DNA of 64,000 nucleotides, taken from NCBI RefSeq assembly GCF_900142465.1, contig NZ_FRAX01000007.1:62001-126000 (forward strand), written 5' to 3'. The first letter of the stretch is position 1, and every line of letters starts with the position of its first letter. Below the pieces are notes generated by a model that saw only the letters and a program-made list of their open reading frames with translations, was not told the origin of the DNA and searched no databases. The position numbers were made by a program, and so were the translations under genes. Origin of the DNA: Fibrobacter sp. UWH6. GTDB lineage: Bacteria; Fibrobacterota; Fibrobacteria; Fibrobacterales; Fibrobacteraceae. Positions 1 to 64,000 of this stretch are shown in pieces.

Positions 1-2
1 AA

Positions 3-167
3 CCTCGTGATGAGAAATTCATTTTAATGGATAAGTATTTAAATCATGATTTTATTCATAATCCTGAGGATGATTTGTTTGATGAAAATATGAAAAAATT
101 AAAGGTGAATAAAAAAGATTCAGAAACAACAATGGTCAAGCGTAATACTCTTAAGGAAAAACCATAA
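3..167 (+). CDS. C-terminal end of an unknown protein (partial)
   Basis: An open frame enters from the left edge and runs 54 codons to a TAA at 165-167. The visible peptide is charged and asparagine/lysine-rich, containing the stretch LNHDFIHNPEDDLFDEN, and ends in KEKP. It shows no domain I recognise. A clean intrinsic terminator follows within 20 bases, which supports a real gene end. The low G+C of this tail differs from the G+C-rich codon use of most genes further right, so it may belong to an accessory region. Function unknown. Confidence 0.55.
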   Translation, partial: PRDEKFILMDKYLNHDFIHNPEDDLFDENMKKLKVNKKDSETTMVKRNTLKEKP

Positions 168-184
168 CTATCACTACAAACAAG

Positions 185-212
185 GGTCGCGCCTTCATTG
201 GTGCGGCCTTTT
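185..212 (+). terminator. Intrinsic terminator after the partial first gene
   Basis: Nine-base-pair stem GGTCGCGCC / GGTGCGGCC with two G-U pairs, loop TTCATT, followed by TTTT. It lies 18 bases after the stop codon of the left-edge gene. Confidence 0.7.
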
Positions 213-249
213 AAAATTACAAGAATGTCCTAGGGTTACAGTGCCTTGA

Positions 250-840
250 TTACAGCAGTTCCTGAACCCAATTGGGCAATATCTCGGCGTACTGCTTATA
301 CAAGGCTCCGTCAACCATTCTGCAAATCAGCTTAGGCAACTGATTGTCGACGGAATTGTCGTAGATGTAAGCTCTGTCTACTATGGAGATTGCGACGGCA
401 GCATTCGCTAGTGACTTGTAGTAGCGGGTCACGATTTTAGAAATAGGGACTTCGTGGCCGCCTGTGAGGAAACGGTTTGTTACACGAAGAACGTTAATTG
501 ACGGCTTTTCTGTGCATACAAAGAAAAATCGTATGAAGAATCCTGCGTCTTTTGCCTTGCGTATGAATTCAAGCTTCTCGTCTGAGGAAAAAACGGTCTC
601 AAAGACGAAGTTTTTCTTTTCTTCAAGGCATTTGTAGCGAAGTTCGGTAGAATGCTGAGCTGCTTTTAGCACTGCTTCGGGGGAATTCCAGTTTCCGAAC
701 ATTTCTTGGGCGATGTTGTCCGGGTTGATATAGACGCTATCGGCTGCCCATTCATTTTCCAGCAACTGAATGGTCGTAGTAGTCTTTCCGGAACCGTTTG
801 GACCGGCAACAATGCATAGTGTCGGTTTCTTTTCGCTCAT
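250..840 (-). CDS. Zeta-toxin-like P-loop kinase
   Basis: The protein has 196 residues. A Walker A loop GPNGSGKT sits at residues 13-20, right after a first beta strand (TLCIVA). An INPDNIA segment follows, then FVFETVFSS, the layout of zeta-toxin/AAA_33 small kinases. Family knowledge: zeta toxins phosphorylate UDP-sugar peptidoglycan precursors, but many chromosomal members are uncharacterised and some are not toxins. The gene overlaps the preceding 65-codon gene by 4 bases (ATGA), so the two are almost certainly co-transcribed and translationally coupled, with the small protein made first. That order suits an antitoxin-toxin pair. The kinase fold is well supported; toxicity is inferred. 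Confidence 0.8.
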   Translation of the reverse strand: MSEKKPTLCIVAGPNGSGKTTTTIQLLENEWAADSVYINPDNIAQEMFGNWNSPEAVLKAAQHSTELRYKCLEEKKNFVFETVFSSDEKLEFIRKAKDAGFFIRFFFVCTEKPSINVLRVTNRFLTGGHEVPISKIVTRYYKSLANAAVAISIVDRAYIYDNSVDNQLPKLICRMVDGALYKQYAEILPNWVQELL

Positions 841-1034
841 AGCAAACCAAGACGTGATTTTTTCTGGGCGATATTTGAAGCGACTTCTGCACGCATACGA
901 TCCATAGCCTCTTCTGCCTTGCGGGAGGATTCACGTGCTGCTGCACCGACCTTTTCCATAAGGGCTTCCAGCATTTCGTCGGAAGGCTCCTCCATGGATG
1001 ATAGCCTGTATTTTTTCAATTCTTCGTCTGCCAT
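837..1034 (-). CDS. Small alpha-helical partner of the zeta-like kinase (candidate antitoxin)
   Basis: A 65-residue, highly charged and mostly helical protein (start MADEELKKYRL, end KKSRLGLL) with an EEP-DEMLEALMEKV segment. It has no signal peptide or DNA-binding motif that I can see. Its stop overlaps the start of the zeta-like kinase by 4 bases. Small acidic or helical proteins in this position often neutralise the kinase next to them, as epsilon does for zeta, but this one is shorter than the classical epsilon and I do not recognise its family. Candidate antitoxin by position only. Confidence 0.6.
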   Translation of the reverse strand: MADEELKKYRLSSMEEPSDEMLEALMEKVGAAARESSRKAEEAMDRMRAEVASNIAQKKSRLGLL

Positions 1035-1090
1035 GTCTGTAAATATATGAAAAAAATGTGATGAGTTAATACGTCGTTTTGTCCAAATCC

Positions 1091-1204
1091 CTGAAAATTT
1101 CCTGTGATTGGAGAGGAATGCCGGTGGAGTTCAGGATGGAAAGTAAGTCGCGTACGACGGTTCCGGCAGGTGATTATGCAGCCAAAATTTCTCCGTTCTT
1201 GTAG
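1091..1204 (+). pseudogene. Broken 5' copy of the gene at 2073
   Basis: Reading from 1091, this stretch encodes LKISCDWRGMPVEFRMES, matching the first 18 residues of the frame at 2073 except that the ATG has become CTG and one Tyr codon has become Cys. The similarity stops after the Ser codon, and the frame closes at a TAG at 1202-1204. The last 31 bases overlap the 3' end of the opposite-strand gene at 1174-1611. With no start codon and a lost body, it is best read as a remnant left by duplication or insertion. Confidence 0.5.
1092..1143 (+). repeat. 52-bp direct repeat, left copy
   Basis: Identical to 2074-2125 except for one base (G here, A there, in CCTxTGATTGG). The two copies lie 982 bases apart and bracket the two-gene DUF3990 module. 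The repeat is coding (it encodes KISxDWRGMPVEFRMES). Confidence 0.85.
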
Positions 1205-1611
1205 CACGCGTCGATATATTCTCGAGATTGGTAAAACAAGTCGGAATTGTAGTTTGAAATCTTTGCCGCAAGCCAGGACCTGAAAATTTCTTTGATTCCA
1301 GAAATGGAGTCTTTTTGAGCAAAGTTGTCTTCTACAAGACGTGCGAAGACATCCCCGATGTCCCAATAGTCGGGCACTGTGTATTTGCAGCTGGCTATAT
1401 TGTCAAATGATCCCAATGGTATGTTGTTCCTGACAATAAAGTCGTCGGCCACTTTTTCGATGGGTTCGCAGTGAAATACATCTTGATAATTGTAAATTCG
1501 GTCGACATCTTTTCCGAGTAGTTCAACAACACGAGATCGCTCGTTCTTCGTTATTCGTCCAATGTACTCAATGAGGCTGCATGTATAGAATAAAGCTGTA
1601 TTCTTAATCAT
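1174..1611 (-). CDS. Partner protein of the DUF3990 gene (function unknown)
   Basis: A 145-residue soluble protein starting MIKNTALFYTCSLIEYIG and ending YKNGEILAA. It is rich in aromatic and acidic residues, with conserved-looking segments VVELLGKD, VADDFI and IPLGSFDN. From memory, similar proteins occur directly beside DUF3990 genes in gut bacteria, and the N-terminal 70 residues recall the small DUF3791 proteins; I cannot confirm the family assignment. It overlaps the upstream DUF3990 gene by 8 bases, so the pair is one transcript. An antitoxin or accessory role is plausible but unproven. Low-G+C codon use sets it apart from the aldolase and lipid-cluster genes. Confidence 0.65.
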   Translation of the reverse strand: MIKNTALFYTCSLIEYIGRITKNERSRVVELLGKDVDRIYNYQDVFHCEPIEKVADDFIVRNNIPLGSFDNIASCKYTVPDYWDIGDVFARLVEDNFAQKDSISGIKEIFRSWLAAKISNYNSDLFYQSREYIDACYKNGEILAA

Positions 1612-1954
1612 GAACTTCCCTCGCTGTTACAAAGGTCAATGAACTAATTGCGTTCTGGGTGCTAAAGCAAATCTGGTGTGTTGTAACGTCGTAATCGTGT
1701 TTGACGCCTTGTCTGCAGGCGACGATAAAGTCCAACCATTCGTCGGTCATCTTTTCAAATCTTAGAATATTTAGAGAAGGGTCTTCTTTATAATCATGGA
1801 CGTTCACAAAGCCTTCACCAAATCGAGTCGCCCATCGGATCGCCTGTTGTTCGATGGAAGTGCAGTAAAAACCGAAATAAAAGTCTTTGTTGTACTTTGA
1901 GACTCTTACTTCTGGATGCTCAACAATTTGTGTACTTCCATGGAAAATCTGCAT
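1604..1954 (-). CDS. DUF3990-family protein, internally shortened
   Basis: The start MQIFHGSTQIVEHPEV, then the YFGFYCTS-EQQAIRWA segment, then EEWLDF-like DEWLDFIVACRQG, is the DUF3990 pattern, a family proposed to have an ADP-ribosyltransferase-like fold. Members usually run about 160-180 residues, with a middle stretch (DYDvv-GPvADD...) before the QICF-T motif. Here KHDYDV is joined directly to THQICFSTQNA, so roughly 35-45 residues seem to be missing and the protein has only 116. The frame is intact, so this is an in-frame deletion rather than a frameshift. A GGGG run just before the ATG serves as ribosome binding site. Its activity may be lost or altered. Confidence 0.7.
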   Translation of the reverse strand: MQIFHGSTQIVEHPEVRVSKYNKDFYFGFYCTSIEQQAIRWATRFGEGFVNVHDYKEDPSLNILRFEKMTDEWLDFIVACRQGVKHDYDVTTHQICFSTQNAISSLTFVTAREVHD

Positions 1955-2072
1955 AACCCCAATATAGATAAAATTTTTTGTAAAAATTCGTCAGTCAGAT
2001 CTTGTTTCATGACATAAAATCGTTCAAAAGATAGGTGTTTAGTGAATTTTTGAACGCACTATTCACAAACGC

Positions 2073-2381
2073 ATGAAAATTTCCTATGATTGGAGAGGAA
2101 TGCCGGTGGAGTTCAGGATGGAAAGCACACGAGTTTGCAGTATTGGCAATATGGACGCTGGAGACGTCAACATGCCGCAGGGCCTGGGCCGCTACATGCC
2201 CGAGGACGCCTCGGCACCAGTAGTGCCATCGACGACTCTCGACGAAAATGGAAAGCCGACCGACTGGAGCATATTCAATCCTAAATTCGAATGGTATCTC
2301 AAGAACCACCGTGGTGGCCATGCGCAGTTGTCTATAAACTTATATGCAGAATGCAATCTGTTTATCCATCATAAAGTTTAG
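2073..2381 (+). CDS. Hypothetical protein, probably a gene remnant
   Basis: A 102-codon frame starting MKISYDWRGMPVEFRMEST. Codon use in the middle part (GLGRYMPEDASAPVVPST, then GKPTDWSIFNPKFEWYL) is G+C-rich at third positions, like real genes nearby, so at least residues 1-80 look coding. The last 20 residues (LSINLYAECNLFIHHKV) change composition, which suggests a frameshift or truncation. No ribosome binding site is obvious. The first 17 codons after the ATG form the right copy of a 52-bp direct repeat. I do not recognise the family. Confidence 0.4.
   Translation: MKISYDWRGMPVEFRMESTRVCSIGNMDAGDVNMPQGLGRYMPEDASAPVVPSTTLDENGKPTDWSIFNPKFEWYLKNHRGGHAQLSINLYAECNLFIHHKV
2074..2125 (+). repeat. 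52-bp direct repeat, right copy
   Basis: Matches 1092-1143 at 51 of 52 positions. It forms the 5' end of the frame starting at 2073. Confidence 0.85.
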
Positions 2382-2473
2382 GGCTCGTTTGGACGAGCTT
2401 GCTTTGAACCGCCATTAAGTTATGCTGATTCTATTATTCGTGGTGAAAATCGTGTCCCACGGCACAGTTTGTG

Positions 2474-2509
2474 AAAAAAAAGGCACTCGGTGGAACCGAG
2501 CGCCTTTTT
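2474..2509. terminator. Bidirectional intrinsic terminator
   Basis: Eight As, then GGCACTCGGT / ACCGAGCGCC (ten pairs with one mismatch) around a GGA loop, then five Ts. It lies downstream of the frame ending at 2381. Confidence 0.7.
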
Positions 2510-2570
2510 GAGAGCGAGAGCTACCGGAGGTTTTATAAACCCGCGGATTTGCTCGAGCGGTCTCTTTGTG

Positions 2571-2606
2571 AAAAAAGGCCACTTGGTTAGAAACCAAGTG
2601 ACCTTT
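2571..2606 (-). terminator. Terminator of the aldolase gene
   Basis: Twelve-pair stem with one mismatch (arms GGCCACTTGGTT and AACCAAGTGACC) around AGA. On the minus strand it is followed by six Ts. It lies 38 bases past the aldolase stop codon. Confidence 0.8.
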
Positions 2607-2643
2607 TCAACTTTTTAGTTAAGCGAGCGGTGCTCGCTAACTA

Positions 2644-3642
2644 TTAAAGCTTGTCGTTAGAACCAAGAACGTCGACGATCTTGTGTTCGTACATCTTCTG
2701 CATGTTTTCGCGAGCCGGCTTCAGGTACTGACGCGGGTCGAAGTGATCCGGGTGTTCGTTGAAGTACTTGCGAACTGCAGCAGTCATAGCGAGACGGCTG
2801 TCGGAGTCGATGTTGATCTTGCAAACTGCAGACTTGGAAGCCTTGCGGAGCTGTTCTTCCGGAATACCAACTGCATCGGGGAGCTTACCGCCGTTTTCGT
2901 TGATGGTCTTAACTTCGTCCTGAGGAACGGAAGAAGAACCGTGGAGAACGATGGGGAAGCCCGGGAGCTGCTTTTCGATGGCTTCGAGAACGTCGAATGC
3001 CAGGGGAGGCGGAACCAGGATGCCGTCAGCGTTGCGAGTGCACTGTTCCGGCTTGAACTTGTAAGCACCGTGAGAGGTACCGATGGAGATAGCGAGGGAG
3101 TCGCAACCGGTACGGGTAGCGAAGTCAACGACTTCTTCCGGCTTGGTGTAGTGAGATTCTTCAGCGGAAACTTCGTCTTCAACACCGGCGAGAACACCGA
3201 GTTCAGCTTCGACGGTAACGTCGTGAGCGTGAGCGTATTCAACAACCTTCTTGGTGAGGGCGATGTTTTCTTCGTACGGGAGGTGAGAACCGTCGATCAT
3301 AACGGAAGAGAAACCGTTGTCGATGCAGTCCTTGCACAGTTCGAAGGAGTCACCGTGGTCGAGGTGGAGAACGATCTGCGGATTTGCGCAGCCGAGTTCC
3401 TTGGCGTATTCAACAGCACCCTGAGCCATGTAGCGGAGGATGGTGCCGTTTGCATAGTTACGAGCACCCTTAGAAACCTGCATGATGACCGGAGACTTCT
3501 GCTTGACGGAAGCCTGAACGATAGCCTGCATCTGTTCCATGGTGTTGAAGTTGAAAGCCGGGATAGCATAGCCACCAGCAACAGCCTTAGCAAACATTTC
3601 CTTGGTGTTAACCAAGCCGAGTTCCTTATAAGAAACTGCCAT
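2644..3642 (-). CDS. fba: Class II fructose-1,6-bisphosphate aldolase
   Basis: Cytoplasmic glycolytic and gluconeogenic enzyme that interconverts fructose-1,6-bisphosphate with dihydroxyacetone phosphate and glyceraldehyde-3-phosphate. The 332 residues fit the family. The HLDHGD motif gives catalytic Asp95 and zinc ligand His96. Further zinc and phosphate-binding segments VEAELG, GTSHGAYKF and VLHGSSSVP follow, and NINIDSD-like KINIDSDSRL lies near the C-terminus. The ATG at 3642 follows a GAGG site at 6 bases. The gene stands alone with its own terminator. Very regular, G+C-ending codons suggest high expression. Confidence 0.97.
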   Translation of the reverse strand: MAVSYKELGLVNTKEMFAKAVAGGYAIPAFNFNTMEQMQAIVQASVKQKSPVIMQVSKGARNYANGTILRYMAQGAVEYAKELGCANPQIVLHLDHGDSFELCKDCIDNGFSSVMIDGSHLPYEENIALTKKVVEYAHAHDVTVEAELGVLAGVEDEVSAEESHYTKPEEVVDFATRTGCDSLAISIGTSHGAYKFKPEQCTRNADGILVPPPLAFDVLEAIEKQLPGFPIVLHGSSSVPQDEVKTINENGGKLPDAVGIPEEQLRKASKSAVCKINIDSDSRLAMTAAVRKYFNEHPDHFDPRQYLKPARENMQKMYEHKIVDVLGSNDKL

Positions 3643-3753
3643 TTTTTACCTCTTGTTTTTGTAATGGCGACTTGCGCCGCCGGTTTAAGATTACAGGCGA
3701 GAATTTAGAAAATTTGAGCCATTTTGGAAACGTTTCCCGCCAAAATATGTGAT

Positions 3754-4875
3754 TTATTGAGCCTGCAGGGCCTTGTCCTGGATAACCAGGTCAACGCGGC
3801 GATTCTTCTGGCGGCCTTCCTTGGTGGAATTGTCGGCGATAGGCATGCTCATGCCCAGGCCCTTGGCGGTCAGACGGCCGGCTTCGATACCCTGTTCGAC
3901 CAGGAAGTTCATCACGTTGTCGGCTCGCTGCTGAGAGAGCTTCATGTTATGCTCTTCGGAACCGGTATTGTCGGTGTTACCTTCGATAGACACGTTAAAC
4001 TGCTGGTATACGGAGAGAATACCGGCGACCTTGGCCAGGCTGGTCTTCAAATCGGACTTGAGGGTGGCCTTGTTCACGTCAAACAGGATGTCGGACATAG
4101 AAAGTATAATGCCGCGGGCGTCCTTGGATACCTGGATCAGCTTGGACTGGAGTTCGTTCAGCTTGTTCATGGCATCCTGCTGGCGGGCTTCAGCCTTGGC
4201 ACGTTCTTCGGCAAGAGCCTTCTTTTCGGCTTCCAGGGCGGCCTGTTCTTCGGCCAGCTTCTTCTGGAGTTCGGCCTGCTGCTTCTGCAGTTCCGCTTCA
4301 CGTTCGCTGGCGGCCTTCAGGGCGGCTTCCTGGGCTGCAGCTTCTGCCTGGAACTTTTCCTGGTTCTGCTGCATTTCTGCCTGGAGACGTTCCTGCTGAC
4401 GCTTGGCATCTTCGTTAGACTGGGCTAGGCGGGCCTTTTCTGCTTCGAGGTCGGCGGCCAGGCTAGACATCTTGCCGCTGCGGGCGTTGGCGATCTGTTC
4501 CTGGATGGCTTCGATGGAGCGGTTTGTGGCGGCGCGTTTCTGCCAGTTTTCTGCGATATGGTTGCGCAAGGTCTGGGTTTCGGCCTGCATCTTGGCGATT
4601 TCGACGTACTTTTGGCACTTAGCGGCCAATGGGGGAATCTGTTCGGAATTCAGGTCGTCAATTTCTACAGCCTTCAATTCGTTGAGGGTGCCGTAGGCGT
4701 GGGCGAGGGTAAGCTTTGCAGAAATAGCGTTTGCCGGTGCAGAAGCCTTGGTGTCCTGGAGGGCGGCTTCACAAACTTCGGAAGCGGTGGGGGAGGGCTG
4801 ACTTGCGACATCAGCTTCGGCGGCAAAACTCATGGATGCAGCCAGAATACCCAGTGCTAAAATTTTCTTGTTCAT
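3754..4875 (-). CDS. OmpA-family outer-membrane protein with long coiled coil
   Basis: 373 residues. A signal peptide (MNKKILALGILAASMSFA) is followed by a helical N-terminal domain and a coiled coil, roughly residues 95-245, of Glu/Ala/Gln heptads. The OmpA C-like peptidoglycan-binding domain covers about 255-365, with IEGNTDNTGSEEHN, LSQQRADNVMNFL and GRQKNRRVDLVI, the usual motif order. Such proteins tether the outer membrane to peptidoglycan. The ATG overlaps the TAA of the upstream lipoprotein by one base (TAATG), so the two are co-translated and probably form one envelope complex. Confidence 0.9.
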   Translation of the reverse strand: MNKKILALGILAASMSFAAEADVASQPSPTASEVCEAALQDTKASAPANAISAKLTLAHAYGTLNELKAVEIDDLNSEQIPPLAAKCQKYVEIAKMQAETQTLRNHIAENWQKRAATNRSIEAIQEQIANARSGKMSSLAADLEAEKARLAQSNEDAKRQQERLQAEMQQNQEKFQAEAAAQEAALKAASEREAELQKQQAELQKKLAEEQAALEAEKKALAEERAKAEARQQDAMNKLNELQSKLIQVSKDARGIILSMSDILFDVNKATLKSDLKTSLAKVAGILSVYQQFNVSIEGNTDNTGSEEHNMKLSQQRADNVMNFLVEQGIEAGRLTAKGLGMSMPIADNSTKEGRQKNRRVDLVIQDKALQAQ

Positions 4876-5276
4876 TACTTGGCTGCTCCTTCCTTATTGG
4901 TTTCCTTGTCGAGAATGCTCTGGTAGAGGAGCTTACGTTCTACGTCGGCTCGCAAATCGGCTTCAACCTTCTGGTCTTCGGCCTTGGCGGCATCGCGTTC
5001 GCTAGTAGCAATTGCCAACAGCAATTCAAGTTCACTCTGTTCAAGAAGAACCTGAGCCTGCTCATCTTCGCCGGCTTCTTTTAGAACCCTGGCGGAATCA
5101 ATCTTGGCGGTGGCGCTTGCAGTGGCGGTGGGGTTGACGCTGTTTTCGCGGGCCACAGCCATCGTGGCCTCGGTCTTACCTATGGAATTGTTCAGTGGAC
5201 CATGGTTTCCTGCACATCCTGTGAGTGCGGCGAAAGCAGCCAGGCTTAGGCTGCATACTATAACTTTAGCCTTCAT
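4875..5276 (-). CDS. Envelope lipoprotein (DUF4398-like) paired with the OmpA-family protein
   Basis: 133 residues. The start MKAKVIVCSLSLAAFAALTGC gives a lipobox with Cys21. The start at 5276 is chosen because GGAG lies 8 bases upstream; a GTG three codons earlier overlaps that site. The mature part is helical, with alternating Ala/Glu/Lys residues (VLKEAGEDEQAQVLLEQSE). The composition and the position just before an OmpA gene fit DUF4398-type lipoproteins; the family name is from memory. Likely role: an outer-membrane-anchored partner of the OmpA protein. Confidence 0.8.
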   Translation of the reverse strand: MKAKVIVCSLSLAAFAALTGCAGNHGPLNNSIGKTEATMAVARENSVNPTATASATAKIDSARVLKEAGEDEQAQVLLEQSELELLLAIATSERDAAKAEDQKVEADLRADVERKLLYQSILDKETNKEGAAK

Positions 5277-5423
5277 TAGGCTCACTCCTATATTTGAAAT
5301 TTTGTCTTTAAATTATAAAATATGCGGTTTATGTGCGCAGTATATCACAAAAAAAAGTTTTTTACTTGCGATAATATATGCATGAAAGTAGATTTTGGGG
5401 TGGTGTATGGTGGCGGAGTTGTT

Positions 5424-6611
5424 ATGAATCGAATTTTTGTTTCGGCCTTTGTTTCGGGCCTTTTTTTCTTGTCGTCCGGGGCTTTCGCCAAGGTGGATTA
5501 TCACCTGAACAAGGTGGCGAATCCGTCTGACGATGAATTGGATGCCTACGAGCATATTGCTGCCGCCATGGATTCCGCGGTGTACATGTACAACAAGTAC
5601 ACCCATATGACCAAGCACATCGAGGTCTATTATAACACGGGTGTGCAAACCGCCGACGCCAGCTATAACGGCACCATGCGCTTCGGATCGAACCGCTCCT
5701 ACATGAAGGTGCGCACGGCCATGCACGAAATGGGTCACACCATGGGTATGGGCACCACCAGCGAGTACACCGCCATGCTTAAGGACGGCGTCTTTCAGGG
5801 CGAAACCGCACAGGCCAAGCTGAAGGAACTGACGGGGGATCCCACCGCCGTTCTCAAGGGCGATTCCCAGCATTTCTGGCCATACGGTCTGAATTACGAT
5901 TCAGAACTTCACTCCGAAGAGGATTTGATTATCCATTGCCAGATTGTAGAAGCCATGTACCAGGACATCTTTAAGGAGAAGTTCTTTATGGAGGCCCGCG
6001 TAAGGTATATGTCCGACGATAAGTGCATGGGCATTACGGCAAGCAATGGCCTTGAGATGATGGACTGCTCCGCCGCTGGAACGGTGGCGAAAATCTGGAG
6101 CATCGGGGACAGCCCCGTTACCTACCGTTTTGAATTTGGCGACCGCGTCATTGACGTGCCTAATGAATCCACCGCGGCAGGCGTCGTTCTGAGTACCTAT
6201 TCCTGGAATGCCGGTGCCCATCAGCGTTATGTGCTGGAATCTGCGCCGGTAGGCAATTCTAACGCTTATTACCTGCAAAATTACAAGAGCAAGCTTTACC
6301 TGTTGCCGTCCGAAAAGAACGTTGTCCAGGACGAACGTAGCCGCAGTATTGAATCTGGCGTCTGGGTGCTTGACCAGGTGGAAGAAGGTTCTACAGGCGG
6401 TGACACCCTGGTTGCGGATACTTCGACGACAGATACTACGGTTGTGGATCCGTCTGAAAAGGATTCGTCTAACGTGGAGTCTATCGGACAGTCCGCAGGA
6501 CGGGTGGTTGCCAAACCGCTGAACGTAATGCTAACTTCAAGATCTTTTGATGTGATGGGTAGGTCTGTAAAGAAGAACCGCAAACAGGAAAAGTTCCGTA
6601 TAGTATTCTGA
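5424..6611 (+). CDS. Secreted zinc metallopeptidase-like protein with ricin-type lectin region and sorting-like tail
   Basis: 395 residues from the ATG at 5424, which has GGCGGAG upstream and opens a signal peptide (MNRIFVSAFVSGLFFLSSGAFA). HEMGHTMGMG gives His101, Glu102 and His105, a zincin core. The metzincin third His, expected at residue 111, is a Thr, and a later HFWPYG may supply the ligand. About 195-310 resembles a ricin B-like trefoil (CMGITASNG, then YSWNAGAHQRYVLE). A Ser/Thr/Asp-rich linker (about 325-360) precedes a C-terminal FDVMGRSVKK tail ending FRIVF, similar to type IX secretion sorting tails. Probably acts outside the cell on protein or glycan; substrate unknown. Confidence 0.8.
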   Translation: MNRIFVSAFVSGLFFLSSGAFAKVDYHLNKVANPSDDELDAYEHIAAAMDSAVYMYNKYTHMTKHIEVYYNTGVQTADASYNGTMRFGSNRSYMKVRTAMHEMGHTMGMGTTSEYTAMLKDGVFQGETAQAKLKELTGDPTAVLKGDSQHFWPYGLNYDSELHSEEDLIIHCQIVEAMYQDIFKEKFFMEARVRYMSDDKCMGITASNGLEMMDCSAAGTVAKIWSIGDSPVTYRFEFGDRVIDVPNESTAAGVVLSTYSWNAGAHQRYVLESAPVGNSNAYYLQNYKSKLYLLPSEKNVVQDERSRSIESGVWVLDQVEEGSTGGDTLVADTSTTDTTVVDPSEKDSSNVESIGQSAGRVVAKPLNVMLTSRSFDVMGRSVKKNRKQEKFRIVF

Positions 6612-6672
6612 TAGTAAAATCTTTGGACGCTGAAGATCAAGTGCGATGATGACGCAAATGATCAAGCGAAGG

Positions 6673-6694
6673 GCCTCCTGCGGGAGGCTTTTTT
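6673..6694 (+). terminator. Terminator of the secreted metallopeptidase gene
   Basis: GCCTCC / GGAGGC stem with loop TGCG, followed by six Ts. Confidence 0.8.
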
Positions 6695-6750
6695 CGTGAG
6701 GCGGGACTGAGGGGGATACAGGTGGGGTGTTGAGATGCTGAGATGTTGAG

Positions 6751-6771
6751 ATGCTGAAACAAGTTCAGCAT
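6751..6771. repeat. Short hairpin within GATGYTGA repeats
   Basis: Three GATGYTGA units (6734-6758) precede an inverted pair ATGCTGAA / TTCAGCAT. TTCAGCATGAC occurs twice (6764-6774 and 6780-6790). It has no T-run, so it is an intergenic repeat rather than a terminator. Confidence 0.5.
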
Positions 6772-6804
6772 GACATGGTTCAGCATGACGTTGAGCGGGG
6801 AGGC

Positions 6805-6857
6805 TTGGTTTGTTTCACTACGTTCAACAAACGAAAAGACCTTCTCAAAAGAGAAGG
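6805..6857. repeat. 53-bp tandem duplication, first copy
   Basis: Matches 6864-6916 with a single base change; the copies are offset by 59 bases. Each carries the hairpin core AGACCTTCTC / GAGAAGG. In this copy the end of the right arm (TCT) and the T-run are missing. Confidence 0.85.
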
Positions 6858-6863
6858 GTGAAT

Positions 6864-6916
6864 TTGGTTCGTTTCACTACGTTCAACAAACGAAAAGACC
6901 TTCTCAAAAGAGAAGG
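6864..6916. repeat. 53-bp tandem duplication, second copy
   Basis: Second copy of the preceding unit. It contains the complete hairpin that ends the tRNA transcript. Confidence 0.85.
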
Positions 6917-6923
6917 TCTTTTT
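6893..6923. terminator. Bidirectional terminator next to tRNA-Asp
   Basis: Perfect ten-pair stem AGACCTTCTC / GAGAAGGTCT with an AAAA loop, As on the left and Ts on the right. On the minus strand it lies 3 bases past the tRNA-Asp 3' end. Confidence 0.85.
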
Positions 6924-6925
6924 CG

Positions 6926-7001
6926 CGGGATAGACGAGGCTTGAACTCGCAACCTCCGGCGTGACAGGCCGGTGCTCTAACCAAAATTGAGCTACCACCC
7001 C
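6926..7001 (-). tRNA. tRNA-Asp (GTC)
   Basis: 76-base cloverleaf. The acceptor GGGGTGG pairs with CTATCCC (two G-U pairs). D stem GCTC/GAGC, anticodon stem CCGGC/GCCGG with loop CTGTCAC (anticodon GTC), T arm GCGAG-TTCAAGC-CTCGT, discriminator G. CCA is not encoded. It lies 25 bases downstream of tRNA-Val on the same strand, so the two are probably processed from one transcript. Confidence 0.95.
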
Positions 7002-7026
7002 AAAAACGTTTCCGTTTTATTGGTAG

Positions 7027-7101
7027 TGGGCGATAACGGATTCGAACCGCTGACATTCTGCTTGTAAGGCAGACGCTCTGAACCAGCTGAGCTAATCGCC
7101 C
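7027..7101 (-). tRNA. tRNA-Val (TAC)
   Basis: 75-base cloverleaf. Acceptor GGGCGAT / ATCGCCC, D stem GCTC/GAGC, anticodon stem TCTGC/GCAGA with loop CTTACAA (anticodon TAC), T arm AGCGG-TTCGAAT-CCGTT, discriminator A. CCA is not encoded. It lies 18 bases downstream of the small membrane-protein gene on the same strand. Confidence 0.96.
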
Positions 7102-7119
7102 GAATGGGTGTGTTCAGAA

Positions 7120-7320
7120 TTACTGAACGTCGTTCTTATCTTCTTTCTTGCCTTTCAAGAGAATTCCCAGAGGGATAATCACCAAGTAGGCGAGACAGAG
7201 AATAAGAGGTGCAACCGTAAGGGAAATCGGGTTTTCTGCAGGGCCAGTAGCGAGGCAGATGAAACCGACTGCCAGCAAGATAACTCCAAGAGCAATAAGA
7301 ACAAGATTCTTTTTTGTCAT
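7120..7320 (-). CDS. Small two-helix membrane protein (DUF3098-like)
   Basis: 66 residues from the ATG at 7320, preceded by AGGA at 6 bases; an in-frame upstream Met lacks such a site. There are two hydrophobic helices (about 6-22 and 33-56) separated by GPAENPISLTVAP, and a lysine-rich end. The NP-S-TVAP hinge recalls DUF3098 proteins of Bacteroidota, function unknown. A TATATTTG promoter element lies 32 bases upstream. The two tRNA genes follow closely on the same strand and may share its transcript. Confidence 0.75.
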   Translation of the reverse strand: MTKKNLVLIALGVILLAVGFICLATGPAENPISLTVAPLILCLAYLVIIPLGILLKGKKEDKNDVQ

Positions 7321-7351
7321 TGTGTTTCCTACCGTTTCACGATTACGAAGC

Positions 7352-7359
7352 CAAATATA
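7352..7359 (-). promoter_or_regulatory. TAnnTTTG promoter element of the small membrane-protein/tRNA unit
   Basis: TATATTTG on the minus strand, 32 bases before the start codon. It matches the Bacteroidota -7 consensus TAnnTTTG. Confidence 0.6.
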
Positions 7360-7410
7360 CAAAAGCAAAAATATTTGTCAAGGGAGAAAGAGAAAAAAAG
7401 TGAAATTTTT

Positions 7411-7637
7411 TAGGTATGAGGTTTGAGGTATGAGGACGGAGCCTGCGGCTCCTTTGGGCTAGATAATCGCACCGAAGGCGCCTAAGTTAGGTATGAGGTT
7501 TGAGGTATGAGGACGGAGCCTGCGGCTCCTTTGGGCTAGATAATCGCACCGAAGGCGCCTAAGTTAGGTATGAGGTTTGAGGTATGAGGACGGAGCCTGC
7601 GGCTCCTTTGGGCTAGATAATCGCGCCGAAGGCGCCT
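7411..7637. repeat. Three tandem copies of a 77-bp intergenic repeat
   Basis: Units start at 7411, 7488 and 7565 and are nearly identical; the third is cut short and has one change (GCACC to GCGCC). Each unit contains TATGAGG twice and the palindrome GGAGCCTGCGGCTCC. No frame runs through the block. The rest of the gap to 7778 holds short TCACAGCTC and ACTATCCACTGTTC repeats and no gene. Confidence 0.9.
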
Positions 7638-7777
7638 TACTCATCGCTCACAGCTCATTACTCACAGCTCGTATCTCATAAATCAAATCTACATCACAAG
7701 ATCCCTCGACTCCACTTCGTTTCGCTCGGGATGACACCCGCTCTTCACTATCCACTGTTCACTATCCACTGTTCACT

Positions 7778-7810
7778 AAAAAAGAGCCGTCAGCTAATCG
7801 CCCACGGCTC
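7778..7810 (-). terminator. Terminator of the PhoH-PgpH operon
   Basis: GAGCCGT / ACGGCTC stem with a 13-base loop. On the minus strand it is followed by six Ts. Confidence 0.6.
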
Positions 7811-7852
7811 CTTTATCCTTTAAACTTTAAACTATACGCTTTAACCTATCCG

Positions 7853-10138
7853 CTACTTCTGTCCCGGATACTTGACTCGGGTGTGGTATGTTCCGTCGAG
7901 GCTGGTGAGGAAAGCCTGTTCCAGCTTGAACAGTTCCTTCACAGACAAGTTACATTCGTTGAACTGACCTTCCATGAATCGACCTTCGATGGTGTTATGA
8001 ATCATGGCGGTCAGAGCTTCGGGGGAGGTATCAGTCATAGATCGGCTGGTTGCTTCGATGATGTCTGCCAGCATAAGGATTGCGGTTTCCTTGCTCTGGG
8101 GCTTGGGACCCTTGTAGCTGTAATCCTTGATGTTGACCTGCGCTCCACTTTCTGCAGCCAGTTCCTTCGCCTTGTGGTAGAAGAACTTGATTTCAGAGGA
8201 TCCGTGGTGTTCGCGAATACCGGCAGCCACCAAGTCAGGAATATTGTATTCCTTGGCAAGGCTAGCACCCTGTTCCACATGCTCCACGATAATCTTAACA
8301 GATTGAGCCGGGTCAATGTTGTTATGGGGATTCACACCTTGCTTCTGATTTTCGGTAAAGTATTCAGGGCGCATGGTTTTTCCGATATCGTGGTAAAGAG
8401 CCATGACGCGGACCAACAGAGAATTTGCGCCGATACTATTGGCAACCTTTTCGGCCAGGTTAGAAACCTGAATGCTGTGGTGGAACGTACCCGGTGCGAT
8501 TTCAGAGATGCGCTTTAATGCGGGACGATTAAAGTCAGACATTTCCATAAGCGTCAAAACCGTCGTAATACCAAAGACTCGTTCAATCAAATGGATCAAA
8601 AGCACCGAGGCCAAGGAAGAACAGATGATCACGTTCATGCCGCCGACAATCATGTTCTGGTAGAAGGCTTCAAAGGAAAGACGGTTACGCAGGAGGAAGA
8701 TGACGCAGATTGCTGCAGCCATGGCAATAACGCCAGAAAGGATACCCCACACAAACTGAACGCGATAGCGCATTCTAGCAAGAGGGTAGGTAGCGCCAAA
8801 GGTCACGCTGAAGGCGCAAATGGCAGCAGCAAGGTCATAACCGTTCAGCACACCAAAAATAAGAGCCGAGAATGCGCTGAAGGCAAATCCCAGACGGCGG
8901 TCAAAAAGCACGGTCGCCATAACAGGAGACAATGCAAACGGGTACAACCACATGAAGTCAAAATTTTCGGGCAAGATAGTCAATTCAGACCGGTTCAACG
9001 TTCCAGAAAGATTGTGGACAATCCAGAAAGCGACCAGCTGCAGAAGGACCAGCGAGGTGAAACTCCAAAGCTGGCGGGCGTCCTTGAACATGGTGCGGGA
9101 GGGAATATTCAGGAAGAACAGGAAGAACATGGTGATGATGATGACAAACACCAAGGCGTTACCGTAAATAGCGGTAAAGGTCTTGGAATTTTCTTCCTTC
9201 TGTTGAGCCTGCTGAAGTGCGTCAATCTTTTCAAGAATTTCCTTGGTAATGGGAGCGCCCTGAGTCACGATTTCCATGCCGCGGGGAACCATGCCCTTAA
9301 TGAGGGTCACCTTGTTGCGAGCTTCTTCGCGGCTGGCCATAGTTTCTTTTTCTAGATAGAAAACGTTGGGCATCATGAAAACAAACAACGTTTCATAGAA
9401 GGCGCTAAGGAGCCCCTGTTCATTGGGGAAACTCATTTGCAGCTGGGCGAATGCTTCGTCGATGCGGCGGCGGAGAGGCTGAATGTTCGCCACTTCTACG
9501 GTGGATGTTTCATTATTCTTGAGCAAGGTGATGTTGGGCTTGCTGTAGATAATGCTCTTGAGATCCTGCAGATTGTAATTGTCCTTATAGAGCTGGGCTG
9601 CAGTTTCGGAGCTTGCCAACAAAGTGTTGGAAATACCCTTCTGCAGAATCTGATTGAACACAGAAAGCAAGGAATCGCGGGCCTTGGCGTTCTGGCTCAA
9701 GGGCTTGATGGCAGAAGTGGAAATTCTCTGCTTTACGATTTCATAGACACGGGATGCCTGAACCACCTTGACCTGCACGGTGGAATCGCCACCCTCGGAA
9801 GAACTGGCCTGGGAAATCTGGGCCTGGAGGGAACCGTACTGAGCCAACTTGTGCAGGAACACCTTCAGGTCTTCGTACACGCGGTTGGTTTCGTCGTTGT
9901 TGAACTCGAAAATGGCGTTTACTTTGTCTGCTGCACGAGCCTTTTCGGATTCAATTTCCTGCTGGGACTTAGGCACTTCGAAATTGATAGGTGCCACAAT
10001 GGTGCGGGGGCTAACCTGACCCAGACGGGGACGTTCTGCCTGGAGGGCGATGTTCTTGTCGGGGAAGAGGAAAATGGCGGTGGCTACAACGAGAACCCAA
10101 CCGATAATAAGGTGAATTTTCAGCTGCTTTTTCGTCAT
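7853..10138 (-). CDS. 7TM-HD phosphohydrolase (PgpH family, probable c-di-AMP phosphodiesterase)
   Basis: 761 residues. N-terminal TM helix (about 10-27), large extracytoplasmic region (about 30-330), block of seven TM helices (about 330-520), then a cytoplasmic HD domain. The domain has [11 protein letters not shown], then LYHDIGKT with His583-Asp584, then EHHG. This order defines the 7TMR-HD family; the characterised Listeria PgpH hydrolyses cyclic di-AMP. The gene follows phoH by 16 bases, a pairing common in bacteria (phoH-pgpH, often with ybeY). No ybeY is present here. The nucleotide substrate is inferred from the family. Confidence 0.9.
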
Positions 10139-10154
10139 GTTCTATAAAGTCCTT

Positions 10155-11129
10155 TTAGCGTTCTTTTTGCTGATAGGCGAGGAGGATGTCTTTTACAAGG
10201 TGATGGCGAAGGACGTCGGTGGCGGTAAAGTCAACCTGAGCGATTCCCCGGATTCCCTTGAGAATATCCATAGCGTGAACCAACCCTGACTTTTGCCCCT
10301 TGGCCAAGTCGACCTGGGTGGCATCGCCAGTAATAATCGCCTTACTGTGAGGGCCCAGACGGGTCAGGAACATCTTCATTTGTTCGGGAGTGGTATTCTG
10401 GGCCTCATCAAGAATGATGAAGGCTCGCTTGAGGGTTCGACCGCGCATGTAGGCGAGGGGAGCCACTTCAATAGCGCCTGTTTCTTCGTAACGGCGAAGC
10501 TTTTCTGCGGGGAGCAGTTCGGCCAGACTATCGTGAATGGGGCGCAGATACGGGGCAATCTTTTCTTTAAGGTCGCCAGGTAAAAAGCCCAAGGATTCAC
10601 CTGCTTCTACGGCGGGGCGCACCAGGCAGATGCGCTCGGCTTCATGGCGTTCAAGGCTTGCCACTGCCAGAGTGACAGCCAGGAAAGTCTTGCCGGTACC
10701 AGCGGGCCCCTTGGCGAAAATGACGTCGTTATGTTCGACCGCCTTCACCAGTTCGGCCTGAGCCTGGGTCTTTGCAAACACGGAAACACCGAAGCGATTT
10801 CGGAAGACGGGGGTGCTGGGGATGGAATTGTCCATAGGTTCGCCCAGTTCGACGGGTCCCAGAAGACGTTCCACCTGTCTAGCTCCGATTGCACCGCCAT
10901 TTCGGGCAGCCATCTTCAGCTGGTCCAGTACGGCAAAAACACCGGCAATGTCGCCCTGTACAGGCTTGCCGTGTTCATCCAGATCCTTGGCGATAATAGT
11001 CAGCCCCGGCAGGCGGGTCTGTATCTCAACAGAAAAACGGCTCTCCAGTAATCGGAAAACCGCTTCATTCTCGCCTGAAATCGTACGTTTCAGGTCATCA
11101 GATAGGGAATAGCGCTTGATTTCGCTCAT
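10155..11129 (-). CDS. PhoH-family ATPase
   Basis: 324 residues. An N-terminal region (1-115) precedes a P-loop ATPase with GPAGTGKTF (Walker A) and FIILDEAQN (Walker B), then KMFLTRLGPHSKAIITGD and a C-terminal HLVKDILLAYQ. This is the YbeZ/PhoH pattern. These proteins are cytoplasmic nucleotide-binding proteins linked to RNA metabolism and ribosome maturation, often next to ybeY or pgpH. The gene sits 16 bases after a lipoprotein gene and 16 before pgpH, so the three form one operon. Confidence 0.92.
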   Translation of the reverse strand: MSEIKRYSLSDDLKRTISGENEAVFRLLESRFSVEIQTRLPGLTIIAKDLDEHGKPVQGDIAGVFAVLDQLKMAARNGGAIGARQVERLLGPVELGEPMDNSIPSTPVFRNRFGVSVFAKTQAQAELVKAVEHNDVIFAKGPAGTGKTFLAVTLAVASLERHEAERICLVRPAVEAGESLGFLPGDLKEKIAPYLRPIHDSLAELLPAEKLRRYEETGAIEVAPLAYMRGRTLKRAFIILDEAQNTTPEQMKMFLTRLGPHSKAIITGDATQVDLAKGQKSGLVHAMDILKGIRGIAQVDFTATDVLRHHLVKDILLAYQQKER

Positions 11130-11145
11130 TCAATGTTCTTGCCAA

Positions 11146-11451
11146 TTATTCGGCGGCGGAGTCGTCTGCAGTAGACATACCCAGCTTGTTCTTGGCTTCG
11201 AAGATTTCCTTACGGAGCTTGTGGTTCTCTTCGGTGAGAGCGGTAGCTTCCTGTTCGGTCTTCTTCAGCTTGTTTTCGTCGATTACTTCCTTGGGAGCGG
11301 CCTTCTTCTTGCTGCCGCCCTGGACTGCAGCCGGGGAATCGGAATCATCTTCGTATTCATCGTCGCTGCCACCGTTAGAACCAGCGCAAGCGGTAAACAT
11401 AGCAACAGTCATAGCTGCAACAATCAACTTCCAATTCTTAAAAAATTTCAT
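11146..11451 (-). CDS. Small coiled-coil lipoprotein
   Basis: 101 residues from the ATG at 11451, with GGAG 9 bases upstream. MKFFKNWKLIVAAMTVAMFTAC is a signal peptide with lipobox Cys22. An acidic low-complexity stretch (GGSDDEYEDDSDS) follows, then a short Lys/Glu coiled coil (about 55-90: KLKKTEQEATALTEENHK). It is first in the PhoH-PgpH operon. No family recognised; an outer-membrane or periplasmic structural role is only a guess. Confidence 0.75.
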   Translation of the reverse strand: MKFFKNWKLIVAAMTVAMFTACAGSNGGSDDEYEDDSDSPAAVQGGSKKKAAPKEVIDENKLKKTEQEATALTEENHKLRKEIFEAKNKLGMSTADDSAAE

Positions 11452-11563
11452 TTGTTCAGGCTCCATTTTGGTCTGTGATGGCCTAAATGTATAATATTTT
11501 GTGGCGAAAAGAATGTGAAAAACGTAAATTTTGTGGCAAAAATGAATGATTTTGAGGTTCAGA

Positions 11564-12943
11564 ATGTCTTTAAACGAAAAAAAATCTGTTTGCGACCCTT
11601 ATTCCCAAGTTTTTATATCCTCTAAGGACTACAATTCCAGAAACCTTTACAAAAAACGCCGGGAGGCCATGCTCAGGGAACTGGATTCCTTCTGCGTTAT
11701 CGCCGGAATGCCCATGGAACCGGGTGGCGAAGAAGCCTTTGTGCAAACCTGGAACAAGATGATCCAGGAACCCGCCTTCCTTTACTTGACCGGAATCAAC
11801 CAGGCCGGGTGCTATCTGCTGCTTGACCCCAGGGACGGGGCCGAAATCCTGTTCGTACCTGAAAAGGATCCTTTCAAGGAATTCTGGAACGGCAAACGTC
11901 TCGGCTATGTGGAAGGGGACCGCGATGTGCAGAAGGTGACCGGTTTCAAGGACGTTCGCCCCCTGGATGAACTTTGGGATACGGTGGTGGAGCGAGCCCG
12001 CAAGAAACCCAATCCCGGTTTCGCCTATGCGTTCTATTTTGAAAAGTGGCCCGATGACCATAACGACCAGTTCCGAAAGGAGATGAAGAAGGCCCTGGCC
12101 AGCGAGAGTTTGAAGGGATTTAAGCTGAAGAGTGCCGCTAGCCTTCACTGGAAACTGAGACTGCCTCTGGAAAAGGAACGCATTTCTGATGCCTGCGTGG
12201 CCCAGAACATTACGGACCAGGCATTCCGCGCAGTGCTAGGCCAGATGTCTAGCTTGAAGAATGAACGTCAGCTGGGCCTTTTGCTGGACTATGAGATGCA
12301 AAAACGTAGCGACGGTGATTTGGCTTTCCCGACCATTGTGGCCGGTGGCGCAAATGCCTGCTGCCTCCACTATGTCAAGAAGGATGAACCGCTGCAGGAT
12401 GGCGACCTGGTGCTCCTGGATTTCGGAATCCGCTACAATTCCCTGCATAGTGACTTGAGTCGCACCCTTCCTGTTAACGGCAAGTTCAACCCGTTGCAGA
12501 AAATGTTGTACGAAATCGTACTGGACGCCCAGACGGAATACCAGAAGTCGGTACGCCCCGGCGTAAGCCTCAAGGAAATCGGAAATATTCCCTGGGATTT
12601 CATCATGGATGCTCTGGATGAACGTCTTGTGAAAGGCGCAAAGGGCAAGTTCAAGTTGCTTTATGACCGCCGCCCCCATGGGGTAAGCCATTTTATCGGC
12701 GAACAGATCCATGAAGGTGAACCGGGTACCCGTTCCCTGGAAGTGGTGCTGGAACCGGGGATGCTGATTTCTTGCGAACCTGGCCTTTATGGCGAATTTT
12801 GGGCAAATATCGGAGGAAAGAAGTTCCACGAGAAGATCGGTATACGCATCGAAGACGACCTGCTGATTACAGAAAAGGGCTTCCGTAACCTTTCTGAAAA
12901 TATCCCCAAAACTGTAAAGGATTTGGAATCCCTCATTAAATAG
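11564..12943 (+). CDS. pepP: Xaa-Pro aminopeptidase (M24B metallopeptidase)
   Basis: Cytoplasmic peptidase that removes N-terminal residues preceding proline. The start at 11564 has GAGG 6 bases upstream; an earlier in-frame ATG at 11546 has no such site. The 459 residues form an AMP_N domain (about 25-165, with YLTGINQAGCYLLL) and a creatinase-fold catalytic domain. Metal ligands are visible: Asp286 and Asp297 (LLDFGIRYNSLHSD), His in HGVSHFIG, Glu in SCEPGLY and Glu in IRIEDD. The gene is alone and ends in a strong terminator. Confidence 0.93.
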   Translation: MSLNEKKSVCDPYSQVFISSKDYNSRNLYKKRREAMLRELDSFCVIAGMPMEPGGEEAFVQTWNKMIQEPAFLYLTGINQAGCYLLLDPRDGAEILFVPEKDPFKEFWNGKRLGYVEGDRDVQKVTGFKDVRPLDELWDTVVERARKKPNPGFAYAFYFEKWPDDHNDQFRKEMKKALASESLKGFKLKSAASLHWKLRLPLEKERISDACVAQNITDQAFRAVLGQMSSLKNERQLGLLLDYEMQKRSDGDLAFPTIVAGGANACCLHYVKKDEPLQDGDLVLLDFGIRYNSLHSDLSRTLPVNGKFNPLQKMLYEIVLDAQTEYQKSVRPGVSLKEIGNIPWDFIMDALDERLVKGAKGKFKLLYDRRPHGVSHFIGEQIHEGEPGTRSLEVVLEPGMLISCEPGLYGEFWANIGGKKFHEKIGIRIEDDLLITEKGFRNLSENIPKTVKDLESLIK

Positions 12944-12968
12944 GGAATATCAAATTTTTTAGATTTAG

Positions 12969-12996
12969 GAGCCGAATCTATTTTCGGCTCTTTTTT
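12969..12996 (+). terminator. Terminator or attenuator before the lipid cluster
   Basis: GAGCCGAA / TTCGGCTC stem with a six-base loop and six Ts. It ends only 17 bases before the next start codon. Confidence 0.8.
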
Positions 12997-13013
12997 ATTT
13001 GAGGCATAGGAAA

Positions 13014-16000
13014 ATGTGGAAAGTTAAAGGTTCTGTTCGATATTTCTTATCGATCCTTGCAACAGTTTTTGTTCAGACAGGTGTGTTTATTTACGCCCAG
13101 AAAATTCTTTCGGGTTCCTTTACGGCTGATGGAAGCGGACAGACCTGGCAGGCCTTTATGCTGCAGGTTTTCTTTATCGCCCCTTACATCTTGATGGTCT
13201 TTTTTGCGGGATTCTTTACCAACAGGTTCTCCAAGAATAAGGTGTTGGCATGGTCCTCGTTATTGATGACTTGCTTTGTCATTGCCCAGGCGGTGTTGGT
13301 GACTTGCGGCATCCCCCGTGTGGCGTTCTGGCTTTCTATTGGCCTTAGCAGTGGTTTTGCCATTCATAGTGCGGCAAAGTACGGCATCCTCAAGGAAATG
13401 TTTGGCGTTCGTAATCTGAGTTTCGCCAATGCCTTCCTGCAGATTTTCAGCTTGGGCGGCATGATATTCGCCTCCTGGCTTGCCATTGTCGGTGTGAACT
13501 TGATTAACCTGGATTCCCTGGTTTCTTACGAGGCCGTTCACCGCATTTTGTCCCATTCCGTGGTGATTCCCTGGATCTTGACGGGGGTTAGCGTACTTGG
13601 TACGATTGCCAGCTTTATGGTGCCTAGGGTAAAGTATGAAAATCCCAATGTGAACATCGCCAAGGTCCGTAAGCACTTGAGTCTGGGCTGGCGTGTTCCC
13701 TCCCTCCGTGGTTCCATCATCGCCCTTTCTATGTTCTGGGCTCTGGCCCAGGTGTTCGTGCTGGTTTTCCAGGACGCTTCCGGCTCTCAGATCCTGAACA
13801 TGATGCAGGATTACCTGGCATTTGCCGTGGTGGGTCTTGTGGTGGGTTCCATTGTGGCTGCCGCCAAGTCCAGGGATTTTATTGAAACCGGATTCATTCC
13901 CCTCGGTATGTTTGGCGTGTCCATCTGCATGTTCCTGGTCCCGTTCATGGTGAACCCCTTCGCCCTGGTGGTCCTTTATTCCTTGACGGGACTTTTTGGC
14001 GGCTTGTTCCTGGTGCCGGTCAACGCACTTCTACAGTATAACACTCGTCCCAACAATTCGGGCTCCGTTCTAGCCCTTTCCAATATGATCCAGTCCATTG
14101 TTTTGATTGGATTCCTGTTTGTTTTCTCTTACCTGGTCCGTTATACCGATATCCTGCCCCAGTACTACTTCCTCGGAATTGCAGTCATTTCTGCATGCGT
14201 GTTCCTCTGGTCCATTTCCAACTTGCCTCAGGCCATGATCCGCACGGTGTTGCGCCTGGTGTTTAACCGTTACAAGATTCGCGTGCTGGGTGTGCAGAAT
14301 ATTCCCAACGAAGGTCCGGTATTGCTGGTGGGTAATCACCATAGCTTTATTGACTGGGCCATGCTCCAGATGGCTAGCCCCCGTCCGCTGTGTATCGCCA
14401 GCAACAAGGACCATTTCGACAAGTGGTACCTGCGTTCTATTCTGAAGCGTCTGGGCAATATCCGCATCGACAACAATAATCCCAAGCCTGCCATGGATCG
14501 CATTCACGAGGCCCTGCTGGCTGGTAAGGCTGTGGTCATTTTCCCCACGGGCGAAGTGTCCAAGTCACCTCATGTGGACCCCTTCCATATCGATTACTCT
14601 TCTGCCATTGACGATACTGACGCCGAAATTATCCCGTTCTATATTCAGGGTCTGTGGGGGAGTAACTACAGTTATAGTTCCTCTAACATGTATGGCGCTT
14701 CTGCCGATCGTTCCGTGACGGTAGCCTTCGGCGAAAAGATTCCGGCCACCACACCTCCTAACGAAGTCCGCGCCATCGTCCGTAAGATTTCTATTGAAGC
14801 CTGGCGCTATTCCGTGAATTTCTTGCGTCCCATTGCCGCCTCCTGGATTCGTACCTGCAAGCGCTATGTGAAGAACGGACCTGCCATCTATAACCCGGAC
14901 GGAGGCCACTTTTCTGGCTACAAGCTGATGGGCGCCGTCATGGCGTTCCGCGGACTTCTGTGGAAGCTGTTGAATAAGAACGAGCAGAACGTGGGTATCA
15001 TGCTTCCGCCTAGTCCGGCTGGAGTCATTGTAAACCTGGCCCTGTGGGTCATGGGCAAGACCAACGTGAACCTGAACTACACCTCCTCTGTAGAAAACGT
15101 AAAGTTCTGCTGTGAAAAGGCTGATGTATCTACGGTCATAACCAGTAGACAGTTCATTCAGAAACTGAAGGGTAGGGGAAACGACTATAGCCAGATTGCA
15201 AGCGACAAGGTTCGACTGTTCTATGCCGAAGACCTGATGAAGATGCTGCCCAAGCCTAAAATTGCCGCCCTTGTACTGCTTTGCGTGGTAATGCCCAGCT
15301 GGCTAATCCGTCTGATTTTCTGCAAGCATCGTTCCATGAACGACAATGCGGTGATCGTGTTCAGTTCCGGTTCCGAAGGTACGCCTAAGGGCATCGAACT
15401 GACCCAGCGCAATCTGATGGGTAACATCCAGCAGCTGGCCTGTATTTTGAATGTGAGCCGCGGTGACGTGATGCTTTCGGAACTGCCCCTGTTCCACAGC
15501 TTCGGCCTGACGGTGACCACGATTCTGAACCTGGTGGAAGGTTGCCCCATTGTGACCGTGGCGGACCCCACCGACGTAAAGACCATGGCTCGCGTCTGCT
15601 GCGAATTCCACGTTTCGTTCCTGGTGGCGACCCCCACCTTCTTGCGCGCCTTTACTGTTAGCCGTTACGTGCACCCGCTGGTATTCAAGTCCGTGCGTCT
15701 GATTATTGCCGGTGCAGAAGCCCTGCGTCCGGAATTGGCAACCGCATTCCGCCTGAAGTTCGGCAAGGAAATCTTTGAAGGTTACGGCTGTACCGAAACC
15801 GCTCCGGTGGCCTCCGTGAATACGGAAAACACCTTGCTGAATGACTATACCACCATGCAGCTCAATAACAAGCCTGGCACCGTGGGTCCTGCTCTGCCGG
15901 GAACCCAGTTCCTGATTGTTGATCCCGAGACCAACGAACCGTTGCCTACCGGGGAAGCCGGTATGATCCTGATTGGTGGATGTCAGGTAATGAAGGGCTA

Positions 16001-16445
16001 CCTGAAGGATCCGGACCGCACTAAGGCCGCTATTGTCAACCTTGACGGAATTCGTTATTACCGCACAGGGGACAAGGGCTACCTGGATCAGGATGGTTTC
16101 TTGACTATCGTTGACCGTTATAGCCGTTTTGCCAAGCTGGGAGGCGAAATGATCAGCCTCGGAGCCGTCGAAAAGAAGATTCAGGACACTCCGGTCCTTG
16201 AAGGTTGCGATTATTTGATTACCACAGTTCCCGATGCAGCCAAGGGCGAAAAGATCGTTTTGCTTTACCAGGGCGAAAAGGAACCGAAAACCGTACTTAC
16301 GGAACTTCGCGCCAGCAATAACTTCCCGCCCATAATGTTACCTTCTGTAGCTTTCCAGGTAGAAAAGGTTCCTAAGCTTGGTACAGGTAAGGCCGACTTT
16401 ACTACAGCCAAGAAACTGGCCAAGGAACTGGTGGAAGCTAAATAG
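13014..16445 (+). CDS. Three-domain fusion: MFS transporter, PlsC acyltransferase, acyl-ACP/CoA ligase (Aas-like)
   Basis: 1143 residues; the ATG at 13014 has AGGAA upstream. About 1-405 is a 12-helix MFS domain, as in the lysophospholipid flippase LplT. About 410-620 is a PlsC acyltransferase with NHHSFID (His442, Asp447) and a FPTGE motif. About 630-1135 is an AMP-binding ligase with SSGSEGTPKG (about 782-791), GYGCTETAP and YYRTGDKGY. In E. coli, LplT and Aas are separate and re-acylate lysophosphatidylethanolamine at the inner membrane; the full fusion occurs in some other phyla. Heading this cluster, the ligase might instead load an acyl group onto the nearby acyl carrier protein. That role is inferred. 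Confidence 0.88.
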   Translation: MWKVKGSVRYFLSILATVFVQTGVFIYAQKILSGSFTADGSGQTWQAFMLQVFFIAPYILMVFFAGFFTNRFSKNKVLAWSSLLMTCFVIAQAVLVTCGIPRVAFWLSIGLSSGFAIHSAAKYGILKEMFGVRNLSFANAFLQIFSLGGMIFASWLAIVGVNLINLDSLVSYEAVHRILSHSVVIPWILTGVSVLGTIASFMVPRVKYENPNVNIAKVRKHLSLGWRVPSLRGSIIALSMFWALAQVFVLVFQDASGSQILNMMQDYLAFAVVGLVVGSIVAAAKSRDFIETGFIPLGMFGVSICMFLVPFMVNPFALVVLYSLTGLFGGLFLVPVNALLQYNTRPNNSGSVLALSNMIQSIVLIGFLFVFSYLVRYTDILPQYYFLGIAVISACVFLWSISNLPQAMIRTVLRLVFNRYKIRVLGVQNIPNEGPVLLVGNHHSFIDWAMLQMASPRPLCIASNKDHFDKWYLRSILKRLGNIRIDNNNPKPAMDRIHEALLAGKAVVIFPTGEVSKSPHVDPFHIDYSSAIDDTDAEIIPFYIQGLWGSNYSYSSSNMYGASADRSVTVAFGEKIPATTPPNEVRAIVRKISIEAWRYSVNFLRPIAASWIRTCKRYVKNGPAIYNPDGGHFSGYKLMGAVMAFRGLLWKLLNKNEQNVGIMLPPSPAGVIVNLALWVMGKTNVNLNYTSSVENVKFCCEKADVSTVITSRQFIQKLKGRGNDYSQIASDKVRLFYAEDLMKMLPKPKIAALVLLCVVMPSWLIRLIFCKHRSMNDNAVIVFSSGSEGTPKGIELTQRNLMGNIQQLACILNVSRGDVMLSELPLFHSFGLTVTTILNLVEGCPIVTVADPTDVKTMARVCCEFHVSFLVATPTFLRAFTVSRYVHPLVFKSVRLIIAGAEALRPELATAFRLKFGKEIFEGYGCTETAPVASVNTENTLLNDYTTMQLNNKPGTVGPALPGTQFLIVDPETNEPLPTGEAGMILIGGCQVMKGYLKDPDRTKAAIVNLDGIRYYRTGDKGYLDQDGFLTIVDRYSRFAKLGGEMISLGAVEKKIQDTPVLEGCDYLITTVPDAAKGEKIVLLYQGEKEPKTVLTELRASNNFPPIMLPSVAFQVEKVPKLGTGKADFTTAKKLAKELVEAK

Positions 16446-16461
16446 GGTAAAATGAGGACAA

Positions 16462-17358
16462 ATGAGTGAAAAGAAAGAGATAAACTACGGGTTGACCGCT
16501 GTAAGAACGGGGCGGTTGGTGGCCGCCGTAATCGCCTTTGCCGGCATGTTGATGCTGTTTATTCAGCGGGTTCTTGCAGCGGTTCTTGTTATGGCGAATG
16601 ATGCAGTGACTTTGGGTCTTGCACGCTATAATAATTTTACAGGGCGATTCGCCTCTAACAACTTTGCAGAAGACAAACAGCTTTTAGGTCTTCTGAAAGA
16701 AGTTCAGGATATTTTGCCTGCAGCAGATACGGCCCTGGCCATTTTGTTAGCCTTATCAATCGCCCTGTTGGCAATTGCCTTAATCGGTCTTGCCTTGCCG
16801 AGGCAATTTGTCCACATTCTGGTGGCCCTCAAGTTGCTAAAATGGGAAAATGGGGAAGGTGACGACGAAGGAGAAAGGGTTAACCCGCGACAAGTTCTCG
16901 AAACCATCGGCAACGTTCCCTTAAAAAAGTTAGCGTTTCCTGTTGCCATTATTATAACACTTATTATACTCTGTTTGGGAATTTCTACCTGTCATCAGCG
17001 AGTTATCTCCAATTCCGTTGAGGGAAATCTGGAAGATATGCAGCTGAAAGCCCTGGCCTATATCGATGCCCAGAAAGCCTATTTTGGCAAGAATAAGACT
17101 ATTGGAGGTCCGGCTGCCTTAAAAATGACAGATTCCCTGTCTACAGACGCATTTGACATGAAGGTAACTGCAACCCGTTTTAGTGCCGTATCTAAAATAC
17201 CCCTGGGAGAATGTCCGGCAGGGAGCCGTTGGCAGGTTGCGGCCAGCACAAAAGGTGTTTTTAACGTGGAATTATCCCTTTATCGAGGGGTTCCCAAGGA
17301 CACAAATTGTGTAAAATTGACTCCGGATTTCAAAAATTTAGGACGAAAATCACGCTAA
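16462..17358 (+). CDS. Membrane protein with periplasmic C-terminal domain (unknown)
   Basis: 298 residues, start preceded by AGGACAA. Three hydrophobic helices (about 18-45, 90-112, 158-176) are followed by a soluble domain of about 120 residues with two cysteines (in GECPAG and DTNCVK) that could form a disulfide if periplasmic. The segment IDAQKAYFGKNKTIGG resembles the start of type IV pilin-like globular domains, but no pilin signal is present. It lies 16 bases after the Aas-like fusion and is probably co-transcribed with it. No family recognised. Confidence 0.75.
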   Translation: MSEKKEINYGLTAVRTGRLVAAVIAFAGMLMLFIQRVLAAVLVMANDAVTLGLARYNNFTGRFASNNFAEDKQLLGLLKEVQDILPAADTALAILLALSIALLAIALIGLALPRQFVHILVALKLLKWENGEGDDEGERVNPRQVLETIGNVPLKKLAFPVAIIITLIILCLGISTCHQRVISNSVEGNLEDMQLKALAYIDAQKAYFGKNKTIGGPAALKMTDSLSTDAFDMKVTATRFSAVSKIPLGECPAGSRWQVAASTKGVFNVELSLYRGVPKDTNCVKLTPDFKNLGRKSR

Positions 17359-17446
17359 AATTCATTTTTTTCTTCATTCATACGCCAAAATGGCCCATTC
17401 ATGCACCTCGCAGCCTTTTTGGGGATTTTTTGAAGAAAGATTTTTG

Positions 17447-17454
17447 TATCTTTG
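17447..17454 (+). promoter_or_regulatory. TAnnTTTG promoter element before the acyl carrier protein
   Basis: TATCTTTG, 41 bases before the ACP start. It marks a probable second transcription start inside the lipid cluster. Confidence 0.6.
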
Positions 17455-17495
17455 TGCCAAAAAAAAATTAAACCATAAAAAAAGAGAGGATTAGC

Positions 17496-17738
17496 ATGGC
17501 TAATGAAGAAGTTAAGAGCAAGTTGAAGGCATTCTTTATGTCTGATCTGGGTGTGGATGGTGACGTTCTGAACTATGACACCCCGCTTTTCGGTGAAGAA
17601 ATCGGCCTGGATTCCGTCGACTCCCTGGAAATCATCTCCTTCGTTGACAGCACCTTTGGTGTTTCTATGACTGGCGTGGGTAAGGAACCCTTCCAGAGCA
17701 TAGATACCATTGCTGACTTTATTGAATCCCACAAGTAA
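17496..17738 (+). CDS. Acyl carrier protein
   Basis: 80 residues. The GLDSVDSLE motif places the phosphopantetheine attachment Ser at residue 40. The rest follows the four-helix ACP pattern, with acidic helices and an IDTIADFIESHK end. AGAGAGGA precedes the ATG. It carries the growing acyl chain for the ketosynthase, reductase and dehydratase encoded next. DSVD in place of the housekeeping DSLD, and the setting among these genes, point to a pathway-specific ACP rather than the primary AcpP. Confidence 0.93.
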   Translation: MANEEVKSKLKAFFMSDLGVDGDVLNYDTPLFGEEIGLDSVDSLEIISFVDSTFGVSMTGVGKEPFQSIDTIADFIESHK

Positions 17739-17766
17739 TTCAATCTGATTTTCGGATTTATCTTTT

Positions 17767-20163
17767 ATGACTTCTAATGACTGCCGCTGTGTCGTTACCG
17801 GTCTTGGCGTTATTTGTGCCATCGGTAACAATGTTGAAGAAACTTGGAAAAATGCCCTAAATTCTGTTTCGGGTATTCATAAGACCACCTCTGTAGATAC
17901 CAAGAACTGCTATGCAGATCTTGCCGCAGAAGTGAATTGCGACTCCCTGGATGCAATTGATGCTCCCGAAGAAAAGGATCGCGCCTCCAAACTTTGCATT
18001 AAGGCGGCAAATGAAGCTCTAAAAGATGCCAATCTCGGAAATTTTGGCGACGACCAGCGTGTCGCCGTGATCATCGGTAGCTGCGTGGGTGGTGTCATTA
18101 GCGTGGAACATTACCACCAGAATGGCCGCCCGGCTGCTGATATTCCCAAGATGCCCATCGCTTCCATCGCATCCCAGGTTGCTGAAACTTGTGGAGCTGG
18201 CGGCATCGTGACCAACGTGGCAAATGCATGTGCTGCAGGTACCATCTCTATCGCCCTGGCTTGCGACTTGATTCGTGCCGGTCGTGCCGACGTGGTGATC
18301 GCAGGTGGTGCAGATTCCTTTGCCGCAGTGCCTTATTCCGGCTTCCTTTCGCTCCACGCACTTGACGAAAACGGTTGCTCTCCCTTTAACCATTGTAATG
18401 GTATTACTCTGGGTGAAGGCGCCGGCATCGTAGTTGTGGAATCTTACGAACATGCCCAGAAGCGCGGTGCCAAGCAGTATTGCGAAGTGCTGGGTTCTGG
18501 CGTGACAAGTGACGCTCATCACATTACCGCCCCCCGTGAAGATGGCCTGTGCCTGACCGAAGCCATGAGTCGCGCTGTCAAGAATTCTGGTATCAAGAAG
18601 TCTGACATTGGCTATCTGAATGCCCATGGTACTGGTACCGGCAAGAATGATAATGCCGAAATCAACGCCTTTGGCAAGTTCTTTGCCGAAGAAAATCCCA
18701 CTATTAGTGTAAGTTCTACCAAGGTGATGACTGGTCATTGCCTGGGTGCCGCAGGTGCTATCGAAGCCGTCTTTAGCATCAAGGCTCTTACCACAAATAC
18801 CGTTCTTCCCACACTCCATTATACTGCCGAAGATTCTGAAGCCCTCAAGGCCAAGGTCGGTCAGATGGACTTTGTGCAGAACACCCCCAAGTCCAAGGAA
18901 CTGAACTGCGTTATGAGCAATAACGTGGCATTCGGTGGCACCAACGCAAGCATTGTCTTTAGTAAGATGGCTGGCGATGTAGTAAAGCAGCCGGCAAAGG
19001 GCAAGAAGATTGCCGTTACCGGTATCGGTATCGTAAGCCCCCTGGGTAATTCCAAGCAGGCTTACCTGGATGCTGTCAAGAACGATGCCAAGCCCGAAAG
19101 TGCCTCTGTCCATTCCACCATCACCAACGATGACTACAAGGAATTGGGAATCAAGATGGCATTCTACCGCAAGTTGGATAATCTGGGTCAACTCCAGACC
19201 GTTTCCGGCATGCGCGCTCTCCAGGACGCAAACTTCTCCGTTACCGATGACAATGCCAAGGACGTGGGCATTATCGTAGGTACCAGCGAAGGTGGCCTGG
19301 GTGCAACTTATGATTTTGAAGAATTGATTGCGGAACAGGGCAATGCCAACGGCAGTGCTTTCAAGTTCCCCCATACCGTTTACAATGCTGCAGGTGGTTA
19401 CCTTTCCATCTGCTCCGGCATCAAGGGCTACGGCGTGACCATTACGACGGGTCCTGTTTCTGGTCTCGATAGCATCGGATACTCCATGAGCGTTATTTAT
19501 GACGGTCAGGAAAGCGCCATGATGGCTACCGGTTCCGACGAAAACCTGCCCATTATTACTGAATTTGCCCAGAAGTTGAATGTGGCCGCCGATAAGGTCG
19601 TGGCTCCCTTCGACGACGCAGAAGGTTTCGTGGTTGGCGACGGTTCCGTTTCTATTATGATGGAAACTGAGGAATATGCCAAGGCTCGCGACGCCAAGGT
19701 TTACTGCTACGCCCTGGGTTACGGCAATGGCCGTAAGAACGTGAAGTTCGGTAAGGTTGCCGGTTCTGGCGAAGCTTTGGACAACGCCATTAACGATGCC
19801 CTTAAGGATGCTGGCCTCACTGTGGCTGACATTGACGCCGTTTGCGGTTTTGCCGACGGTTTCAAGACAGTGGATGACATTGAAAAGGAATCCCTGGCCC
19901 GCGTATTTGGCGATAAGCTGGAAACTCTTCCCCTGTTCGAAGTGAAGGAACGCGTTGGCGAAGGCCGTGCCGCTTCTGCCACTTTGGCTGCCGCCGAAGC
20001 CGCCCTGCTGCTTTCTGGCGAAATGGAAAGCGACAATGCCTACTTCGTGGCCAAGGACGGATCCGTTTCCAGGAAGAACGTTGACGCAGCTGGTCTTAAG
20101 AAGATTTTGGTGGTTGCCTTTGCTACAGGCGGTTCCTATAGCGCCGTAGTATTCGGTAAGTAA
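17767..20163 (+). CDS. Fused double beta-ketoacyl-ACP synthase (active KS plus inactive KS-like domain)
   Basis: 798 residues in two thiolase-fold halves. The first (1-405) is a complete KAS: Cys155 in ACAAGT, His287 in NAHGTGTG and His324 in GHCLGAAGA. The second (about 412-798) keeps the fold (VTGIGIVSPLGNS, ATGSDEN) but reads GPVSG, with Pro563 where Cys should be, GFADGF where the first His motif should be, and no third His. This is a ketosynthase/chain-length-factor arrangement in one chain. In type II polyketide and aryl-polyene systems, such pairs condense malonyl-ACP and set chain length. Product unknown. Confidence 0.92.
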   Translation: MTSNDCRCVVTGLGVICAIGNNVEETWKNALNSVSGIHKTTSVDTKNCYADLAAEVNCDSLDAIDAPEEKDRASKLCIKAANEALKDANLGNFGDDQRVAVIIGSCVGGVISVEHYHQNGRPAADIPKMPIASIASQVAETCGAGGIVTNVANACAAGTISIALACDLIRAGRADVVIAGGADSFAAVPYSGFLSLHALDENGCSPFNHCNGITLGEGAGIVVVESYEHAQKRGAKQYCEVLGSGVTSDAHHITAPREDGLCLTEAMSRAVKNSGIKKSDIGYLNAHGTGTGKNDNAEINAFGKFFAEENPTISVSSTKVMTGHCLGAAGAIEAVFSIKALTTNTVLPTLHYTAEDSEALKAKVGQMDFVQNTPKSKELNCVMSNNVAFGGTNASIVFSKMAGDVVKQPAKGKKIAVTGIGIVSPLGNSKQAYLDAVKNDAKPESASVHSTITNDDYKELGIKMAFYRKLDNLGQLQTVSGMRALQDANFSVTDDNAKDVGIIVGTSEGGLGATYDFEELIAEQGNANGSAFKFPHTVYNAAGGYLSICSGIKGYGVTITTGPVSGLDSIGYSMSVIYDGQESAMMATGSDENLPIITEFAQKLNVAADKVVAPFDDAEGFVVGDGSVSIMMETEEYAKARDAKVYCYALGYGNGRKNVKFGKVAGSGEALDNAINDALKDAGLTVADIDAVCGFADGFKTVDDIEKESLARVFGDKLETLPLFEVKERVGEGRAASATLAAAEAALLLSGEMESDNAYFVAKDGSVSRKNVDAAGLKKILVVAFATGGSYSAVVFGK

Positions 20164-20185
20164 TTTACTTGAGAAGGAGATATTG

Positions 20186-20917
20186 ATGAAGGTTGCGATT
20201 GTTACAGGTGCATCGAAAGGTATCGGTAAGGCTTGCGCCCTGCGCTTGGCCCGCGATGGTTTCACCGTTGTGGTGAACTACTCCAGTTCCGACGAAGCTG
20301 CTGCCGAAACCCTTGACTTGATCAAGGCCGAAGGTGGCGACGGCATGGTGTATAAGGCTAACGTTGCCGATCTGGCCCAGGTAAAGGCCATGGTCCGTGA
20401 TGTGTTTAAGGCTTATGGCCGCATCGATGTGCTTGTGAACAATGCCGGTATCGTCCGCGATCAGTACCTGCTTGAAATCAGCCAGGAAACCCTGGACAAG
20501 TGCTTCGACCTGAACGTGAAGGGCTACCTTTACTGCGCTCAGACTGTGGGCCTCAAGATGTTCAAGCAGAAGTCCGGCGTCATCATCAATATGTCTTCGG
20601 TCAGCTCCAAGTTCGCCTTGCCCGGCCAGAGCGTCTATAGTGCCACCAAGGGTGCAGTAAACTCCATGACCCAGACTCTTGCCAAGGAACTGGGTGGCTG
20701 GGGCATTCGCGTGAATGCCATTGCTCCGGGCTTTATCGCTACCGACATGATCGAGGCCATTCCCGAAGAAACCCGCGAAGGTTACCTCAAGAATATCCCC
20801 CTGAAGCGTTTTGGTACCCCCGAAGACGTGGCCAACATGGTTTCGGCTCTTGCTTCTGACCAGTTCTCCTATGTAACCGGCCAGGTATTTGTGCTGGATG
20901 GAGGTCTCTCTCTATGA
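20186..20917 (+). CDS. 3-oxoacyl-ACP reductase (FabG-like SDR)
   Basis: 243 residues. Start ATG 20186 has AAGGAGA five bases upstream; a TTG just before is in frame but less likely. TGASKGIG binds NADP(H), NNAG follows, and the catalytic residues Asn110, Ser138, Tyr151 and Lys155 sit at positions matching E. coli FabG. It reduces the 3-oxoacyl-ACP made by the ketosynthase. It overlaps the dehydratase gene by 4 bases, so it is tightly coupled to it. Confidence 0.93.
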   Translation: MKVAIVTGASKGIGKACALRLARDGFTVVVNYSSSDEAAAETLDLIKAEGGDGMVYKANVADLAQVKAMVRDVFKAYGRIDVLVNNAGIVRDQYLLEISQETLDKCFDLNVKGYLYCAQTVGLKMFKQKSGVIINMSSVSSKFALPGQSVYSATKGAVNSMTQTLAKELGGWGIRVNAIAPGFIATDMIEAIPEETREGYLKNIPLKRFGTPEDVANMVSALASDQFSYVTGQVFVLDGGLSL

Positions 20918-21366
20918 GTTCCATGAATATTTTTGAAATTAGCGAAAAGATCGCCCAGCGTCCGCCTTTCCAGATGATCGAGAAGGTGACGGAACTGGTT
21001 CCCAACGAATCTGCTGTGGGCATCAAGAACGTTAGCGTCAATGAACCCTACTTCATGGGTCATTTCCCGGGCACCCCCATTATGCCGGGTGTGCTTATTG
21101 TGGAATCCTGCGCTCAGCTCTGCTCCCTGGTGATTGAAAAAAAGCCCGAAGATCTGGATGACAAGCTGTATGTGTTGCTGAAGATTGACGGTTTCAAGTT
21201 CGTGAAGCCTGTGATTCCCGGCGACCAGCTTGAAATTGCCGTGAACAAGACCAAGGGTGGTGGCATTATTGTTGGCTTTGACTGTGTGGTCAAGGTAAAC
21301 GGAAATCTTCACGCCAAGGGCAGTCTTACCTTTACCACCATTCCCAAGGACTCCTTGGGTAAGTAG
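20914..21366 (+). CDS. FabZ-like 3-hydroxyacyl-ACP dehydratase
   Basis: 150 residues, hot-dog fold. FMGHFPGTPIMPGVLIVES carries the catalytic His and Glu of FabZ enzymes. GGAGG lies about 9 bases before the ATG. It would remove water from the 3-hydroxyacyl-ACP to give a trans-2-enoyl chain. No enoyl reductase follows, so double bonds could be kept and a polyene made. A second, housekeeping-type fabZ lies next to lpxC at 29562, which supports a pathway-specific role for this copy. Confidence 0.9.
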   Translation: MSSMNIFEISEKIAQRPPFQMIEKVTELVPNESAVGIKNVSVNEPYFMGHFPGTPIMPGVLIVESCAQLCSLVIEKKPEDLDDKLYVLLKIDGFKFVKPVIPGDQLEIAVNKTKGGGIIVGFDCVVKVNGNLHAKGSLTFTTIPKDSLGK

Positions 21367-21374
21367 GTCTGGAA

Positions 21375-22106
21375 TTGAAACGCATCCTAAAGTTGTTGGC
21401 GGAACCGTTTATGCAGCTTGCTGTATGGACGGTCATCTACTCGGTTCGAGCATACTTCTTTATTGTATTCCGCCCCAAGGTTACTTTTACCGATCCTTCG
21501 GTTCAATCTTATAAGTTCAAAGAACCGCGAATCATTATCGCGAACCATTGTTCTCCTTGCGACCCGATCATGCTCCTTTCACTGATTTTCAAGAACAGGA
21601 ACATCGTGGTGGCCAAGGACTGGTTCGAGATGAAGTGCTTCCACTGGATTTTGACCCGCGTCCATGTGATTCCCTGTGACCGCTACAATCTGGACACAGA
21701 ATGGGCCTTGATCGCCAAGAAAAACCTGGAAGCCGGTAAGTCCGTCATTATTTTCCCCGAAGGCAAGTGCCGCGAAGATGGCTTGATGAACGAATTCAAG
21801 TCGGGCTTTGCATTCCTGGCCCGCAGCACAGGCGTGCCTGTTGTGTGCGTCGGTCATGACGGTACTTATAAGCGTGGGCATCGCACTGCGCTGGTCTTTG
21901 GCGGAGAAGAAAAGATTGAACGTGTGAAGGGAATTCCTTCTTCCCAGCACCTGGCAGAACGCAGCGAATACTTCCGTCAGAAGGTCTGGAAGCTGAAGCA
22001 GCAGGCTCAGGGAAGGAACGTAAACGAAATCCTGCCGCCCCCCGAAGAAACGCCTGAAGAAGTGACAGCAGAAAATGCGGCTAAAAATGCAGAGGTGTCA
22101 AAGTGA
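21375..22106 (+). CDS. PlsC-type acyltransferase
   Basis: 243 residues using TTG at 21375 (AGGT a few bases upstream). A hydrophobic N-terminus is followed by ANHCSPCDP (the HX4D motif), then VHVIPCDR and IIFPEGKCREDG, the four conserved blocks of 1-acyl-glycerol-3-phosphate acyltransferases. It likely transfers the finished chain from ACP or CoA to a membrane lipid. The alanine/glutamate-rich end overlaps the next gene by 4 bases. The start codon is the least certain part. Confidence 0.87.
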   Translation: MKRILKLLAEPFMQLAVWTVIYSVRAYFFIVFRPKVTFTDPSVQSYKFKEPRIIIANHCSPCDPIMLLSLIFKNRNIVVAKDWFEMKCFHWILTRVHVIPCDRYNLDTEWALIAKKNLEAGKSVIIFPEGKCREDGLMNEFKSGFAFLARSTGVPVVCVGHDGTYKRGHRTALVFGGEEKIERVKGIPSSQHLAERSEYFRQKVWKLKQQAQGRNVNEILPPPEETPEEVTAENAAKNAEVSK

Positions 22107-22951
22107 AGTTCGGTCTTGTTCTAGAAGGCGGTTCCCGTCAGACTATGTTCAGCGCCGGTGTGCTTGACACCTGGATGGACGAAGGCATAGATTGCTTTTC
22201 TTACGTGGCTGGAGTTTCGGCCGGCGCCCACGCCGCTTTAAACTACATCACCCGCCAGCAGGGCCGTTTGCGCTTTATCATGCTGCCTACCCGTCTGCAG
22301 AATGGTCATAAGTGGGCTAACAAATATATTGGCATCCACAAGGAATACTACGCCTTGAATTACGATGCCGCCGACGGCAAGATGCCTCTGGATTTCGAAG
22401 CCTATTCCAATTCGAAAATCGAGTGCGAAATTGGCTTGACTTGCTGCGAAACCGGCCGTGCAGAATTCATGTCCGAAAAGAACGACAAGAAGCGCTTGCT
22501 GGATTTGATCAGTGCCAGCTGTGCCTTGCCTATGCTTTTCCCCATGGCGCCCATTGGCGATAAGCATTACGCCGACGGATGCATTACGGTGCCGGTTCCT
22601 TTTGAACGAGCCTTCGAAAAAGGTTGCGACAAGGTGGTGGCCCTTTCGACCCATTACCCTGGCGAGGCGGTAACGGATTTCCGCAAGTATCGTGCTGTGC
22701 TGAACCCGATGTATAAGCGCAAGTATCCCGACTTGTTCCGCGCCCTGATGGTTCGCCTGAAGCGTTACGACAGGATGTTCCTGGAAATGGAAAAGCTTGA
22801 AAAGCAGGGCAAGCTATTCCTGATTCGCCCCGAAATCGACTTGTGCGACCAGTTTGATTGCGACATGGGAAAGATGAACGAATCTTACGACCATGGTGTT
22901 GAATACGCCAAGCGCCGCATGGATGAGCTGAAAGCATTTTTACAAATCTGA
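22103..22951 (+). CDS. Patatin-like phospholipase
   Basis: 282 residues. GLVLEGGSRQ forms the oxyanion loop, GVSAG carries the nucleophile Ser, and YADGCITVPVP carries the Asp of the Ser-Asp dyad. The length and the second half (MYKRKYPDLFRALMVRLKRY) fit the YjjU branch. These enzymes hydrolyse acyl esters of lipids. Coupled by a 4-base overlap to the acyltransferase, it could trim, remodel or recycle the lipid made by the cluster. Confidence 0.88.
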   Translation: MKFGLVLEGGSRQTMFSAGVLDTWMDEGIDCFSYVAGVSAGAHAALNYITRQQGRLRFIMLPTRLQNGHKWANKYIGIHKEYYALNYDAADGKMPLDFEAYSNSKIECEIGLTCCETGRAEFMSEKNDKKRLLDLISASCALPMLFPMAPIGDKHYADGCITVPVPFERAFEKGCDKVVALSTHYPGEAVTDFRKYRAVLNPMYKRKYPDLFRALMVRLKRYDRMFLEMEKLEKQGKLFLIRPEIDLCDQFDCDMGKMNESYDHGVEYAKRRMDELKAFLQI

Positions 22952-23010
22952 TTGTGCAAAAAAGTTAGAAGTTTTAAATTCGCTACCTCATAAACATTAG
23001 GAATAGAAAA

Positions 23011-23763
23011 GTGTCCGATAAGAAGAAAGTGCTTGTAATGGTGGCTAGCCCCAAGAATGAACGGAGCGGAACCCTTATCCCCACCAATGCCTTTGTGGAA
23101 GGTATTCTGGAAGGTGGCGAATTTGAAAGTGAATACATCTATATCGACCGCATGAACATCAAGCCCTGCCGCGGTTGCCTCAGTTGCTGGGGCCGCCCCG
23201 ATGGCAGCTGCTTTATGAAGGACGATGATGTTCCCATGATCCGCAAGAAGTTGGAAGAGGCTGACATCGTCATCTGGAGTTTCCCCCTTTACCTGTTTGG
23301 GGTACCCGGCCAGATGAAGTGCCTGATGGACCGCATCGTAGGCATGGTCCACCCGTATATGGGCCAGCGACTCAACGAGCCCGGCGCCATGGACAGGCCC
23401 ATGCACGGTCTGCAGAACCAGAAGCCCGGCCAGAAGATCATCTTGCTTTCGAGCTGTGCCTGGTGCGATCTGGATGTTGTTTATGAACCCATCATCAAAC
23501 AGTTCAACATCATTCTGGGTGCTGATGGTTACACCCTGGTGGCTTGCCCTCAGATGCGCGCACTGCACCATCGTGGCGGCGAACGTCGCCTGAACATGCT
23601 TCGAGCCAAGTACAAGAAGGGCGGTCTGGAACTGGCAAAGACTGGTGCCCTTTCCAAGGAAACCATCGACTTGCTGCAAAAGCCCATGTTCAGTGAAGAA
23701 GTCTACAAGGAACTGGTGGTGCAGTTTGTGACCCACATGTTCGATCGCGACGACAACTTCTAG
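23011..23763 (+). CDS. NAD(P)H-dependent flavodoxin-fold oxidoreductase
   Basis: 250 residues starting at GTG 23011. It starts with strand KVLVMVASPKNERSGT, the FMN-phosphate loop of the NADPH-dependent FMN reductase family. CRGCLSCWGRPDGSCFMKDDD is the cysteine motif common in iron-sulfur-containing relatives, and FPLYLFGVPGQMKCLMDR matches the dimer region. It probably uses NAD(P)H and FMN to reduce a small substrate or quinone. It ends the cluster, 59 bases after the patatin gene and just before a terminator. Role in the lipid pathway unproven. Confidence 0.85.
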   Translation: MSDKKKVLVMVASPKNERSGTLIPTNAFVEGILEGGEFESEYIYIDRMNIKPCRGCLSCWGRPDGSCFMKDDDVPMIRKKLEEADIVIWSFPLYLFGVPGQMKCLMDRIVGMVHPYMGQRLNEPGAMDRPMHGLQNQKPGQKIILLSSCAWCDLDVVYEPIIKQFNIILGADGYTLVACPQMRALHHRGGERRLNMLRAKYKKGGLELAKTGALSKETIDLLQKPMFSEEVYKELVVQFVTHMFDRDDNF

Positions 23764-23791
23764 AAAAATTCCGCTTTATGAATCGTTCATG

Positions 23792-23817
23792 TCCCGCTTT
23801 AAAAGGCGGGATTTTTT
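23792..23817 (+). terminator. Terminator of the lipid cluster
   Basis: TCCCGC / GCGGGA stem extended by weak pairs, then six Ts. Confidence 0.8.
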
Positions 23818-23933
23818 ACACGGATTTAAACACAATTAGCGCTTGTCGCCCCGAGGTCCAGGCCCTTTTTTTAGTTAAGAATTTATATTCCAAAGTAGGC
23901 CAATTAGGGATGATTGGTTATTAAGGAGTGTTT

Positions 23934-26138
23934 ATGATTGGATTTAAATCGCTGGCGGTAACCGCTAGCCTTATAAGTTTCGTTGGAGTGGGGACCGCCT
24001 TCTCGGCCGTTACCTGGAAACCGGTTTGTGCATCGGCGGGTCACACACTTTTGGCAAGCTCAGACCATTTTGAAATCTGCAAGAAGGCGACTCACGACGA
24101 TGGCTCCGCCAACAATGCCACCTTGGATAATTCCACTGCGCAGAACGCCTTGAACACTCTGGAGCACATTTTCTCGGTTTACCACGATTCCGCAAAGTGG
24201 ATGTACCCCCAGCCCAGCAACGCCAATGAAAAACTGAAGAGTGTGGCCTACCTTTTCGAGGATTCCAAGATGGCGGCCCTTTACGGCGGCGGCAACACGG
24301 AAGCCTGCGTGAAGAACGGGGCAGGGAAGGACGAATGTTCCCCGGGTCTCTGGCTAGGTTCTGGAGCCTTCAAGGACCTGTGGGGCCTGGCACACGAATA
24401 CGCCCACGGCCTGCAGAGCGTTGCCGGATGGATGGGTTCCAACGCCACCGCCGGCTGGATCTGCGAATCCCACGCCAACTGGATGGCCCATCAGGTGAAC
24501 CCCACTGACGCCCACTACTGTTCCGAGGCGCTGATCAACTTTCCGTACTTGTATTATGGAAGTTCCCGCGACCGCTATTGCAACTGGCAGTTCATGGAAC
24601 ATCTGAAAGAGGAATTTGGCGGAGGCTGGAAAGGCGTGCAGATGGTGAACCGCATGTGGATGGATAAGATTGACGATGGCGAAATTGGCTACTCCTCCCA
24701 GACGCCCTTTAGCGCCATGATTGGCGCCTACGACTGGACTTACGAAGATTTGACAGCCCAGTTCGGCAAGTTCGCCATGAAGAACGCCACCCTGGAATAT
24801 GCCGGGGCAAAAAAGGCGCTGTACCAAAAGACCTGGGGAGACTACGAATTCGCCACCCGCCGCACCACAGGCTCCGGCGACATCTACCGCAGACACAGCC
24901 GTGTTACCATGTTGGATGAAGTGGATAGTTTCTATCAAGTACCCAGTTACTGGGCTCCGCAACGTTTCGGCTACAACCTGGTGCGAATCTATCCCGACTC
25001 CGCAGGAAAGGTAACCGTCAAGTTCCGCGGCATTGTGCAGGCTTCTAAACCGTCGTCTGAATTTGGTTGCCTGGGAACCGAAACTGTGTGGGAATGGTCC
25101 GATGCCCAGAACAAGTGGGTGCAAAAAAATCTCTGCAACCTGTCACCTGAAATTATGCCCGACCCTGGCTCCAGCTGGACTGTGGGACTGGTGGCCGAAG
25201 GCTCCGACGGAACGCCCCGTTACAGTGAAATGAAGTCGGGAACGGCGTTCAATCTGAGCATCGAGACCAAGGCAAACGACAAGGCCCTTTGGCTTGCGGT
25301 GACAGCTACTCCCAAGGACCTTTACACCGTTACCTGGGACCAGTTTTACTACACCATCTACAGATACCCCTACATGGTCCGTGTTGAAAACGGCAAACCG
25401 GAAGGTTATGAGGATGGGGCTTGGACGCCGACAAGTACCGCTAACTATACAAGGCATTCCAATGGCGGAGGCTGGGTAAGCTCCAAGGCAAAGGTGGCTG
25501 CTACCGCCTACGTAGGCCCCGATGCAGTTGTCAACGGGGGAACCGTTAGCGGTGAAGCCCGCATTGAAGATTACGCTGTTGTTAACGGCGGGACCATCAG
25601 CGGAAATGCGGTTGTTTCTAGACGCGCCCTGGTGACTTCGGGAACCATCAGCGATAACGCTAGATTGACGGACGACGCTTGGCTAGTTAGCGGTAGCGTT
25701 TCTGGCAACGCCAAGGTGGGCGCACTTTCTATTATCGTGAATTCTACCATCGCAGATGATGCCCAAGTTTATGGCGTCATGTGGGCGGTGGCAAGCAAGA
25801 AGCTAAGCGGAACCGCACAACTCCGTGGAGACCTTGAAAACAACTTTACCAAGGAACTGACTTCTGGCGTATTCTACGGAATGGTGGATGACGGTATGCT
25901 CAGCGATCCCGTTTATGGAGCAGGCCGTACCCAGGCTCCCGAAGATGCTACCCAACTCCCCGAAATTTCAAAGTGGTACACCATTGACGAAGATAAGGAA
26001 CTTGTCGAAAATAAGGATCCCACAGGAATTGCCAATCGCGTGCGCCCGACAATAATAAAAAAGACCCAAGGCAAGTTCGATGCCATGGGCCGTAAGTTAA
26101 AAGGGCGCAAATTTAATTACTTACACTTGAAGCCCTGA
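23934..26138 (+). CDS. Secreted HExxH protein (DUF6055-like) with hexapeptide-like repeats and sorting-like tail
   Basis: 734 residues from ATG 23934, with AAGGAG five bases upstream; the in-frame GTG at 23928 overlaps that site. After a signal peptide, the region to about 300 carries LAHEYAH (His154, Glu155, His158) and CESHANWMAHQ, a gluzincin-like arrangement I associate with DUF6055. About 520-625 has hexapeptide-like turns (GTISGNAVVS, GSVSGNAKVG), which suggest a left-handed beta-helix. The C-terminus has FDAMGRKLKG, similar to the tail of the protein at 5424. Probably surface-located or secreted. The stop overlaps the convergent thioredoxin gene by 22 bases. Confidence 0.8.
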   Translation: MIGFKSLAVTASLISFVGVGTAFSAVTWKPVCASAGHTLLASSDHFEICKKATHDDGSANNATLDNSTAQNALNTLEHIFSVYHDSAKWMYPQPSNANEKLKSVAYLFEDSKMAALYGGGNTEACVKNGAGKDECSPGLWLGSGAFKDLWGLAHEYAHGLQSVAGWMGSNATAGWICESHANWMAHQVNPTDAHYCSEALINFPYLYYGSSRDRYCNWQFMEHLKEEFGGGWKGVQMVNRMWMDKIDDGEIGYSSQTPFSAMIGAYDWTYEDLTAQFGKFAMKNATLEYAGAKKALYQKTWGDYEFATRRTTGSGDIYRRHSRVTMLDEVDSFYQVPSYWAPQRFGYNLVRIYPDSAGKVTVKFRGIVQASKPSSEFGCLGTETVWEWSDAQNKWVQKNLCNLSPEIMPDPGSSWTVGLVAEGSDGTPRYSEMKSGTAFNLSIETKANDKALWLAVTATPKDLYTVTWDQFYYTIYRYPYMVRVENGKPEGYEDGAWTPTSTANYTRHSNGGGWVSSKAKVAATAYVGPDAVVNGGTVSGEARIEDYAVVNGGTISGNAVVSRRALVTSGTISDNARLTDDAWLVSGSVSGNAKVGALSIIVNSTIADDAQVYGVMWAVASKKLSGTAQLRGDLENNFTKELTSGVFYGMVDDGMLSDPVYGAGRTQAPEDATQLPEISKWYTIDEDKELVENKDPTGIANRVRPTIIKKTQGKFDAMGRKLKGRKFNYLHLKP

Positions 26139-26881
26139 AGTTCCAGGCCAGACTTCATTTCGGCATAGCTGGACTTGCGCTGCATATTCATTGCCTTGAT
26201 AAAGGGGCTTTCATTTGCAGTGTGGAGTCTAAAGCCGGTAATCGTTTCTTCTACAGTACCCTTACCGCTTTGAATAAACATTTGCTTTATATGATCACGA
26301 CGGTTGTCCATTTCAGGCGGAACAAAAACGTCGGTAACCAGGTCGACGTTATCGATATGGTCATCGGTAATTACAAGGGTCATCGTCACATGGTTCTGAA
26401 GGCCTCCAAACTGGCCGTTGGCGGAGCAGCTCAACTTCTGGGTGCCGGTCTTTTTCTTTGCCTTGGCTGGCTTTGCTGCGGGCTGGGCCTTAGGAGTATA
26501 CTGAAGAGCTGCGAGCAAATCCGCTTCGCTGGCGGCACCCTGGATACGGTTGATGACTCGGCCATCCTTAATCAAGAAGAAAGTGGGGAAGGCCTGGATA
26601 GGCAAGGTATTCTTGATCTTTTGAACGTTAGGTTCATCAAAGCCCACGGAAGCCACCTTAACATCGGGATACTTCTTTGCGATATCGATGAGGGTCGGAA
26701 TCATGATCAAACAAGGCGGGCAGCTGGAAGAGAATACATCCAGGATGGTAGGTTTGTCGGTATGGAGAATTTCCTTTTCGAAATTATTGTCATCCACACG
26801 GACGATCTTGATGACATCTTCAGCCTGGGCTGCAGAAAAAATCAATGCAACTGAAAGTGCTAAAATTTTCTTAAAGTTCAT
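26117..26881 (-). CDS. Periplasmic thioredoxin-like protein with extra C-terminal domain
   Basis: 254 residues. The signal peptide MNFKKILALSVALIFSAAQA is followed by a thioredoxin domain (about 22-125) with Cys54-Pro-Pro-Cys57 and cis-Pro in AFPTFF. A Lys/Ala/Pro linker (about 131-147) leads to a C-terminal domain of about 100 residues with two further cysteines (KLSCSANG and the final FKCK) and no recognised family. CPPC instead of CGPC suggests a specialised redox or disulfide role in the periplasm. GGAAGG precedes the start. Convergent with the upstream gene, overlapping it by 22 bases. Confidence 0.85.
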   Translation of the reverse strand: MNFKKILALSVALIFSAAQAEDVIKIVRVDDNNFEKEILHTDKPTILDVFSSSCPPCLIMIPTLIDIAKKYPDVKVASVGFDEPNVQKIKNTLPIQAFPTFFLIKDGRVINRIQGAASEADLLAALQYTPKAQPAAKPAKAKKKTGTQKLSCSANGQFGGLQNHVTMTLVITDDHIDNVDLVTDVFVPPEMDNRRDHIKQMFIQSGKGTVEETITGFRLHTANESPFIKAMNMQRKSSYAEMKSGLELQGFKCK

Positions 26882-26916
26882 TGTAAGGCCTTCCTTTTTT
26901 ATAAACGATAAAATAG

Positions 26917-26946
26917 AAAAAATCTCGTAGGGAACCCACGAGATTT
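26917..26946 (-). terminator. Terminator of trpB
   Basis: AAATCTCGT / ACGAGATTT stem with inner GGG/CCC pairing; T-rich on the minus-strand 3' side. Confidence 0.75.
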
Positions 26947-27013
26947 AGGTTGAAGTTTAAAGGACAAAGATTAAAGAAATTTCTTTACGCTTTAACCTTT
27001 CTGCTTTCCGCTA

Positions 27014-28399
27014 TTAGACCTGCGGGAGCTTGGCGAGGCTTGCTGCGATGTCTGCATCGGTGGGGATGTAGTCATTCATTTCGCCGTCGTTGAACTTCTG
27101 GTAAGCCACCATGTCGAAGTAGCCAGTACCGGTGAGGCCGAAGAGGATGTTCTTCTGTTCGCCAGTTTCCTTGCACTTGAGAGCTTCGTCGATAGTAGCG
27201 CGGATAGCGTGGCTGGATTCCGGAGCCGGCAGGATACCTTCGGTCTGAGCGAAGAGCTTAGCAGCTTCGAACACCTTTGTCTGTTCTACGGAAGCAGCGC
27301 GCATCAGGCCCTGATCGTAGAGTTCAGAAAGGACAGAGCTCATGCCGTGGTAGCGCAGGCCACCAGCGTGGTTTGCAGACGGAATAAAGCCGGAGCCCAG
27401 AGTGTACATCTTGGCCAGCGGGCAAACCTTACCAGTATCGCAGAAGTCGTAAGCGTACTTACCGCGGGTAAGGCTGGGGCAGCTTGCAGGTTCGATTGCC
27501 AGAATATCGTAGTCAGCTTCGCCGCGGAGCTTTTCGCCCATGAACGGGGAGATAAGACCACCAAGGTTAGAACCACCACCTGCACAACCGATGATCATAT
27601 CGGGCTTAACACCAAGCTTCTTGAGAGCGGCGTGGGCTTCGAGACCGATAACGGACTGGTGCAAGAGAACCTGGTTCAGCACGGAACCAAGAACATAGCG
27701 GTAGCCTTCCTGAGTAACGGCTGCTTCAACAGCTTCAGAAATAGCGCAACCCAGAGAACCAGTGGTGCCCGGGAATTCTTCGTTGATCTTGCGGCCAACG
27801 TTGGTGTTCATGGAAGGAGACGGAGTGACAGAAGCGCCGTAGGTGCGCATCACTTCGCGACGGAAAGGCTTCTGTTCGTAGGAGCACTTCACCATGTAAA
27901 CCTGGCAGTCAATGCCGAAGAAGGCGGAAGCCATGGAAAGAGCGGTACCCCACTGGCCTGCACCAGTTTCGGTGGTCACGCCCTTAAGGCCCTGCTGCTT
28001 GGCGTAGTAGGCCTGGGCGATAGCGGAGTTCAGCTTGTGGCTGCCGCTGGTGTTGTTACCTTCGAACTTATAGTAGATGTGAGCCGGAGTGCCGAGGGCC
28101 TGTTCCAGGAAGTAGGCGCGGACCAGCGGAGACGGGCGGTACATCTTGTAGAAAGTCTGGATGTCCTGAGGAATGTCGATATATGCGGTATCGTTGTCCA
28201 GTTCCTGCTTGACCAGTTCGGAGCAGAACACGCCTTCCAGTTCGGCGGCAGTCATGGGCTTACCGGTACCCGGGTTCAGGAGCGGTGCCGGCTTCTTCTT
28301 CATGTCGGCACGGACGTTGTACCACTGCTTCGGAAGTTCGGATTCTTCGAGGTAGATCTTGCAAGGACCATCAATCTTAAGAGAGGAGCAATTACGCAT
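27014..28399 (-). CDS. trpB: Tryptophan synthase beta chain, TrpB2-type
   Basis: 461 residues from ATG 28399 (AGGAATAAT upstream; the longer reading has no such site). GSHKLNSA carries the pyridoxal-phosphate Lys, TETGAGQWG and CAGGGSNLGG bind substrate and phosphate, and SSHAIRA and GLTGTGYFD end the fold. The extended N-terminus and the overall length match the TrpB2 (trpB-related) branch. It makes tryptophan from indole and serine. No trpA or other trp gene is beside it, so it may salvage free indole. Confidence 0.92.
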   Translation of the reverse strand: MRNCSSLKIDGPCKIYLEESELPKQWYNVRADMKKKPAPLLNPGTGKPMTAAELEGVFCSELVKQELDNDTAYIDIPQDIQTFYKMYRPSPLVRAYFLEQALGTPAHIYYKFEGNNTSGSHKLNSAIAQAYYAKQQGLKGVTTETGAGQWGTALSMASAFFGIDCQVYMVKCSYEQKPFRREVMRTYGASVTPSPSMNTNVGRKINEEFPGTTGSLGCAISEAVEAAVTQEGYRYVLGSVLNQVLLHQSVIGLEAHAALKKLGVKPDMIIGCAGGGSNLGGLISPFMGEKLRGEADYDILAIEPASCPSLTRGKYAYDFCDTGKVCPLAKMYTLGSGFIPSANHAGGLRYHGMSSVLSELYDQGLMRAASVEQTKVFEAAKLFAQTEGILPAPESSHAIRATIDEALKCKETGEQKNILFGLTGTGYFDMVAYQKFNDGEMNDYIPTDADIAASLAKLPQV

Positions 28400-28592
28400 A
28401 TTATTCCTTTTGGTTTGTAAAGCTTGGTCGGGCAAAGCCCGTTTTTGAAAAATCAAAAAAAGTTCGCCTTAAATTTACACAAAAAAAGACGGATGTAAAA
28501 CGCAAACCTTGTAAAAACATCGTTGAAAATGCGAAAACCGCACTAAAGATGCTACTGACAAAAGGCAAATCACAAGGTATGGAAAGTTATAC

Positions 28593-28600
28593 TATCTTTG
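28593..28600 (+). promoter_or_regulatory. TAnnTTTG promoter element of lpxC
   Basis: TATCTTTG ends 9 bases before the lpxC ATG, so the transcript would have almost no leader. Confidence 0.65.
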
Positions 28601-28609
28601 CCCAAAGTT

Positions 28610-29593
28610 ATGACGACCAATTCACAGCATTACGAATTTAAGTCTCCGTCGCTGAGCTACAAGAACGCCATGGTGACGGTGGACGTTCTGGAAAGGGATC
28701 CTACACACAAGCCCCGAGTGGTCTGGAGCGTAGATGGTAAGGAAGTCTACCGCACGGATCTTTGCAAGATTTTTTCTGACTTGAAGTTTGAAGCTGCCCG
28801 TACAGCCATCTACACCTACGACGACGAGGCTCGTGCCCATGCTGTCGGTTTGAACTGCGGTGCTATGGCCAGCCCGGAACATCTGGCTCCTGTTTTTCTG
28901 ATGTGGCCCCACCGCCGCTTTAACGTGAATATCGTGAGCGGAGCCGATGTGAATTGTGGAGCAGACGGCAAGTCCGCCGCGAAGGTTGCAGAACTTCCCT
29001 TGATGGATGGTTCTGCTGCACCGTTTTTCTATGGCCTGCGCCGAGCTGCGGGGGAGCCTGAAGAACTTGTTTTTTACGATGCCCCGGTAAACGCTAACTG
29101 GGATTTGAAAACGTCGGGTGATAATCCGCGAACCTATGGCCATGTACGTATCATGCCTGCAGAAACTTTCGAGGTGGAGTACGTTCTGGACCGCAGTGTG
29201 GCCCGCGGTGACACCTGCGACTTGCAGTCGGCCGCATCGGTTAGCCTTTATTCTCCAGAGAACCTGTTTCAGATTTTTATGGCCCGCACGTTTATTTCTC
29301 AGTTAGAACTTGACGCTGCGCGGTCCAACGGTCTATTAAAAGGCGTAGATGAAAGCTGCGGACTTCTTTTAGACGCAAAAGCCTCCGCAGGATGCCCCTG
29401 CAACGAAAATTTCCGTGTCGCCAATGAACCTGCCATGCATAAAATACTAGATTTAATTGGCGATATAACATTCATTTGTCCTGCACTCCCCAAGGTGCGG
29501 ATTGAAATCACCAACGGTGGGCACGTTTCTCACCGACAAATCATGGAGAAGTTAATACCTTATGTCTCTGCTGGACTCTTTGAAAAAATCTGA
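28610..29593 (+). CDS. lpxC: UDP-3-O-acyl-N-acetylglucosamine deacetylase (divergent LpxC)
   Basis: 327 residues. It catalyses the committed step of lipid A synthesis. Sequence identity to textbook LpxC looks low, but all key residues are present: Glu90-His91 (SPEHL), ARTF, His277-Lys278 with Asp281 and Asp285 (HKILDLIGD) and His305 (GGHVSH). ATG 28610 is chosen as start; a TTG four codons upstream lies inside the promoter element. No Shine-Dalgarno site is visible. It overlaps fabZ by 32 bases. In Bacteroidota the two are often fused; here they are separate but coupled. Confidence 0.9.
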   Translation: MTTNSQHYEFKSPSLSYKNAMVTVDVLERDPTHKPRVVWSVDGKEVYRTDLCKIFSDLKFEAARTAIYTYDDEARAHAVGLNCGAMASPEHLAPVFLMWPHRRFNVNIVSGADVNCGADGKSAAKVAELPLMDGSAAPFFYGLRRAAGEPEELVFYDAPVNANWDLKTSGDNPRTYGHVRIMPAETFEVEYVLDRSVARGDTCDLQSAASVSLYSPENLFQIFMARTFISQLELDAARSNGLLKGVDESCGLLLDAKASAGCPCNENFRVANEPAMHKILDLIGDITFICPALPKVRIEITNGGHVSHRQIMEKLIPYVSAGLFEKI

Positions 29594-30065
29594 TAAAGAA
29601 GGCGTTCTCTACGGCGAAGATGTTTGCCACGAAGTTCTTCCCCAGAAGTTCCCCTTTGCTTTCGTTGACGAAATCCTGGAATTGAACATGGGTGATGGCA
29701 CTGCAGAAAATCCCCCTTCTCTGGTGGGCCGTATGCACGTTACTGGCGAACAGGACTTCTTCAAGGGCCATTTCCCCGGCAATCCGGTGATGCCCGGCGT
29801 GATCCAGATTGAATCCATGGCTCAGGCAGCAACTCTCCTGACCATGATCGCAATGGAAGATAAGACTGTTGGCAAGCGCCCCGCCTTCATGGGTGTGGAA
29901 AACTGCCGCTTCCGCAAGGCTGTGATTCCTCCTACCGATATCATCCTGAAGGTCCGTCTCACTGACCTCCGCATGGCTCGTCGCGGCATCTTCAAGTATG
30001 CCGGTCAGGTGTTCATCGGCGAAGACCTGGTGACCGAAGCAGAATTTTCTGCAGCTATGGTTTAA
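29562..30065 (+). CDS. fabZ: 3-hydroxyacyl-ACP dehydratase FabZ
   Basis: 167 residues, slightly longer than typical. GHFPGNPVMPGVIQIESMAQAA holds the catalytic His and Glu. HEVLPQKFPFAFVDEI and PAFMGVENCRFRKAVIPP match the rest of the family. It supplies unsaturated acyl-ACP for fatty acid synthesis, and its gene's overlap with lpxC fits the known balance between phospholipid and lipid A synthesis. GGAG lies upstream inside lpxC. Confidence 0.94.
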   Translation: MSLLDSLKKSDKEGVLYGEDVCHEVLPQKFPFAFVDEILELNMGDGTAENPPSLVGRMHVTGEQDFFKGHFPGNPVMPGVIQIESMAQAATLLTMIAMEDKTVGKRPAFMGVENCRFRKAVIPPTDIILKVRLTDLRMARRGIFKYAGQVFIGEDLVTEAEFSAAMV

Positions 30066-30091
30066 TTGCTCTCCCCGCAAGGGGGATCATG

Positions 30092-30119
30092 CCCACTAAG
30101 CACTAAAGTGCTAAGTGGT
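30092..30119. repeat. Near-perfect palindrome after fabZ
   Basis: CCACTAAGCACT and AGTGCTAAGTGG form a 12-base inverted repeat with one mismatch and a two-base spacer. It is followed by a TCCTGAAGGGCGTAGCCCTGAAGGA-type inverted element at about 30164-30193. No gene lies between 30066 and 30255. Confidence 0.5.
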
Positions 30120-30203
30120 CAAAGTGTGTCGCGGGAATGCTGGTTCGTTAACGGCGTTACGTCATCCTGAAGGGCGTAGCCCTGAAGGATCCAGTACATA
30201 AGT

Positions 30204-30240
30204 AAAAAAGAGGATTGTCATCAAATGACAGTCCTTTTTT
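30204..30240. terminator. Bidirectional terminator after lpxC-fabZ
   Basis: AGGATTGTCAT / ATGACAGTCCT stem (one G-U) with a CAA loop, As on the left and six Ts on the right. Confidence 0.8.
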
Positions 30241-30255
30241 GGTATCTTCGTTTTT

Positions 30256-30546
30256 ATGGAGAAACATAGCTACACATATATACTTTTTAGTCAACGAAAT
30301 GGGACACTATATATTGGTGTTACTAATGATCTGAAACGCAGAGTTTCCGAACACAAAAGCAAGGCAATTCCTGGTTTTACGCAGAAATATGGAGTTGATA
30401 AGCTTGGATATTTCGAAGTGTATAATGATATCCGCTTTGCTATAGAACGGGAAAAAGTGTTGAAAGGGTGGAGAAGGGTGCGCAAGATAGAATTGCTGGA
30501 AAGCATGAATCCAACATGGAGGGATTTGTATTTTAATTTGTTCTAA
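30256..30546 (+). CDS. GIY-YIG nuclease-domain protein
   Basis: 96 residues. YTYILFSQRNGTLYIGVTNDLKRR holds the GIY-YIG signature (here YIL/YIG), the catalytic Tyr and Arg, then the His of VSEHK and the Glu of FAIEREK. This is the small UPF0213-like single-domain type, common as many chromosomal copies. It may cut branched or damaged DNA; the cellular role is unknown. A near-consensus promoter TATCTTCG lies just before the ATG, with no Shine-Dalgarno site. Low-G+C codons contrast with its neighbours, suggesting recent arrival. Confidence 0.88.
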   Translation: MEKHSYTYILFSQRNGTLYIGVTNDLKRRVSEHKSKAIPGFTQKYGVDKLGYFEVYNDIRFAIEREKVLKGWRRVRKIELLESMNPTWRDLYFNLF

Positions 30547-30564
30547 GTTCGTTATGGATTCTTC

Positions 30565-30577
30565 GAGCCTGCGGCTC
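30565..30577. repeat. Dispersed palindrome GAGCC-TGC-GGCTC
   Basis: The same core occurs three times in the 77-bp tandem repeat near 7440-7606. Here it sits between GIY-YIG and the next gene, followed by AATGACGAT and GGGATGACGAT. Confidence 0.5.
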
Positions 30578-30627
30578 TCAGAATGACGATAATTGATGGC
30601 TCGGGATGACGATGGTTGACGTGAAGT

Positions 30628-31227
30628 CTACATCTCCGGGTCCAGCTCGCCGCGGATGATTTCCACTTCGCCGTGTTTGACCAGGCTGATGATGTTGGTG
30701 GGGCAGATTTCGATAGGGCCGCAGTCCACCATCATGTCTACGGAATGCTCGAAGGTTTTCCAGAGTTCGTCGGGCTCGTAGATGTCTTCGTCGCTGAGCT
30801 TGGCGGCGGTGCTGAGGATGGGCTTGTCGAAATGCTGGAACAGTTCCTTGAAGAAGGGGTGGGTGGGCATTCTCACGCCGATTTCGGGGCGCTTTACGTC
30901 TAGGCGGCGGGCGATGTGATGGTCGGCGGGCAGAATAAAGGTGAAGGGGCCGGGTACGCGGGGCTTCATGATGTTGAAGGCGAAATTGTCGATGCGGGCG
31001 TAGTCGGTGGCGGCACGGATATCGGGAATGATCAGGGCCATAAAGAACTTCTTCATGGGCTTTTTCAAGGCATAAAGTTTGTGGATGGCCTTGGGGGATT
31101 CTGCGTTACAGCCGATAGCATAACCGGATTCTGTAGGGTACAGAACAAGACCGTCGTCTTCCAGGGCGGCGGCGGCCAGCTTAACAATGCGGGCCTGAGG
31201 ATTTTGTGGATGTACTTCAAATCGCAT
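30628..31227 (-). CDS. YciO-like member of the Sua5/YrdC family
   Basis: 199 residues with the YrdC fold: YPTESGYAIGC near residue 30, PGPFTFILPA, IGVRMPTHPF and ILSTAAKLSDE. Sua5/TsaC enzymes make threonylcarbamoyl-adenylate for tRNA t6A. The layout here (KKPMKKFFMALIIPDI and DNFAFNIMK) is closer to the YciO branch, whose role is less clear. Soluble and cytoplasmic. The gene stands alone, divergent from the lipoprotein gene at 31308. Confidence 0.85.
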   Translation of the reverse strand: MRFEVHPQNPQARIVKLAAAALEDDGLVLYPTESGYAIGCNAESPKAIHKLYALKKPMKKFFMALIIPDIRAATDYARIDNFAFNIMKPRVPGPFTFILPADHHIARRLDVKRPEIGVRMPTHPFFKELFQHFDKPILSTAAKLSDEDIYEPDELWKTFEHSVDMMVDCGPIEICPTNIISLVKHGEVEIIRGELDPEM

Positions 31228-31295
31228 GTGCTGAATTTAAACAAAAAAGCTTGAATTGGCTCAAAAAAATTTATTTAAGGATAGTCCATGTTGAC

Positions 31296-31303
31296 TATCT
31301 TTG
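31296..31303 (+). promoter_or_regulatory. TAnnTTTG promoter element, apparently leaderless
   Basis: TATCTTTG ends four bases before the ATG at 31308, leaving no room for a ribosome binding site. Confidence 0.65.
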
Positions 31304-31307
31304 CACT

Positions 31308-31706
31308 ATGCGTTATTCTATGATTGTTCTCCTGGTTGTTTCCGCCCTCCTTTCCGGATGTTTTTCTGCGGGGGATGACTTCTATTCCTACGTACTTCTG
31401 AAGGGGAGTATCCAGCGCGAAAATCCCGAAGATATGGTGGACGTGGCTGTTGATTCCCGCTGCACCTTGATGGCCAATGACTTGGAAGGCGGTGACTATG
31501 AGGTTTCTATCGGAGCCATCGAGAACTGTAACGTGGTATGGACCATCAACAACGAAATTGTCCAGAGGGCGGTGGTTCATAAGGATTGGGATACCCAGAA
31601 TCACCTGATCGGTATGGAAATTACCGTTATAGATGAACGTTCCAAGTCTAGCAAGACGGTCTATTCCAAGACGCCTGATTCCAGAGAATGGATCATCGAA
31701 CTTTAA
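31308..31706 (+). CDS. Small lipoprotein of unknown function
   Basis: 132 residues from ATG 31308. MRYSMIVLLVVSALLSGC gives a lipobox with Cys18; the longer upstream frame lacks a signal and crosses the promoter. The mature part is beta-rich (DVAVDSRCTLMANDLEGG, IENCNVVWTINNEIV) with a Cys pair and ends VYSKTPDSREWIIEL. No family recognised. Likely exported and lipid-anchored. Convergent with the yraN-like gene, with only 4 bases between stops. Confidence 0.8.
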   Translation: MRYSMIVLLVVSALLSGCFSAGDDFYSYVLLKGSIQRENPEDMVDVAVDSRCTLMANDLEGGDYEVSIGAIENCNVVWTINNEIVQRAVVHKDWDTQNHLIGMEITVIDERSKSSKTVYSKTPDSREWIIEL

Positions 31707-31710
31707 TGCG

Positions 31711-32121
31711 CTAACATTGGGGAACCACCTGGGTGCCTTCGAAGGCGTTCTGAATGTGTGAAAATTGCAGGGGAGACTGGTAGACCCTGGCACTCAGTAC
31801 ATCAAAACGACAAGGCTGGTCAAAACCCCTGGGGGCAATCTGGGGGTGAGAGTGGAGAAAGTGGCAGGCGGTGTGCCAGATCTTTTTCTGCTTTAGGCGG
31901 TTCACGCGGGCGGCGGGATTCCCCTGCTGATTATTCCAGACGGACTTGACTTCTACAAAGACGATTGTTTCGCCTTGTTTTGCCACAATGTCCAGTTCAC
32001 CTCCGCGGTAGGCATAGTTGCGGGCCACCACCTGATAACCGTTACGGGTCAGGAATGCGGCTGCCTGGTCTTCGATGGCGTTGCCTTTTTTGCGTGTGTC
32101 AGAATGTACGGTCTTGTTCAT
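31711..32121 (-). CDS. YraN/UPF0102 nuclease-fold protein
   Basis: 136 residues from ATG 32121 (AGAAGG upstream; upstream codons are unlike the family). KGNAIEDQAAAFLTRNGYQVVARNYAYRGGELDIVAKQGETIVFVEVKS contains the Glu, Asp and ExK positions of the endonuclease-like fold. The family is widespread and poorly characterised, often near rnhB or rsmI, which are absent here. The C-terminal 30 residues (QSPLQFSHIQNAFEG) are as expected. Confidence 0.87.
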   Translation of the reverse strand: MNKTVHSDTRKKGNAIEDQAAAFLTRNGYQVVARNYAYRGGELDIVAKQGETIVFVEVKSVWNNQQGNPAARVNRLKQKKIWHTACHFLHSHPQIAPRGFDQPCRFDVLSARVYQSPLQFSHIQNAFEGTQVVPQC

Positions 32122-32155
32122 GCATAACCTTCTTTTTATTAAAAGTTTAACGAAC

Positions 32156-32174
32156 CGCGCAATGAAATTGCGCG
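32156..32174. repeat. Perfect hairpin CGCGCAAT-GAA-ATTGCGCG
   Basis: An eight-pair stem in the 148-base gap between the yraN-like gene and the kinase gene. It is not followed by a T-run on either strand, so it is a weak terminator candidate at best. No gene is seen in the gap. Confidence 0.4.
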
Positions 32175-32269
32175 ACCCCTCTTTCATATAGTCAATGCAT
32201 GTCCTGTACACGTTTCGTGTTCAGGTCGACGATTTTTGCCCGTTGCCCGGGCGGTAGAGGCTTTGCCTC

Positions 32270-33775
32270 TTAGGGCAGTTCCATTCCCAGCAGGCGGATT
32301 TCAGAAACAGCGAAGTCTGCGTTTTCACCTTCGTGGACGTTGTCCAGGTAAATCTTCAGTTCGGTGGTTTCCATGGCCTGGATGGTGGGGTACTGCATAC
32401 CCTTGATGTTTTCCAGCTTTACCTTCTGCTTGAAACCGTCCTTGGTTTCGAGGGTCAGGGTGCGGGGCTTCTTGAAAATGCGGAAACGGTCACCGAAGGC
32501 GTCGTCCACGGACTTCTGGTAGCCAACGGCGATACCGAAATGGGTGACCACGGCGTTGGTTTCAAAGTAAAGGGTCAGAACGGGATTCTGGGGCTTCTGG
32601 GGGACGGGGGCCAGCCAGGCGGTCTTCAGGTCATTGTCCTTAAGGTTGTCCAGCGGATATCCCTTCTTCTGGTCGATTTCCAGTGCCTTAGTTTCGTAGT
32701 TGCCCATGGCGTCGTTCCACTCCAGTTCGCGGAGGGTGCTTTCGGGCTTGTGGGTGAGCATCAGCAGGATCAGCAACATGATGATCAGCGGGAAGATGAA
32801 CACGGCCAGGGCGGTGAGCTTCTTCTGCAAGAGGCGGGCCTTGGGCGAAATCTTGTTGGCCATGTCGGCGATGGACTGGGTGTGCTTGTGGAGCAGAGTC
32901 TGGTTTCCCATGCGTCCAGTCTGGCGATCGCGTTCGGTGGTGAACACCTGGTCACAGGCATCCAGGAATTCCTGCATGTCGTGGAAGCGTTCGTTCAGCT
33001 TTTTCTTGAGGCACTTGAGGATCAGCTTGGAGAGGCCTGCAGGCATATCCTTGCGGAACTGTTCCGGCGGAGGGGGCTGCTGCTGAACGTGCTTCAGGGC
33101 GATTTCGATGGGCTTTTCACCTTCGAAGGGGAGGCGACCGCAGGTCATCTCATAAAGAATGACGCCCATGCTGTAGATATCGGTCTGCAGGGTGACGCTG
33201 TCACCGTGGCACTGTTCGGGGCTCATGTATTCCGGGGTACCCATGGTCATGCCGGTGCGGGTCAGGCGTTCCTTTTCCATTTCCTGGATGTAGGAGATGC
33301 CGAAATCCATGATGTACACGCGGTTGTCGCGGGTCAGCATGATGTTGGAGGGCTTGATGTCGCGGTGAACGATACCCTTGTTATGGGCGTAGAGCAGGCC
33401 GCGGGCAATCTGGCGGATAATGACTTCGATGGCCTCGAAGGAGAGCTGTTCCTTGTTGTGGAGGATGTCCGAAAGGTTGGTGCCTTCCACATAAGTCATG
33501 GAAATGAACAGCTGGTTGTTCTGCTGACCAAAGTCGAACACATGAACCACGTTCTGGTGGTCCAGTTCCTTCATGGCCTGAGCTTCCATGTAGAAACGCT
33601 TGATGGCCTCTTCATCGGAGGAGGCGTCCAAGATCTTGAAGGCTACTTCGCGGTTAAGCCTTTTGTCCATGGCCTTGTAGACGTTGCCCATGCCCCCTTT
33701 ACCCAAGGTTCCAATGAGGTCATAGTTTGCGTTAAAAGGACGAGGAAATACTTCTGGCTTCTGCGGTGCGATCAT
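32270..33775 (-). CDS. Membrane Ser/Thr protein kinase with C-terminal discoidin-like sensor domain
   Basis: 501 residues. The N-terminal kinase (about 18-280) has GKGGMGNVYKA, Lys47, HRDIKPSN (Asp139) and DFG (Asp157), as in PknB-type kinases. One TM helix (about 321-340) leads to a C-terminal domain (about 345-501) with DNLKDNDLKTAWLAP and VLTLYFE, resembling discoidin/NADase-type ligand-binding domains outside the membrane. The kinase would sense an extracytoplasmic ligand and phosphorylate cytoplasmic targets. It overlaps the FHA-ABC gene by 4 bases, so that transporter is the obvious phosphothreonine-binding partner. Confidence 0.9.
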   Translation of the reverse strand: MIAPQKPEVFPRPFNANYDLIGTLGKGGMGNVYKAMDKRLNREVAFKILDASSDEEAIKRFYMEAQAMKELDHQNVVHVFDFGQQNNQLFISMTYVEGTNLSDILHNKEQLSFEAIEVIIRQIARGLLYAHNKGIVHRDIKPSNIMLTRDNRVYIMDFGISYIQEMEKERLTRTGMTMGTPEYMSPEQCHGDSVTLQTDIYSMGVILYEMTCGRLPFEGEKPIEIALKHVQQQPPPPEQFRKDMPAGLSKLILKCLKKKLNERFHDMQEFLDACDQVFTTERDRQTGRMGNQTLLHKHTQSIADMANKISPKARLLQKKLTALAVFIFPLIIMLLILLMLTHKPESTLRELEWNDAMGNYETKALEIDQKKGYPLDNLKDNDLKTAWLAPVPQKPQNPVLTLYFETNAVVTHFGIAVGYQKSVDDAFGDRFRIFKKPRTLTLETKDGFKQKVKLENIKGMQYPTIQAMETTELKIYLDNVHEGENADFAVSEIRLLGMELP

Positions 33776-35820
33776 TTTGCGTTCTTGGATCTAAAAAGTT
33801 TAATTGCCATCACAATATAAAAACCTACAGCGATGGCGATGGCGGCAACAATGTTTACAACGGGGTCTTGACGCTCTAAAAGTAGGTTCAAAAGGCTATT
33901 TTGGTTGTAGCGGGACCAGATTACGGTAGACAGGGCGCGGCCAAGAGCCTGCATCTGATCTAGGGGAACCAGCGCACCGGCAAGTGCTACCTGGGGAATA
34001 ATAAGCAAGGGGAGGGTAGCGTTTGCCTGTCCGGAATTCCTGGAGAAGGCGCTCACCATTAAGCCCACCATGACGGCTGGCAGGACCATGGCTGCCGTAG
34101 TAAGCAAAAGTGCTGTCACGGGAACGTGGGAAGCGATCCTGAAATTGACGAAGGCGTATACGATAAGCGTCTGAATCCAGGCCACCAAGGTGGGGAGGGT
34201 GGCCTTTGAAAGCAGGGTGGGCAGGACCTTTACGCCCTTACGGAACTCGCCCTGGAGAATCTGACGTTCCTGAACAATTTCGCGGATTGACAAGGAAAGG
34301 GCTAACCAGTTTGCCGAAAGGATGACGGCGAAGGCTACAATCCAAAGAGAAGTCAGCTCCGAGAAAATCAGGGAGAAAAGTCCACCGATAACCAGGGGTT
34401 GAATAATCAAGGTGAGGGTCTTTCCCAGGTCGCGGAACCATTGTTTTGCGGTAAGACCTATCTTGTAGAACAGCACAGGGGCAAGTTCATTCTTTACGAA
34501 ATAAATGTTTGGATGGGCGCTCTCGTCGCCGTTAGAATCGTCCTGATTATCCTGGGCCTTACGTTCCCAGGAGTTCTTCCAGTTGGTGGCGGATTCGTCG
34601 TTCAGGTCCGAAAGAATTTCTTCGGGATCCCTGGTGTTGAAATAGCGGAAGGCATCGGCGGGGGTGCCGTAAAAACCTTGTTCCCCGTGATGTAATACCA
34701 GCACCTTGTTGGCGATGTCCAAAGCTTCGTAGCTATGGGTGGTAAGAATCACCGTGTGACCCAGGAACGAAAGCTGTTGCAGATGGGTGCAGAGGATCTT
34801 GGCGTTGTAAGGATCCAATCCGGAAAGAGGTTCATCGAGAACGATAAGGCCCGGGTTGCCCATGAGTTCGCGGGCCAGGGCCACACGACGGTGTTCGCCT
34901 CCGCTCAGAGTCTTTACCAGATTGTCCATGCGTTCGGTCAGACCGAAAAGCTGACAGAACTGCTCCATGCGTTTTTGGGCATTGGCCTTGAATTCATGGT
35001 GGTTCATGCTGGTGCGTCCGCCATCCAGAAGTGTTTCGCGGACTGTCAGGTCGCGGCGCAGTTCCGGATCCTGCTCCAAGAATGCAATATGCTTGCGGAT
35101 TTCTGCATTGCGGTAATCCAGGCCTCCGATGCGGACCTGTGATTTTTCGCCACAGCTGTGAATGCCCTGTAGCAGTCGCAGGAGGGTGGATTTTCCCTGG
35201 CCTGAACGACCGATAATAGCCATGATTTCGCCGGCGGGCAGCGTGAAATTCAAGTCGCGGACAATCTGCTTTTTACCTGCAAAAATATCCAGCTGGCGGG
35301 CGGTGACGCTAAAACCCTGAGGGGCGTTAAAGCAGGCGACACGGCCTTCCGAAAGTTCCAGCTCATAACCGGGAATCTTGAAAATTTCACCTTCGTTCAG
35401 GGGTATGGAGCGAAGGACTTTCCCCTGGGGGGAGACCATCTTCTGTGTAAAGTTGATCAGGGCGGCGCTCGCAGACGTCTCGACGGAAATACCTTCAGGC
35501 AGTTCCGTTTCAGAATTGTTGAAGGCATCCATCACCAGTAACGACAGATGGCGATCCTTCAAGGTGGCCTGCAACTTCTGCGTTCCGATAAGAATGACAT
35601 CGCCATCCTTAATGGGAAGCGGTGCAGAAACGTCGGCACCATTCAGCTGCGTTACGCTGTTCTCGGTCAGGTTCCGCAAAGTCCATTGGCCAGAAACGCA
35701 CTCCAATACCGCATGCTGTCTAGACACCATCAGGTTATCTAGCACCAGGCAATTATCCGACTTACGGCCGATAGTAAAGGGCTTGTCGGCTGAAGGAGTG
35801 ACGATCTGGAAGGACTTCAT
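33772..35820 (-). CDS. FHA-domain ABC transporter (ABCG-like half transporter)
   Basis: 682 residues. The FHA domain is at about 1-70 (FTIGRKSDN, VSRQHA), where phosphothreonine peptides bind. A second FHA-like region lies at about 85-170. The ABC ATPase spans about 180-400 (GRSGQGKST Walker A, LSGGEHRRVALARE signature, LIVLDEPLSG). A six-helix ABC2 membrane domain (about 480-680) completes a half transporter like ABCG. The substrate is not predictable. Encoded immediately before a Ser/Thr kinase and overlapping it by 4 bases, so its FHA domain may read that kinase's phosphorylation. Confidence 0.9.
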   Translation of the reverse strand: MKSFQIVTPSADKPFTIGRKSDNCLVLDNLMVSRQHAVLECVSGQWTLRNLTENSVTQLNGADVSAPLPIKDGDVILIGTQKLQATLKDRHLSLLVMDAFNNSETELPEGISVETSASAALINFTQKMVSPQGKVLRSIPLNEGEIFKIPGYELELSEGRVACFNAPQGFSVTARQLDIFAGKKQIVRDLNFTLPAGEIMAIIGRSGQGKSTLLRLLQGIHSCGEKSQVRIGGLDYRNAEIRKHIAFLEQDPELRRDLTVRETLLDGGRTSMNHHEFKANAQKRMEQFCQLFGLTERMDNLVKTLSGGEHRRVALARELMGNPGLIVLDEPLSGLDPYNAKILCTHLQQLSFLGHTVILTTHSYEALDIANKVLVLHHGEQGFYGTPADAFRYFNTRDPEEILSDLNDESATNWKNSWERKAQDNQDDSNGDESAHPNIYFVKNELAPVLFYKIGLTAKQWFRDLGKTLTLIIQPLVIGGLFSLIFSELTSLWIVAFAVILSANWLALSLSIREIVQERQILQGEFRKGVKVLPTLLSKATLPTLVAWIQTLIVYAFVNFRIASHVPVTALLLTTAAMVLPAVMVGLMVSAFSRNSGQANATLPLLIIPQVALAGALVPLDQMQALGRALSTVIWSRYNQNSLLNLLLERQDPVVNIVAAIAIAVGFYIVMAIKLFRSKNAK

Positions 35821-35840
35821 ATAACTAATTATAAGGTAGG

Positions 35841-35920
35841 AATTATGAATTACAAAACTTTAAAATAGTTCTAAAACCATCTTGATGAATCTCATAATTC
35901 ATAATTCGTAATTCATAATT
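35841..35920. repeat. 13-base inverted repeat between FHA-ABC and aminotransferase genes
   Basis: AATTATGAATTAC and GTAATTCATAATT are exact complements 54 bases apart. Further ATAATTCATAATT units sit between them. AT-rich; no T-run directly after the stem. Confidence 0.55.
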
Positions 35921-37112
35921 AAACCAGAGCCTTCAGGCCGGCGATAAAGCGGTCGCATGCCTTTTCCAAAGTTTCGTCACTGGCTGCGTAAGAGAAACGA
36001 ACACAGGTATCGTCACCGAATGCGGCACCCGGCACAATGGCAAGGCCCTGAGACTGCAGCAAGTATTCGCAAAGTTCAACGGAACCGCCAATGACCTTAC
36101 CCTCGGGAGTCTTCTTGCCGTAGAAACAGGTCACGGGAGCGAACAGATAGAATGCGCCCTCCGGTGCGTGAGCGGGAACCGGCAGGATTTCTGCGGTACG
36201 CTTCAGCATGTAGTTGCGACGCTTCAGGAATGCAGCCTGCATGGCTTCTACGTTAGACTTGTCCATTTCAAGAGCGCCCAATGCGGCGTACTGCGCTACG
36301 TTGCTAGGGTGGTGTGTTGCCTGTCCCTGGATTTTGCCGATGATCTTTGCGATGTCGGCGGGGGCTGCGTTGTAACCGATACGCCAACCGGTCATGCAAT
36401 GGGACTTGGAGAAACCGTTAATGACGATGGTACGTTCAGCCATGCCGGGGAAGGCGGCGGCGCTTGTAAATTCGGTATCGTAGACGAAGTATTCATACAC
36501 TTCGTCAGAAATGCAGTAGATGTCCTTTTCCACGATTACCTTGGCCAGTTCACCCAGTTCTTCCTTGGTGTACACGGCTCCGGTGGGGTTGCAGGGGTTA
36601 TTCAGGAGGATTGCCTTGGTCTTGTCTGTAATGGCGGCGCGGAGCTGTTCTGCGGTAATCTTGAACTTGGCTTCCTTGGTAGCTTGTACAATTACGGGCA
36701 CACCACCAAGCCACTTTACCAGTTCGGGGTAAGTGACCCAGTAAGGAGCGGGAACGATCACTTCGTCACCCGGATTCACAAGTGCTGCCAGGGAGTTGAA
36801 CACGGCATGCTTTGCACCGCTAGTCATGATGATCTGTTCCGGCTTGTAGTCCAGACCGTTTTCATCTTTCAGTTTCTTGGCCACGGCCTTGCGGACTTCC
36901 ATAATGCCCACAGGTGCGGTGTAGCGGGTCTTGCCCTCGTCAATAGCCTTGCAAGCAGCAGCACGGATAGGCCCCGGTGTAGGGAAGTCCGGTTCACCGG
37001 CACCCAAACTGACAACGTCCTTGCCATCAGCAATCATCTGCTTGGCCAAAGTATCGATAGCGACCGTCAAACTGGCGGCAATATTCAAAGTTCTAGTGGA
37101 TAGAGGTTTCAT
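35919..37112 (-). CDS. Class I aspartate aminotransferase (subgroup Ib)
   Basis: 397 residues. It begins LSTRTLNIAASLTVAID, then LGAGEPDFPTP. NNPCNPTGAVY and SDEVYEYFVYD bind the cofactor ring, and NGFSKSHCMTGWRIGY carries the pyridoxal-phosphate Lys. The C-terminus has CVRFSYAASDETLEKA. Enzymes of this subgroup transaminate aspartate and sometimes prephenate or aromatic amino acids. It starts inside the end of the exporter gene (20-base overlap), so it is probably co-transcribed with it, without a clear functional link. Confidence 0.92.
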   Translation of the reverse strand: MKPLSTRTLNIAASLTVAIDTLAKQMIADGKDVVSLGAGEPDFPTPGPIRAAACKAIDEGKTRYTAPVGIMEVRKAVAKKLKDENGLDYKPEQIIMTSGAKHAVFNSLAALVNPGDEVIVPAPYWVTYPELVKWLGGVPVIVQATKEAKFKITAEQLRAAITDKTKAILLNNPCNPTGAVYTKEELGELAKVIVEKDIYCISDEVYEYFVYDTEFTSAAAFPGMAERTIVINGFSKSHCMTGWRIGYNAAPADIAKIIGKIQGQATHHPSNVAQYAALGALEMDKSNVEAMQAAFLKRRNYMLKRTAEILPVPAHAPEGAFYLFAPVTCFYGKKTPEGKVIGGSVELCEYLLQSQGLAIVPGAAFGDDTCVRFSYAASDETLEKACDRFIAGLKALV

Positions 37113-39516
37113 TTTTTCTGAGCCTTGATTTCTTGATGACGCGGTAAGTATCCAACGTACTTGCGATAAGGGGGTAAATGGTTAACTGTGAAATGAATAT
37201 GCAAATCAATCCGATGACACTGATAATGCCCATGCTGCGAATACCCGGGTGGGACGAAAGCAACATGGCGAAAGAGCCGATAAAACTGGCCCCCTGTGCC
37301 GTAAGGATTGAAGAAAGCTTTGCGCGCAGAACGGTCCAGGCGGTTCCATTCTGCTTTTCGTAATAGGATGACCAGAGCTGCAAGGAGCCATCAACACTGA
37401 CCCCAATCAGCAGCACGAATGCCAGGGAACTGTAGAACGAAATATGGATTCCCCAACCGTGAACAAGAATGGTCAACCAGCTCATAGAGAACATGGAAGG
37501 GAGTACCGTAAAGAAGGCTCGGCTCAATTTATTGTAGTACAGCAGCAGAATGAACCAAAGCATGATAATCCCAAGCACAATGGACTTGTCGACATTCTGG
37601 AGCACCAGGTCCAATACGTTTGCTCTAAGGATGGGGGTTCCGCAGACCTTGAATTTGTTGTCCTGGATGCCGTCAAACTTCTGGAGTTGAGCATTAATGT
37701 GGCGGCAGGCCAGGCCATTGTCAGGATCGGAAGAGGGGATGATAAAGGCAAATACTCCGGACTGACCGTCCTTGCCCGAGAACTTGCGGCGGATATCTTC
37801 AGAAAGTTTGAATTCCTGGATGTCATTCTCATAGTTAGAGAGCATCTCCACGATAGAAACACTGTCGTCTGTGGCCAAGCGAGACAAAATCTGAGGAGTC
37901 AGCTCCGCCTTCAGGTGTTCCAGCATATTTTTCTTGTTCTTGCTCATCTTGGGCATGAACTGGTACTGGGTGTAAATTCTTCCCAAGTCGGGAATCTGTC
38001 CACGATCCTTCAGGTGTTTGAAGTCTTCCTGGATGCTGCTACTGTATGAGGAGTCCGGCAACATCACAATGACTGGATCGAAGGTGGAGAATCCGGTCTC
38101 TTCGATCAGGGCGTTCACCTTCTGCTCATCCAACTGCATTTCGGTCTGCCTGAAATCGTAAAGGAAGGCCAGGTTGTTGCCGCTGTACAAAAGGCCTGCG
38201 CTACTGAGGATGCTGATGCATACAATGATGGCCCAGTTCACCTTATTGGGGAACAGCTTGAGACGTCGAGGAATGTGTCGGGAAATTTCGGCAATGTTGA
38301 ACATCTTCTTCTGCTGGGCAAAGCGCAACAGCGATACACCCAGAAGGGGGCAGATATAGAGGTTCATCAAGACTCCGATGGCTCCAAGGATTGCCAATTC
38401 CCGCAAACCCGGCAGAGGAATCAGCAACAGCGAAAGGAACAGGGCAGCCATGATTAGCGAAGAGGCCGCAACCGGAGGCATAATACCCAGGATAGCACTT
38501 TCGGTACTGAGGGTGGGGCTTAAGTTTTGGTCACGTTCCTGGAAGAATCGGGTCAGGAGGTGCGTCTGTATTTGCATGGCGTGGCCCGGCAAAATCAAGG
38601 CCAGGTTTAACGTAAACAGATTGATTCTTCCAAAAAACAGGTAGGCAATCCCGAACATGAATATGGTGGGAAGTGCAATAGGCAAACCAGAAATCAGGAT
38701 CAACTGGGGCCGTCTATAGAAATGGAGCATGGACAGCACCAGGAGGATGATGACAGCCATTCCCCCCGCGAATTTTGCCTCGGGCAGAAGTTTCTTACCG
38801 GTCTTGATTGACTTGTAAATCTTTCCGGTATAGTAGACTTCAATGTTTCGTGAGCTTGCTGCAGAGTCAAGATAAGCTTTGGCTCGGTTGTAAAGATTGC
38901 GATTTGACTGCAGGTCGGTCAGGGAATGGGTGGGGTAGATGTCAATGACACGGATTGTCCCATCATTGTTGGCATGGGACTGTTGGAGTTCCCTAAAGTA
39001 TTTTTCTTCGATCTGCTTTACCAGTCCATCAGCCTTTTCTGCAGTTGCACCTGCACTATCTGCAGATTCAGTAAGGTCGACTAGAAAGGGATTGCTTTTA
39101 CGGAAATGGGCGTTTTTGACACTGTCAACCATGTTGACTACAGCGGCAACTTCGTCTTCATTGGCATACAGGAGGCGGTTCTTCTTGAAAAAGTTTTCGT
39201 CGGCGGCAAACTCGATAAAGTGAACCAGAGGGTCCTTGGAGAAATCCCTGGCGAAATTACGGGCCAGGTTGAAATTCGTCAAACTGTCTTTTGATTGTAA
39301 GACAATAGTGAGGCTGCCTAATCCACCAAAAGAATTTTCAATATCCTGATAATCTAGTTGTACCTCATTTCCCTTCAGAGAATCCTGCAACTGGAGTTCC
39401 CAACGCAAATGGTTAATGGGATAGATACAAAGTGCGGCCAATACCAACGATACGATGATATTCGCCCTATAATTTTGCCCTAATCTCTTAACTATTTTTG
39501 CGAACGCAGAAAACAT
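37093..39516 (-). CDS. RND/MMPL-family exporter
   Basis: 807 residues. TM1 at about 20-36, a periplasmic loop (about 37-245), TM2-6 (about 245-400), TM7 (about 425-445), a second periplasmic loop (about 446-640) and TM8-12 (about 645-800): the duplicated layout of RND permeases, MMPL branch. SFGGLGSLTIVLQSKDS and the TM segments match COG1033-like predicted exporters. It probably moves a lipid or other hydrophobic molecule out of the inner membrane. It is divergent from a BamA-like barrel gene 30 bases away. Confidence 0.9.
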   Translation of the reverse strand: MFSAFAKIVKRLGQNYRANIIVSLVLAALCIYPINHLRWELQLQDSLKGNEVQLDYQDIENSFGGLGSLTIVLQSKDSLTNFNLARNFARDFSKDPLVHFIEFAADENFFKKNRLLYANEDEVAAVVNMVDSVKNAHFRKSNPFLVDLTESADSAGATAEKADGLVKQIEEKYFRELQQSHANNDGTIRVIDIYPTHSLTDLQSNRNLYNRAKAYLDSAASSRNIEVYYTGKIYKSIKTGKKLLPEAKFAGGMAVIILLVLSMLHFYRRPQLILISGLPIALPTIFMFGIAYLFFGRINLFTLNLALILPGHAMQIQTHLLTRFFQERDQNLSPTLSTESAILGIMPPVAASSLIMAALFLSLLLIPLPGLRELAILGAIGVLMNLYICPLLGVSLLRFAQQKKMFNIAEISRHIPRRLKLFPNKVNWAIIVCISILSSAGLLYSGNNLAFLYDFRQTEMQLDEQKVNALIEETGFSTFDPVIVMLPDSSYSSSIQEDFKHLKDRGQIPDLGRIYTQYQFMPKMSKNKKNMLEHLKAELTPQILSRLATDDSVSIVEMLSNYENDIQEFKLSEDIRRKFSGKDGQSGVFAFIIPSSDPDNGLACRHINAQLQKFDGIQDNKFKVCGTPILRANVLDLVLQNVDKSIVLGIIMLWFILLLYYNKLSRAFFTVLPSMFSMSWLTILVHGWGIHISFYSSLAFVLLIGVSVDGSLQLWSSYYEKQNGTAWTVLRAKLSSILTAQGASFIGSFAMLLSSHPGIRSMGIISVIGLICIFISQLTIYPLIASTLDTYRVIKKSRLRKNETSIH

Positions 39517-39546
39517 GACAACAATATAATTATAAATTGGGGGGGT

Positions 39547-41061
39547 ATGAAGTTGGGTTTATGTAGGAAGATCGCTACGATGGCGTTTTGTTTGCAGCTG
39601 ATGGCTGCAAGCCCTTTTGCACAAACCAAGGAATCCAATGATCCTGCACCTCAAAATTCAACTTCCGAAAATCCCGAAACAGAGAACGTCGAAGAAGAAG
39701 ATTCGTTCAAGTGGTCTAACCTGTGGAAATGGCCCCTGGACTACATCATCCAGCCAGTACTGAACGTCCTCATCTACCCGATTGCGACCCCCATCGATTA
39801 CGCGGTCAAGAACGGAGTCATCGAAAGGTCGGTGGATTTAATCACCTTCGGCGAACGCAAGAACATATTCATTTACCCTAGTTTCAACTTAAAACCGGGC
39901 GCAAGTACCGAACTGGGCGTTGTCTATCGACACCGTAGCGTATTCCTGGATCGAGATTATCTAGTGCTGCAAGGGGAATTTTTTGCCAACGGCGACTTGG
40001 CCTTCGATACACGATACACCAAGCAGTCTATCCTTGGGACTCCGCTTTTCGCCGGCGTTCGTTACAGTATCAACTGGAACCGAGACAGACATTTTATTGT
40101 TCCCGAAACAAAGGCTAGCTATCTACAGCCGGATTCCAGCTTTAGTATTACCTGGCGACTTGGCGCACCGCTTTCTGACAACCGCAACTGGAATGCTGAA
40201 ATCTGGACAACCCAAAACTTCATCAAGGCCGATGTTCCCGATATCGAAGACTCCCTGTTATTTAGCAAGAAGTTTTCCATCGAAGACCGCGGACTATATC
40301 AAGACCATATGGAATTTCCCATTGGTGCATCCATCATCTACGACGACCTGGATTACCCATACGCCCCATCCCGAGGTTCCCGCGTCAGTTTTTCAGGTTC
40401 CTATAACATTGTCAGCAAGTACGACGGCGTAAGTGTCAAGGAACTGGGCGATGAAGCCAAGGACTATTATGACGAAGATATCATTAATGGTTCCAAAAGA
40501 AAGCACGATTACATCCGCACGGAGTTCTTGCTCCAGCGTTATTTCTTGCTAGGCAGCAGCCCCAACTATATTCTAAGCGCAACAGAAGCCCGACAGAACC
40601 GTAAGTTCTATACCGACTTTTCCTGGGATGAAGCCATTCGTGTATGGCGTCCCGAAAACATGATGCAAACCCTTTTTGAGAGAAGGGTTATCGCCTTACA
40701 GTATAGGCTAATTGATTTATGGGAAATGGAAAAAGGCGGCGCACCCTTTAACGCATTCCCCACATTGAATGCAAGAACTCCGCTGCGTGGATATGGGGAT
40801 ACATGGGCATCCCATCATATCATGTCCTTGAGCGCAGAATATCGCTGGCCGGTAGACCGCTTTGTTGATGGAGTCGTGTTCGACGAATACGCACTTATCG
40901 CCGATAAAATCGACAAGTGGAGTTTCGACCATTACTACAACTCATGGGGCTTTGGCATCCGAGTTCGTCAGCCCAACATGTTCCTGTGCCGTGTGCAGCT
41001 GGGATTCCACGGACTGCACGGCGTCAATATGATTATAACCATCGCACCGGAATTCCGATAA
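39547..41061 (+). CDS. BamA/TamA-like outer-membrane barrel without visible POTRA domains
   Basis: 504 residues. Signal peptide (about 1-25), acidic linker (about 27-52), then an amphipathic region (WPLDYIIQPVLNVLIYPIATP) and beta-strands to the end. LRGYGDTWASHHIMSLSAEYRWPV is the LRGY-type segment of the Omp85 L6 loop, followed by a last-strand-like end (VNMIITIAPEFR). POTRA domains are missing, so it is a short Omp85 member. GGGGGGT precedes the ATG. Its divergent neighbour is an RND/MMPL exporter; together they could form an export route, but that is inference. Confidence 0.82.
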   Translation: MKLGLCRKIATMAFCLQLMAASPFAQTKESNDPAPQNSTSENPETENVEEEDSFKWSNLWKWPLDYIIQPVLNVLIYPIATPIDYAVKNGVIERSVDLITFGERKNIFIYPSFNLKPGASTELGVVYRHRSVFLDRDYLVLQGEFFANGDLAFDTRYTKQSILGTPLFAGVRYSINWNRDRHFIVPETKASYLQPDSSFSITWRLGAPLSDNRNWNAEIWTTQNFIKADVPDIEDSLLFSKKFSIEDRGLYQDHMEFPIGASIIYDDLDYPYAPSRGSRVSFSGSYNIVSKYDGVSVKELGDEAKDYYDEDIINGSKRKHDYIRTEFLLQRYFLLGSSPNYILSATEARQNRKFYTDFSWDEAIRVWRPENMMQTLFERRVIALQYRLIDLWEMEKGGAPFNAFPTLNARTPLRGYGDTWASHHIMSLSAEYRWPVDRFVDGVVFDEYALIADKIDKWSFDHYYNSWGFGIRVRQPNMFLCRVQLGFHGLHGVNMIITIAPEFR

Positions 41062-41106
41062 TAACCGAAGCTGCAGCAAAAGGAACGGCAACAACTCGAG
41101 CCGAAA

Positions 41107-42177
41107 CTAAAGAGGCATTTCTTCTTGCAAATTGAAGCCCGCCTGCGTCTGCCCCTGGAACTGCGATACAGCTCTGGGTGGAATCGGCCTGTGCAGCATC
41201 TCGTACGCGTTGTGGGTGGCCATGCGCCCTCTAGGAGTGCGGGAAAGCAGGCCCTTTCTAATGAGGTAGGGCTCATACACTTCTTCAATGGTATCGGGTT
41301 CTTCGCCAATAGCAGCCCCGATAGTTCCAAGGCCCACTGGACCTCCACCGAAATTGTCTATAAGCATCGTAAGAATTTTACGGTCCATGCCATCTAGGCC
41401 TTCGCCGTCGATTCCCAGCATATCCAAAGTTTTCTGGGCAGAATTCAAGTCGATAACTCCAGTTCCACGAACCTGAGCCACATCGCGGCAACGCCTTAAC
41501 ACGCGGTTGGCGATACGGGGTGTTCCGCGGCAACGACCACCTAGCAATCTGGCGGCATCTTCATCCAATTCAATATCCAAAATTCTTGCGCTACGCATCA
41601 AGATCAGCATGATATCTTCTTCATCATACAATTCCAGGCGATACTGAAGACCAAATCTATCACGCAAGGGGCCAGTCAGAAGGCCGCTGCGGGTGGTCGC
41701 GCCCACCAGGGTAAAATGCTTCAGGGGGAGGTTTACGCTGCGGGCCGCAGGGCCGGAATCCAGCATGATGTCCAACCTGAAATCTTCCATGGCGGGGTAG
41801 AGGTATTCTTCTACAACGCGGTTCAGACGATGGATTTCATCGATAAAGAGAATATCGTTTTCCTGCAGACTAGTCAAAAGACCTGCCAAGTCACTGGCTT
41901 TTTCAAGAACCGGTCCGCTGGTAATATGGATGTTCACGCCCATTTCCTTGGCGATAATCCCAGCCAAAGTCGTCTTACCAAGTCCCGGAGGACCAGAAAA
42001 TAGACAATGGTCCAGGGCGTCTCCGCGATGCCTTGCCGCCTCAATGGCGATAGAAAGACTTTCCTTAATGGATTTCTGTCCGGTAAATTCCGCAAGTGAT
42101 GGGGGACGGAGGGTGTTTTCGGCATCGCCTTCGTCACCAGAACGTCTTTCCGGAGAAATAATACGCTGATCTTCCAT
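41107..42177 (-). CDS. ruvB: Holliday junction branch-migration helicase RuvB
   Basis: 356 residues. AAA+ core with GPPGLGKTT (Walker A) and [10 protein letters not shown] (Walker B), GATTRSGLL sensor region and [13 protein letters not shown] winged-helix end includes [17 protein letters not shown]. It drives branch migration with RuvA. It follows ruvA by 4 bases. No ruvC is present here. The C-terminal extension after [12 protein letters not shown] (about 25 residues) is longer than in E. coli. Confidence 0.97.
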
Positions 42178-42181
42178 AGGA

Positions 42182-42799
42182 TTACAAATACTTTAAAGCT
42201 TCGGGAATAAGTTGAGCGGCATCGGCGGAATCGCCCAGAACTTCGACGGCCTTCACAACGGCCTTTTCGGCAGCAGGATCCTTGACACCGAGAGTATGGA
42301 GCGCAAGAACGGCTTCAAGTTTAGCCCCGGTAAGGGCGCCCATGCTAGTAACTCCGCTACCTTCTACGTTGCCTAGGCCCTGAAGCATGGTGCCTGCCTT
42401 GTCTCTCAAGGTAAGGACCATCTGTTCGCAGGTCTTTTTGCCAAGCCCCTTGATTTTACTCAGGGCGGACTTGTTATCGCTGGCGATCATATTCAGGAGA
42501 TCCGCCGGCGTGACTCCACTCAGTATGCGCTGGGCCATCTTAGGTCCAACGCCATTGACGTCCAACAACATCAGGAAGGTGTCCTTTTCCGTCTTGTCGG
42601 CAAAACCGAACAACGTCATGGAATCTTCACGAACGACCAAGTTTGTATAGATGGTCACTAGGGTGTTACCATCGCCAACTTCAGGCAATTTTCCAGCCGT
42701 GTGGGCCGAAACATTGATTCCATAGCCAATTCCATTTACATCCACCACAATAAAAGTGGGGGACTTTTCTATAAGACAACCTTTGACTTGTTCGATCAT
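42182..42799 (-). CDS. ruvA: Holliday junction DNA-binding protein RuvA
   Basis: 205 residues from ATG 42799; a longer upstream reading runs through the promoter and palindrome and lacks family similarity. It begins [20 protein letters not shown], then GYGINVS. Two helix-hairpin-helix motifs are [13 protein letters not shown] and [14 protein letters not shown] linker (about 140-158) leads to the domain that contacts RuvB. Forms the tetramer that holds the four-way junction. Confidence 0.96.
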
Positions 42800-42808
42800 A
42801 GTTCCAAA

Positions 42809-42835
42809 TGTGCAGTATAAAAAACTTACTGCACA
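42809..42835. promoter_or_regulatory. Palindrome in the ruvA leader, possible operator
   Basis: Perfect nine-base inverted repeat TGTGCAGTA / TACTGCACA around a nine-base AT-rich spacer. One arm overlaps the TATATTTG promoter element. It lies between promoter and start codon, where a repressor such as LexA could act. Confidence 0.55.
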
Positions 42836-42841
42836 AATATA
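42834..42841 (-). promoter_or_regulatory. TAnnTTTG promoter element of ruvAB
   Basis: TATATTTG on the minus strand, 34 bases before the ruvA start. Confidence 0.6.
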
Positions 42842-42897
42842 CACTCCCGTACGGGCTGTGTCAAGTCGTTTCGTACACAAAAGTGCAGGTCTTATAC

Positions 42898-42934
42898 AAA
42901 AAAGAACCCCGCCAGCTTTTGCCAGCGGGTTCCT
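42898..42934 (-). terminator. Terminator upstream of ruvA
   Basis: GAACCC-CGC / GCGGGTTC stem with T-run on the minus strand. It would stop transcription entering ruvAB from the right. Confidence 0.6.
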
Positions 42935-42980
42935 TTACATTCTAACTGGATAGAAGTCCGTTTATTAATTGGAGTCCTTT

Positions 42981-43151
42981 ATGCAACGGACGGAGAAAAG
43001 TCTTGTGTCAGAATCCTCGTGGCTAACACGACTGAATGCATCCTGTTCAACAAGGGAGAGGCCCATAAACAGGGTTAAAGCACTCCAAGCTGCGCTAACC
43101 CGAGAAAAACTGAACGATCGCTTTATAACAAACCTTTTTTCTCTAAAATAG
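42981..43151 (+). CDS. Doubtful small open frame
   Basis: 56 codons (MQRTEKSLVSESS... to NLFSLK) with GGAG six bases before the ATG. No homology recognised. AGG and CGA codons and irregular third positions differ from neighbouring genes. It lies in a 340-base stretch (42880-43218) with no other gene. It could be a small peptide gene, or chance within a leader or small RNA. Confidence 0.2.
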   Translation: MQRTEKSLVSESSWLTRLNASCSTRERPINRVKALQAALTREKLNDRFITNLFSLK

Positions 43152-43218
43152 GAAATGTTAATATTACCGTCAGTAAAAAAATAAGCTTCCGTAGTATGTT
43201 TAGGACATGAGATTTATC

Positions 43219-43244
43219 AAAAAAAGCCGACCTTTATGGCCGGC
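43219..43244 (-). terminator. Terminator of the YhhN-like gene
   Basis: GCCGGCC / GGTCGGC stem (one G-U) read on the minus strand, followed by seven Ts. Confidence 0.75.
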
Positions 43245-43268
43245 ATTCTCATTTTCATGGTTTGCTTT

Positions 43269-44036
43269 TTATTTTTTGCGGATTCCACTCAATACTAACA
43301 TGAGCAACGCAGGAACATAGAAGAACCAAACCAAGTTATTGGCAACGGTAGCAACGACTTCCTGAGTACTATGGTCGTCTCCAGTTGCCAAGGAAAATCC
43401 CACGCAGACATCGCCCAAGTAGAAAAGTATCATGCCAAGCCTAATAAGAGAGGCATTCTTTTGGGGGAAGTAACCGTACCTGGACACGCGAAGACCTTCG
43501 AAAAGGGCGCAAGTCAAGAATGTTCCATAGACAATGATAGTGGGAACCAGACCGGTTTCAAACACTCCCAGAAGACGAAGGTCAAAGAGGACCAGCACAG
43601 AGGCGAAAGGAACCAGGATAATCCACGGAATGCTATTGTCAGTCTCGTTCTTACGGGTAAATCGATAAATGAGAATAGACTGGAACACAATAAAGAAACA
43701 GACACCCATGAGCATAAATTCCACGCTGAACTGAGCGAGTGATTTAGCGTTATGCAGAAGCTTAAAGCAGATATCGGCCAAAAAAGCCGCACCCATGGCG
43801 GTCAACAACAGACGATGGTCGCGCCTGCCTAGACAATCCTTACCAATAGCAATGGCCAAAATAGCGACAAGCACTGTCGTTGCGAACTTGGTATAGTGCT
43901 GCACATAGCTTGAATCTGCCAAGCATTGTTCAACAGCCCCGCACTGGTAAAAAACAAACCAGTCTCTAATAAAATAGAATACAAAAAGGACTGTAATAAC
44001 GCCCAGAAGGACCTTGATACGCTTTGGAAGAATCAT
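43269..44036 (-). CDS. YhhN/TMEM86-family membrane protein (lysoplasmalogenase-like)
   Basis: 255 residues, seven to eight TM helices and almost no loops. YTKFATTVLVAILAIAIGK, LADICFKLL and LFYLGDVCVGFSLA match the conserved acidic and Lys positions of the YhhN family. Characterised members hydrolyse the vinyl-ether bond of lysoplasmalogens. Rumen Fibrobacter was reported long ago to contain plasmalogens, so a lipid-turnover role is reasonable if the genus is right. An inserted N-terminal loop with two Cys (FYQCGAVEQCLAD) is unusual. Confidence 0.78.
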   Translation of the reverse strand: MILPKRIKVLLGVITVLFVFYFIRDWFVFYQCGAVEQCLADSSYVQHYTKFATTVLVAILAIAIGKDCLGRRDHRLLLTAMGAAFLADICFKLLHNAKSLAQFSVEFMLMGVCFFIVFQSILIYRFTRKNETDNSIPWIILVPFASVLVLFDLRLLGVFETGLVPTIIVYGTFLTCALFEGLRVSRYGYFPQKNASLIRLGMILFYLGDVCVGFSLATGDDHSTQEVVATVANNLVWFFYVPALLMLVLSGIRKK

Positions 44037-44119
44037 GGCGTAAATAATAAAAAAATATTTATTGCGAAAGTTGCTTTTAACGTGTAAACATTACTTTAAT
44101 GCAAATTGTCTACCCGCCA

Positions 44120-45049
44120 TTACTTCTTGTTTTTGGCACTCTTTTTAGAGCTAGTCTTCTTGGGCTTGGTATTTTTCACCTTAGCCTTGCGTTTTTTGCC
44201 AGTCGATTCAGAAATTTCACTAGACATTTCAACAGATTTGCCATTTTCCGACTGTTTTTCAAGAGCAGACGGTTCCTCAGAAGCTATTTTGGCATTCTTT
44301 TGAGCATTTACGACAGTCAGACTGTCTTCGAAAACCTGAAGACTCTCTTCAAAGGAAGAACCATCGCCAGAGTTGGCAGGACCAACTTCGTATTCATCGT
44401 CTTCATCATCGGCATTACGGATAATCGTACGACGTTCGTTTCTTCTATGACTAAATTCAAAGCCAACCGAGAGACGAATCGCAATGCGCCCCGAAGAAAT
44501 TCTAAACTTTTGCTTCTTCCATTCGAAAGACTTAAGAATGGAGGTGTAATCGTAGCCCGCCTCCAGGGCGATACGGTAGGGGAATACACAGCCTGCACCG
44601 ATGTATACCATAAAATCAGTAGGCATTTCCCACCAGGGATCGTCGAAATCCAACGGCATAACATAACCTAGACGGGTTACAACATAGGGGTCAAAAATAC
44701 TTTCGTCGTAAATAGAGCCGAAAGTAAGGTTCAGCCAAAGGGGGAGGGTAGCCGGAGTGAAATCGATTCCATCGCGAGTCTGCTTGCTCTTATAGCCAAG
44801 ACCTAGACCATAACGAATGGGGGCGTACTGGGCAGTGAACAAAAATTCCAGGTCGCCCTGATACATAAATTGCGTTTTCTGTTTTCTTTCAGACTTCACA
44901 CCGTCATCGTTATTCTCGATCGTGACAGATGCGGGGGTCAAAAAACCGAAACCCGGGCGAATTTCCATGGCGAAACTGACGACGGAAATTGCAACGACTA
45001 GAAATGCAATCTTACTGCAATTGGCAAAAATACGTGACATAGCTTTCAT
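44120..45049 (-). CDS. Secreted barrel-like protein with long basic tail
   Basis: 309 residues. A signal peptide (about 1-27) precedes a domain of alternating beta-strands (about 30-210: YGLGLGYKSKQ, PLWLNLTFGSIYD, FMVYIGAGCVFPYRIALEAGYDY), like small outer-membrane barrels. The remaining 100 residues are disordered: an acidic stretch (DDEDDEYEVG), a Ser/Glu-rich part, then a strongly basic end (KKRKAKVKN, KPKKTSSKKSAKNKK). The tail could bind peptidoglycan, LPS or nucleic acid; unknown. Confidence 0.75.
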   Translation of the reverse strand: MKAMSRIFANCSKIAFLVVAISVVSFAMEIRPGFGFLTPASVTIENNDDGVKSERKQKTQFMYQGDLEFLFTAQYAPIRYGLGLGYKSKQTRDGIDFTPATLPLWLNLTFGSIYDESIFDPYVVTRLGYVMPLDFDDPWWEMPTDFMVYIGAGCVFPYRIALEAGYDYTSILKSFEWKKQKFRISSGRIAIRLSVGFEFSHRRNERRTIIRNADDEDDEYEVGPANSGDGSSFEESLQVFEDSLTVVNAQKNAKIASEEPSALEKQSENGKSVEMSSEISESTGKKRKAKVKNTKPKKTSSKKSAKNKK

Positions 45050-45078
45050 TTCTCCTAACTTCCTTATCCAACCGCGGC

Positions 45079-45086
45079 CAAAGATA
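45079..45086 (-). promoter_or_regulatory. TAnnTTTG promoter element of the barrel-like gene
   Basis: TATCTTTG on the minus strand, 29 bases before the start at 45049. Confidence 0.6.
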
Positions 45087-45130
45087 GCTTTTTTTACTTA
45101 CAAAATTGCGCTGAAGAAAGAATTTTTTTC

Positions 45131-45138
45131 TACATTTC
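45131..45138 (+). promoter_or_regulatory. Near-consensus promoter element of the giant VWA gene
   Basis: TACATTTC differs from TAnnTTTG only in its last base and lies 33 bases before the start. AGGAGG follows at 45161-45166. Confidence 0.4.
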
Positions 45139-45171
45139 ACGTCACTGGGATGATTTCTTAGGAGGTTCTTC

Positions 45172-48100
45172 ATGAAATTGAAGAGCGATTTTGGTGCGTT
45201 TCGCATCGTAATGGCTTTTTTGTGTTTCGTTTGCTCTATGGCTTTTGCCTCGGGTACTGTACTTAACATTACCGAAACGGAATTAAGCTTTAATCACACA
45301 AACGACAATTACTTATCGACGTCCAGCGGAACCCGATTCTGCTTTAAAGCTCCCAAGGCAGGGAGTTACATCATTCAGTTCTCTACTGTTAGCGGAAGAG
45401 ATGAACTTTACTACTACGGGTCCGATAGCTCTTTTAGTTCTTATTCTGCGTCTGCGCATAAGGTTCTGTACTATGGCTATACTGAAAATTTCGGTATAAC
45501 AGCCACTTCAGCTGGAGAGAAATTCTATTTCAGGATAGAACCTTATACCTCTTCCTATTATTCTTATACCCGTACGGTAGTCGCCAAGGACGGGGCCAAA
45601 GTCACTTTTGAAAACCTCAAGGCCGACAATGCCAGTTCCGATTCTGTTTACCTGGCTGGAGACACCGTTTCAATCTACGCTCCTGGCGATAAAGACCACA
45701 AGTTCAGCAAGTGGAAAGTTTCTTCGGGTACTTGCACCATCGGCGACGCAACCAAGGCAACCACAACCCTCGCCGTTAATGGGAATTGCAAAGTGACCGC
45801 CGAATTCACAGATGCCGTCATGTACAAGATTACCACCACACCGGTAGAATATAGCCCTGCGGCCAACTATTATTCCGGATCGGCGACAAACGGGGTCCGT
45901 TTTTACCTCATAGCCCCCAAGAGTGGCGGCTATCGCGTTACCGTTTCTCCGAAAAACAACGATCGTTTCTATTTCTACCGCCATGTCACTTCCACATTCG
46001 CGACCACCGCCTGGTATGACTACAGCGGTTATGACATGAGCGATTCCATGTTGGTCAGTGCAGGCGACACCCTGTTTTATAGTGTCAGATCCTATAACAC
46101 TCGCGACTCCAACAAGACATTCTCTATCAGTTATTCCACCATCAAGACAAATACAATTTCCTTGACCAGCGCATCGGCTAATTGTTCTACCGCTGTGGCC
46201 CTGGACACAGCCTTGCCTGGTCAAATTGTTTCTTATACGGGTTACAGCAAGGTGGGTTACCGCCCCAACGGCTGGAAAGTGCTGACTGGCGATAAAAAAC
46301 TTTACGACAGTACCGCTTACACCATTAGCGACACCATCAATACCGATACAAAATACCAGCTGCAGTGTATTGCCGGTAAATATTACGACATTACCTCCCA
46401 GAAAAAGGGCTATACCTTCATAAACGATTTCTATGACCGTTCTCCGGAGTATGGTATACGATTCCGTTATACAGCTCTATCTGCCGGAATCTATGCCATC
46501 AGAGCCACCTCCAAGAGTTATTCACACTACTTCTACGATTACGGCAATGATTCCACCGCAACTAGTTACAAAAGGCGTAACTCATTCTCCTACTCATCTC
46601 CCGTTACCCAGTACATAAAGGTCAATGCAGGAGACAAGTTCTTTTATACCCTTACGTCTAACTACTCTAGCTATTTCAGCGATTCCGTTTACATTGTAGC
46701 CAAGAAGGCAGCCCTCATACAATCTCCCAACAAGTCTTATCCAGACACAGTTGCATTGGGCGACACCTTAACTGTTACAGCAAACACCGCTCAGGACACT
46801 CGATTTGGCGGATGGTATGTGGAATACGGTTCCGGTAAGTTCCTGGATTCCACTTCCATGACAACCAAGTTCATTCCCTCATCGGATTCCATCAAGATCA
46901 ATTTCCATGTAGATTCCGCTAAGGTCTATACAATCTCCAGCAAGGAATCAACCTTCGACTATTTCAAGTACGGCAGCAAATCCTATAAATACGGAGTGCG
47001 TACCGTATTCGTAGCCCCGGATACTGGAACTTACGCCCTGGTGACGAATACAAATCAGACAACCTACGTCTACGAATACTCTTATAATACATTCGGATCT
47101 AGCTACAAAGACTATAATTACGCATATTCCGGAACATCAAAAATTATGTTCAACATGAGTAATGTGGGTGATAGTCTATATTTCCTTATCGCACCCTATT
47201 CCACCACAGTAAATGACAGTTTCAAGGTAAAGGTTCTCAAGACGGTCAAGGTGCGTGGCGATACCGCAGGATACGGTTATGTCTACGTGGGAACCAATTC
47301 AAGGAACTACGACTCTACCTATGTGAGCGGGGATTCCATCCTGCTTAGGGCCTACAGTAGGAATACATCCAAGTTCTCTCACTGGGAACATGTTTCTGGA
47401 TCCTGCACGATTTCTGATTCCACCTTGTCAACGACTTACGCCCGCCTGAAGGGGGATTGCAATGTCCGTGCCGTATTTGTTGATGGTATCATCTACAACA
47501 TTACCCAGACTCCCACTGCCTACACTGTTGACAAGCACTACTATATCGACAATTATAACAGTGAAGTTCGATTCCGCTTTGTGGCTCCCAAGACCGGCAT
47601 CTACATTATTGCGGCAACAAGAGAAGTCAGCTCCAGCTACTACGAAAACACCCTATATCTGTATCGATATAGTTCCAGTTCGTTCTCTTCCTATACCGCC
47701 AGTAGGAACAAGGCCAACGTAGTCGTGGATTCCATATCGGTTAATGCAGGGGATACTGTCTATTACAAATTCCAGAACTACAGTTCATCTTACGCAAGGA
47801 ATTTACCGTTCTGGATTAGCTATTCCTCCGCAGATAAAGGCTCTATCACCGTTCTTTCCGACATTCGCGGCCATGTGACTCCCGATACCGGATATGCCTC
47901 TGCCTGGCTTAATGTGGCTTACCCCATTTCGGCATCGGCCGACAGCGGATACAGATTCAACAAGTGGCGAGTGCTTTCGGGCAACGCCAACATTGCCGAT
48001 ACCCTGGCCAAAAATACCGTAGTTTCTACAAAGGATTCTGCAAAGGTAAAAGCAACCTATAAGAAGGGAACCATCGAAACCTTGACCACCAAGGAACAGA

Positions 48101-51100
48101 AGTTCTCCTTCATGCACAATTACTTTAGTGATTACACAGGATCGTCTATTTACTTTAAGTGGACTGCACCCGATACGTCCTGGCGTATGATCAGTTTTGT
48201 GTTTAGCGAATCGATTAGCGGCACGTTGTACTTCTATGGTAACGACTCCACGTTCTCCAACTCCGTTAGCTATTCCACGATCACTTCCAATTTCCAGAAG
48301 GGTTTCCAGCCCGGCAAAAAGGGCGAAACGCAGTACTGGAAGTTCGTATCCAGCACCACCAATAACTTTAGCAATGCGGAGTTCTCGGCCTTGGTGGCAA
48401 CACCCTATGTGCTTACTGTAAACTCTCCGTCTAAGGGTTACACAAATCCCGCCGGTGACGTGGCTCTGGCTCCAGGAATGGATACCCTGATTTACGCCAT
48501 TCCCTATGGCGGTTATACCTTTGATTCCTGGGTAACCAGAAAGGGGTCTGTTACCATTGACAATAAAAATAGTTCTAGGACTAGAATGAAGCCTACTACG
48601 GCTCAATGTATCGTAGAGGCTACATATTCGTTAGACTTTACAGTTCAGCCCAAGTTGACCATCAATAGTCTGGATCTGAACAACCACCCGGGCGTGTGCG
48701 CAACCGTATCTGTGGTAGACGAAAATTCCGGTCGCGCTATTCCAGGTCTGGATTCAACGGACTTTGTCCTCCATCAAGACAAAAAATCCGTTCCCATTCA
48801 GATCTCCTCTGTAGAAAAAATCGGTGGCGTTTCCGTGGTTCTTGTGGTAGACGAAAGTGGATCCATGGGTTCTACAAAAATGACTAGCGCCAAAAATTCC
48901 ATCCGTCAATTCATTAACGAGATGGGACCTTACGACAGGACGGCTATCGTCGGTTTTGAAAATACTATTCGTGTACACCAGGCCATGACTTCCGACAGGG
49001 ATGCCCTCCTTAATGCCGTTAATAATTTGAGCGCTCGAGGCGGAACCTACATCAACGATGGCATTTCCAAAGGCCTTGATCAGCTGGTGGGCGAAACTAA
49101 TGCCACCGCAGTGATTGTTTTCTCTGATGGTTATGACGCTAGTGATGACGAGAGAAAGACTAGTTCTGTTGTTGCTCAGGCCAATGGCATGAATACAACA
49201 ATCTATTCCATCGCCGTGGAATGTGATTCTGAAGAACCCCTAAAGACTCTTGCCGAAAGTACTGGAGGTTCCTTTACCATGGCCCCCTCTGCCGACCAAT
49301 TGGCAGACATCTATGCAAGCATCCGCAGTGCCGTGCAGGCTCGATATGTGCTTTGCTACAACAGCCCCGACGCCGTTCTGGATGGAGATACCCACCAGGT
49401 GGTCATCAAGGGCACCTTCCTGAACAAGGTTAGCCGCGATACCGCCTACTGGGACGAAAGCTTCTTGCCCCCAGTCGTGACCTTGACCGATTCTACCAAG
49501 CGTCTGATTGGTTATCAACAATCTGAAGGAGTGGCAATCACCATTAAGGTTATTGTAAAATCCAAGAAGAATATTGGTTCTGTTTACATCTATACCAAGA
49601 CATCGGACCTAAAGAATACACCTATGGTGTCTCACGCCATGACCCAGGTTAAGGATAGTCTATGGAGCTATACCATACCTGCAAGCAGTGTGGTCGCTCC
49701 GGGTATAGATTTCTATGTGGTGGCCACCGATGTCGACGGACTTGTGGGCAAGAGTCCCTCTGTTCCGAATCCGGCTAAGGAACCTTATACCATTCCCGTA
49801 AAGAACAACGTACCTAAAATTACATCTCTTGTCGAAGCCTGTATCGATACGACCAACGGTAAGGGAATCTTTGATTTCCAGGTTTCCGATACCGATGGTA
49901 TTAATCAGGTTATCCTGTATTACAAGAATGATATTGGCGTCGTGTTCGAAACCCAAAACTTCATGCAGGATAGAGGCGATAAGAACCTCTGGTTTGCCGA
50001 AATTCCTACATCCTACTTTGTGGACAGCGAAGTAGAATTCTATGTCCGAGCCCTAGACAATAAAGGAGTTTCTGCACGCTGGAATAAGTTCAAGAATGCA
50101 TCCGTTCCCGCCTGTAAGGACGGAAAGACCATCAGAGAAGTCAAGGATTCTATCGCCCTGGTAAACGTCTCTAACAAGAACGAGGCCATTGCCCGCGAAA
50201 CAGAAGTCATCTCGGCGACCCTCACCACAGAAGACTTCTCCCGCGGAGTGGATACCGTGCTGGTGAACCTTTCTTGCCTTGTTTCCGGCGACATGGAAGA
50301 AAACCTGAAAATGGTGGAGACTTCTTCGGGCAAGTACAAGCTGCTTAACGACATGAAGAAGGATGAACGCAACGCCAAGCGCAACGACGGACGTCTTTCC
50401 TGTACCGCAGCCGACACCATCGTGGTTTCCTACAAGGATCCCATGTTCGGAACCACCGTGGCCGACTCCGCCGCAATCAGTTCCATGGAAGGTATTGAAT
50501 ACCGCTTTATGGATAGTAAGTGCTACGAAGACCTGGATTCTGTACTCACTTCTTCTACAGCACCGTTCTGCCTGGTCATCAATATGGAAAGCCCCACCTT
50601 GGACAAGGCAGACACTCTTGACGTAATCCTGTTTACCAACACCGACGACACCTTGAAGGTAAAGGCTGTTGAAACAGGCAAGTACACTTCTGAATTCAAG
50701 GTAAAGAATGCATACTTTACTTATGTAAGCGAAAAGAAGGCCCAGAAGGATACTGTACTGGATGCCGTCCTGAATTTTGACGGGGAATCCAACCGCATCA
50801 AGATCCAGGCTGAAGTAAAGTCCGACAAGTCCAACCTGAAGACTCGCGACTACCTGATCGTGAACTCCGATTACGTCGGCGCTGAATTGGCAGAACTGTA
50901 CGACAGCGACCTGGACGGACAAGCCGACTCTATCCGCATTCACTATAAGAAGGCTATTACCGCCAAGATTGAAAGTATCGATACCCTCTACTGGAATAAG
51001 GCCGGCGACGAATGGCGTAGCGTCAAAAAATCTGAAATTGTCCTGGAAAGCGACAACAAGTGGATTCACGTCAAGCTAGAAAAGCCTTTCGAATACGGAA

Positions 51101-51963
51101 AGACCGCAATAGACACTTCTGCCAAGCCCTACCTGCAGCTGACCAAGAGCAAGGGCGATATCATGCAGAAGATGTTTATCGAGGATCATATCGGCGCCGT
51201 ACCTGTTGAAGCGGTAAAGCATCCTGGCGAAATGACTATTTCTGAATATCTGGATGCATCCGACAAGCTTCCGCCCGATACTCTAGTCATTACCCTTTCT
51301 GAACCCATCAAGAACGTTGGCGACAGCGCCGCCTGGAAGAAGCTGTTCCGTTACAGCAAGAGCTGCAGCGATACAGCAACCCATTCCATTAACGCCGAGG
51401 CTCCCACCATCGATTCCACCGGAACCGTCTGGACCTTCGTTCTCAAGGATTACAACATTTCTGTGGACAACTGCATCAGGACCAACCCCGCAGCAAACTA
51501 CGTAGACCGTTCCAAGAACCCCATGGGCCGCGGCGGAATCGACGTGACGGGTAAGGATGGCAGTGTCTACCTGTATGAAGTGGCCGGCAACCCCGCCATC
51601 AGCGGTTTGGGCAAGAAGGCCAAGTGGATCCCCGAAAAGGGCAACCAGTGGGAAGTTCAGCCCGACACCATTTCTAGCGTCAGGTTCCAGACCATAGCCC
51701 CCTTCCACGCCTTCATCACCATTTACGACGGGCTCTCTCACATTGTCACCTCCTTCCAGAAGGACTTTGGCCATAAGGGCGAAATGGAACAGGAAATCCG
51801 AGGTAACGACAAGAACCACTACAAGGTGGGATTCCTGAAGTGGAACCAGAGATCCAGCGATGGCCGCAAGGTGGGTACAGGCGTGTATATCTGGCGAATC
51901 GACTTCAAGTTCGAAGACGGACATACCGAATACAGAATCCTGCAGACCGGCGTAAAACGGTAA
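45172..51963 (+). CDS. Giant secreted protein: six tandem repeats, VWA domain, Ig-like C-terminal region
   Basis: 2263 residues, AGGAGG five bases before ATG. Signal peptide (about 1-26). Six repeats of about 185-190 residues start near 30, 218, 403, 585, 775 and 965. Each has a beta-sandwich-like half (FRFxAPKxGxY, then VNAGDxxYY) and an InlB-B-like half (KFSKWKVSSGTCTI). A VWA domain (about 1190-1400) has an intact MIDAS DESGS (Asp1227, Ser1229, Ser1231). Ig-like domains follow (about 1450-2150), then a FlgD-Ig-like end (about 2160-2263: FHAFITIYDG, WNQRSSDGRKVGTGVYIWRIDF). Probably a surface adhesin binding metal and substrate; target unknown. Confidence 0.85.
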   Translation: MKLKSDFGAFRIVMAFLCFVCSMAFASGTVLNITETELSFNHTNDNYLSTSSGTRFCFKAPKAGSYIIQFSTVSGRDELYYYGSDSSFSSYSASAHKVLYYGYTENFGITATSAGEKFYFRIEPYTSSYYSYTRTVVAKDGAKVTFENLKADNASSDSVYLAGDTVSIYAPGDKDHKFSKWKVSSGTCTIGDATKATTTLAVNGNCKVTAEFTDAVMYKITTTPVEYSPAANYYSGSATNGVRFYLIAPKSGGYRVTVSPKNNDRFYFYRHVTSTFATTAWYDYSGYDMSDSMLVSAGDTLFYSVRSYNTRDSNKTFSISYSTIKTNTISLTSASANCSTAVALDTALPGQIVSYTGYSKVGYRPNGWKVLTGDKKLYDSTAYTISDTINTDTKYQLQCIAGKYYDITSQKKGYTFINDFYDRSPEYGIRFRYTALSAGIYAIRATSKSYSHYFYDYGNDSTATSYKRRNSFSYSSPVTQYIKVNAGDKFFYTLTSNYSSYFSDSVYIVAKKAALIQSPNKSYPDTVALGDTLTVTANTAQDTRFGGWYVEYGSGKFLDSTSMTTKFIPSSDSIKINFHVDSAKVYTISSKESTFDYFKYGSKSYKYGVRTVFVAPDTGTYALVTNTNQTTYVYEYSYNTFGSSYKDYNYAYSGTSKIMFNMSNVGDSLYFLIAPYSTTVNDSFKVKVLKTVKVRGDTAGYGYVYVGTNSRNYDSTYVSGDSILLRAYSRNTSKFSHWEHVSGSCTISDSTLSTTYARLKGDCNVRAVFVDGIIYNITQTPTAYTVDKHYYIDNYNSEVRFRFVAPKTGIYIIAATREVSSSYYENTLYLYRYSSSSFSSYTASRNKANVVVDSISVNAGDTVYYKFQNYSSSYARNLPFWISYSSADKGSITVLSDIRGHVTPDTGYASAWLNVAYPISASADSGYRFNKWRVLSGNANIADTLAKNTVVSTKDSAKVKATYKKGTIETLTTKEQKFSFMHNYFSDYTGSSIYFKWTAPDTSWRMISFVFSESISGTLYFYGNDSTFSNSVSYSTITSNFQKGFQPGKKGETQYWKFVSSTTNNFSNAEFSALVATPYVLTVNSPSKGYTNPAGDVALAPGMDTLIYAIPYGGYTFDSWVTRKGSVTIDNKNSSRTRMKPTTAQCIVEATYSLDFTVQPKLTINSLDLNNHPGVCATVSVVDENSGRAIPGLDSTDFVLHQDKKSVPIQISSVEKIGGVSVVLVVDESGSMGSTKMTSAKNSIRQFINEMGPYDRTAIVGFENTIRVHQAMTSDRDALLNAVNNLSARGGTYINDGISKGLDQLVGETNATAVIVFSDGYDASDDERKTSSVVAQANGMNTTIYSIAVECDSEEPLKTLAESTGGSFTMAPSADQLADIYASIRSAVQARYVLCYNSPDAVLDGDTHQVVIKGTFLNKVSRDTAYWDESFLPPVVTLTDSTKRLIGYQQSEGVAITIKVIVKSKKNIGSVYIYTKTSDLKNTPMVSHAMTQVKDSLWSYTIPASSVVAPGIDFYVVATDVDGLVGKSPSVPNPAKEPYTIPVKNNVPKITSLVEACIDTTNGKGIFDFQVSDTDGINQVILYYKNDIGVVFETQNFMQDRGDKNLWFAEIPTSYFVDSEVEFYVRALDNKGVSARWNKFKNASVPACKDGKTIREVKDSIALVNVSNKNEAIARETEVISATLTTEDFSRGVDTVLVNLSCLVSGDMEENLKMVETSSGKYKLLNDMKKDERNAKRNDGRLSCTAADTIVVSYKDPMFGTTVADSAAISSMEGIEYRFMDSKCYEDLDSVLTSSTAPFCLVINMESPTLDKADTLDVILFTNTDDTLKVKAVETGKYTSEFKVKNAYFTYVSEKKAQKDTVLDAVLNFDGESNRIKIQAEVKSDKSNLKTRDYLIVNSDYVGAELAELYDSDLDGQADSIRIHYKKAITAKIESIDTLYWNKAGDEWRSVKKSEIVLESDNKWIHVKLEKPFEYGKTAIDTSAKPYLQLTKSKGDIMQKMFIEDHIGAVPVEAVKHPGEMTISEYLDASDKLPPDTLVITLSEPIKNVGDSAAWKKLFRYSKSCSDTATHSINAEAPTIDSTGTVWTFVLKDYNISVDNCIRTNPAANYVDRSKNPMGRGGIDVTGKDGSVYLYEVAGNPAISGLGKKAKWIPEKGNQWEVQPDTISSVRFQTIAPFHAFITIYDGLSHIVTSFQKDFGHKGEMEQEIRGNDKNHYKVGFLKWNQRSSDGRKVGTGVYIWRIDFKFEDGHTEYRILQTGVKR

Positions 51964-51996
51964 GCATTCCCGAAAGTTCGACCTAGAATACTCCTC

Positions 51997-52045
51997 AAAA
52001 AAAGGAACCCCGCCACACATCACTGTGAATTGGCGGGATTCTTTA
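51997..52045. terminator. Bidirectional terminator between convergent genes
   Basis: GAACCCCGCCA / TGGCGGGATTC stem with one mismatch, As on the left, CTTT on the right. Serves the VWA gene and the convergent barrel gene. Confidence 0.7.
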
Positions 52046-52087
52046 TTGCGTTTTATATGTGCGATTTAATTGTTTAACGGTCTAACA

Positions 52088-53341
52088 TTAGAAACCGATA
52101 CTTAACTCAGCCATATAGACACGTTCTTCATCTTGACCGGTGTAATATCCAAGTTCTTCAGCCCAGGTGGCAATTTCCAAGGTAAAGAAACGAAGTGCTT
52201 CTACAGCAATACCGGCAGTAGGGTAGCCACCCTTGAAGCCACCAGAAACTCGCAAGGCCAAGGCACGGAAGGCGTTGTTATAGCCGGGCCAGGCCAAGAT
52301 ATTCTGTTCCACTTCCAGACCGAAATTCACATGGGAAAGGGGCTTATAGTTGTTCCCCTTGCCAAAGGCGTCGGCATAGTCGCAGGCGAAATTGAATTTA
52401 CGGCCATAGGCGGTATTCTTGTTAAAGAAACGGGGGCTATAGTTAAAACCGGCAGAAAGGTTCGGAGTGATCTTATCGCCAGCAAGATCCTTGAAGTAGA
52501 CATCTCTAAGAGACATACCCAGACGAACTTCGCGAGTCAACTGATACAGCACACCCAGATCCATACCCATAGAAATGGAACTGAAATCCAGAATATGGTC
52601 GGTAGCGTCGTGGTAACGATCTTCAAGAGTATCCTGCAGGGTTGCATAGTTCATGATATCCAAGGTCATCATTTCGACCTTGTGACGCTTTGCAGCCTTT
52701 ACACCGACACCCACAGACAGGTTGTCGGTAAAACCGTATGCCACTCCCGCCTGAGCCACACCATCCACGTAGAACGTATCCACAGCCAGGTAGGGGATAA
52801 TCAGACCGCCATCCAAATGGGGAGAAATATTACCGTCAACCCAAATGGCACCACCAAAACCATGGAACGCCATTTCAGCATCCATCTTGATTTTCATGGT
52901 CAGCGACTTATGGTCATAATTGTTGATCTTGTGGATCAGTTCCGGATGAGCCGCCAGGGAGTCCATGAGAACCTTCGAAGAAGATAAGCCCAAAAGTTTC
53001 GCCGTATTATTGGCGTCGTTGTAGATCTTCTGAAGATCCTTGGCTACGTTATAGGTGGAGAAGTAAGTTTCGAAAGGGCCTGCTCCGCCAAGATTCAAAC
53101 GCATGTCGCCTATGTTACGGGGGTAGTACCCCTGCTCCGGACGCAACTTGTAGTTTCCCAGTCTGTTAATCTGAGAAAGGCCTGCGTAGTTAAAATAAAT
53201 AGCTTCCTTATCATCTACAACAGCCACATGGGCATTACCCATAGCTTCAGCACGCAGAGAATGGTGTGTAGGCGCCTTGGCAGCAAAGGACAATGCCGCA
53301 AGCGAAGTCGCCAGCATCAAAAAGGACTTACAATAATTCAT
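52088..53341 (-). CDS. FadL/PorV-like outer-membrane barrel
   Basis: 417 residues from ATG 53341, overlapping the upstream stop by one base (TAATG), with GGGAGAA before it. The signal peptide is followed by AEAMGNAHVAVVDDKEAIYFNYAGL, the N-terminal hallmark of PorV/FadL/UPF0164-type barrels. Alternating strands (VGVGVKAAKR, RLGMSLRDVYF) end in YMAELSIGF. Co-translated with a TPR lipoprotein, so the two probably form a surface complex. PorV proteins shuttle type IX secretion cargo; that role here is possible but unproven. Confidence 0.82.
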   Translation of the reverse strand: MNYCKSFLMLATSLAALSFAAKAPTHHSLRAEAMGNAHVAVVDDKEAIYFNYAGLSQINRLGNYKLRPEQGYYPRNIGDMRLNLGGAGPFETYFSTYNVAKDLQKIYNDANNTAKLLGLSSSKVLMDSLAAHPELIHKINNYDHKSLTMKIKMDAEMAFHGFGGAIWVDGNISPHLDGGLIIPYLAVDTFYVDGVAQAGVAYGFTDNLSVGVGVKAAKRHKVEMMTLDIMNYATLQDTLEDRYHDATDHILDFSSISMGMDLGVLYQLTREVRLGMSLRDVYFKDLAGDKITPNLSAGFNYSPRFFNKNTAYGRKFNFACDYADAFGKGNNYKPLSHVNFGLEVEQNILAWPGYNNAFRALALRVSGGFKGGYPTAGIAVEALRFFTLEIATWAEELGYYTGQDEERVYMAELSIGF

Positions 53342-54720
53342 TAAAAATTCTCCCACTCATTAACCCAAATTCTAAACTGTTCCTCGGTATAGTTCACCCA
53401 GCATCCGCCCACGCTATCCTGGCGTGCCTTCAAATTGTAGATCCTTCCAGAATAATCCTGAGCCACTCTCTTCTTGAGGGCCTTGAATTCTTCGGGGGGC
53501 AAGCCCATGGGGTTGAACTTAATCTTCTTGGCAAACTTCAACAAATAATTCTGGCCATTGCTTTCACGCTTTGCATAAGAGGGATAGATATATTCCCATT
53601 CACCGCAATTCTCTTCGGTGCAGAGTTTGCCGTCACGGTCAATATCCACATTCATGTACTTTTCGTTGGGGCCGAAAGAGGAATAGACCACACGGTCCTT
53701 GGTCTGTGTTTTGCCGGCAGCAATATTCTTTGTCTGCGTTGCCAGGTCAAGGGAAAATTCAGCATTTACGTCACGCAAATCTTCATCAACTTCACCGTCG
53801 CCATCGTTGTCCATGCCGTCCATAATTTCTTCATCATAACAGCCATCACCATCGTCATCCATGATAGTGCTCTTGCCAGTAACTGCAATAATGCTGTTGA
53901 CAGACATATCGATTGCATCTGCATCTTCAGATGGTTCGGTAATGTCGGCAAGGACGCCGCACATGGTGGATGCCACCTGAGTCTGGGAATTATCGGTCAG
54001 CCATTCGTCAAAGACGGGGATTGCCTGACCAGCCACAGAGGACATGGTTTCAGGATTACTTTCGCATGTGCTGAAGACTTCGTGCAGAGCGGCAGTAGAC
54101 TCGCCATCCTTGTTTCTTTTCAAGGTATTGAGGACAGCACCCACATCGCAGCTGTACTTTCCGGTATTAGGATCCACCATACCGCAACCGACAACCAGTT
54201 TGGTCGCATCGCGGAGCACGAACAATGTCTGCAACATGTTCAAAAGCATATAGCTTTCAGAAATGGTCCTGTAGGTAATCTTGCCATCCAATCGACCTGT
54301 GGTGTCGCGGGCGATAAACTCCTTCAACAGCGTAACCACCGTATCGATACCGGCTTCGTACTTGTCGACCACGGACTGTTCCATATCCAGCAAGGCCAGT
54401 CGTTCAGCTCCGCCGCTAATATTCACGTACTTCAAAAGTTCGAAGGTATTCAAGTCCTGCATGTTCAACTTGGCCTTGGCCAATCCATACCAAGCCTCGG
54501 AGTGAGTTGAATCTGCAGCGATTGCCTGATTGAAATAATCGGCAGCCAGAGTGTACTCGTTGTTTCTGAACTTGATGTAACCTTCGTAAGTCATGGCATC
54601 GGCATCACCAGACTTGATGTTCGCATCTTCAGTAGGGTTGAACAAGTTGCAACCCGCCACACCCAAAGCGGTTGCCAGTGCTGCTGCAAGCACGAATTTC
54701 TTAGTTTTGAATGAAATCAT
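53341..54720 (-). CDS. TPR lipoprotein with calcium-binding-like repeats
   Basis: 459 residues. Lipobox VAGC with Cys24. TPR-like helices at about 40-110 (AMTYEGYIKFRNNEYTLAADYFNQAI). An acidic stretch at about 290-315 (DDDGDGCYDEE, DNDGDGEVDED) has the DxDGDG pattern of thrombospondin-3/EF-hand loops and is likely to bind Ca2+. The C-terminal part (about 320-459) contains four Cys in short spacing. It overlaps the barrel gene by one base, so the complex is encoded as one unit. Specific function unknown. Confidence 0.8.
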   Translation of the reverse strand: MISFKTKKFVLAAALATALGVAGCNLFNPTEDANIKSGDADAMTYEGYIKFRNNEYTLAADYFNQAIAADSTHSEAWYGLAKAKLNMQDLNTFELLKYVNISGGAERLALLDMEQSVVDKYEAGIDTVVTLLKEFIARDTTGRLDGKITYRTISESYMLLNMLQTLFVLRDATKLVVGCGMVDPNTGKYSCDVGAVLNTLKRNKDGESTAALHEVFSTCESNPETMSSVAGQAIPVFDEWLTDNSQTQVASTMCGVLADITEPSEDADAIDMSVNSIIAVTGKSTIMDDDGDGCYDEEIMDGMDNDGDGEVDEDLRDVNAEFSLDLATQTKNIAAGKTQTKDRVVYSSFGPNEKYMNVDIDRDGKLCTEENCGEWEYIYPSYAKRESNGQNYLLKFAKKIKFNPMGLPPEEFKALKKRVAQDYSGRIYNLKARQDSVGGCWVNYTEEQFRIWVNEWENF

Positions 54721-54741
54721 CTTTGTTTTCCAATTTTGCTA

Positions 54742-54749
54742 CAAAGATA
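54742..54749 (-). promoter_or_regulatory. TAnnTTTG promoter element of the TPR-lipoprotein operon
   Basis: TATCTTTG on the minus strand, 21 bases before the ATG. Confidence 0.65.
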
Positions 54750-54861
54750 ACATTATTCTTACAATAAATATACTTCATTAGTTTTTTACACTTCGTTTTT
54801 TGTATTTTTTTCTTTTATGGACGTCAGAAAATCAAGCGCAAACTGAGGGGATTAAAAAAAT

Positions 54862-54869
54862 TATATTTG
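54862..54869 (+). promoter_or_regulatory. TAnnTTTG promoter element, apparently leaderless
   Basis: TATATTTG ends four bases before the ATG at 54874. No Shine-Dalgarno site fits. Confidence 0.65.
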
Positions 54870-54873
54870 GACC

Positions 54874-55704
54874 ATGGATTCTTACCGTGAATATCTCCCG
54901 ACCAAGGCATTCCGTATTGCCGAAATGCGCCTGGCAACCCTGCTCAGGGCCGAAAATGACCGTCTTGACGCCCTGGCCCAAAGCCTTGGACGCGAGTGCG
55001 CCATCGGGCCAGATAACCTGGCTCAGGAACTGCCCAACATCATCAAGTTCACGGACGAGTACCACGACCTTTATATGAAGTACCTGGATGCGGTTCTGCC
55101 TCAACAGCCGCGCCCCATCCAGTGCAGGCCCGCCTGTGGCAATTGCTGCCACCATTACCCCATGTCGGTGGAGCCCTTCGAGCTGGTGTTTCTGTATGCC
55201 AACCTGCGAAAGCGCGACGACCTGCTGAACATCCTGGAAGCCTGCCAGCTCAGGTCTTCGATGTTCGAGGATTTCTACGAAAAGCGCAAGGCCGAAGACC
55301 AGGCGACCCTTCCCATGAATGCAGACCCAGCCAAGGTAACGGAACTGGACGAGTTTGACGACCGCGCCGAAGACCTGGCCCTTCATGATTATTTTTCGGC
55401 CTGGAAGCCTTGCCCCTTCTCGAATCCGGTGGGGGACTGCATGGCCTACAAGATCCGCCCTGTTTCTTGCCGCATGTACTTTAGCGAAACAGACCCGCAA
55501 TTCTGTACGCCGGAACATTTGCAGAAACCCGAAAACGACAGCTATATCGTCTACCTGCCCGACAGCATCGAAGATGCGGTGTACCGCGTTTCGGAGCATT
55601 ACGCCCTGCTGGACCTGCCCGAAAGCTATTTTGGCGGTCTGTTGGCTGTAAACAAGTACGAAGGTGTCATGAGCAATACCGACGGAGGCGAAGTCGTCGG
55701 ATGA
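54874..55704 (+). CDS. YkgJ-type cysteine-cluster protein
   Basis: 276 residues. An N-terminal helical region (1-80) precedes CRPACGNCCHHYP, then CPFSNPVGDCMAYKIRPVSCRMYF and QFC, the CxxxCxxCC...C...C spacing of the YkgJ family, which binds a zinc or Fe-S centre. Cytoplasmic; the cellular role is unknown and may involve metal handling or protein modification. It overlaps the SprT-like gene by 4 bases, so the pair is coupled. Confidence 0.86.
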   Translation: MDSYREYLPTKAFRIAEMRLATLLRAENDRLDALAQSLGRECAIGPDNLAQELPNIIKFTDEYHDLYMKYLDAVLPQQPRPIQCRPACGNCCHHYPMSVEPFELVFLYANLRKRDDLLNILEACQLRSSMFEDFYEKRKAEDQATLPMNADPAKVTELDEFDDRAEDLALHDYFSAWKPCPFSNPVGDCMAYKIRPVSCRMYFSETDPQFCTPEHLQKPENDSYIVYLPDSIEDAVYRVSEHYALLDLPESYFGGLLAVNKYEGVMSNTDGGEVVG

Positions 55705-56507
55705 GTTTTTCGGATTTTGTACACGAAATCCAGATGGACCTTTTTGGTGCGCCTCCTAAACCAAAGGAGAGCGATAAGCCCAAGGTTCCCAATTCCGTTT
55801 CACAGAACGGATTGGTGGGTTTTAAGTACAGTAACTTCATGAAGAAGAGCATCCGCTGTAGGGGCGGAGTACTGTTTGGCCACCCCGAGGTGATTTTCCC
55901 GGCCTACATGAAGTCTGATGAATTTGCGCAGGCCCGCGAACTGGCAGCAGAATGGGCTGAACACGCCACCAAGCGCAAGACACAGAAGAACAAGGAAGTG
56001 ACCAAGGAACTGGTGACCCGTTTCTGGACGCTGGTAGACCAGATTCTTGCCGACAAGGGGGAGGCACCCCTGGCAACCCGCCACAAGCTTCCGCCCATGA
56101 AACCCAAGGGCAAATATCACGACCTGACAAATATTTTGTCTGCAATCAACAATACCTATTTCGAAAACAAGCTGACATGCCGCATTACCTGGAGCAATAG
56201 GGTAGGGGGTCTCAGTTTTCATTCGGTACGCAAGGACCCTGTAACCGGCGAAGACTTCAACCTGATCAGCATCAGCAAAGGCTACGATGCAGCCAACTGC
56301 CCGGAATACGCCGTGGCCGGTGTGGTGTACCACGAATGCCTTCATATTGCAATTCCGCCCGAAGTAAAGAACGGCCGCCGCATTGTACACGGCCGCGCCT
56401 TCCGCAAGCAGGAACGCCTATACCTGTACTACGCCGAATGGATCAAGTGGCATAAGGAAGTGCTTCCTAAAAACATCCGCGACATGCGCCGTCATAAGGA
56501 ATTATAA
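55701..56507 (+). CDS. SprT-like zinc metallopeptidase-domain protein
   Basis: 268 residues. The N-terminal half (1-130) is charged, with a TKRKTQKNKEVTKELV segment. The SprT-like domain (about 135-250) has LTNILSAINNTYFENKLTCRITWS, VYHECLH (the HExxH zinc site) and HGRAFRKQE, which supplies the third ligand. Eukaryotic Spartan relatives digest DNA-protein crosslinks; bacterial SprT roles are unclear. Translation is coupled to the YkgJ-type protein. Ends in a bidirectional terminator. Confidence 0.85.
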   Translation: MSFSDFVHEIQMDLFGAPPKPKESDKPKVPNSVSQNGLVGFKYSNFMKKSIRCRGGVLFGHPEVIFPAYMKSDEFAQARELAAEWAEHATKRKTQKNKEVTKELVTRFWTLVDQILADKGEAPLATRHKLPPMKPKGKYHDLTNILSAINNTYFENKLTCRITWSNRVGGLSFHSVRKDPVTGEDFNLISISKGYDAANCPEYAVAGVVYHECLHIAIPPEVKNGRRIVHGRAFRKQERLYLYYAEWIKWHKEVLPKNIRDMRRHKEL

Positions 56508-56515
56508 GGAACTAT

Positions 56516-56546
56516 AAAAAAAGACCAGCAGAAGCTGGTCTTTTTT
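56516..56546. terminator. Bidirectional terminator between convergent genes
   Basis: AGACCAGC / GCTGGTCT stem, AGAA loop, As on the left and six Ts on the right. Confidence 0.85.
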
Positions 56547-56562
56547 GACGCTATAAGAAATA

Positions 56563-59500
56563 TTACCTTGTCGGATACCACTGAGTTATATTATCGAAAT
56601 CAGGTACTGTAAATCCGCCATTTACACCAGAACATTGATTAGAACTTCCAATTTCATAAATGCTGAAATAACCTTCTTTACCCAAAGCATCCGAATAGGT
56701 TAAATCAATACTTTTAACCATCTTCAAAGCATTGTTCATATCAGGAAATGTTTCTGTTGGAGAAAAATGAATGTCACCAATTACATTTTCATAGGAAGAC
56801 ATAAAATCATTCCAGGTAAAGACTAATGTTTTAAGAGAATCATTTCTTGTCTTAGGCAGTAACGCAACAGGCCTTTCATAAGAATAAGGTTCGCCTCCAC
56901 TGTTATCAATAATATCTATCTTAAGGTATGCAGTATCGGTACTTGTATAGGTGATACAAATTCCGTCCCACGAGGAAATGTCTTTCCCTACAGAAAAGGC
57001 AACTTCGTTATAAGGAAAGTAATCGACTTCGCTGTCTTGTTTATATTCAGCCTCAAATCCATACCGCCCGACTACGGCTTTGTACTCGGAAACAACTGCA
57101 TCTAGAGTTCCAGACTCTTCATTGTTTTTACTAGTTTTGATTTCAAAATCTACTGGCCACGTAAATACGGGGTCCTGAGAGTATAATCCAACAACTCCTT
57201 CGTTGTGTGCTTCGCTACCGTTCCAATAGAAACACTTTTCTGTATTTTTATTATTGCAACGTGTCTCTATATTGTTATCGAAGTTGCAGAACTCTGTAAG
57301 AGGGGAGAAAGTCTTGTTGTTGCACAAATTGTAAATTTTTCCATCTTCGCCGCAGAATTCAGACTGGTCGTTATATTCTTCACCGCCACATTTTTCACGA
57401 GGTTCGCCCTTTGAATCACAAAATTGTTCATCCGGGTTATAGGTTTTCGTTTCGCTACAAGCATATACCTTGGGGCCGACAATATTATCCACTTTTTTTA
57501 GCGTAGTAATCTCGTAAACCTGGTAATTATATGATTCTTGTGTAAATGAAAAATGACTTACAACGATGCTTTTACCAAAGGGCTTTTTTCCGTCACCAAA
57601 GGCAATTTTCGTTGTTGTATAGTTTTCTGTCGCATCAAGGCCATCAGACCATGTATATTTCCCCATGTTATCATAAGTTGCGACTAAAGTAAGAGACGTG
57701 CTTGCCTTATAGGTGATACATAGTCCACCCCAATCAGAGATGTCGTGGAGTTCTCCATCAGAAGATATATTTGCTTCCATATTTCCTATGAAATTCGAAC
57801 CAGATATTTCTCCGACCGAGCATTCAACTCCATCATCATCTTGCCAGCATCCCCAATTCAAGTTTTGTTTTTCGCCCCAACTTGAGTTGTACAACACATT
57901 TCCTTCACAAGTTGATTGTACTTCAATCTTCATGGTGTCGCAGGTGATTGTATCCTTGATACCATTGTAGTATTCAATATAGGCTACAGGAGTATAACTG
58001 CGTCCTTGTTCATTCAGTTCCAGAGTTGCCATGTTGTTTTCTGTTTCATCGCCAACGGCATCCTTCCAGGTTACTGTAACCAGAGAATCAGGCAACTTTC
58101 CAGACATTCCGTTGAGGGTTATAGATTGAACATTACCATAAGCGATTTCGCTTGCGGCGGTTTCGTAGACGCAACTTTGATAGCGATAGAGAGCCGTTCC
58201 TGTAGGGCATTCAATATTTTGATAAACCCCGTCATCAAGAGTGATTCTTAAATTACGACCATAATACTGCGTACCTTCATCCTCAACAATGAGGGAATCC
58301 GTGACTGTTCTTGACGTGGTGTCTCTTTGGAACCATACAAATGTCGGGTTCAGGGTATTAACTACTTCATTGTACAAGAACGAGTATGTAAAGTTCCATC
58401 TGAGAGTATCACCCATCAAGACATGTTCTTTTTCGATGTTACAGCTCTTAATAATGTTATCCGTAAAATATGGATCATCGGAATTTTTCATTGCCGAGTA
58501 TTCGCCAATTTCAAGAAGTTCAAATGCACCCTCCAGAGCACCATCAGTACTATTCAGGGTAAAGGATGTCTTGATTTTTTCAGCATTAACAGATCCATCC
58601 TTATTATCCACAATGGATTTGCCTTCATTATCAAGGAAGCTTCCAAACTCGAAGCACCTTATATGGAACTTGGTGGGATCAGAGGGAAGTACCGCAGAAT
58701 ATTCACCATTTTCGTTTTCAATGGTCAATCGGGCTGTTATGGGATTCTCTATAGCAACCTTGTTCCAATTATTTTTCCAATTATAGTTTACACAGATTCC
58801 TTGCCAGTCTGTAATGTCCTGACTGGTCTTATCTCCCTTAAGATAGAAGAACATCTCAGGATTGTTATTAGTATAAACGGTGGTGTAAATATATCCTTGT
58901 TTATTGACACATTCTTTAGCAGTTAAATTGTCTTCTCCGAATCCAAACTTGCCGTTGGATTCCCATTCGCTGGTGATGGTGTCGCCGTCAAACCACATGA
59001 AGATATCATCTTTTGTATTAGCATTCCAGCCAAATTTGAAGTAGCCATTTGTAGTATTTCTTACAAATTCCGGAGGCGTGGGAAGGGTTATAGAAGAAGA
59101 ACATTCATTTAAGCTACCAAAGGTAATCAGGTTAAAGTAGGCGTTCTGGCGCTCGGTCGTCTTGATTACAAAATCGACTTGAGTCAAAGAGCCAACCAGT
59201 AACAAGATCTGCTCCAAATCGGTGTTACCCAAGGTATACGTAAACTTGCTGTACTGATCAGTAGACGTAGTTTTAGGCATGTCAATATCGACATATTTAT
59301 CATCGAGTCCATGCAGTCGCAGATAAGCCCTTGCGGTACTGACATAATCAACACAAACACCTTCCAAATTGATAATGTCAATAGACTTTTCCATTTTGAC
59401 AGAAACCAGAACAGAATCCTTTGTATTCGGATAGATTTCGCCGCAAATACCACCACAGGATTGAATGATATCGTCTAGTTTTTCGTTGGCGTCATAACCC

Positions 59501-60573
59501 ACATAATCCTCAGGAACCATCCACATGTCATTGTAGTTTCCAGCCAGTTTCCATTTCCAAGTGTATTTGTCATAGAAGAATGAGCTTCCATTTTGTGCGT
59601 TCCATACAAAGCGAGGAGCACTGGATTCATCTGCGCTGGACTTCGGTTCAACACTAGCGCTGGATGCAGGCTTCACGGAATTACTGGACTTAGGCGCAAC
59701 ACTTGCACTAGAGGCGGGTTTTACAGATCCACTGGACTTCGGCTTAACGATTTCGCTGGAATCGACATCGGCAGATTCGCTGGAGTTTTCCTGAACGTCA
59801 TCACTTGATTTCAGGTAAGAGGAACCATCGCTATAGAATCCCAGGGCAACAATGTTGAAACTGAATTTTTCGTCAGAGTCTCCTGCAAAGGAAACCATGA
59901 TGGCATTGGCTTCGCCCATAAACTTGTTGAAATCGGATTCACCGAAGATATATTCCAGGGAACTGAACGGAACCAGTGTTCCGCGGACCAAAGTATCGTT
60001 GGCGAAGTTCTTAAATTCACAGCAGTATTCAGATATAACGGAACCGTTATCATCCAAGTGTAGCAGGCAGATATTTGTGGAGGCGTAGGTGCTGCCAAGA
60101 GCAAGAGCGATTCCACTGTAACTGGATTCGTCGCTCAGGTCCACTGATTCAAAACGGAATGCGACACCTGCTTCGGCATAGCCATCTGCATTGTACAAGG
60201 AACCTGCAAGGCCCCCACTTCTAGAGACAATTGAACTGATGTCGTCTAGAGAGTTTGTGGCGAAGTTGTTGCCCGATTCATCTTTAGCGTGGAAAATAAT
60301 GCTGCTTTTATCGTTAGCAATTATAAAAGGGCTGAATCCAGATGAGGTTGTTTCAGAAATGTAATCGTCAGCATAACCCTGCCAAACAAGATAGGCCGAT
60401 TCAAAATCGTAGGTGGGAATCTCCGTATTACCTTCGGGAGTTATGACTCCGTATGTTCCCTTGTGTTCTTCCTTGAATTCTTCGGCGTAGTCAGTACAGG
60501 CAGTGGTGTTCAGCAAAAAGCCCAAAGAAAAAAGGGCAGACAGGCGAGTTGCAAATTTCATGTTATTCTTCAT
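56563..60573 (-). CDS. Large multi-domain surface lipoprotein with cysteine-rich module
   Basis: 1336 residues. Lipobox with Cys26 (NTTAC). About five beta-sandwich-like modules (near 45-250, 330-500, 505-690, 930-1060 and 1150-1330) share a GICVxYxS-type strand (WDGICITYTS, WGGLCITYKA). A Ser/Pro/Lys linker (about 265-325, KPSSxSVxP repeats) separates module 1. About 1070-1145 is a Cys-rich run (YNPDEQFC, CGGEEYNDQSEFC, CNNKTFSPLTEFC) of a type common in Fibrobacter secreted proteins. Modules resemble carbohydrate-binding folds, so plant-fibre binding is plausible; inference. Codon use is AT-richer than in its neighbours. Eleven bases after the upstream gene. Confidence 0.8.
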   Translation of the reverse strand: MKNNMKFATRLSALFSLGFLLNTTACTDYAEEFKEEHKGTYGVITPEGNTEIPTYDFESAYLVWQGYADDYISETTSSGFSPFIIANDKSSIIFHAKDESGNNFATNSLDDISSIVSRSGGLAGSLYNADGYAEAGVAFRFESVDLSDESSYSGIALALGSTYASTNICLLHLDDNGSVISEYCCEFKNFANDTLVRGTLVPFSSLEYIFGESDFNKFMGEANAIMVSFAGDSDEKFSFNIVALGFYSDGSSYLKSSDDVQENSSESADVDSSEIVKPKSSGSVKPASSASVAPKSSNSVKPASSASVEPKSSADESSAPRFVWNAQNGSSFFYDKYTWKWKLAGNYNDMWMVPEDYVGYDANEKLDDIIQSCGGICGEIYPNTKDSVLVSVKMEKSIDIINLEGVCVDYVSTARAYLRLHGLDDKYVDIDMPKTTSTDQYSKFTYTLGNTDLEQILLLVGSLTQVDFVIKTTERQNAYFNLITFGSLNECSSSITLPTPPEFVRNTTNGYFKFGWNANTKDDIFMWFDGDTITSEWESNGKFGFGEDNLTAKECVNKQGYIYTTVYTNNNPEMFFYLKGDKTSQDITDWQGICVNYNWKNNWNKVAIENPITARLTIENENGEYSAVLPSDPTKFHIRCFEFGSFLDNEGKSIVDNKDGSVNAEKIKTSFTLNSTDGALEGAFELLEIGEYSAMKNSDDPYFTDNIIKSCNIEKEHVLMGDTLRWNFTYSFLYNEVVNTLNPTFVWFQRDTTSRTVTDSLIVEDEGTQYYGRNLRITLDDGVYQNIECPTGTALYRYQSCVYETAASEIAYGNVQSITLNGMSGKLPDSLVTVTWKDAVGDETENNMATLELNEQGRSYTPVAYIEYYNGIKDTITCDTMKIEVQSTCEGNVLYNSSWGEKQNLNWGCWQDDDGVECSVGEISGSNFIGNMEANISSDGELHDISDWGGLCITYKASTSLTLVATYDNMGKYTWSDGLDATENYTTTKIAFGDGKKPFGKSIVVSHFSFTQESYNYQVYEITTLKKVDNIVGPKVYACSETKTYNPDEQFCDSKGEPREKCGGEEYNDQSEFCGEDGKIYNLCNNKTFSPLTEFCNFDNNIETRCNNKNTEKCFYWNGSEAHNEGVVGLYSQDPVFTWPVDFEIKTSKNNEESGTLDAVVSEYKAVVGRYGFEAEYKQDSEVDYFPYNEVAFSVGKDISSWDGICITYTSTDTAYLKIDIIDNSGGEPYSYERPVALLPKTRNDSLKTLVFTWNDFMSSYENVIGDIHFSPTETFPDMNNALKMVKSIDLTYSDALGKEGYFSIYEIGSSNQCSGVNGGFTVPDFDNITQWYPTR

Positions 60574-60584
60574 TTTTCAGCCCC

Positions 60585-62015
60585 TTAGAACAAGAATGTT
60601 ACACCAACGGCAACAAGGCCTGCGGCGGCGATTCCGATACCGACGGTTCGCATGGTTTGAGCAGATTCAATCTTATCTAACTGATCATTATACTCTTCGT
60701 GGCTACTGATGCTCTTTTCACGTTCAGTCTTAGCCTTGTTGTTGAAGACGGCAGCCATAACGCCACCGCCAACAGCGACGGCGCCAGAAATGGCCAGGGG
60801 TACCCAGTGGACCTTGAAGCTGGACTTTTTCTGTTCGTTCTTTGCGTCCTTGGCGGCTTCGGCAGCCTGAGCCTGTTTCTGTTCTTCGATGCGGACCTTT
60901 TCTTCGGCGGCCTGCTTTTCAAGATTCTTGTCAGAGGAATCCTTGGCAGGTTCGGCGACGGCAGTGGTGGAGTCGGGGAGAGGCTTGACCACGGGAGCAG
61001 GAAGGATAGAATCACCTACGGTTGCAGTCGAAACAATTTCACCCTTGGCAACGGCAGCGGTGGCGTTAGAATCCTGGGAACCCCAGCTCCAGCGGCCCAT
61101 CAAATCCTTTTCTTGATAGGCAGCGGTAAATTCCACACGTCCCCTAAAATTTTGCATGGAACCGTCGGTTCCCAAGGGGAGTTCTACCTTGCGACGGGGC
61201 ATGTTTACAAACAGGTGGCTGAACTTACGACCCATGGGGAGGGCTTCTACGCTAAACAGCTTGGCTCCGCTCAAATAGTAAGCGCCAGAAACCGGACGTT
61301 TCAAATCAAGATAGAAGTCCAACAGGTCCGGTTCCAACACAATGCGCACATTGGCAGAACTGTTACTCAGGGAATCGTTAATTTTCAAGACAGATTCAAT
61401 AAAGAGGGGTGCGAACTCGCCACCGCCCTTACGCATGACGATGTCACCACATTTTTCAAGCCAGCGTTCCATAATGTTCTGCTGGGACTTCATACGGTCG
61501 GCATCAAAGTACAGGTTGAAGTTATAGGTGGCGTCAAAGGCACCGTCAAAACTTAGGGGTTCAAGGTCTACGGAACCATTCAACTTTAACAACTGTTCCT
61601 TGGAAACCAGGATTCCGCCCAAGGCCGTAGCGCAGGTTTTGATCTGTTCGGTACGTTCTGCCAGGGAATTGCCCATCTTCATGGCACCCAGCCGCAGTTC
61701 ACCGGTAAGTTCCATGTACTTGGTTTCGAATTCGGGGAGTTCAACGGCATAGAAGTGACTACAGGCGTCGTCCAGCACATCGTTGATAGAAATCATGGAG
61801 CACTGGTCGTTCATCTTGGCGATCTTGTTGGCTTCTTCCCACAAGGCGTCCAGTTCCGGGTTGCCCTGGCCCAGTCCCTGTTTCAAGGATTCCAAGTCTT
61901 TCTGAATGGCCTGAAACTCCGAGGCGTCTTTCACAAAGATGGAGGCGGTGGGGTCGGACCATACAAATTGAGTAAGTGCGACAAGCAAAAGCGCGATTTT
62001 AGGCAAAAATCTCAT
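60585..62015 (-). CDS. Exported protein with C-terminal membrane anchors (unknown)
   Basis: 476 residues. Signal peptide MRFLPKIALLLVALTQFVWS. A helical N-terminal half (about 25-120) and a beta-rich part (about 150-310) precede a Pro/Ala/Lys/Glu-rich linker (about 330-400). Two hydrophobic glycine-rich segments follow, WVPLAISGAVAVGGGVMAAVF and the final VGIGIAAAGLVAVGVTFLF. No family recognised. Directly upstream of the 1336-residue lipoprotein and co-transcribed, so it may help display or anchor it. Confidence 0.75.
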   Translation of the reverse strand: MRFLPKIALLLVALTQFVWSDPTASIFVKDASEFQAIQKDLESLKQGLGQGNPELDALWEEANKIAKMNDQCSMISINDVLDDACSHFYAVELPEFETKYMELTGELRLGAMKMGNSLAERTEQIKTCATALGGILVSKEQLLKLNGSVDLEPLSFDGAFDATYNFNLYFDADRMKSQQNIMERWLEKCGDIVMRKGGGEFAPLFIESVLKINDSLSNSSANVRIVLEPDLLDFYLDLKRPVSGAYYLSGAKLFSVEALPMGRKFSHLFVNMPRRKVELPLGTDGSMQNFRGRVEFTAAYQEKDLMGRWSWGSQDSNATAAVAKGEIVSTATVGDSILPAPVVKPLPDSTTAVAEPAKDSSDKNLEKQAAEEKVRIEEQKQAQAAEAAKDAKNEQKKSSFKVHWVPLAISGAVAVGGGVMAAVFNNKAKTEREKSISSHEEYNDQLDKIESAQTMRTVGIGIAAAGLVAVGVTFLF

Positions 62016-62132
62016 AACTTCCCTTTAAAAATTTTCACAGCAAAAAAATAAGAATTTCTTAAGATTTTGGAATTGCTTGGAAATCGTTTGGGCTGTCTTA
62101 TAGGGGGAGTCCTGAAAAACTGATATTTTTAT

Positions 62133-62140
62133 TACATTTG
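62133..62140 (+). promoter_or_regulatory. TAnnTTTG promoter element of the FecR-type gene
   Basis: TACATTTG, 25 bases before the first candidate ATG at 62166. Confidence 0.6.
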
Positions 62141-62165
62141 GAATAAATTTTGGGATATTCATAGC

Positions 62166-63722
62166 ATGTTTTTGAATTTTGACAAGATGAAGTATTTGGC
62201 CGTCGGGGCTGCCCTATGTGCCATTTGTGGATGTAAAGATGAAAATCCTGGGGGAACAAAGGCTTTGGGTACCCAGGTGACCGCCAATCAGGTTCAGTCT
62301 GACGAAAATAAGGCTGCCGCAAAGAAAGCGGCCGAAGAAAAGTCCATTATCAAGGGCAAGGTCCGTAAGGTTATTGGCGAATGTGACCTACTAAAGAAAA
62401 ACGCGGACTGGAGCCAGTTACGCATGGGTCAGAGGGTGGTGGAAAACGACCGAATCAGAACCGCCCTGGAATCCGAGGCGCTGGTGGGTGTGAACGATGG
62501 TTCTACCTTGCTGATTTCGGAACTTTCCGACGTGACTATTTCTGCCGAGATGCTGGATTCCATGTCCAGACGCATTTCTGTGTATGTGAAGCAGGGTAAT
62601 GTTTACTTTGACGTGCAGAAGCAAGGGGAATCCCAGATGGACTTCCGCACGGGAATTGCCGTTGCTGCTATCCGTGGAACCGCTGGCTTTGTGGGAAACG
62701 TAAACGGCAACATGGTGGCCTCTTTAAAGGAAGGCCGTCTCGAAGTGAAGTCGGATAAGGAAACGACCTCTATCGAAAAGAACCAGACCGTGGTGCTGGA
62801 TAGCGTGGGTAAATCCAAGAAGCTGAAGCTGAAGTCCTCGGGTACCAAGGCCTTGGCTGCTGCCATCGATTCTCTGTCAAAGACGTCCGACGGTTCTATT
62901 GAAAAGTTGACCGAGGCTCTTGAAAAGTTCGATAATATTTATGCCGTACGTCAGGCTACTTTTGCCAAGAAACTGGAATCCAGGCAAATCCGCTTCGAGG
63001 TTCTGCCTCTTGCTGAAACTACGGAACAGGATAGTGTTATTCTGGTGGCTAGCGCAACGCCTGGCCTGGTGGTTAGCGTCATGGGCGAGGTGGATACGGT
63101 TCCTGCAACGGGTCTGTACCAGCATACTTTTAAATGGGAAGAAGGAACCTATGGCATCAAGCGCTTTATTGCCGGCTGTAGGGAAGGTGACCTGGAAATC
63201 CCCTGCGGATTGTGGAGTACTGCCTATGTGAAGCCCGCTCCTGCTGTACAGCCCGGCGACACTGCTCAAGCTGCCGTTGAGACCTCTGCCGCTGAACCCG
63301 CAAAACCTGCCGCCAAGGACTTGAGCAAGCTTGCAGTTTCTATTGCCGGCAAGGTGGATGAACGGATCCACTACTATCAGGGTACTTACCGCAACAAGAT
63401 GCGTTTCAGCCTGAAGAATATTTCTGAAGATGACCTGGGCGAACTGGCCAGCATCGAAGTGACCAAGGGCGGAAACAGGGTGGCCCTCTTCGAAGGTAGC
63501 GATTTGAGTTCGCTGAACTACAGCGCCGACGTGGAAGTGGAACAGAACCATATCGCCGAATACGAAGTGGTGGCAAAGCTTAAGAACGGCAAGACCAAGC
63601 GGGCCAAGAAAACTTATACCGTATTCTGCGGCAACCATTCCCGCAACGGAAACGCACTGGATCCCGACATGACCGAGGCTCAGGAATTCGAAGAGGCCAA
63701 GGCTGACCTCGTAAGAGATTAA
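62166..63722 (+). CDS. FecR-domain lipoprotein
   Basis: 518 residues from ATG 62166; an equally good start is ATG 62187 (MKYLAVGAALCAICGC, lipobox Cys16 in that numbering). No Shine-Dalgarno site is clear for either. A FecR-like domain (about 60-220) has DRIRTALESEALVGVNDGSTLLI, VYVKQGNVYFDV and FRTGIAVAAIRGTAGFV, where iron-dicitrate-type regulators and related surface proteins share a beta-barrel fold. The rest (about 300-505) holds Ig-like strands and an Ala/Pro linker. Not linked here to a sigma factor, so probably not a classic FecR regulator. Confidence 0.82.
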   Translation: MFLNFDKMKYLAVGAALCAICGCKDENPGGTKALGTQVTANQVQSDENKAAAKKAAEEKSIIKGKVRKVIGECDLLKKNADWSQLRMGQRVVENDRIRTALESEALVGVNDGSTLLISELSDVTISAEMLDSMSRRISVYVKQGNVYFDVQKQGESQMDFRTGIAVAAIRGTAGFVGNVNGNMVASLKEGRLEVKSDKETTSIEKNQTVVLDSVGKSKKLKLKSSGTKALAAAIDSLSKTSDGSIEKLTEALEKFDNIYAVRQATFAKKLESRQIRFEVLPLAETTEQDSVILVASATPGLVVSVMGEVDTVPATGLYQHTFKWEEGTYGIKRFIAGCREGDLEIPCGLWSTAYVKPAPAVQPGDTAQAAVETSAAEPAKPAAKDLSKLAVSIAGKVDERIHYYQGTYRNKMRFSLKNISEDDLGELASIEVTKGGNRVALFEGSDLSSLNYSADVEVEQNHIAEYEVVAKLKNGKTKRAKKTYTVFCGNHSRNGNALDPDMTEAQEFEEAKADLVRD

Positions 63723-63754
63723 TCAAACTGGAATTTAAACAATTAGGTGTACTT

Positions 63755-64000
63755 ATGAAGACTTTCTATAAAAAATGTGTTGTTTCTTCTGCTTTTGCAG
63801 GTTTGCTGATGGCTTCTCTTGTTGGCTGTTCTTCTGCTCCGGCTCCCGAAACAGAACCGACACGCAACAATGCCAAGAACGCCTATAGCGAAATGGAAGA
63901 CGGCCAAACTGTCGCTCCCGCACAAAGTGCCGCCGCGCCTGCTCCGAAGGCAGAAGATCCTGCCGAAGAAAATCCGGCTGTGGCCATTTCTAACGTGCAG
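63755..64000 (+). CDS. Lipoprotein, N-terminal part (truncated by the window edge)
   Basis: 82 codons are visible from ATG 63755 to the right edge. MKTFYKKCVVSSAFAGLLMASLVGC is a lipoprotein signal with Cys25, followed by an Ala/Pro/Glu-rich stretch (SAPAPETEPTRNNA...). TAGGTGT precedes the start. It begins 32 bases after the FecR-type gene and is probably in the same transcript. Function cannot be judged from the visible part. Confidence 0.75.
   Translation, partial: MKTFYKKCVVSSAFAGLLMASLVGCSSAPAPETEPTRNNAKNAYSEMEDGQTVAPAQSAAAPAPKAEDPAEENPAVAISNVQ

Follow-up and report, generated by a model that had tools for sequence, protein, structure and literature searches.

The window, the whole 64,000-nucleotide stretch of Fibrobacter DNA analysed here, carries a run of nine genes that a sequence-only reading had taken for one acyl-chain cluster (Table 1). 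All nine lie on the forward strand, as that reading had it, and the two 4-base overlaps it described are confirmed, one linking FabG to FabZ (20914-20917) and the other linking the acyltransferase PlsC to the patatin (22103-22106). A second fabZ is indeed present elsewhere, at 29562-30065. A terminator-like hairpin directly follows the final gene, although such sites are no more frequent here than in shuffled sequence.

Table 1 Genes and features of the acyl-chain locus and its upstream neighbours.
Feature	Position	Strand	Placement	Evidence
LplT-PlsC-AMP-ligase (Aas-type) fusion	12999/13014-16445	+	neighbour, outside cassette	NF006386 1096 bits, below cut-off 1221
298-aa membrane protein	16462-17358	+	neighbour, outside cassette	ancestral neighbour of ligase
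Acyl carrier protein (ACP)	17496-17738	+	cassette, first gene	PF00550 E 2.4e-6
KS-CLF fusion, 798 aa	17767-20163	+	cassette	Pfam, catalytic residues, structure model
FabG-type 3-oxoacyl-ACP reductase (SDR)	20183-20917	+	cassette	S...YxxxK motif
FabZ-type 3-hydroxyacyl-ACP dehydratase	20914-21366	+	cassette	PF07977; NF000582 above its cut-off
PlsC-type acyltransferase	21375-22106	+	cassette	PF01553; NHxxxxD and FPEG motifs
Patatin-like lipase with DUF6363	22103-22951	+	cassette	PF01734, PF19890; GVSAG and DG motifs
Flavodoxin-fold FMN reductase with CxGCxxCW...C	23011-23763	+	cassette, final gene	PF02525/PF03358
Terminator-like hairpin	23791-23812	+	directly 3′ of FMN reductase gene	pattern match only

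The nine genes do not, as had been proposed, form a single unit. The LplT-PlsC-ligase is found in 80/80 Fibrobacter genomes. In relatives whose cluster is missing or placed elsewhere, it still adjoins the gene for the 298-aa protein (which has no Pfam or NCBIfam match), and the pair mostly borders the gene at 23928. Because the ligase and the 298-aa protein persist together without the cassette, they are not members of it. An empty site matching a seven-gene boundary occurs in G091, G093 and G095, and again in four genomes whose cluster sits elsewhere (G098, G103, G105 and G063). On this comparison of gene order, the cassette is a set of seven genes (ACP, KS-CLF, FabG, FabZ, PlsC, patatin and FMN reductase; 17496-23763) inserted between ancestral neighbours. 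There is no transposase gene between the cassette and its flanking genes. Evolutionary rates for all seven cassette genes are low (dN/dS 0.01-0.07 against G090), and the genes are under purifying selection.

The centre of the cassette is a fusion of a KS half (residues 1 to about 410) with a half that resembles a chain length factor (CLF; residues about 412-798). The KS half holds the catalytic residues C155, H287, K319 and H324, and this C-H-K-H set is kept in 16/16 clusters of the family. The CLF half has lost its catalytic residues: in the same 16/16 clusters the Cys is replaced by P, A, I, V or N and the second His by Glu. KS halves form one clade and CLF halves another, with branching that largely matches between them. 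The fusion scores 265 bits against FabF, versus 158 against the ishigamide KS and 146 against the actinorhodin KS; as judged from its sequence, the KS-CLF is derived from FabF and not from the actinobacterial type II PKS lineage. Our structure model of the single chain, built from a deeper alignment (pLDDT 87.7, pTM 0.92), replaces an earlier model from a 13-row alignment of mostly close relatives (pLDDT 68.7), whose matches to solved structures covered the KS half only. The sole full-length solved match to the new model is the KS-CLF of the PUFA synthase PfaC (PDB 6riw; TM-score 0.80 on the query), and the predicted fold packs as a fused KS-CLF resembling it.

The ACP keeps its phosphopantetheine motif (DSVD or DSID) in 18/18 loci compared across three phyla, the FabG motif is kept in all loci compared, and the His and Glu of FabZ (GHFP..P.MPG...E) are found in most; the cassette dehydratase matches PF07977 only. 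A patatin orthologue is present in 18/18 fusion-positive versus 0/14 fusion-negative genomes, sometimes unlinked from the cluster; the Lachnospiraceae loci and those of the L304-L307 type yielded none. PlsC was not found in L302 or in L303, the sequence of which begins near the cluster.

The flavoprotein that ends the cassette follows the fusion closely. It occurs in 52/52 fusion-positive Fibrobacter genomes, in 6/6 genomes of a sister genus and in 2/28 fusion-negative Fibrobacter genomes, both of them incomplete. Correction for descent leaves five informative pairs, of which 5/5 agree (p = 0.0625). All copies compared contain the CxGCxxCW...C motif, which may or may not correspond to the compact 4Fe-4S-binding Cys motif of iron-sulfur flavoproteins. 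Of the bacterial proteins with solved structures, the one that matches best is the flavin ene-reductase FLR (flavone reductase; PDB 7d38-7d3b), likewise a flavoprotein with a related C.GC..C region, but the similarity is weak and extends over about 70-80 residues (E 9e-6; E 6e-5 for the Ruminococcus copy). It is thus unsafe to state flatly that the cluster lacks an enoyl reductase, given the distant relationship between this co-inherited flavoprotein and an ene-reductase. The companion claim, that there is no malonyl transferase, is true of this locus, but many relatives have a second FabD beside the cluster.

Within the genus, the fusion is found in 52/80 Fibrobacter genomes and is missing from 28/80. 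Nine of the genomes that lack the cassette are at least 95% complete, and the cassette is therefore dispensable. Among its carriers is a cultured strain, F. intestinalis ATCC 43854. An outer-membrane-like protein encoded upstream in many relatives was considered as an obligate partner and rejected, since homologues are present in 28/28 genomes, fusion-negative ones included. The main text of the F. succinogenes S85 genome paper makes no mention of ketoacyl or polyketide genes, and we found no published description of this cluster in the literature searched.

Outside the genus, Treponema (76%), Ruminococcus (54%) and Lachnospiraceae (51%) have a full-length fusion accompanied by the same partners, a distribution that implies transfer between phyla. 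The core order ACP-KSCLF-FabG-FabZ is constant in four bacterial families of three phyla, far beyond chance, so the gene order is conserved in relatives. In relatives, the cluster has lipid and precursor genes as neighbours: FabD and a carboxyltransferase, PlsX, and a phosphopantetheinyl transferase. The carriers belong to three unrelated groups of herbivore-gut bacteria, and a GH9 cellulase, considered as a possible marker of fibre degradation, is present in 4/8 carrier genomes.

From gene content and distribution, we consider it reasonably likely that the horizontally spread cassette encodes a dedicated acyl-chain synthase whose product goes into a glycerolipid. It probably builds a length-controlled fatty or polyene chain that is then attached to a membrane lipid. 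The growing chain would be carried by the cassette's own ACP while the FabF-derived KS-CLF condenses malonyl units, with the inactive CLF half setting chain length. Each round would proceed through FabG reduction and then FabZ dehydration, so that double bonds would stay unless reduced. The FMN reductase may either reduce selected double bonds or provide electrons. PlsC would transfer the finished chain from ACP to a lyso-lipid, and the patatin lipase would either generate the lyso acceptor or take the chain off. The chain itself may be a polyene or be partly or fully reduced; we infer its unsaturation, its attachment to lipid and the roles of the flavoprotein and patatin. Counting against this reading are the uneven presence of PlsC and patatin, the small number of pairs behind the flavoprotein's co-inheritance and its weak similarity to the ene-reductase.

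Several other explanations share parts of this gene set. Taken singly, the genes resemble fabF, fabG, fabZ, acpP and plsC, yet ordinary housekeeping fatty acid synthesis has next to no probability as the function of the cassette: these are not the only fab genes, since the same genome encodes three further FabF as well as FabD and another FabZ outside the cassette, and the patchy presence of the fusion across the genus refutes it. The proposal that this is a dedicated acyl-chain cluster, distinct from ordinary fatty acid synthesis and containing both a KS-CLF and a candidate lipid route, is supported. Scarcely more probable is a reduced aryl-polyene or flexirubin cluster. Aryl-polyene clusters have KS-CLF, FabG, dehydratase, ACP and a lipid context in common with the cassette, but their ammonia lyase, MMPL exporter, LolA and ApeI/ApeP-type dehydratase are all missing from it. 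As had been noted from the sequence, parts are shared without an ammonia lyase; no aromatic ammonia lyase or aryl starter gene lies in the 17.5-23.8 kb interval, and the lyase belongs to a distinct aryl-polyene-type cluster on another contig (C4) of the same genome, together with LolA, MMPL and an ApeP-type dehydratase. Flexirubin is rejected by the lack of a lyase and by an FlxB model score of 228 bits against a cut-off of 340. A PfaABC(D) PUFA synthase is likewise rejected. PfaC also joins KS and CLF in one chain, but it has 18% identity to the cassette fusion, and the Pfa enzymes are giant polypeptides in which tandem ACPs and acyltransferase domains are joined with other domains, whereas the cassette consists of separate single-domain genes with no multidomain polypeptide, its other enzymes being separate small proteins.

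Two further explanations carry more weight. The cassette could be a second complete type II fatty acid synthase, in which the flavoprotein is the enoyl reductase and the CLF fixes one length, giving a saturated or mono-unsaturated product for phospholipid under certain growth conditions. KS, KR, DH, flavoprotein, ACP and PlsC would make a full set, to which relatives add FabD, carboxyltransferase and PlsX; both halves of the fusion are FabF-like, and the flavoprotein's match to an ene-reductase of solved structure points the same way. However, ordinary fatty acids need no chain length factor, the cassette is dispensable, and housekeeping FabF and FabD genes are already present, and we regard this explanation as unlikely. 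Somewhat less likely still is a polyene pigment or antibiotic, either free or only loosely bound, which the patatin releases as an acid and PlsC merely decorates. KS-CLF with KR and DH but no canonical enoyl reductase is the arrangement by which the polyenes ishigamide and aryl polyene are known to be made. Ishigamide Iga11-Iga12 (PDB 6kxd) and the actinorhodin KS-CLF (1tqy) likewise pair a Cys-His-His KS with a CLF without these residues and use separate ACP, KR and DH, but their KS and CLF are separate chains, whereas the cassette has a fusion nearer to FabF. Such a product could account for the unassigned yellow pigment found in cellulose degraders of the rumen: R. flavefaciens produces a pigment of this colour but lacks the celluxanthene cluster (PMC12144888, PMC8865330), and a Ruminococcus MAG holds the cassette. 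The pigment is, however, known from R. flavefaciens and the cassette from the MAG, not from R. flavefaciens itself; the cassette also contains no exporter or tailoring gene, and several clusters are without patatin. Celluxanthene (cex, yellow affinity substance), whose clusters in cellulolytic clostridia also represent a candidate polyene of cellulose-degrading anaerobes, is made by an iterative type I PKS (PMC12144888) and is ruled out here, as the cassette has no type I PKS.

Returning to the glycerolipid synthase that we favour, the cassette is a compact, exactly bounded set of one synthase, one reductase, one dehydratase, one flavoprotein and two lipid enzymes, common to three phyla of gut anaerobes through transfer. 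The occurrence of the same gene set in three unrelated gut groups points to a novel lipid or pigment. A bolder reading, less likely than not, is an undescribed polyene, or otherwise unusual, glycerophospholipid common to herbivore-gut Fibrobacter, Treponema and Ruminococcaceae/Lachnospiraceae, possibly the unexplained yellow pigment seen in rumen cellulose degraders without celluxanthene genes. If the product is a polyene lipid, it would represent a new chemotype for KS-CLF enzymes and an overlooked membrane or pigment trait common to gut fibre degraders.

All nine genes that the sequence-only reading grouped as an acyl-chain cluster exist and share a strand, and the two 4-base overlaps and the additional fabZ are real, but the nine do not form one unit. 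The ligase gene, the 298-aa membrane protein gene and a third gene, found at 23928 in the window, form an uninterrupted run in the cluster-free close relatives G091, G093 and G095, and also in G098, G103, G105 and G063, where the cluster sits elsewhere. In the window, drawn from a Fibrobacter-type genome of 3.92 Mb (completeness 99.99%), the cassette block separates the 298-aa gene from this third gene. The unit is therefore seven genes: ACP, KS-CLF, FabG, FabZ, PlsC, patatin and FMN reductase. The ligase is present in 80/80 genus members. A terminator-like hairpin lies 3′ of the last cassette gene, although shuffled sequence gives matches of this kind at least as often.

Locations of the features discussed
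Feature	Location	Description
Ligase	12999/13014-16445	Aas-type LplT-PlsC-AMP-ligase fusion
Membrane protein	16462-17358	298 aa
Cassette block	17496-23763	seven genes
KS-CLF fusion	17767-20163	798 aa, two ketosynthase folds
Flavoprotein	23011-23763	FMN reductase
Downstream gene	23928	
Second fabZ	29562	
GIY-YIG protein	30256-30546	96 aa, adjoins second fabZ
Aryl-polyene-type cluster	C4, ~140-152 kb (L061:3760-14866)	same genome
FAD enzyme, Treponema	L243:15177-16703	amine-oxidase/phytoene-desaturase-like; immediately 3′ of PlsC, one cluster
Outer-membrane-like protein	e.g. L250:5004	377 aa
Distant KS-CLF fusion	L070:4399-9958	28% identical; genus g8 of the family

Among 16 family members compared, the first half of the KS-CLF fusion retains Cys-His-Lys-His, and in every one of them the second half is missing the Cys and both His. 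A structure model (19-row alignment; pLDDT 87.7, pTM 0.92) has the PfaC fused KS-CLF as its sole full-length match among solved structures, at 18% identity; the nearest sequence relative of either half is FabF. KS halves form one supported clade and CLF halves another, and their largely matching branching suggests a single old fusion.

Housekeeping fatty acid synthesis is excluded as the role of the cassette: these are not the only fab genes of the genome, which carries FabF on contigs C16, C11 and C19 and FabD on C13, and the fusion occurs in only 52/80 Fibrobacter genomes. It is present in 6/6 genomes of the sister genus and absent from nine Fibrobacter genomes of at least 95% completeness; elsewhere in the phylum, identity falls across a gap to about 40% or less. 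Nor is the cassette an aryl-polyene cluster; the genome's own cluster of that type lies apart (ammonia lyase, thioesterase-like gene, LolA, MMPL-type protein, ApeP-like dehydratase, FabG and two KS).

Gene order is conserved, with ACP-KSCLF-FabG-FabZ retained in nearly all relatives read and followed in most by PlsC-patatin. In the succinogenes-like group, an additional FabD, which shares 43% identity with the housekeeping copy, and a carboxyltransferase lie divergently upstream. The 377-aa outer-membrane-like protein, found upstream in many relatives, has no Pfam match and has homologues in every genome tested. The flavoprotein accompanies the fusion in 52/52 fusion-positive Fibrobacter genomes and 6/6 of the sister genus, where copies with surroundings read sit apart from the cluster; just 2/28 fusion-negative genomes hold it, both incomplete (Fisher p 5e-19, descent ignored). 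Fusion state switches about ten times on the ligase tree, in part probably an artefact of incomplete genomes, and the flavoprotein follows the fusion in 5/5 independent pairs where it differs (p = 0.0625). Patatin orthologues occur in 18/18 fusion-positive versus 0/14 fusion-negative genomes, even when unlinked.

A scan of 84,980 genomes places full-length fusions in Treponema MAGs (76% identical to the window's copy), one Ruminococcus MAG (54%) and Lachnospiraceae MAGs (51%); where the title names a source, it is herbivore gut. These loci hold ACP, FabG, FabZ and flavoprotein, mostly PlsC and in some patatin, in changed order. Wider sampling finds the fusion in 21/274, 9/298 and 8/397 genomes of the respective families; Ruminococcus-group neighbourhoods share the core, with PlsX or phosphopantetheinyl transferase added in places. 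Contamination is unlikely because the copies are divergent and come from many genomes; L247, a 3.1-kb contig labelled Bacteroidales (KS-CLF 83% identical), is probably a mis-binned Fibrobacter contig. Fibrobacter and Treponema copies nest within Bacillota copies, and the transfer direction this implies is tentative because the root is a midpoint. The Treponema FAD enzyme may modify the chain.

In other classes of the phylum (L063, L066, L073), separate KS and CLF genes lie near FabG, FabZ and phytoene-desaturase-like FAD oxidoreductases or B12-radical-SAM proteins, recalling gene sets proposed for ladderane lipids. The distant fusion is accompanied by ACP, FabZ, FabG and an aminomethyltransferase-like protein.

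Strong purifying selection acts on all seven genes (dN/dS 0.01-0.07, window versus genome G090), and active-site motifs of ACP, FabG, FabZ, PlsC and patatin and the flavoprotein cysteines are retained in nearly all loci holding the genes. Aryl-polyene and ishigamide synthases make polyenes with a KS-CLF, a KR and a DH but no canonical enoyl reductase. The cassette likewise lacks a canonical one, but the best bacterial relative of its flavoprotein among solved structures is a flavin ene-reductase (E 9e-6), so the chain could possibly be partly or fully reduced. PlsC, with PlsX, FabD and carboxylase genes adjoining the cluster in relatives, points to a glycerolipid as the chain's probable destination.

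The yellow affinity substance of C. thermocellum consists of celluxanthenes, which are made by a type I PKS (PMC12144888). R. flavefaciens, a species with a known yellow pigment (PMC12144888, PMC8865330), lacks celluxanthene genes in strain DSM 25089 (PMC12144888). The cassette is a candidate maker of a yellow pigment of that kind, in R. flavefaciens itself only if the species carries it. The acyl-chain cassette is real, newly delimited and widely transferred, and its KS-CLF system is a new variant.
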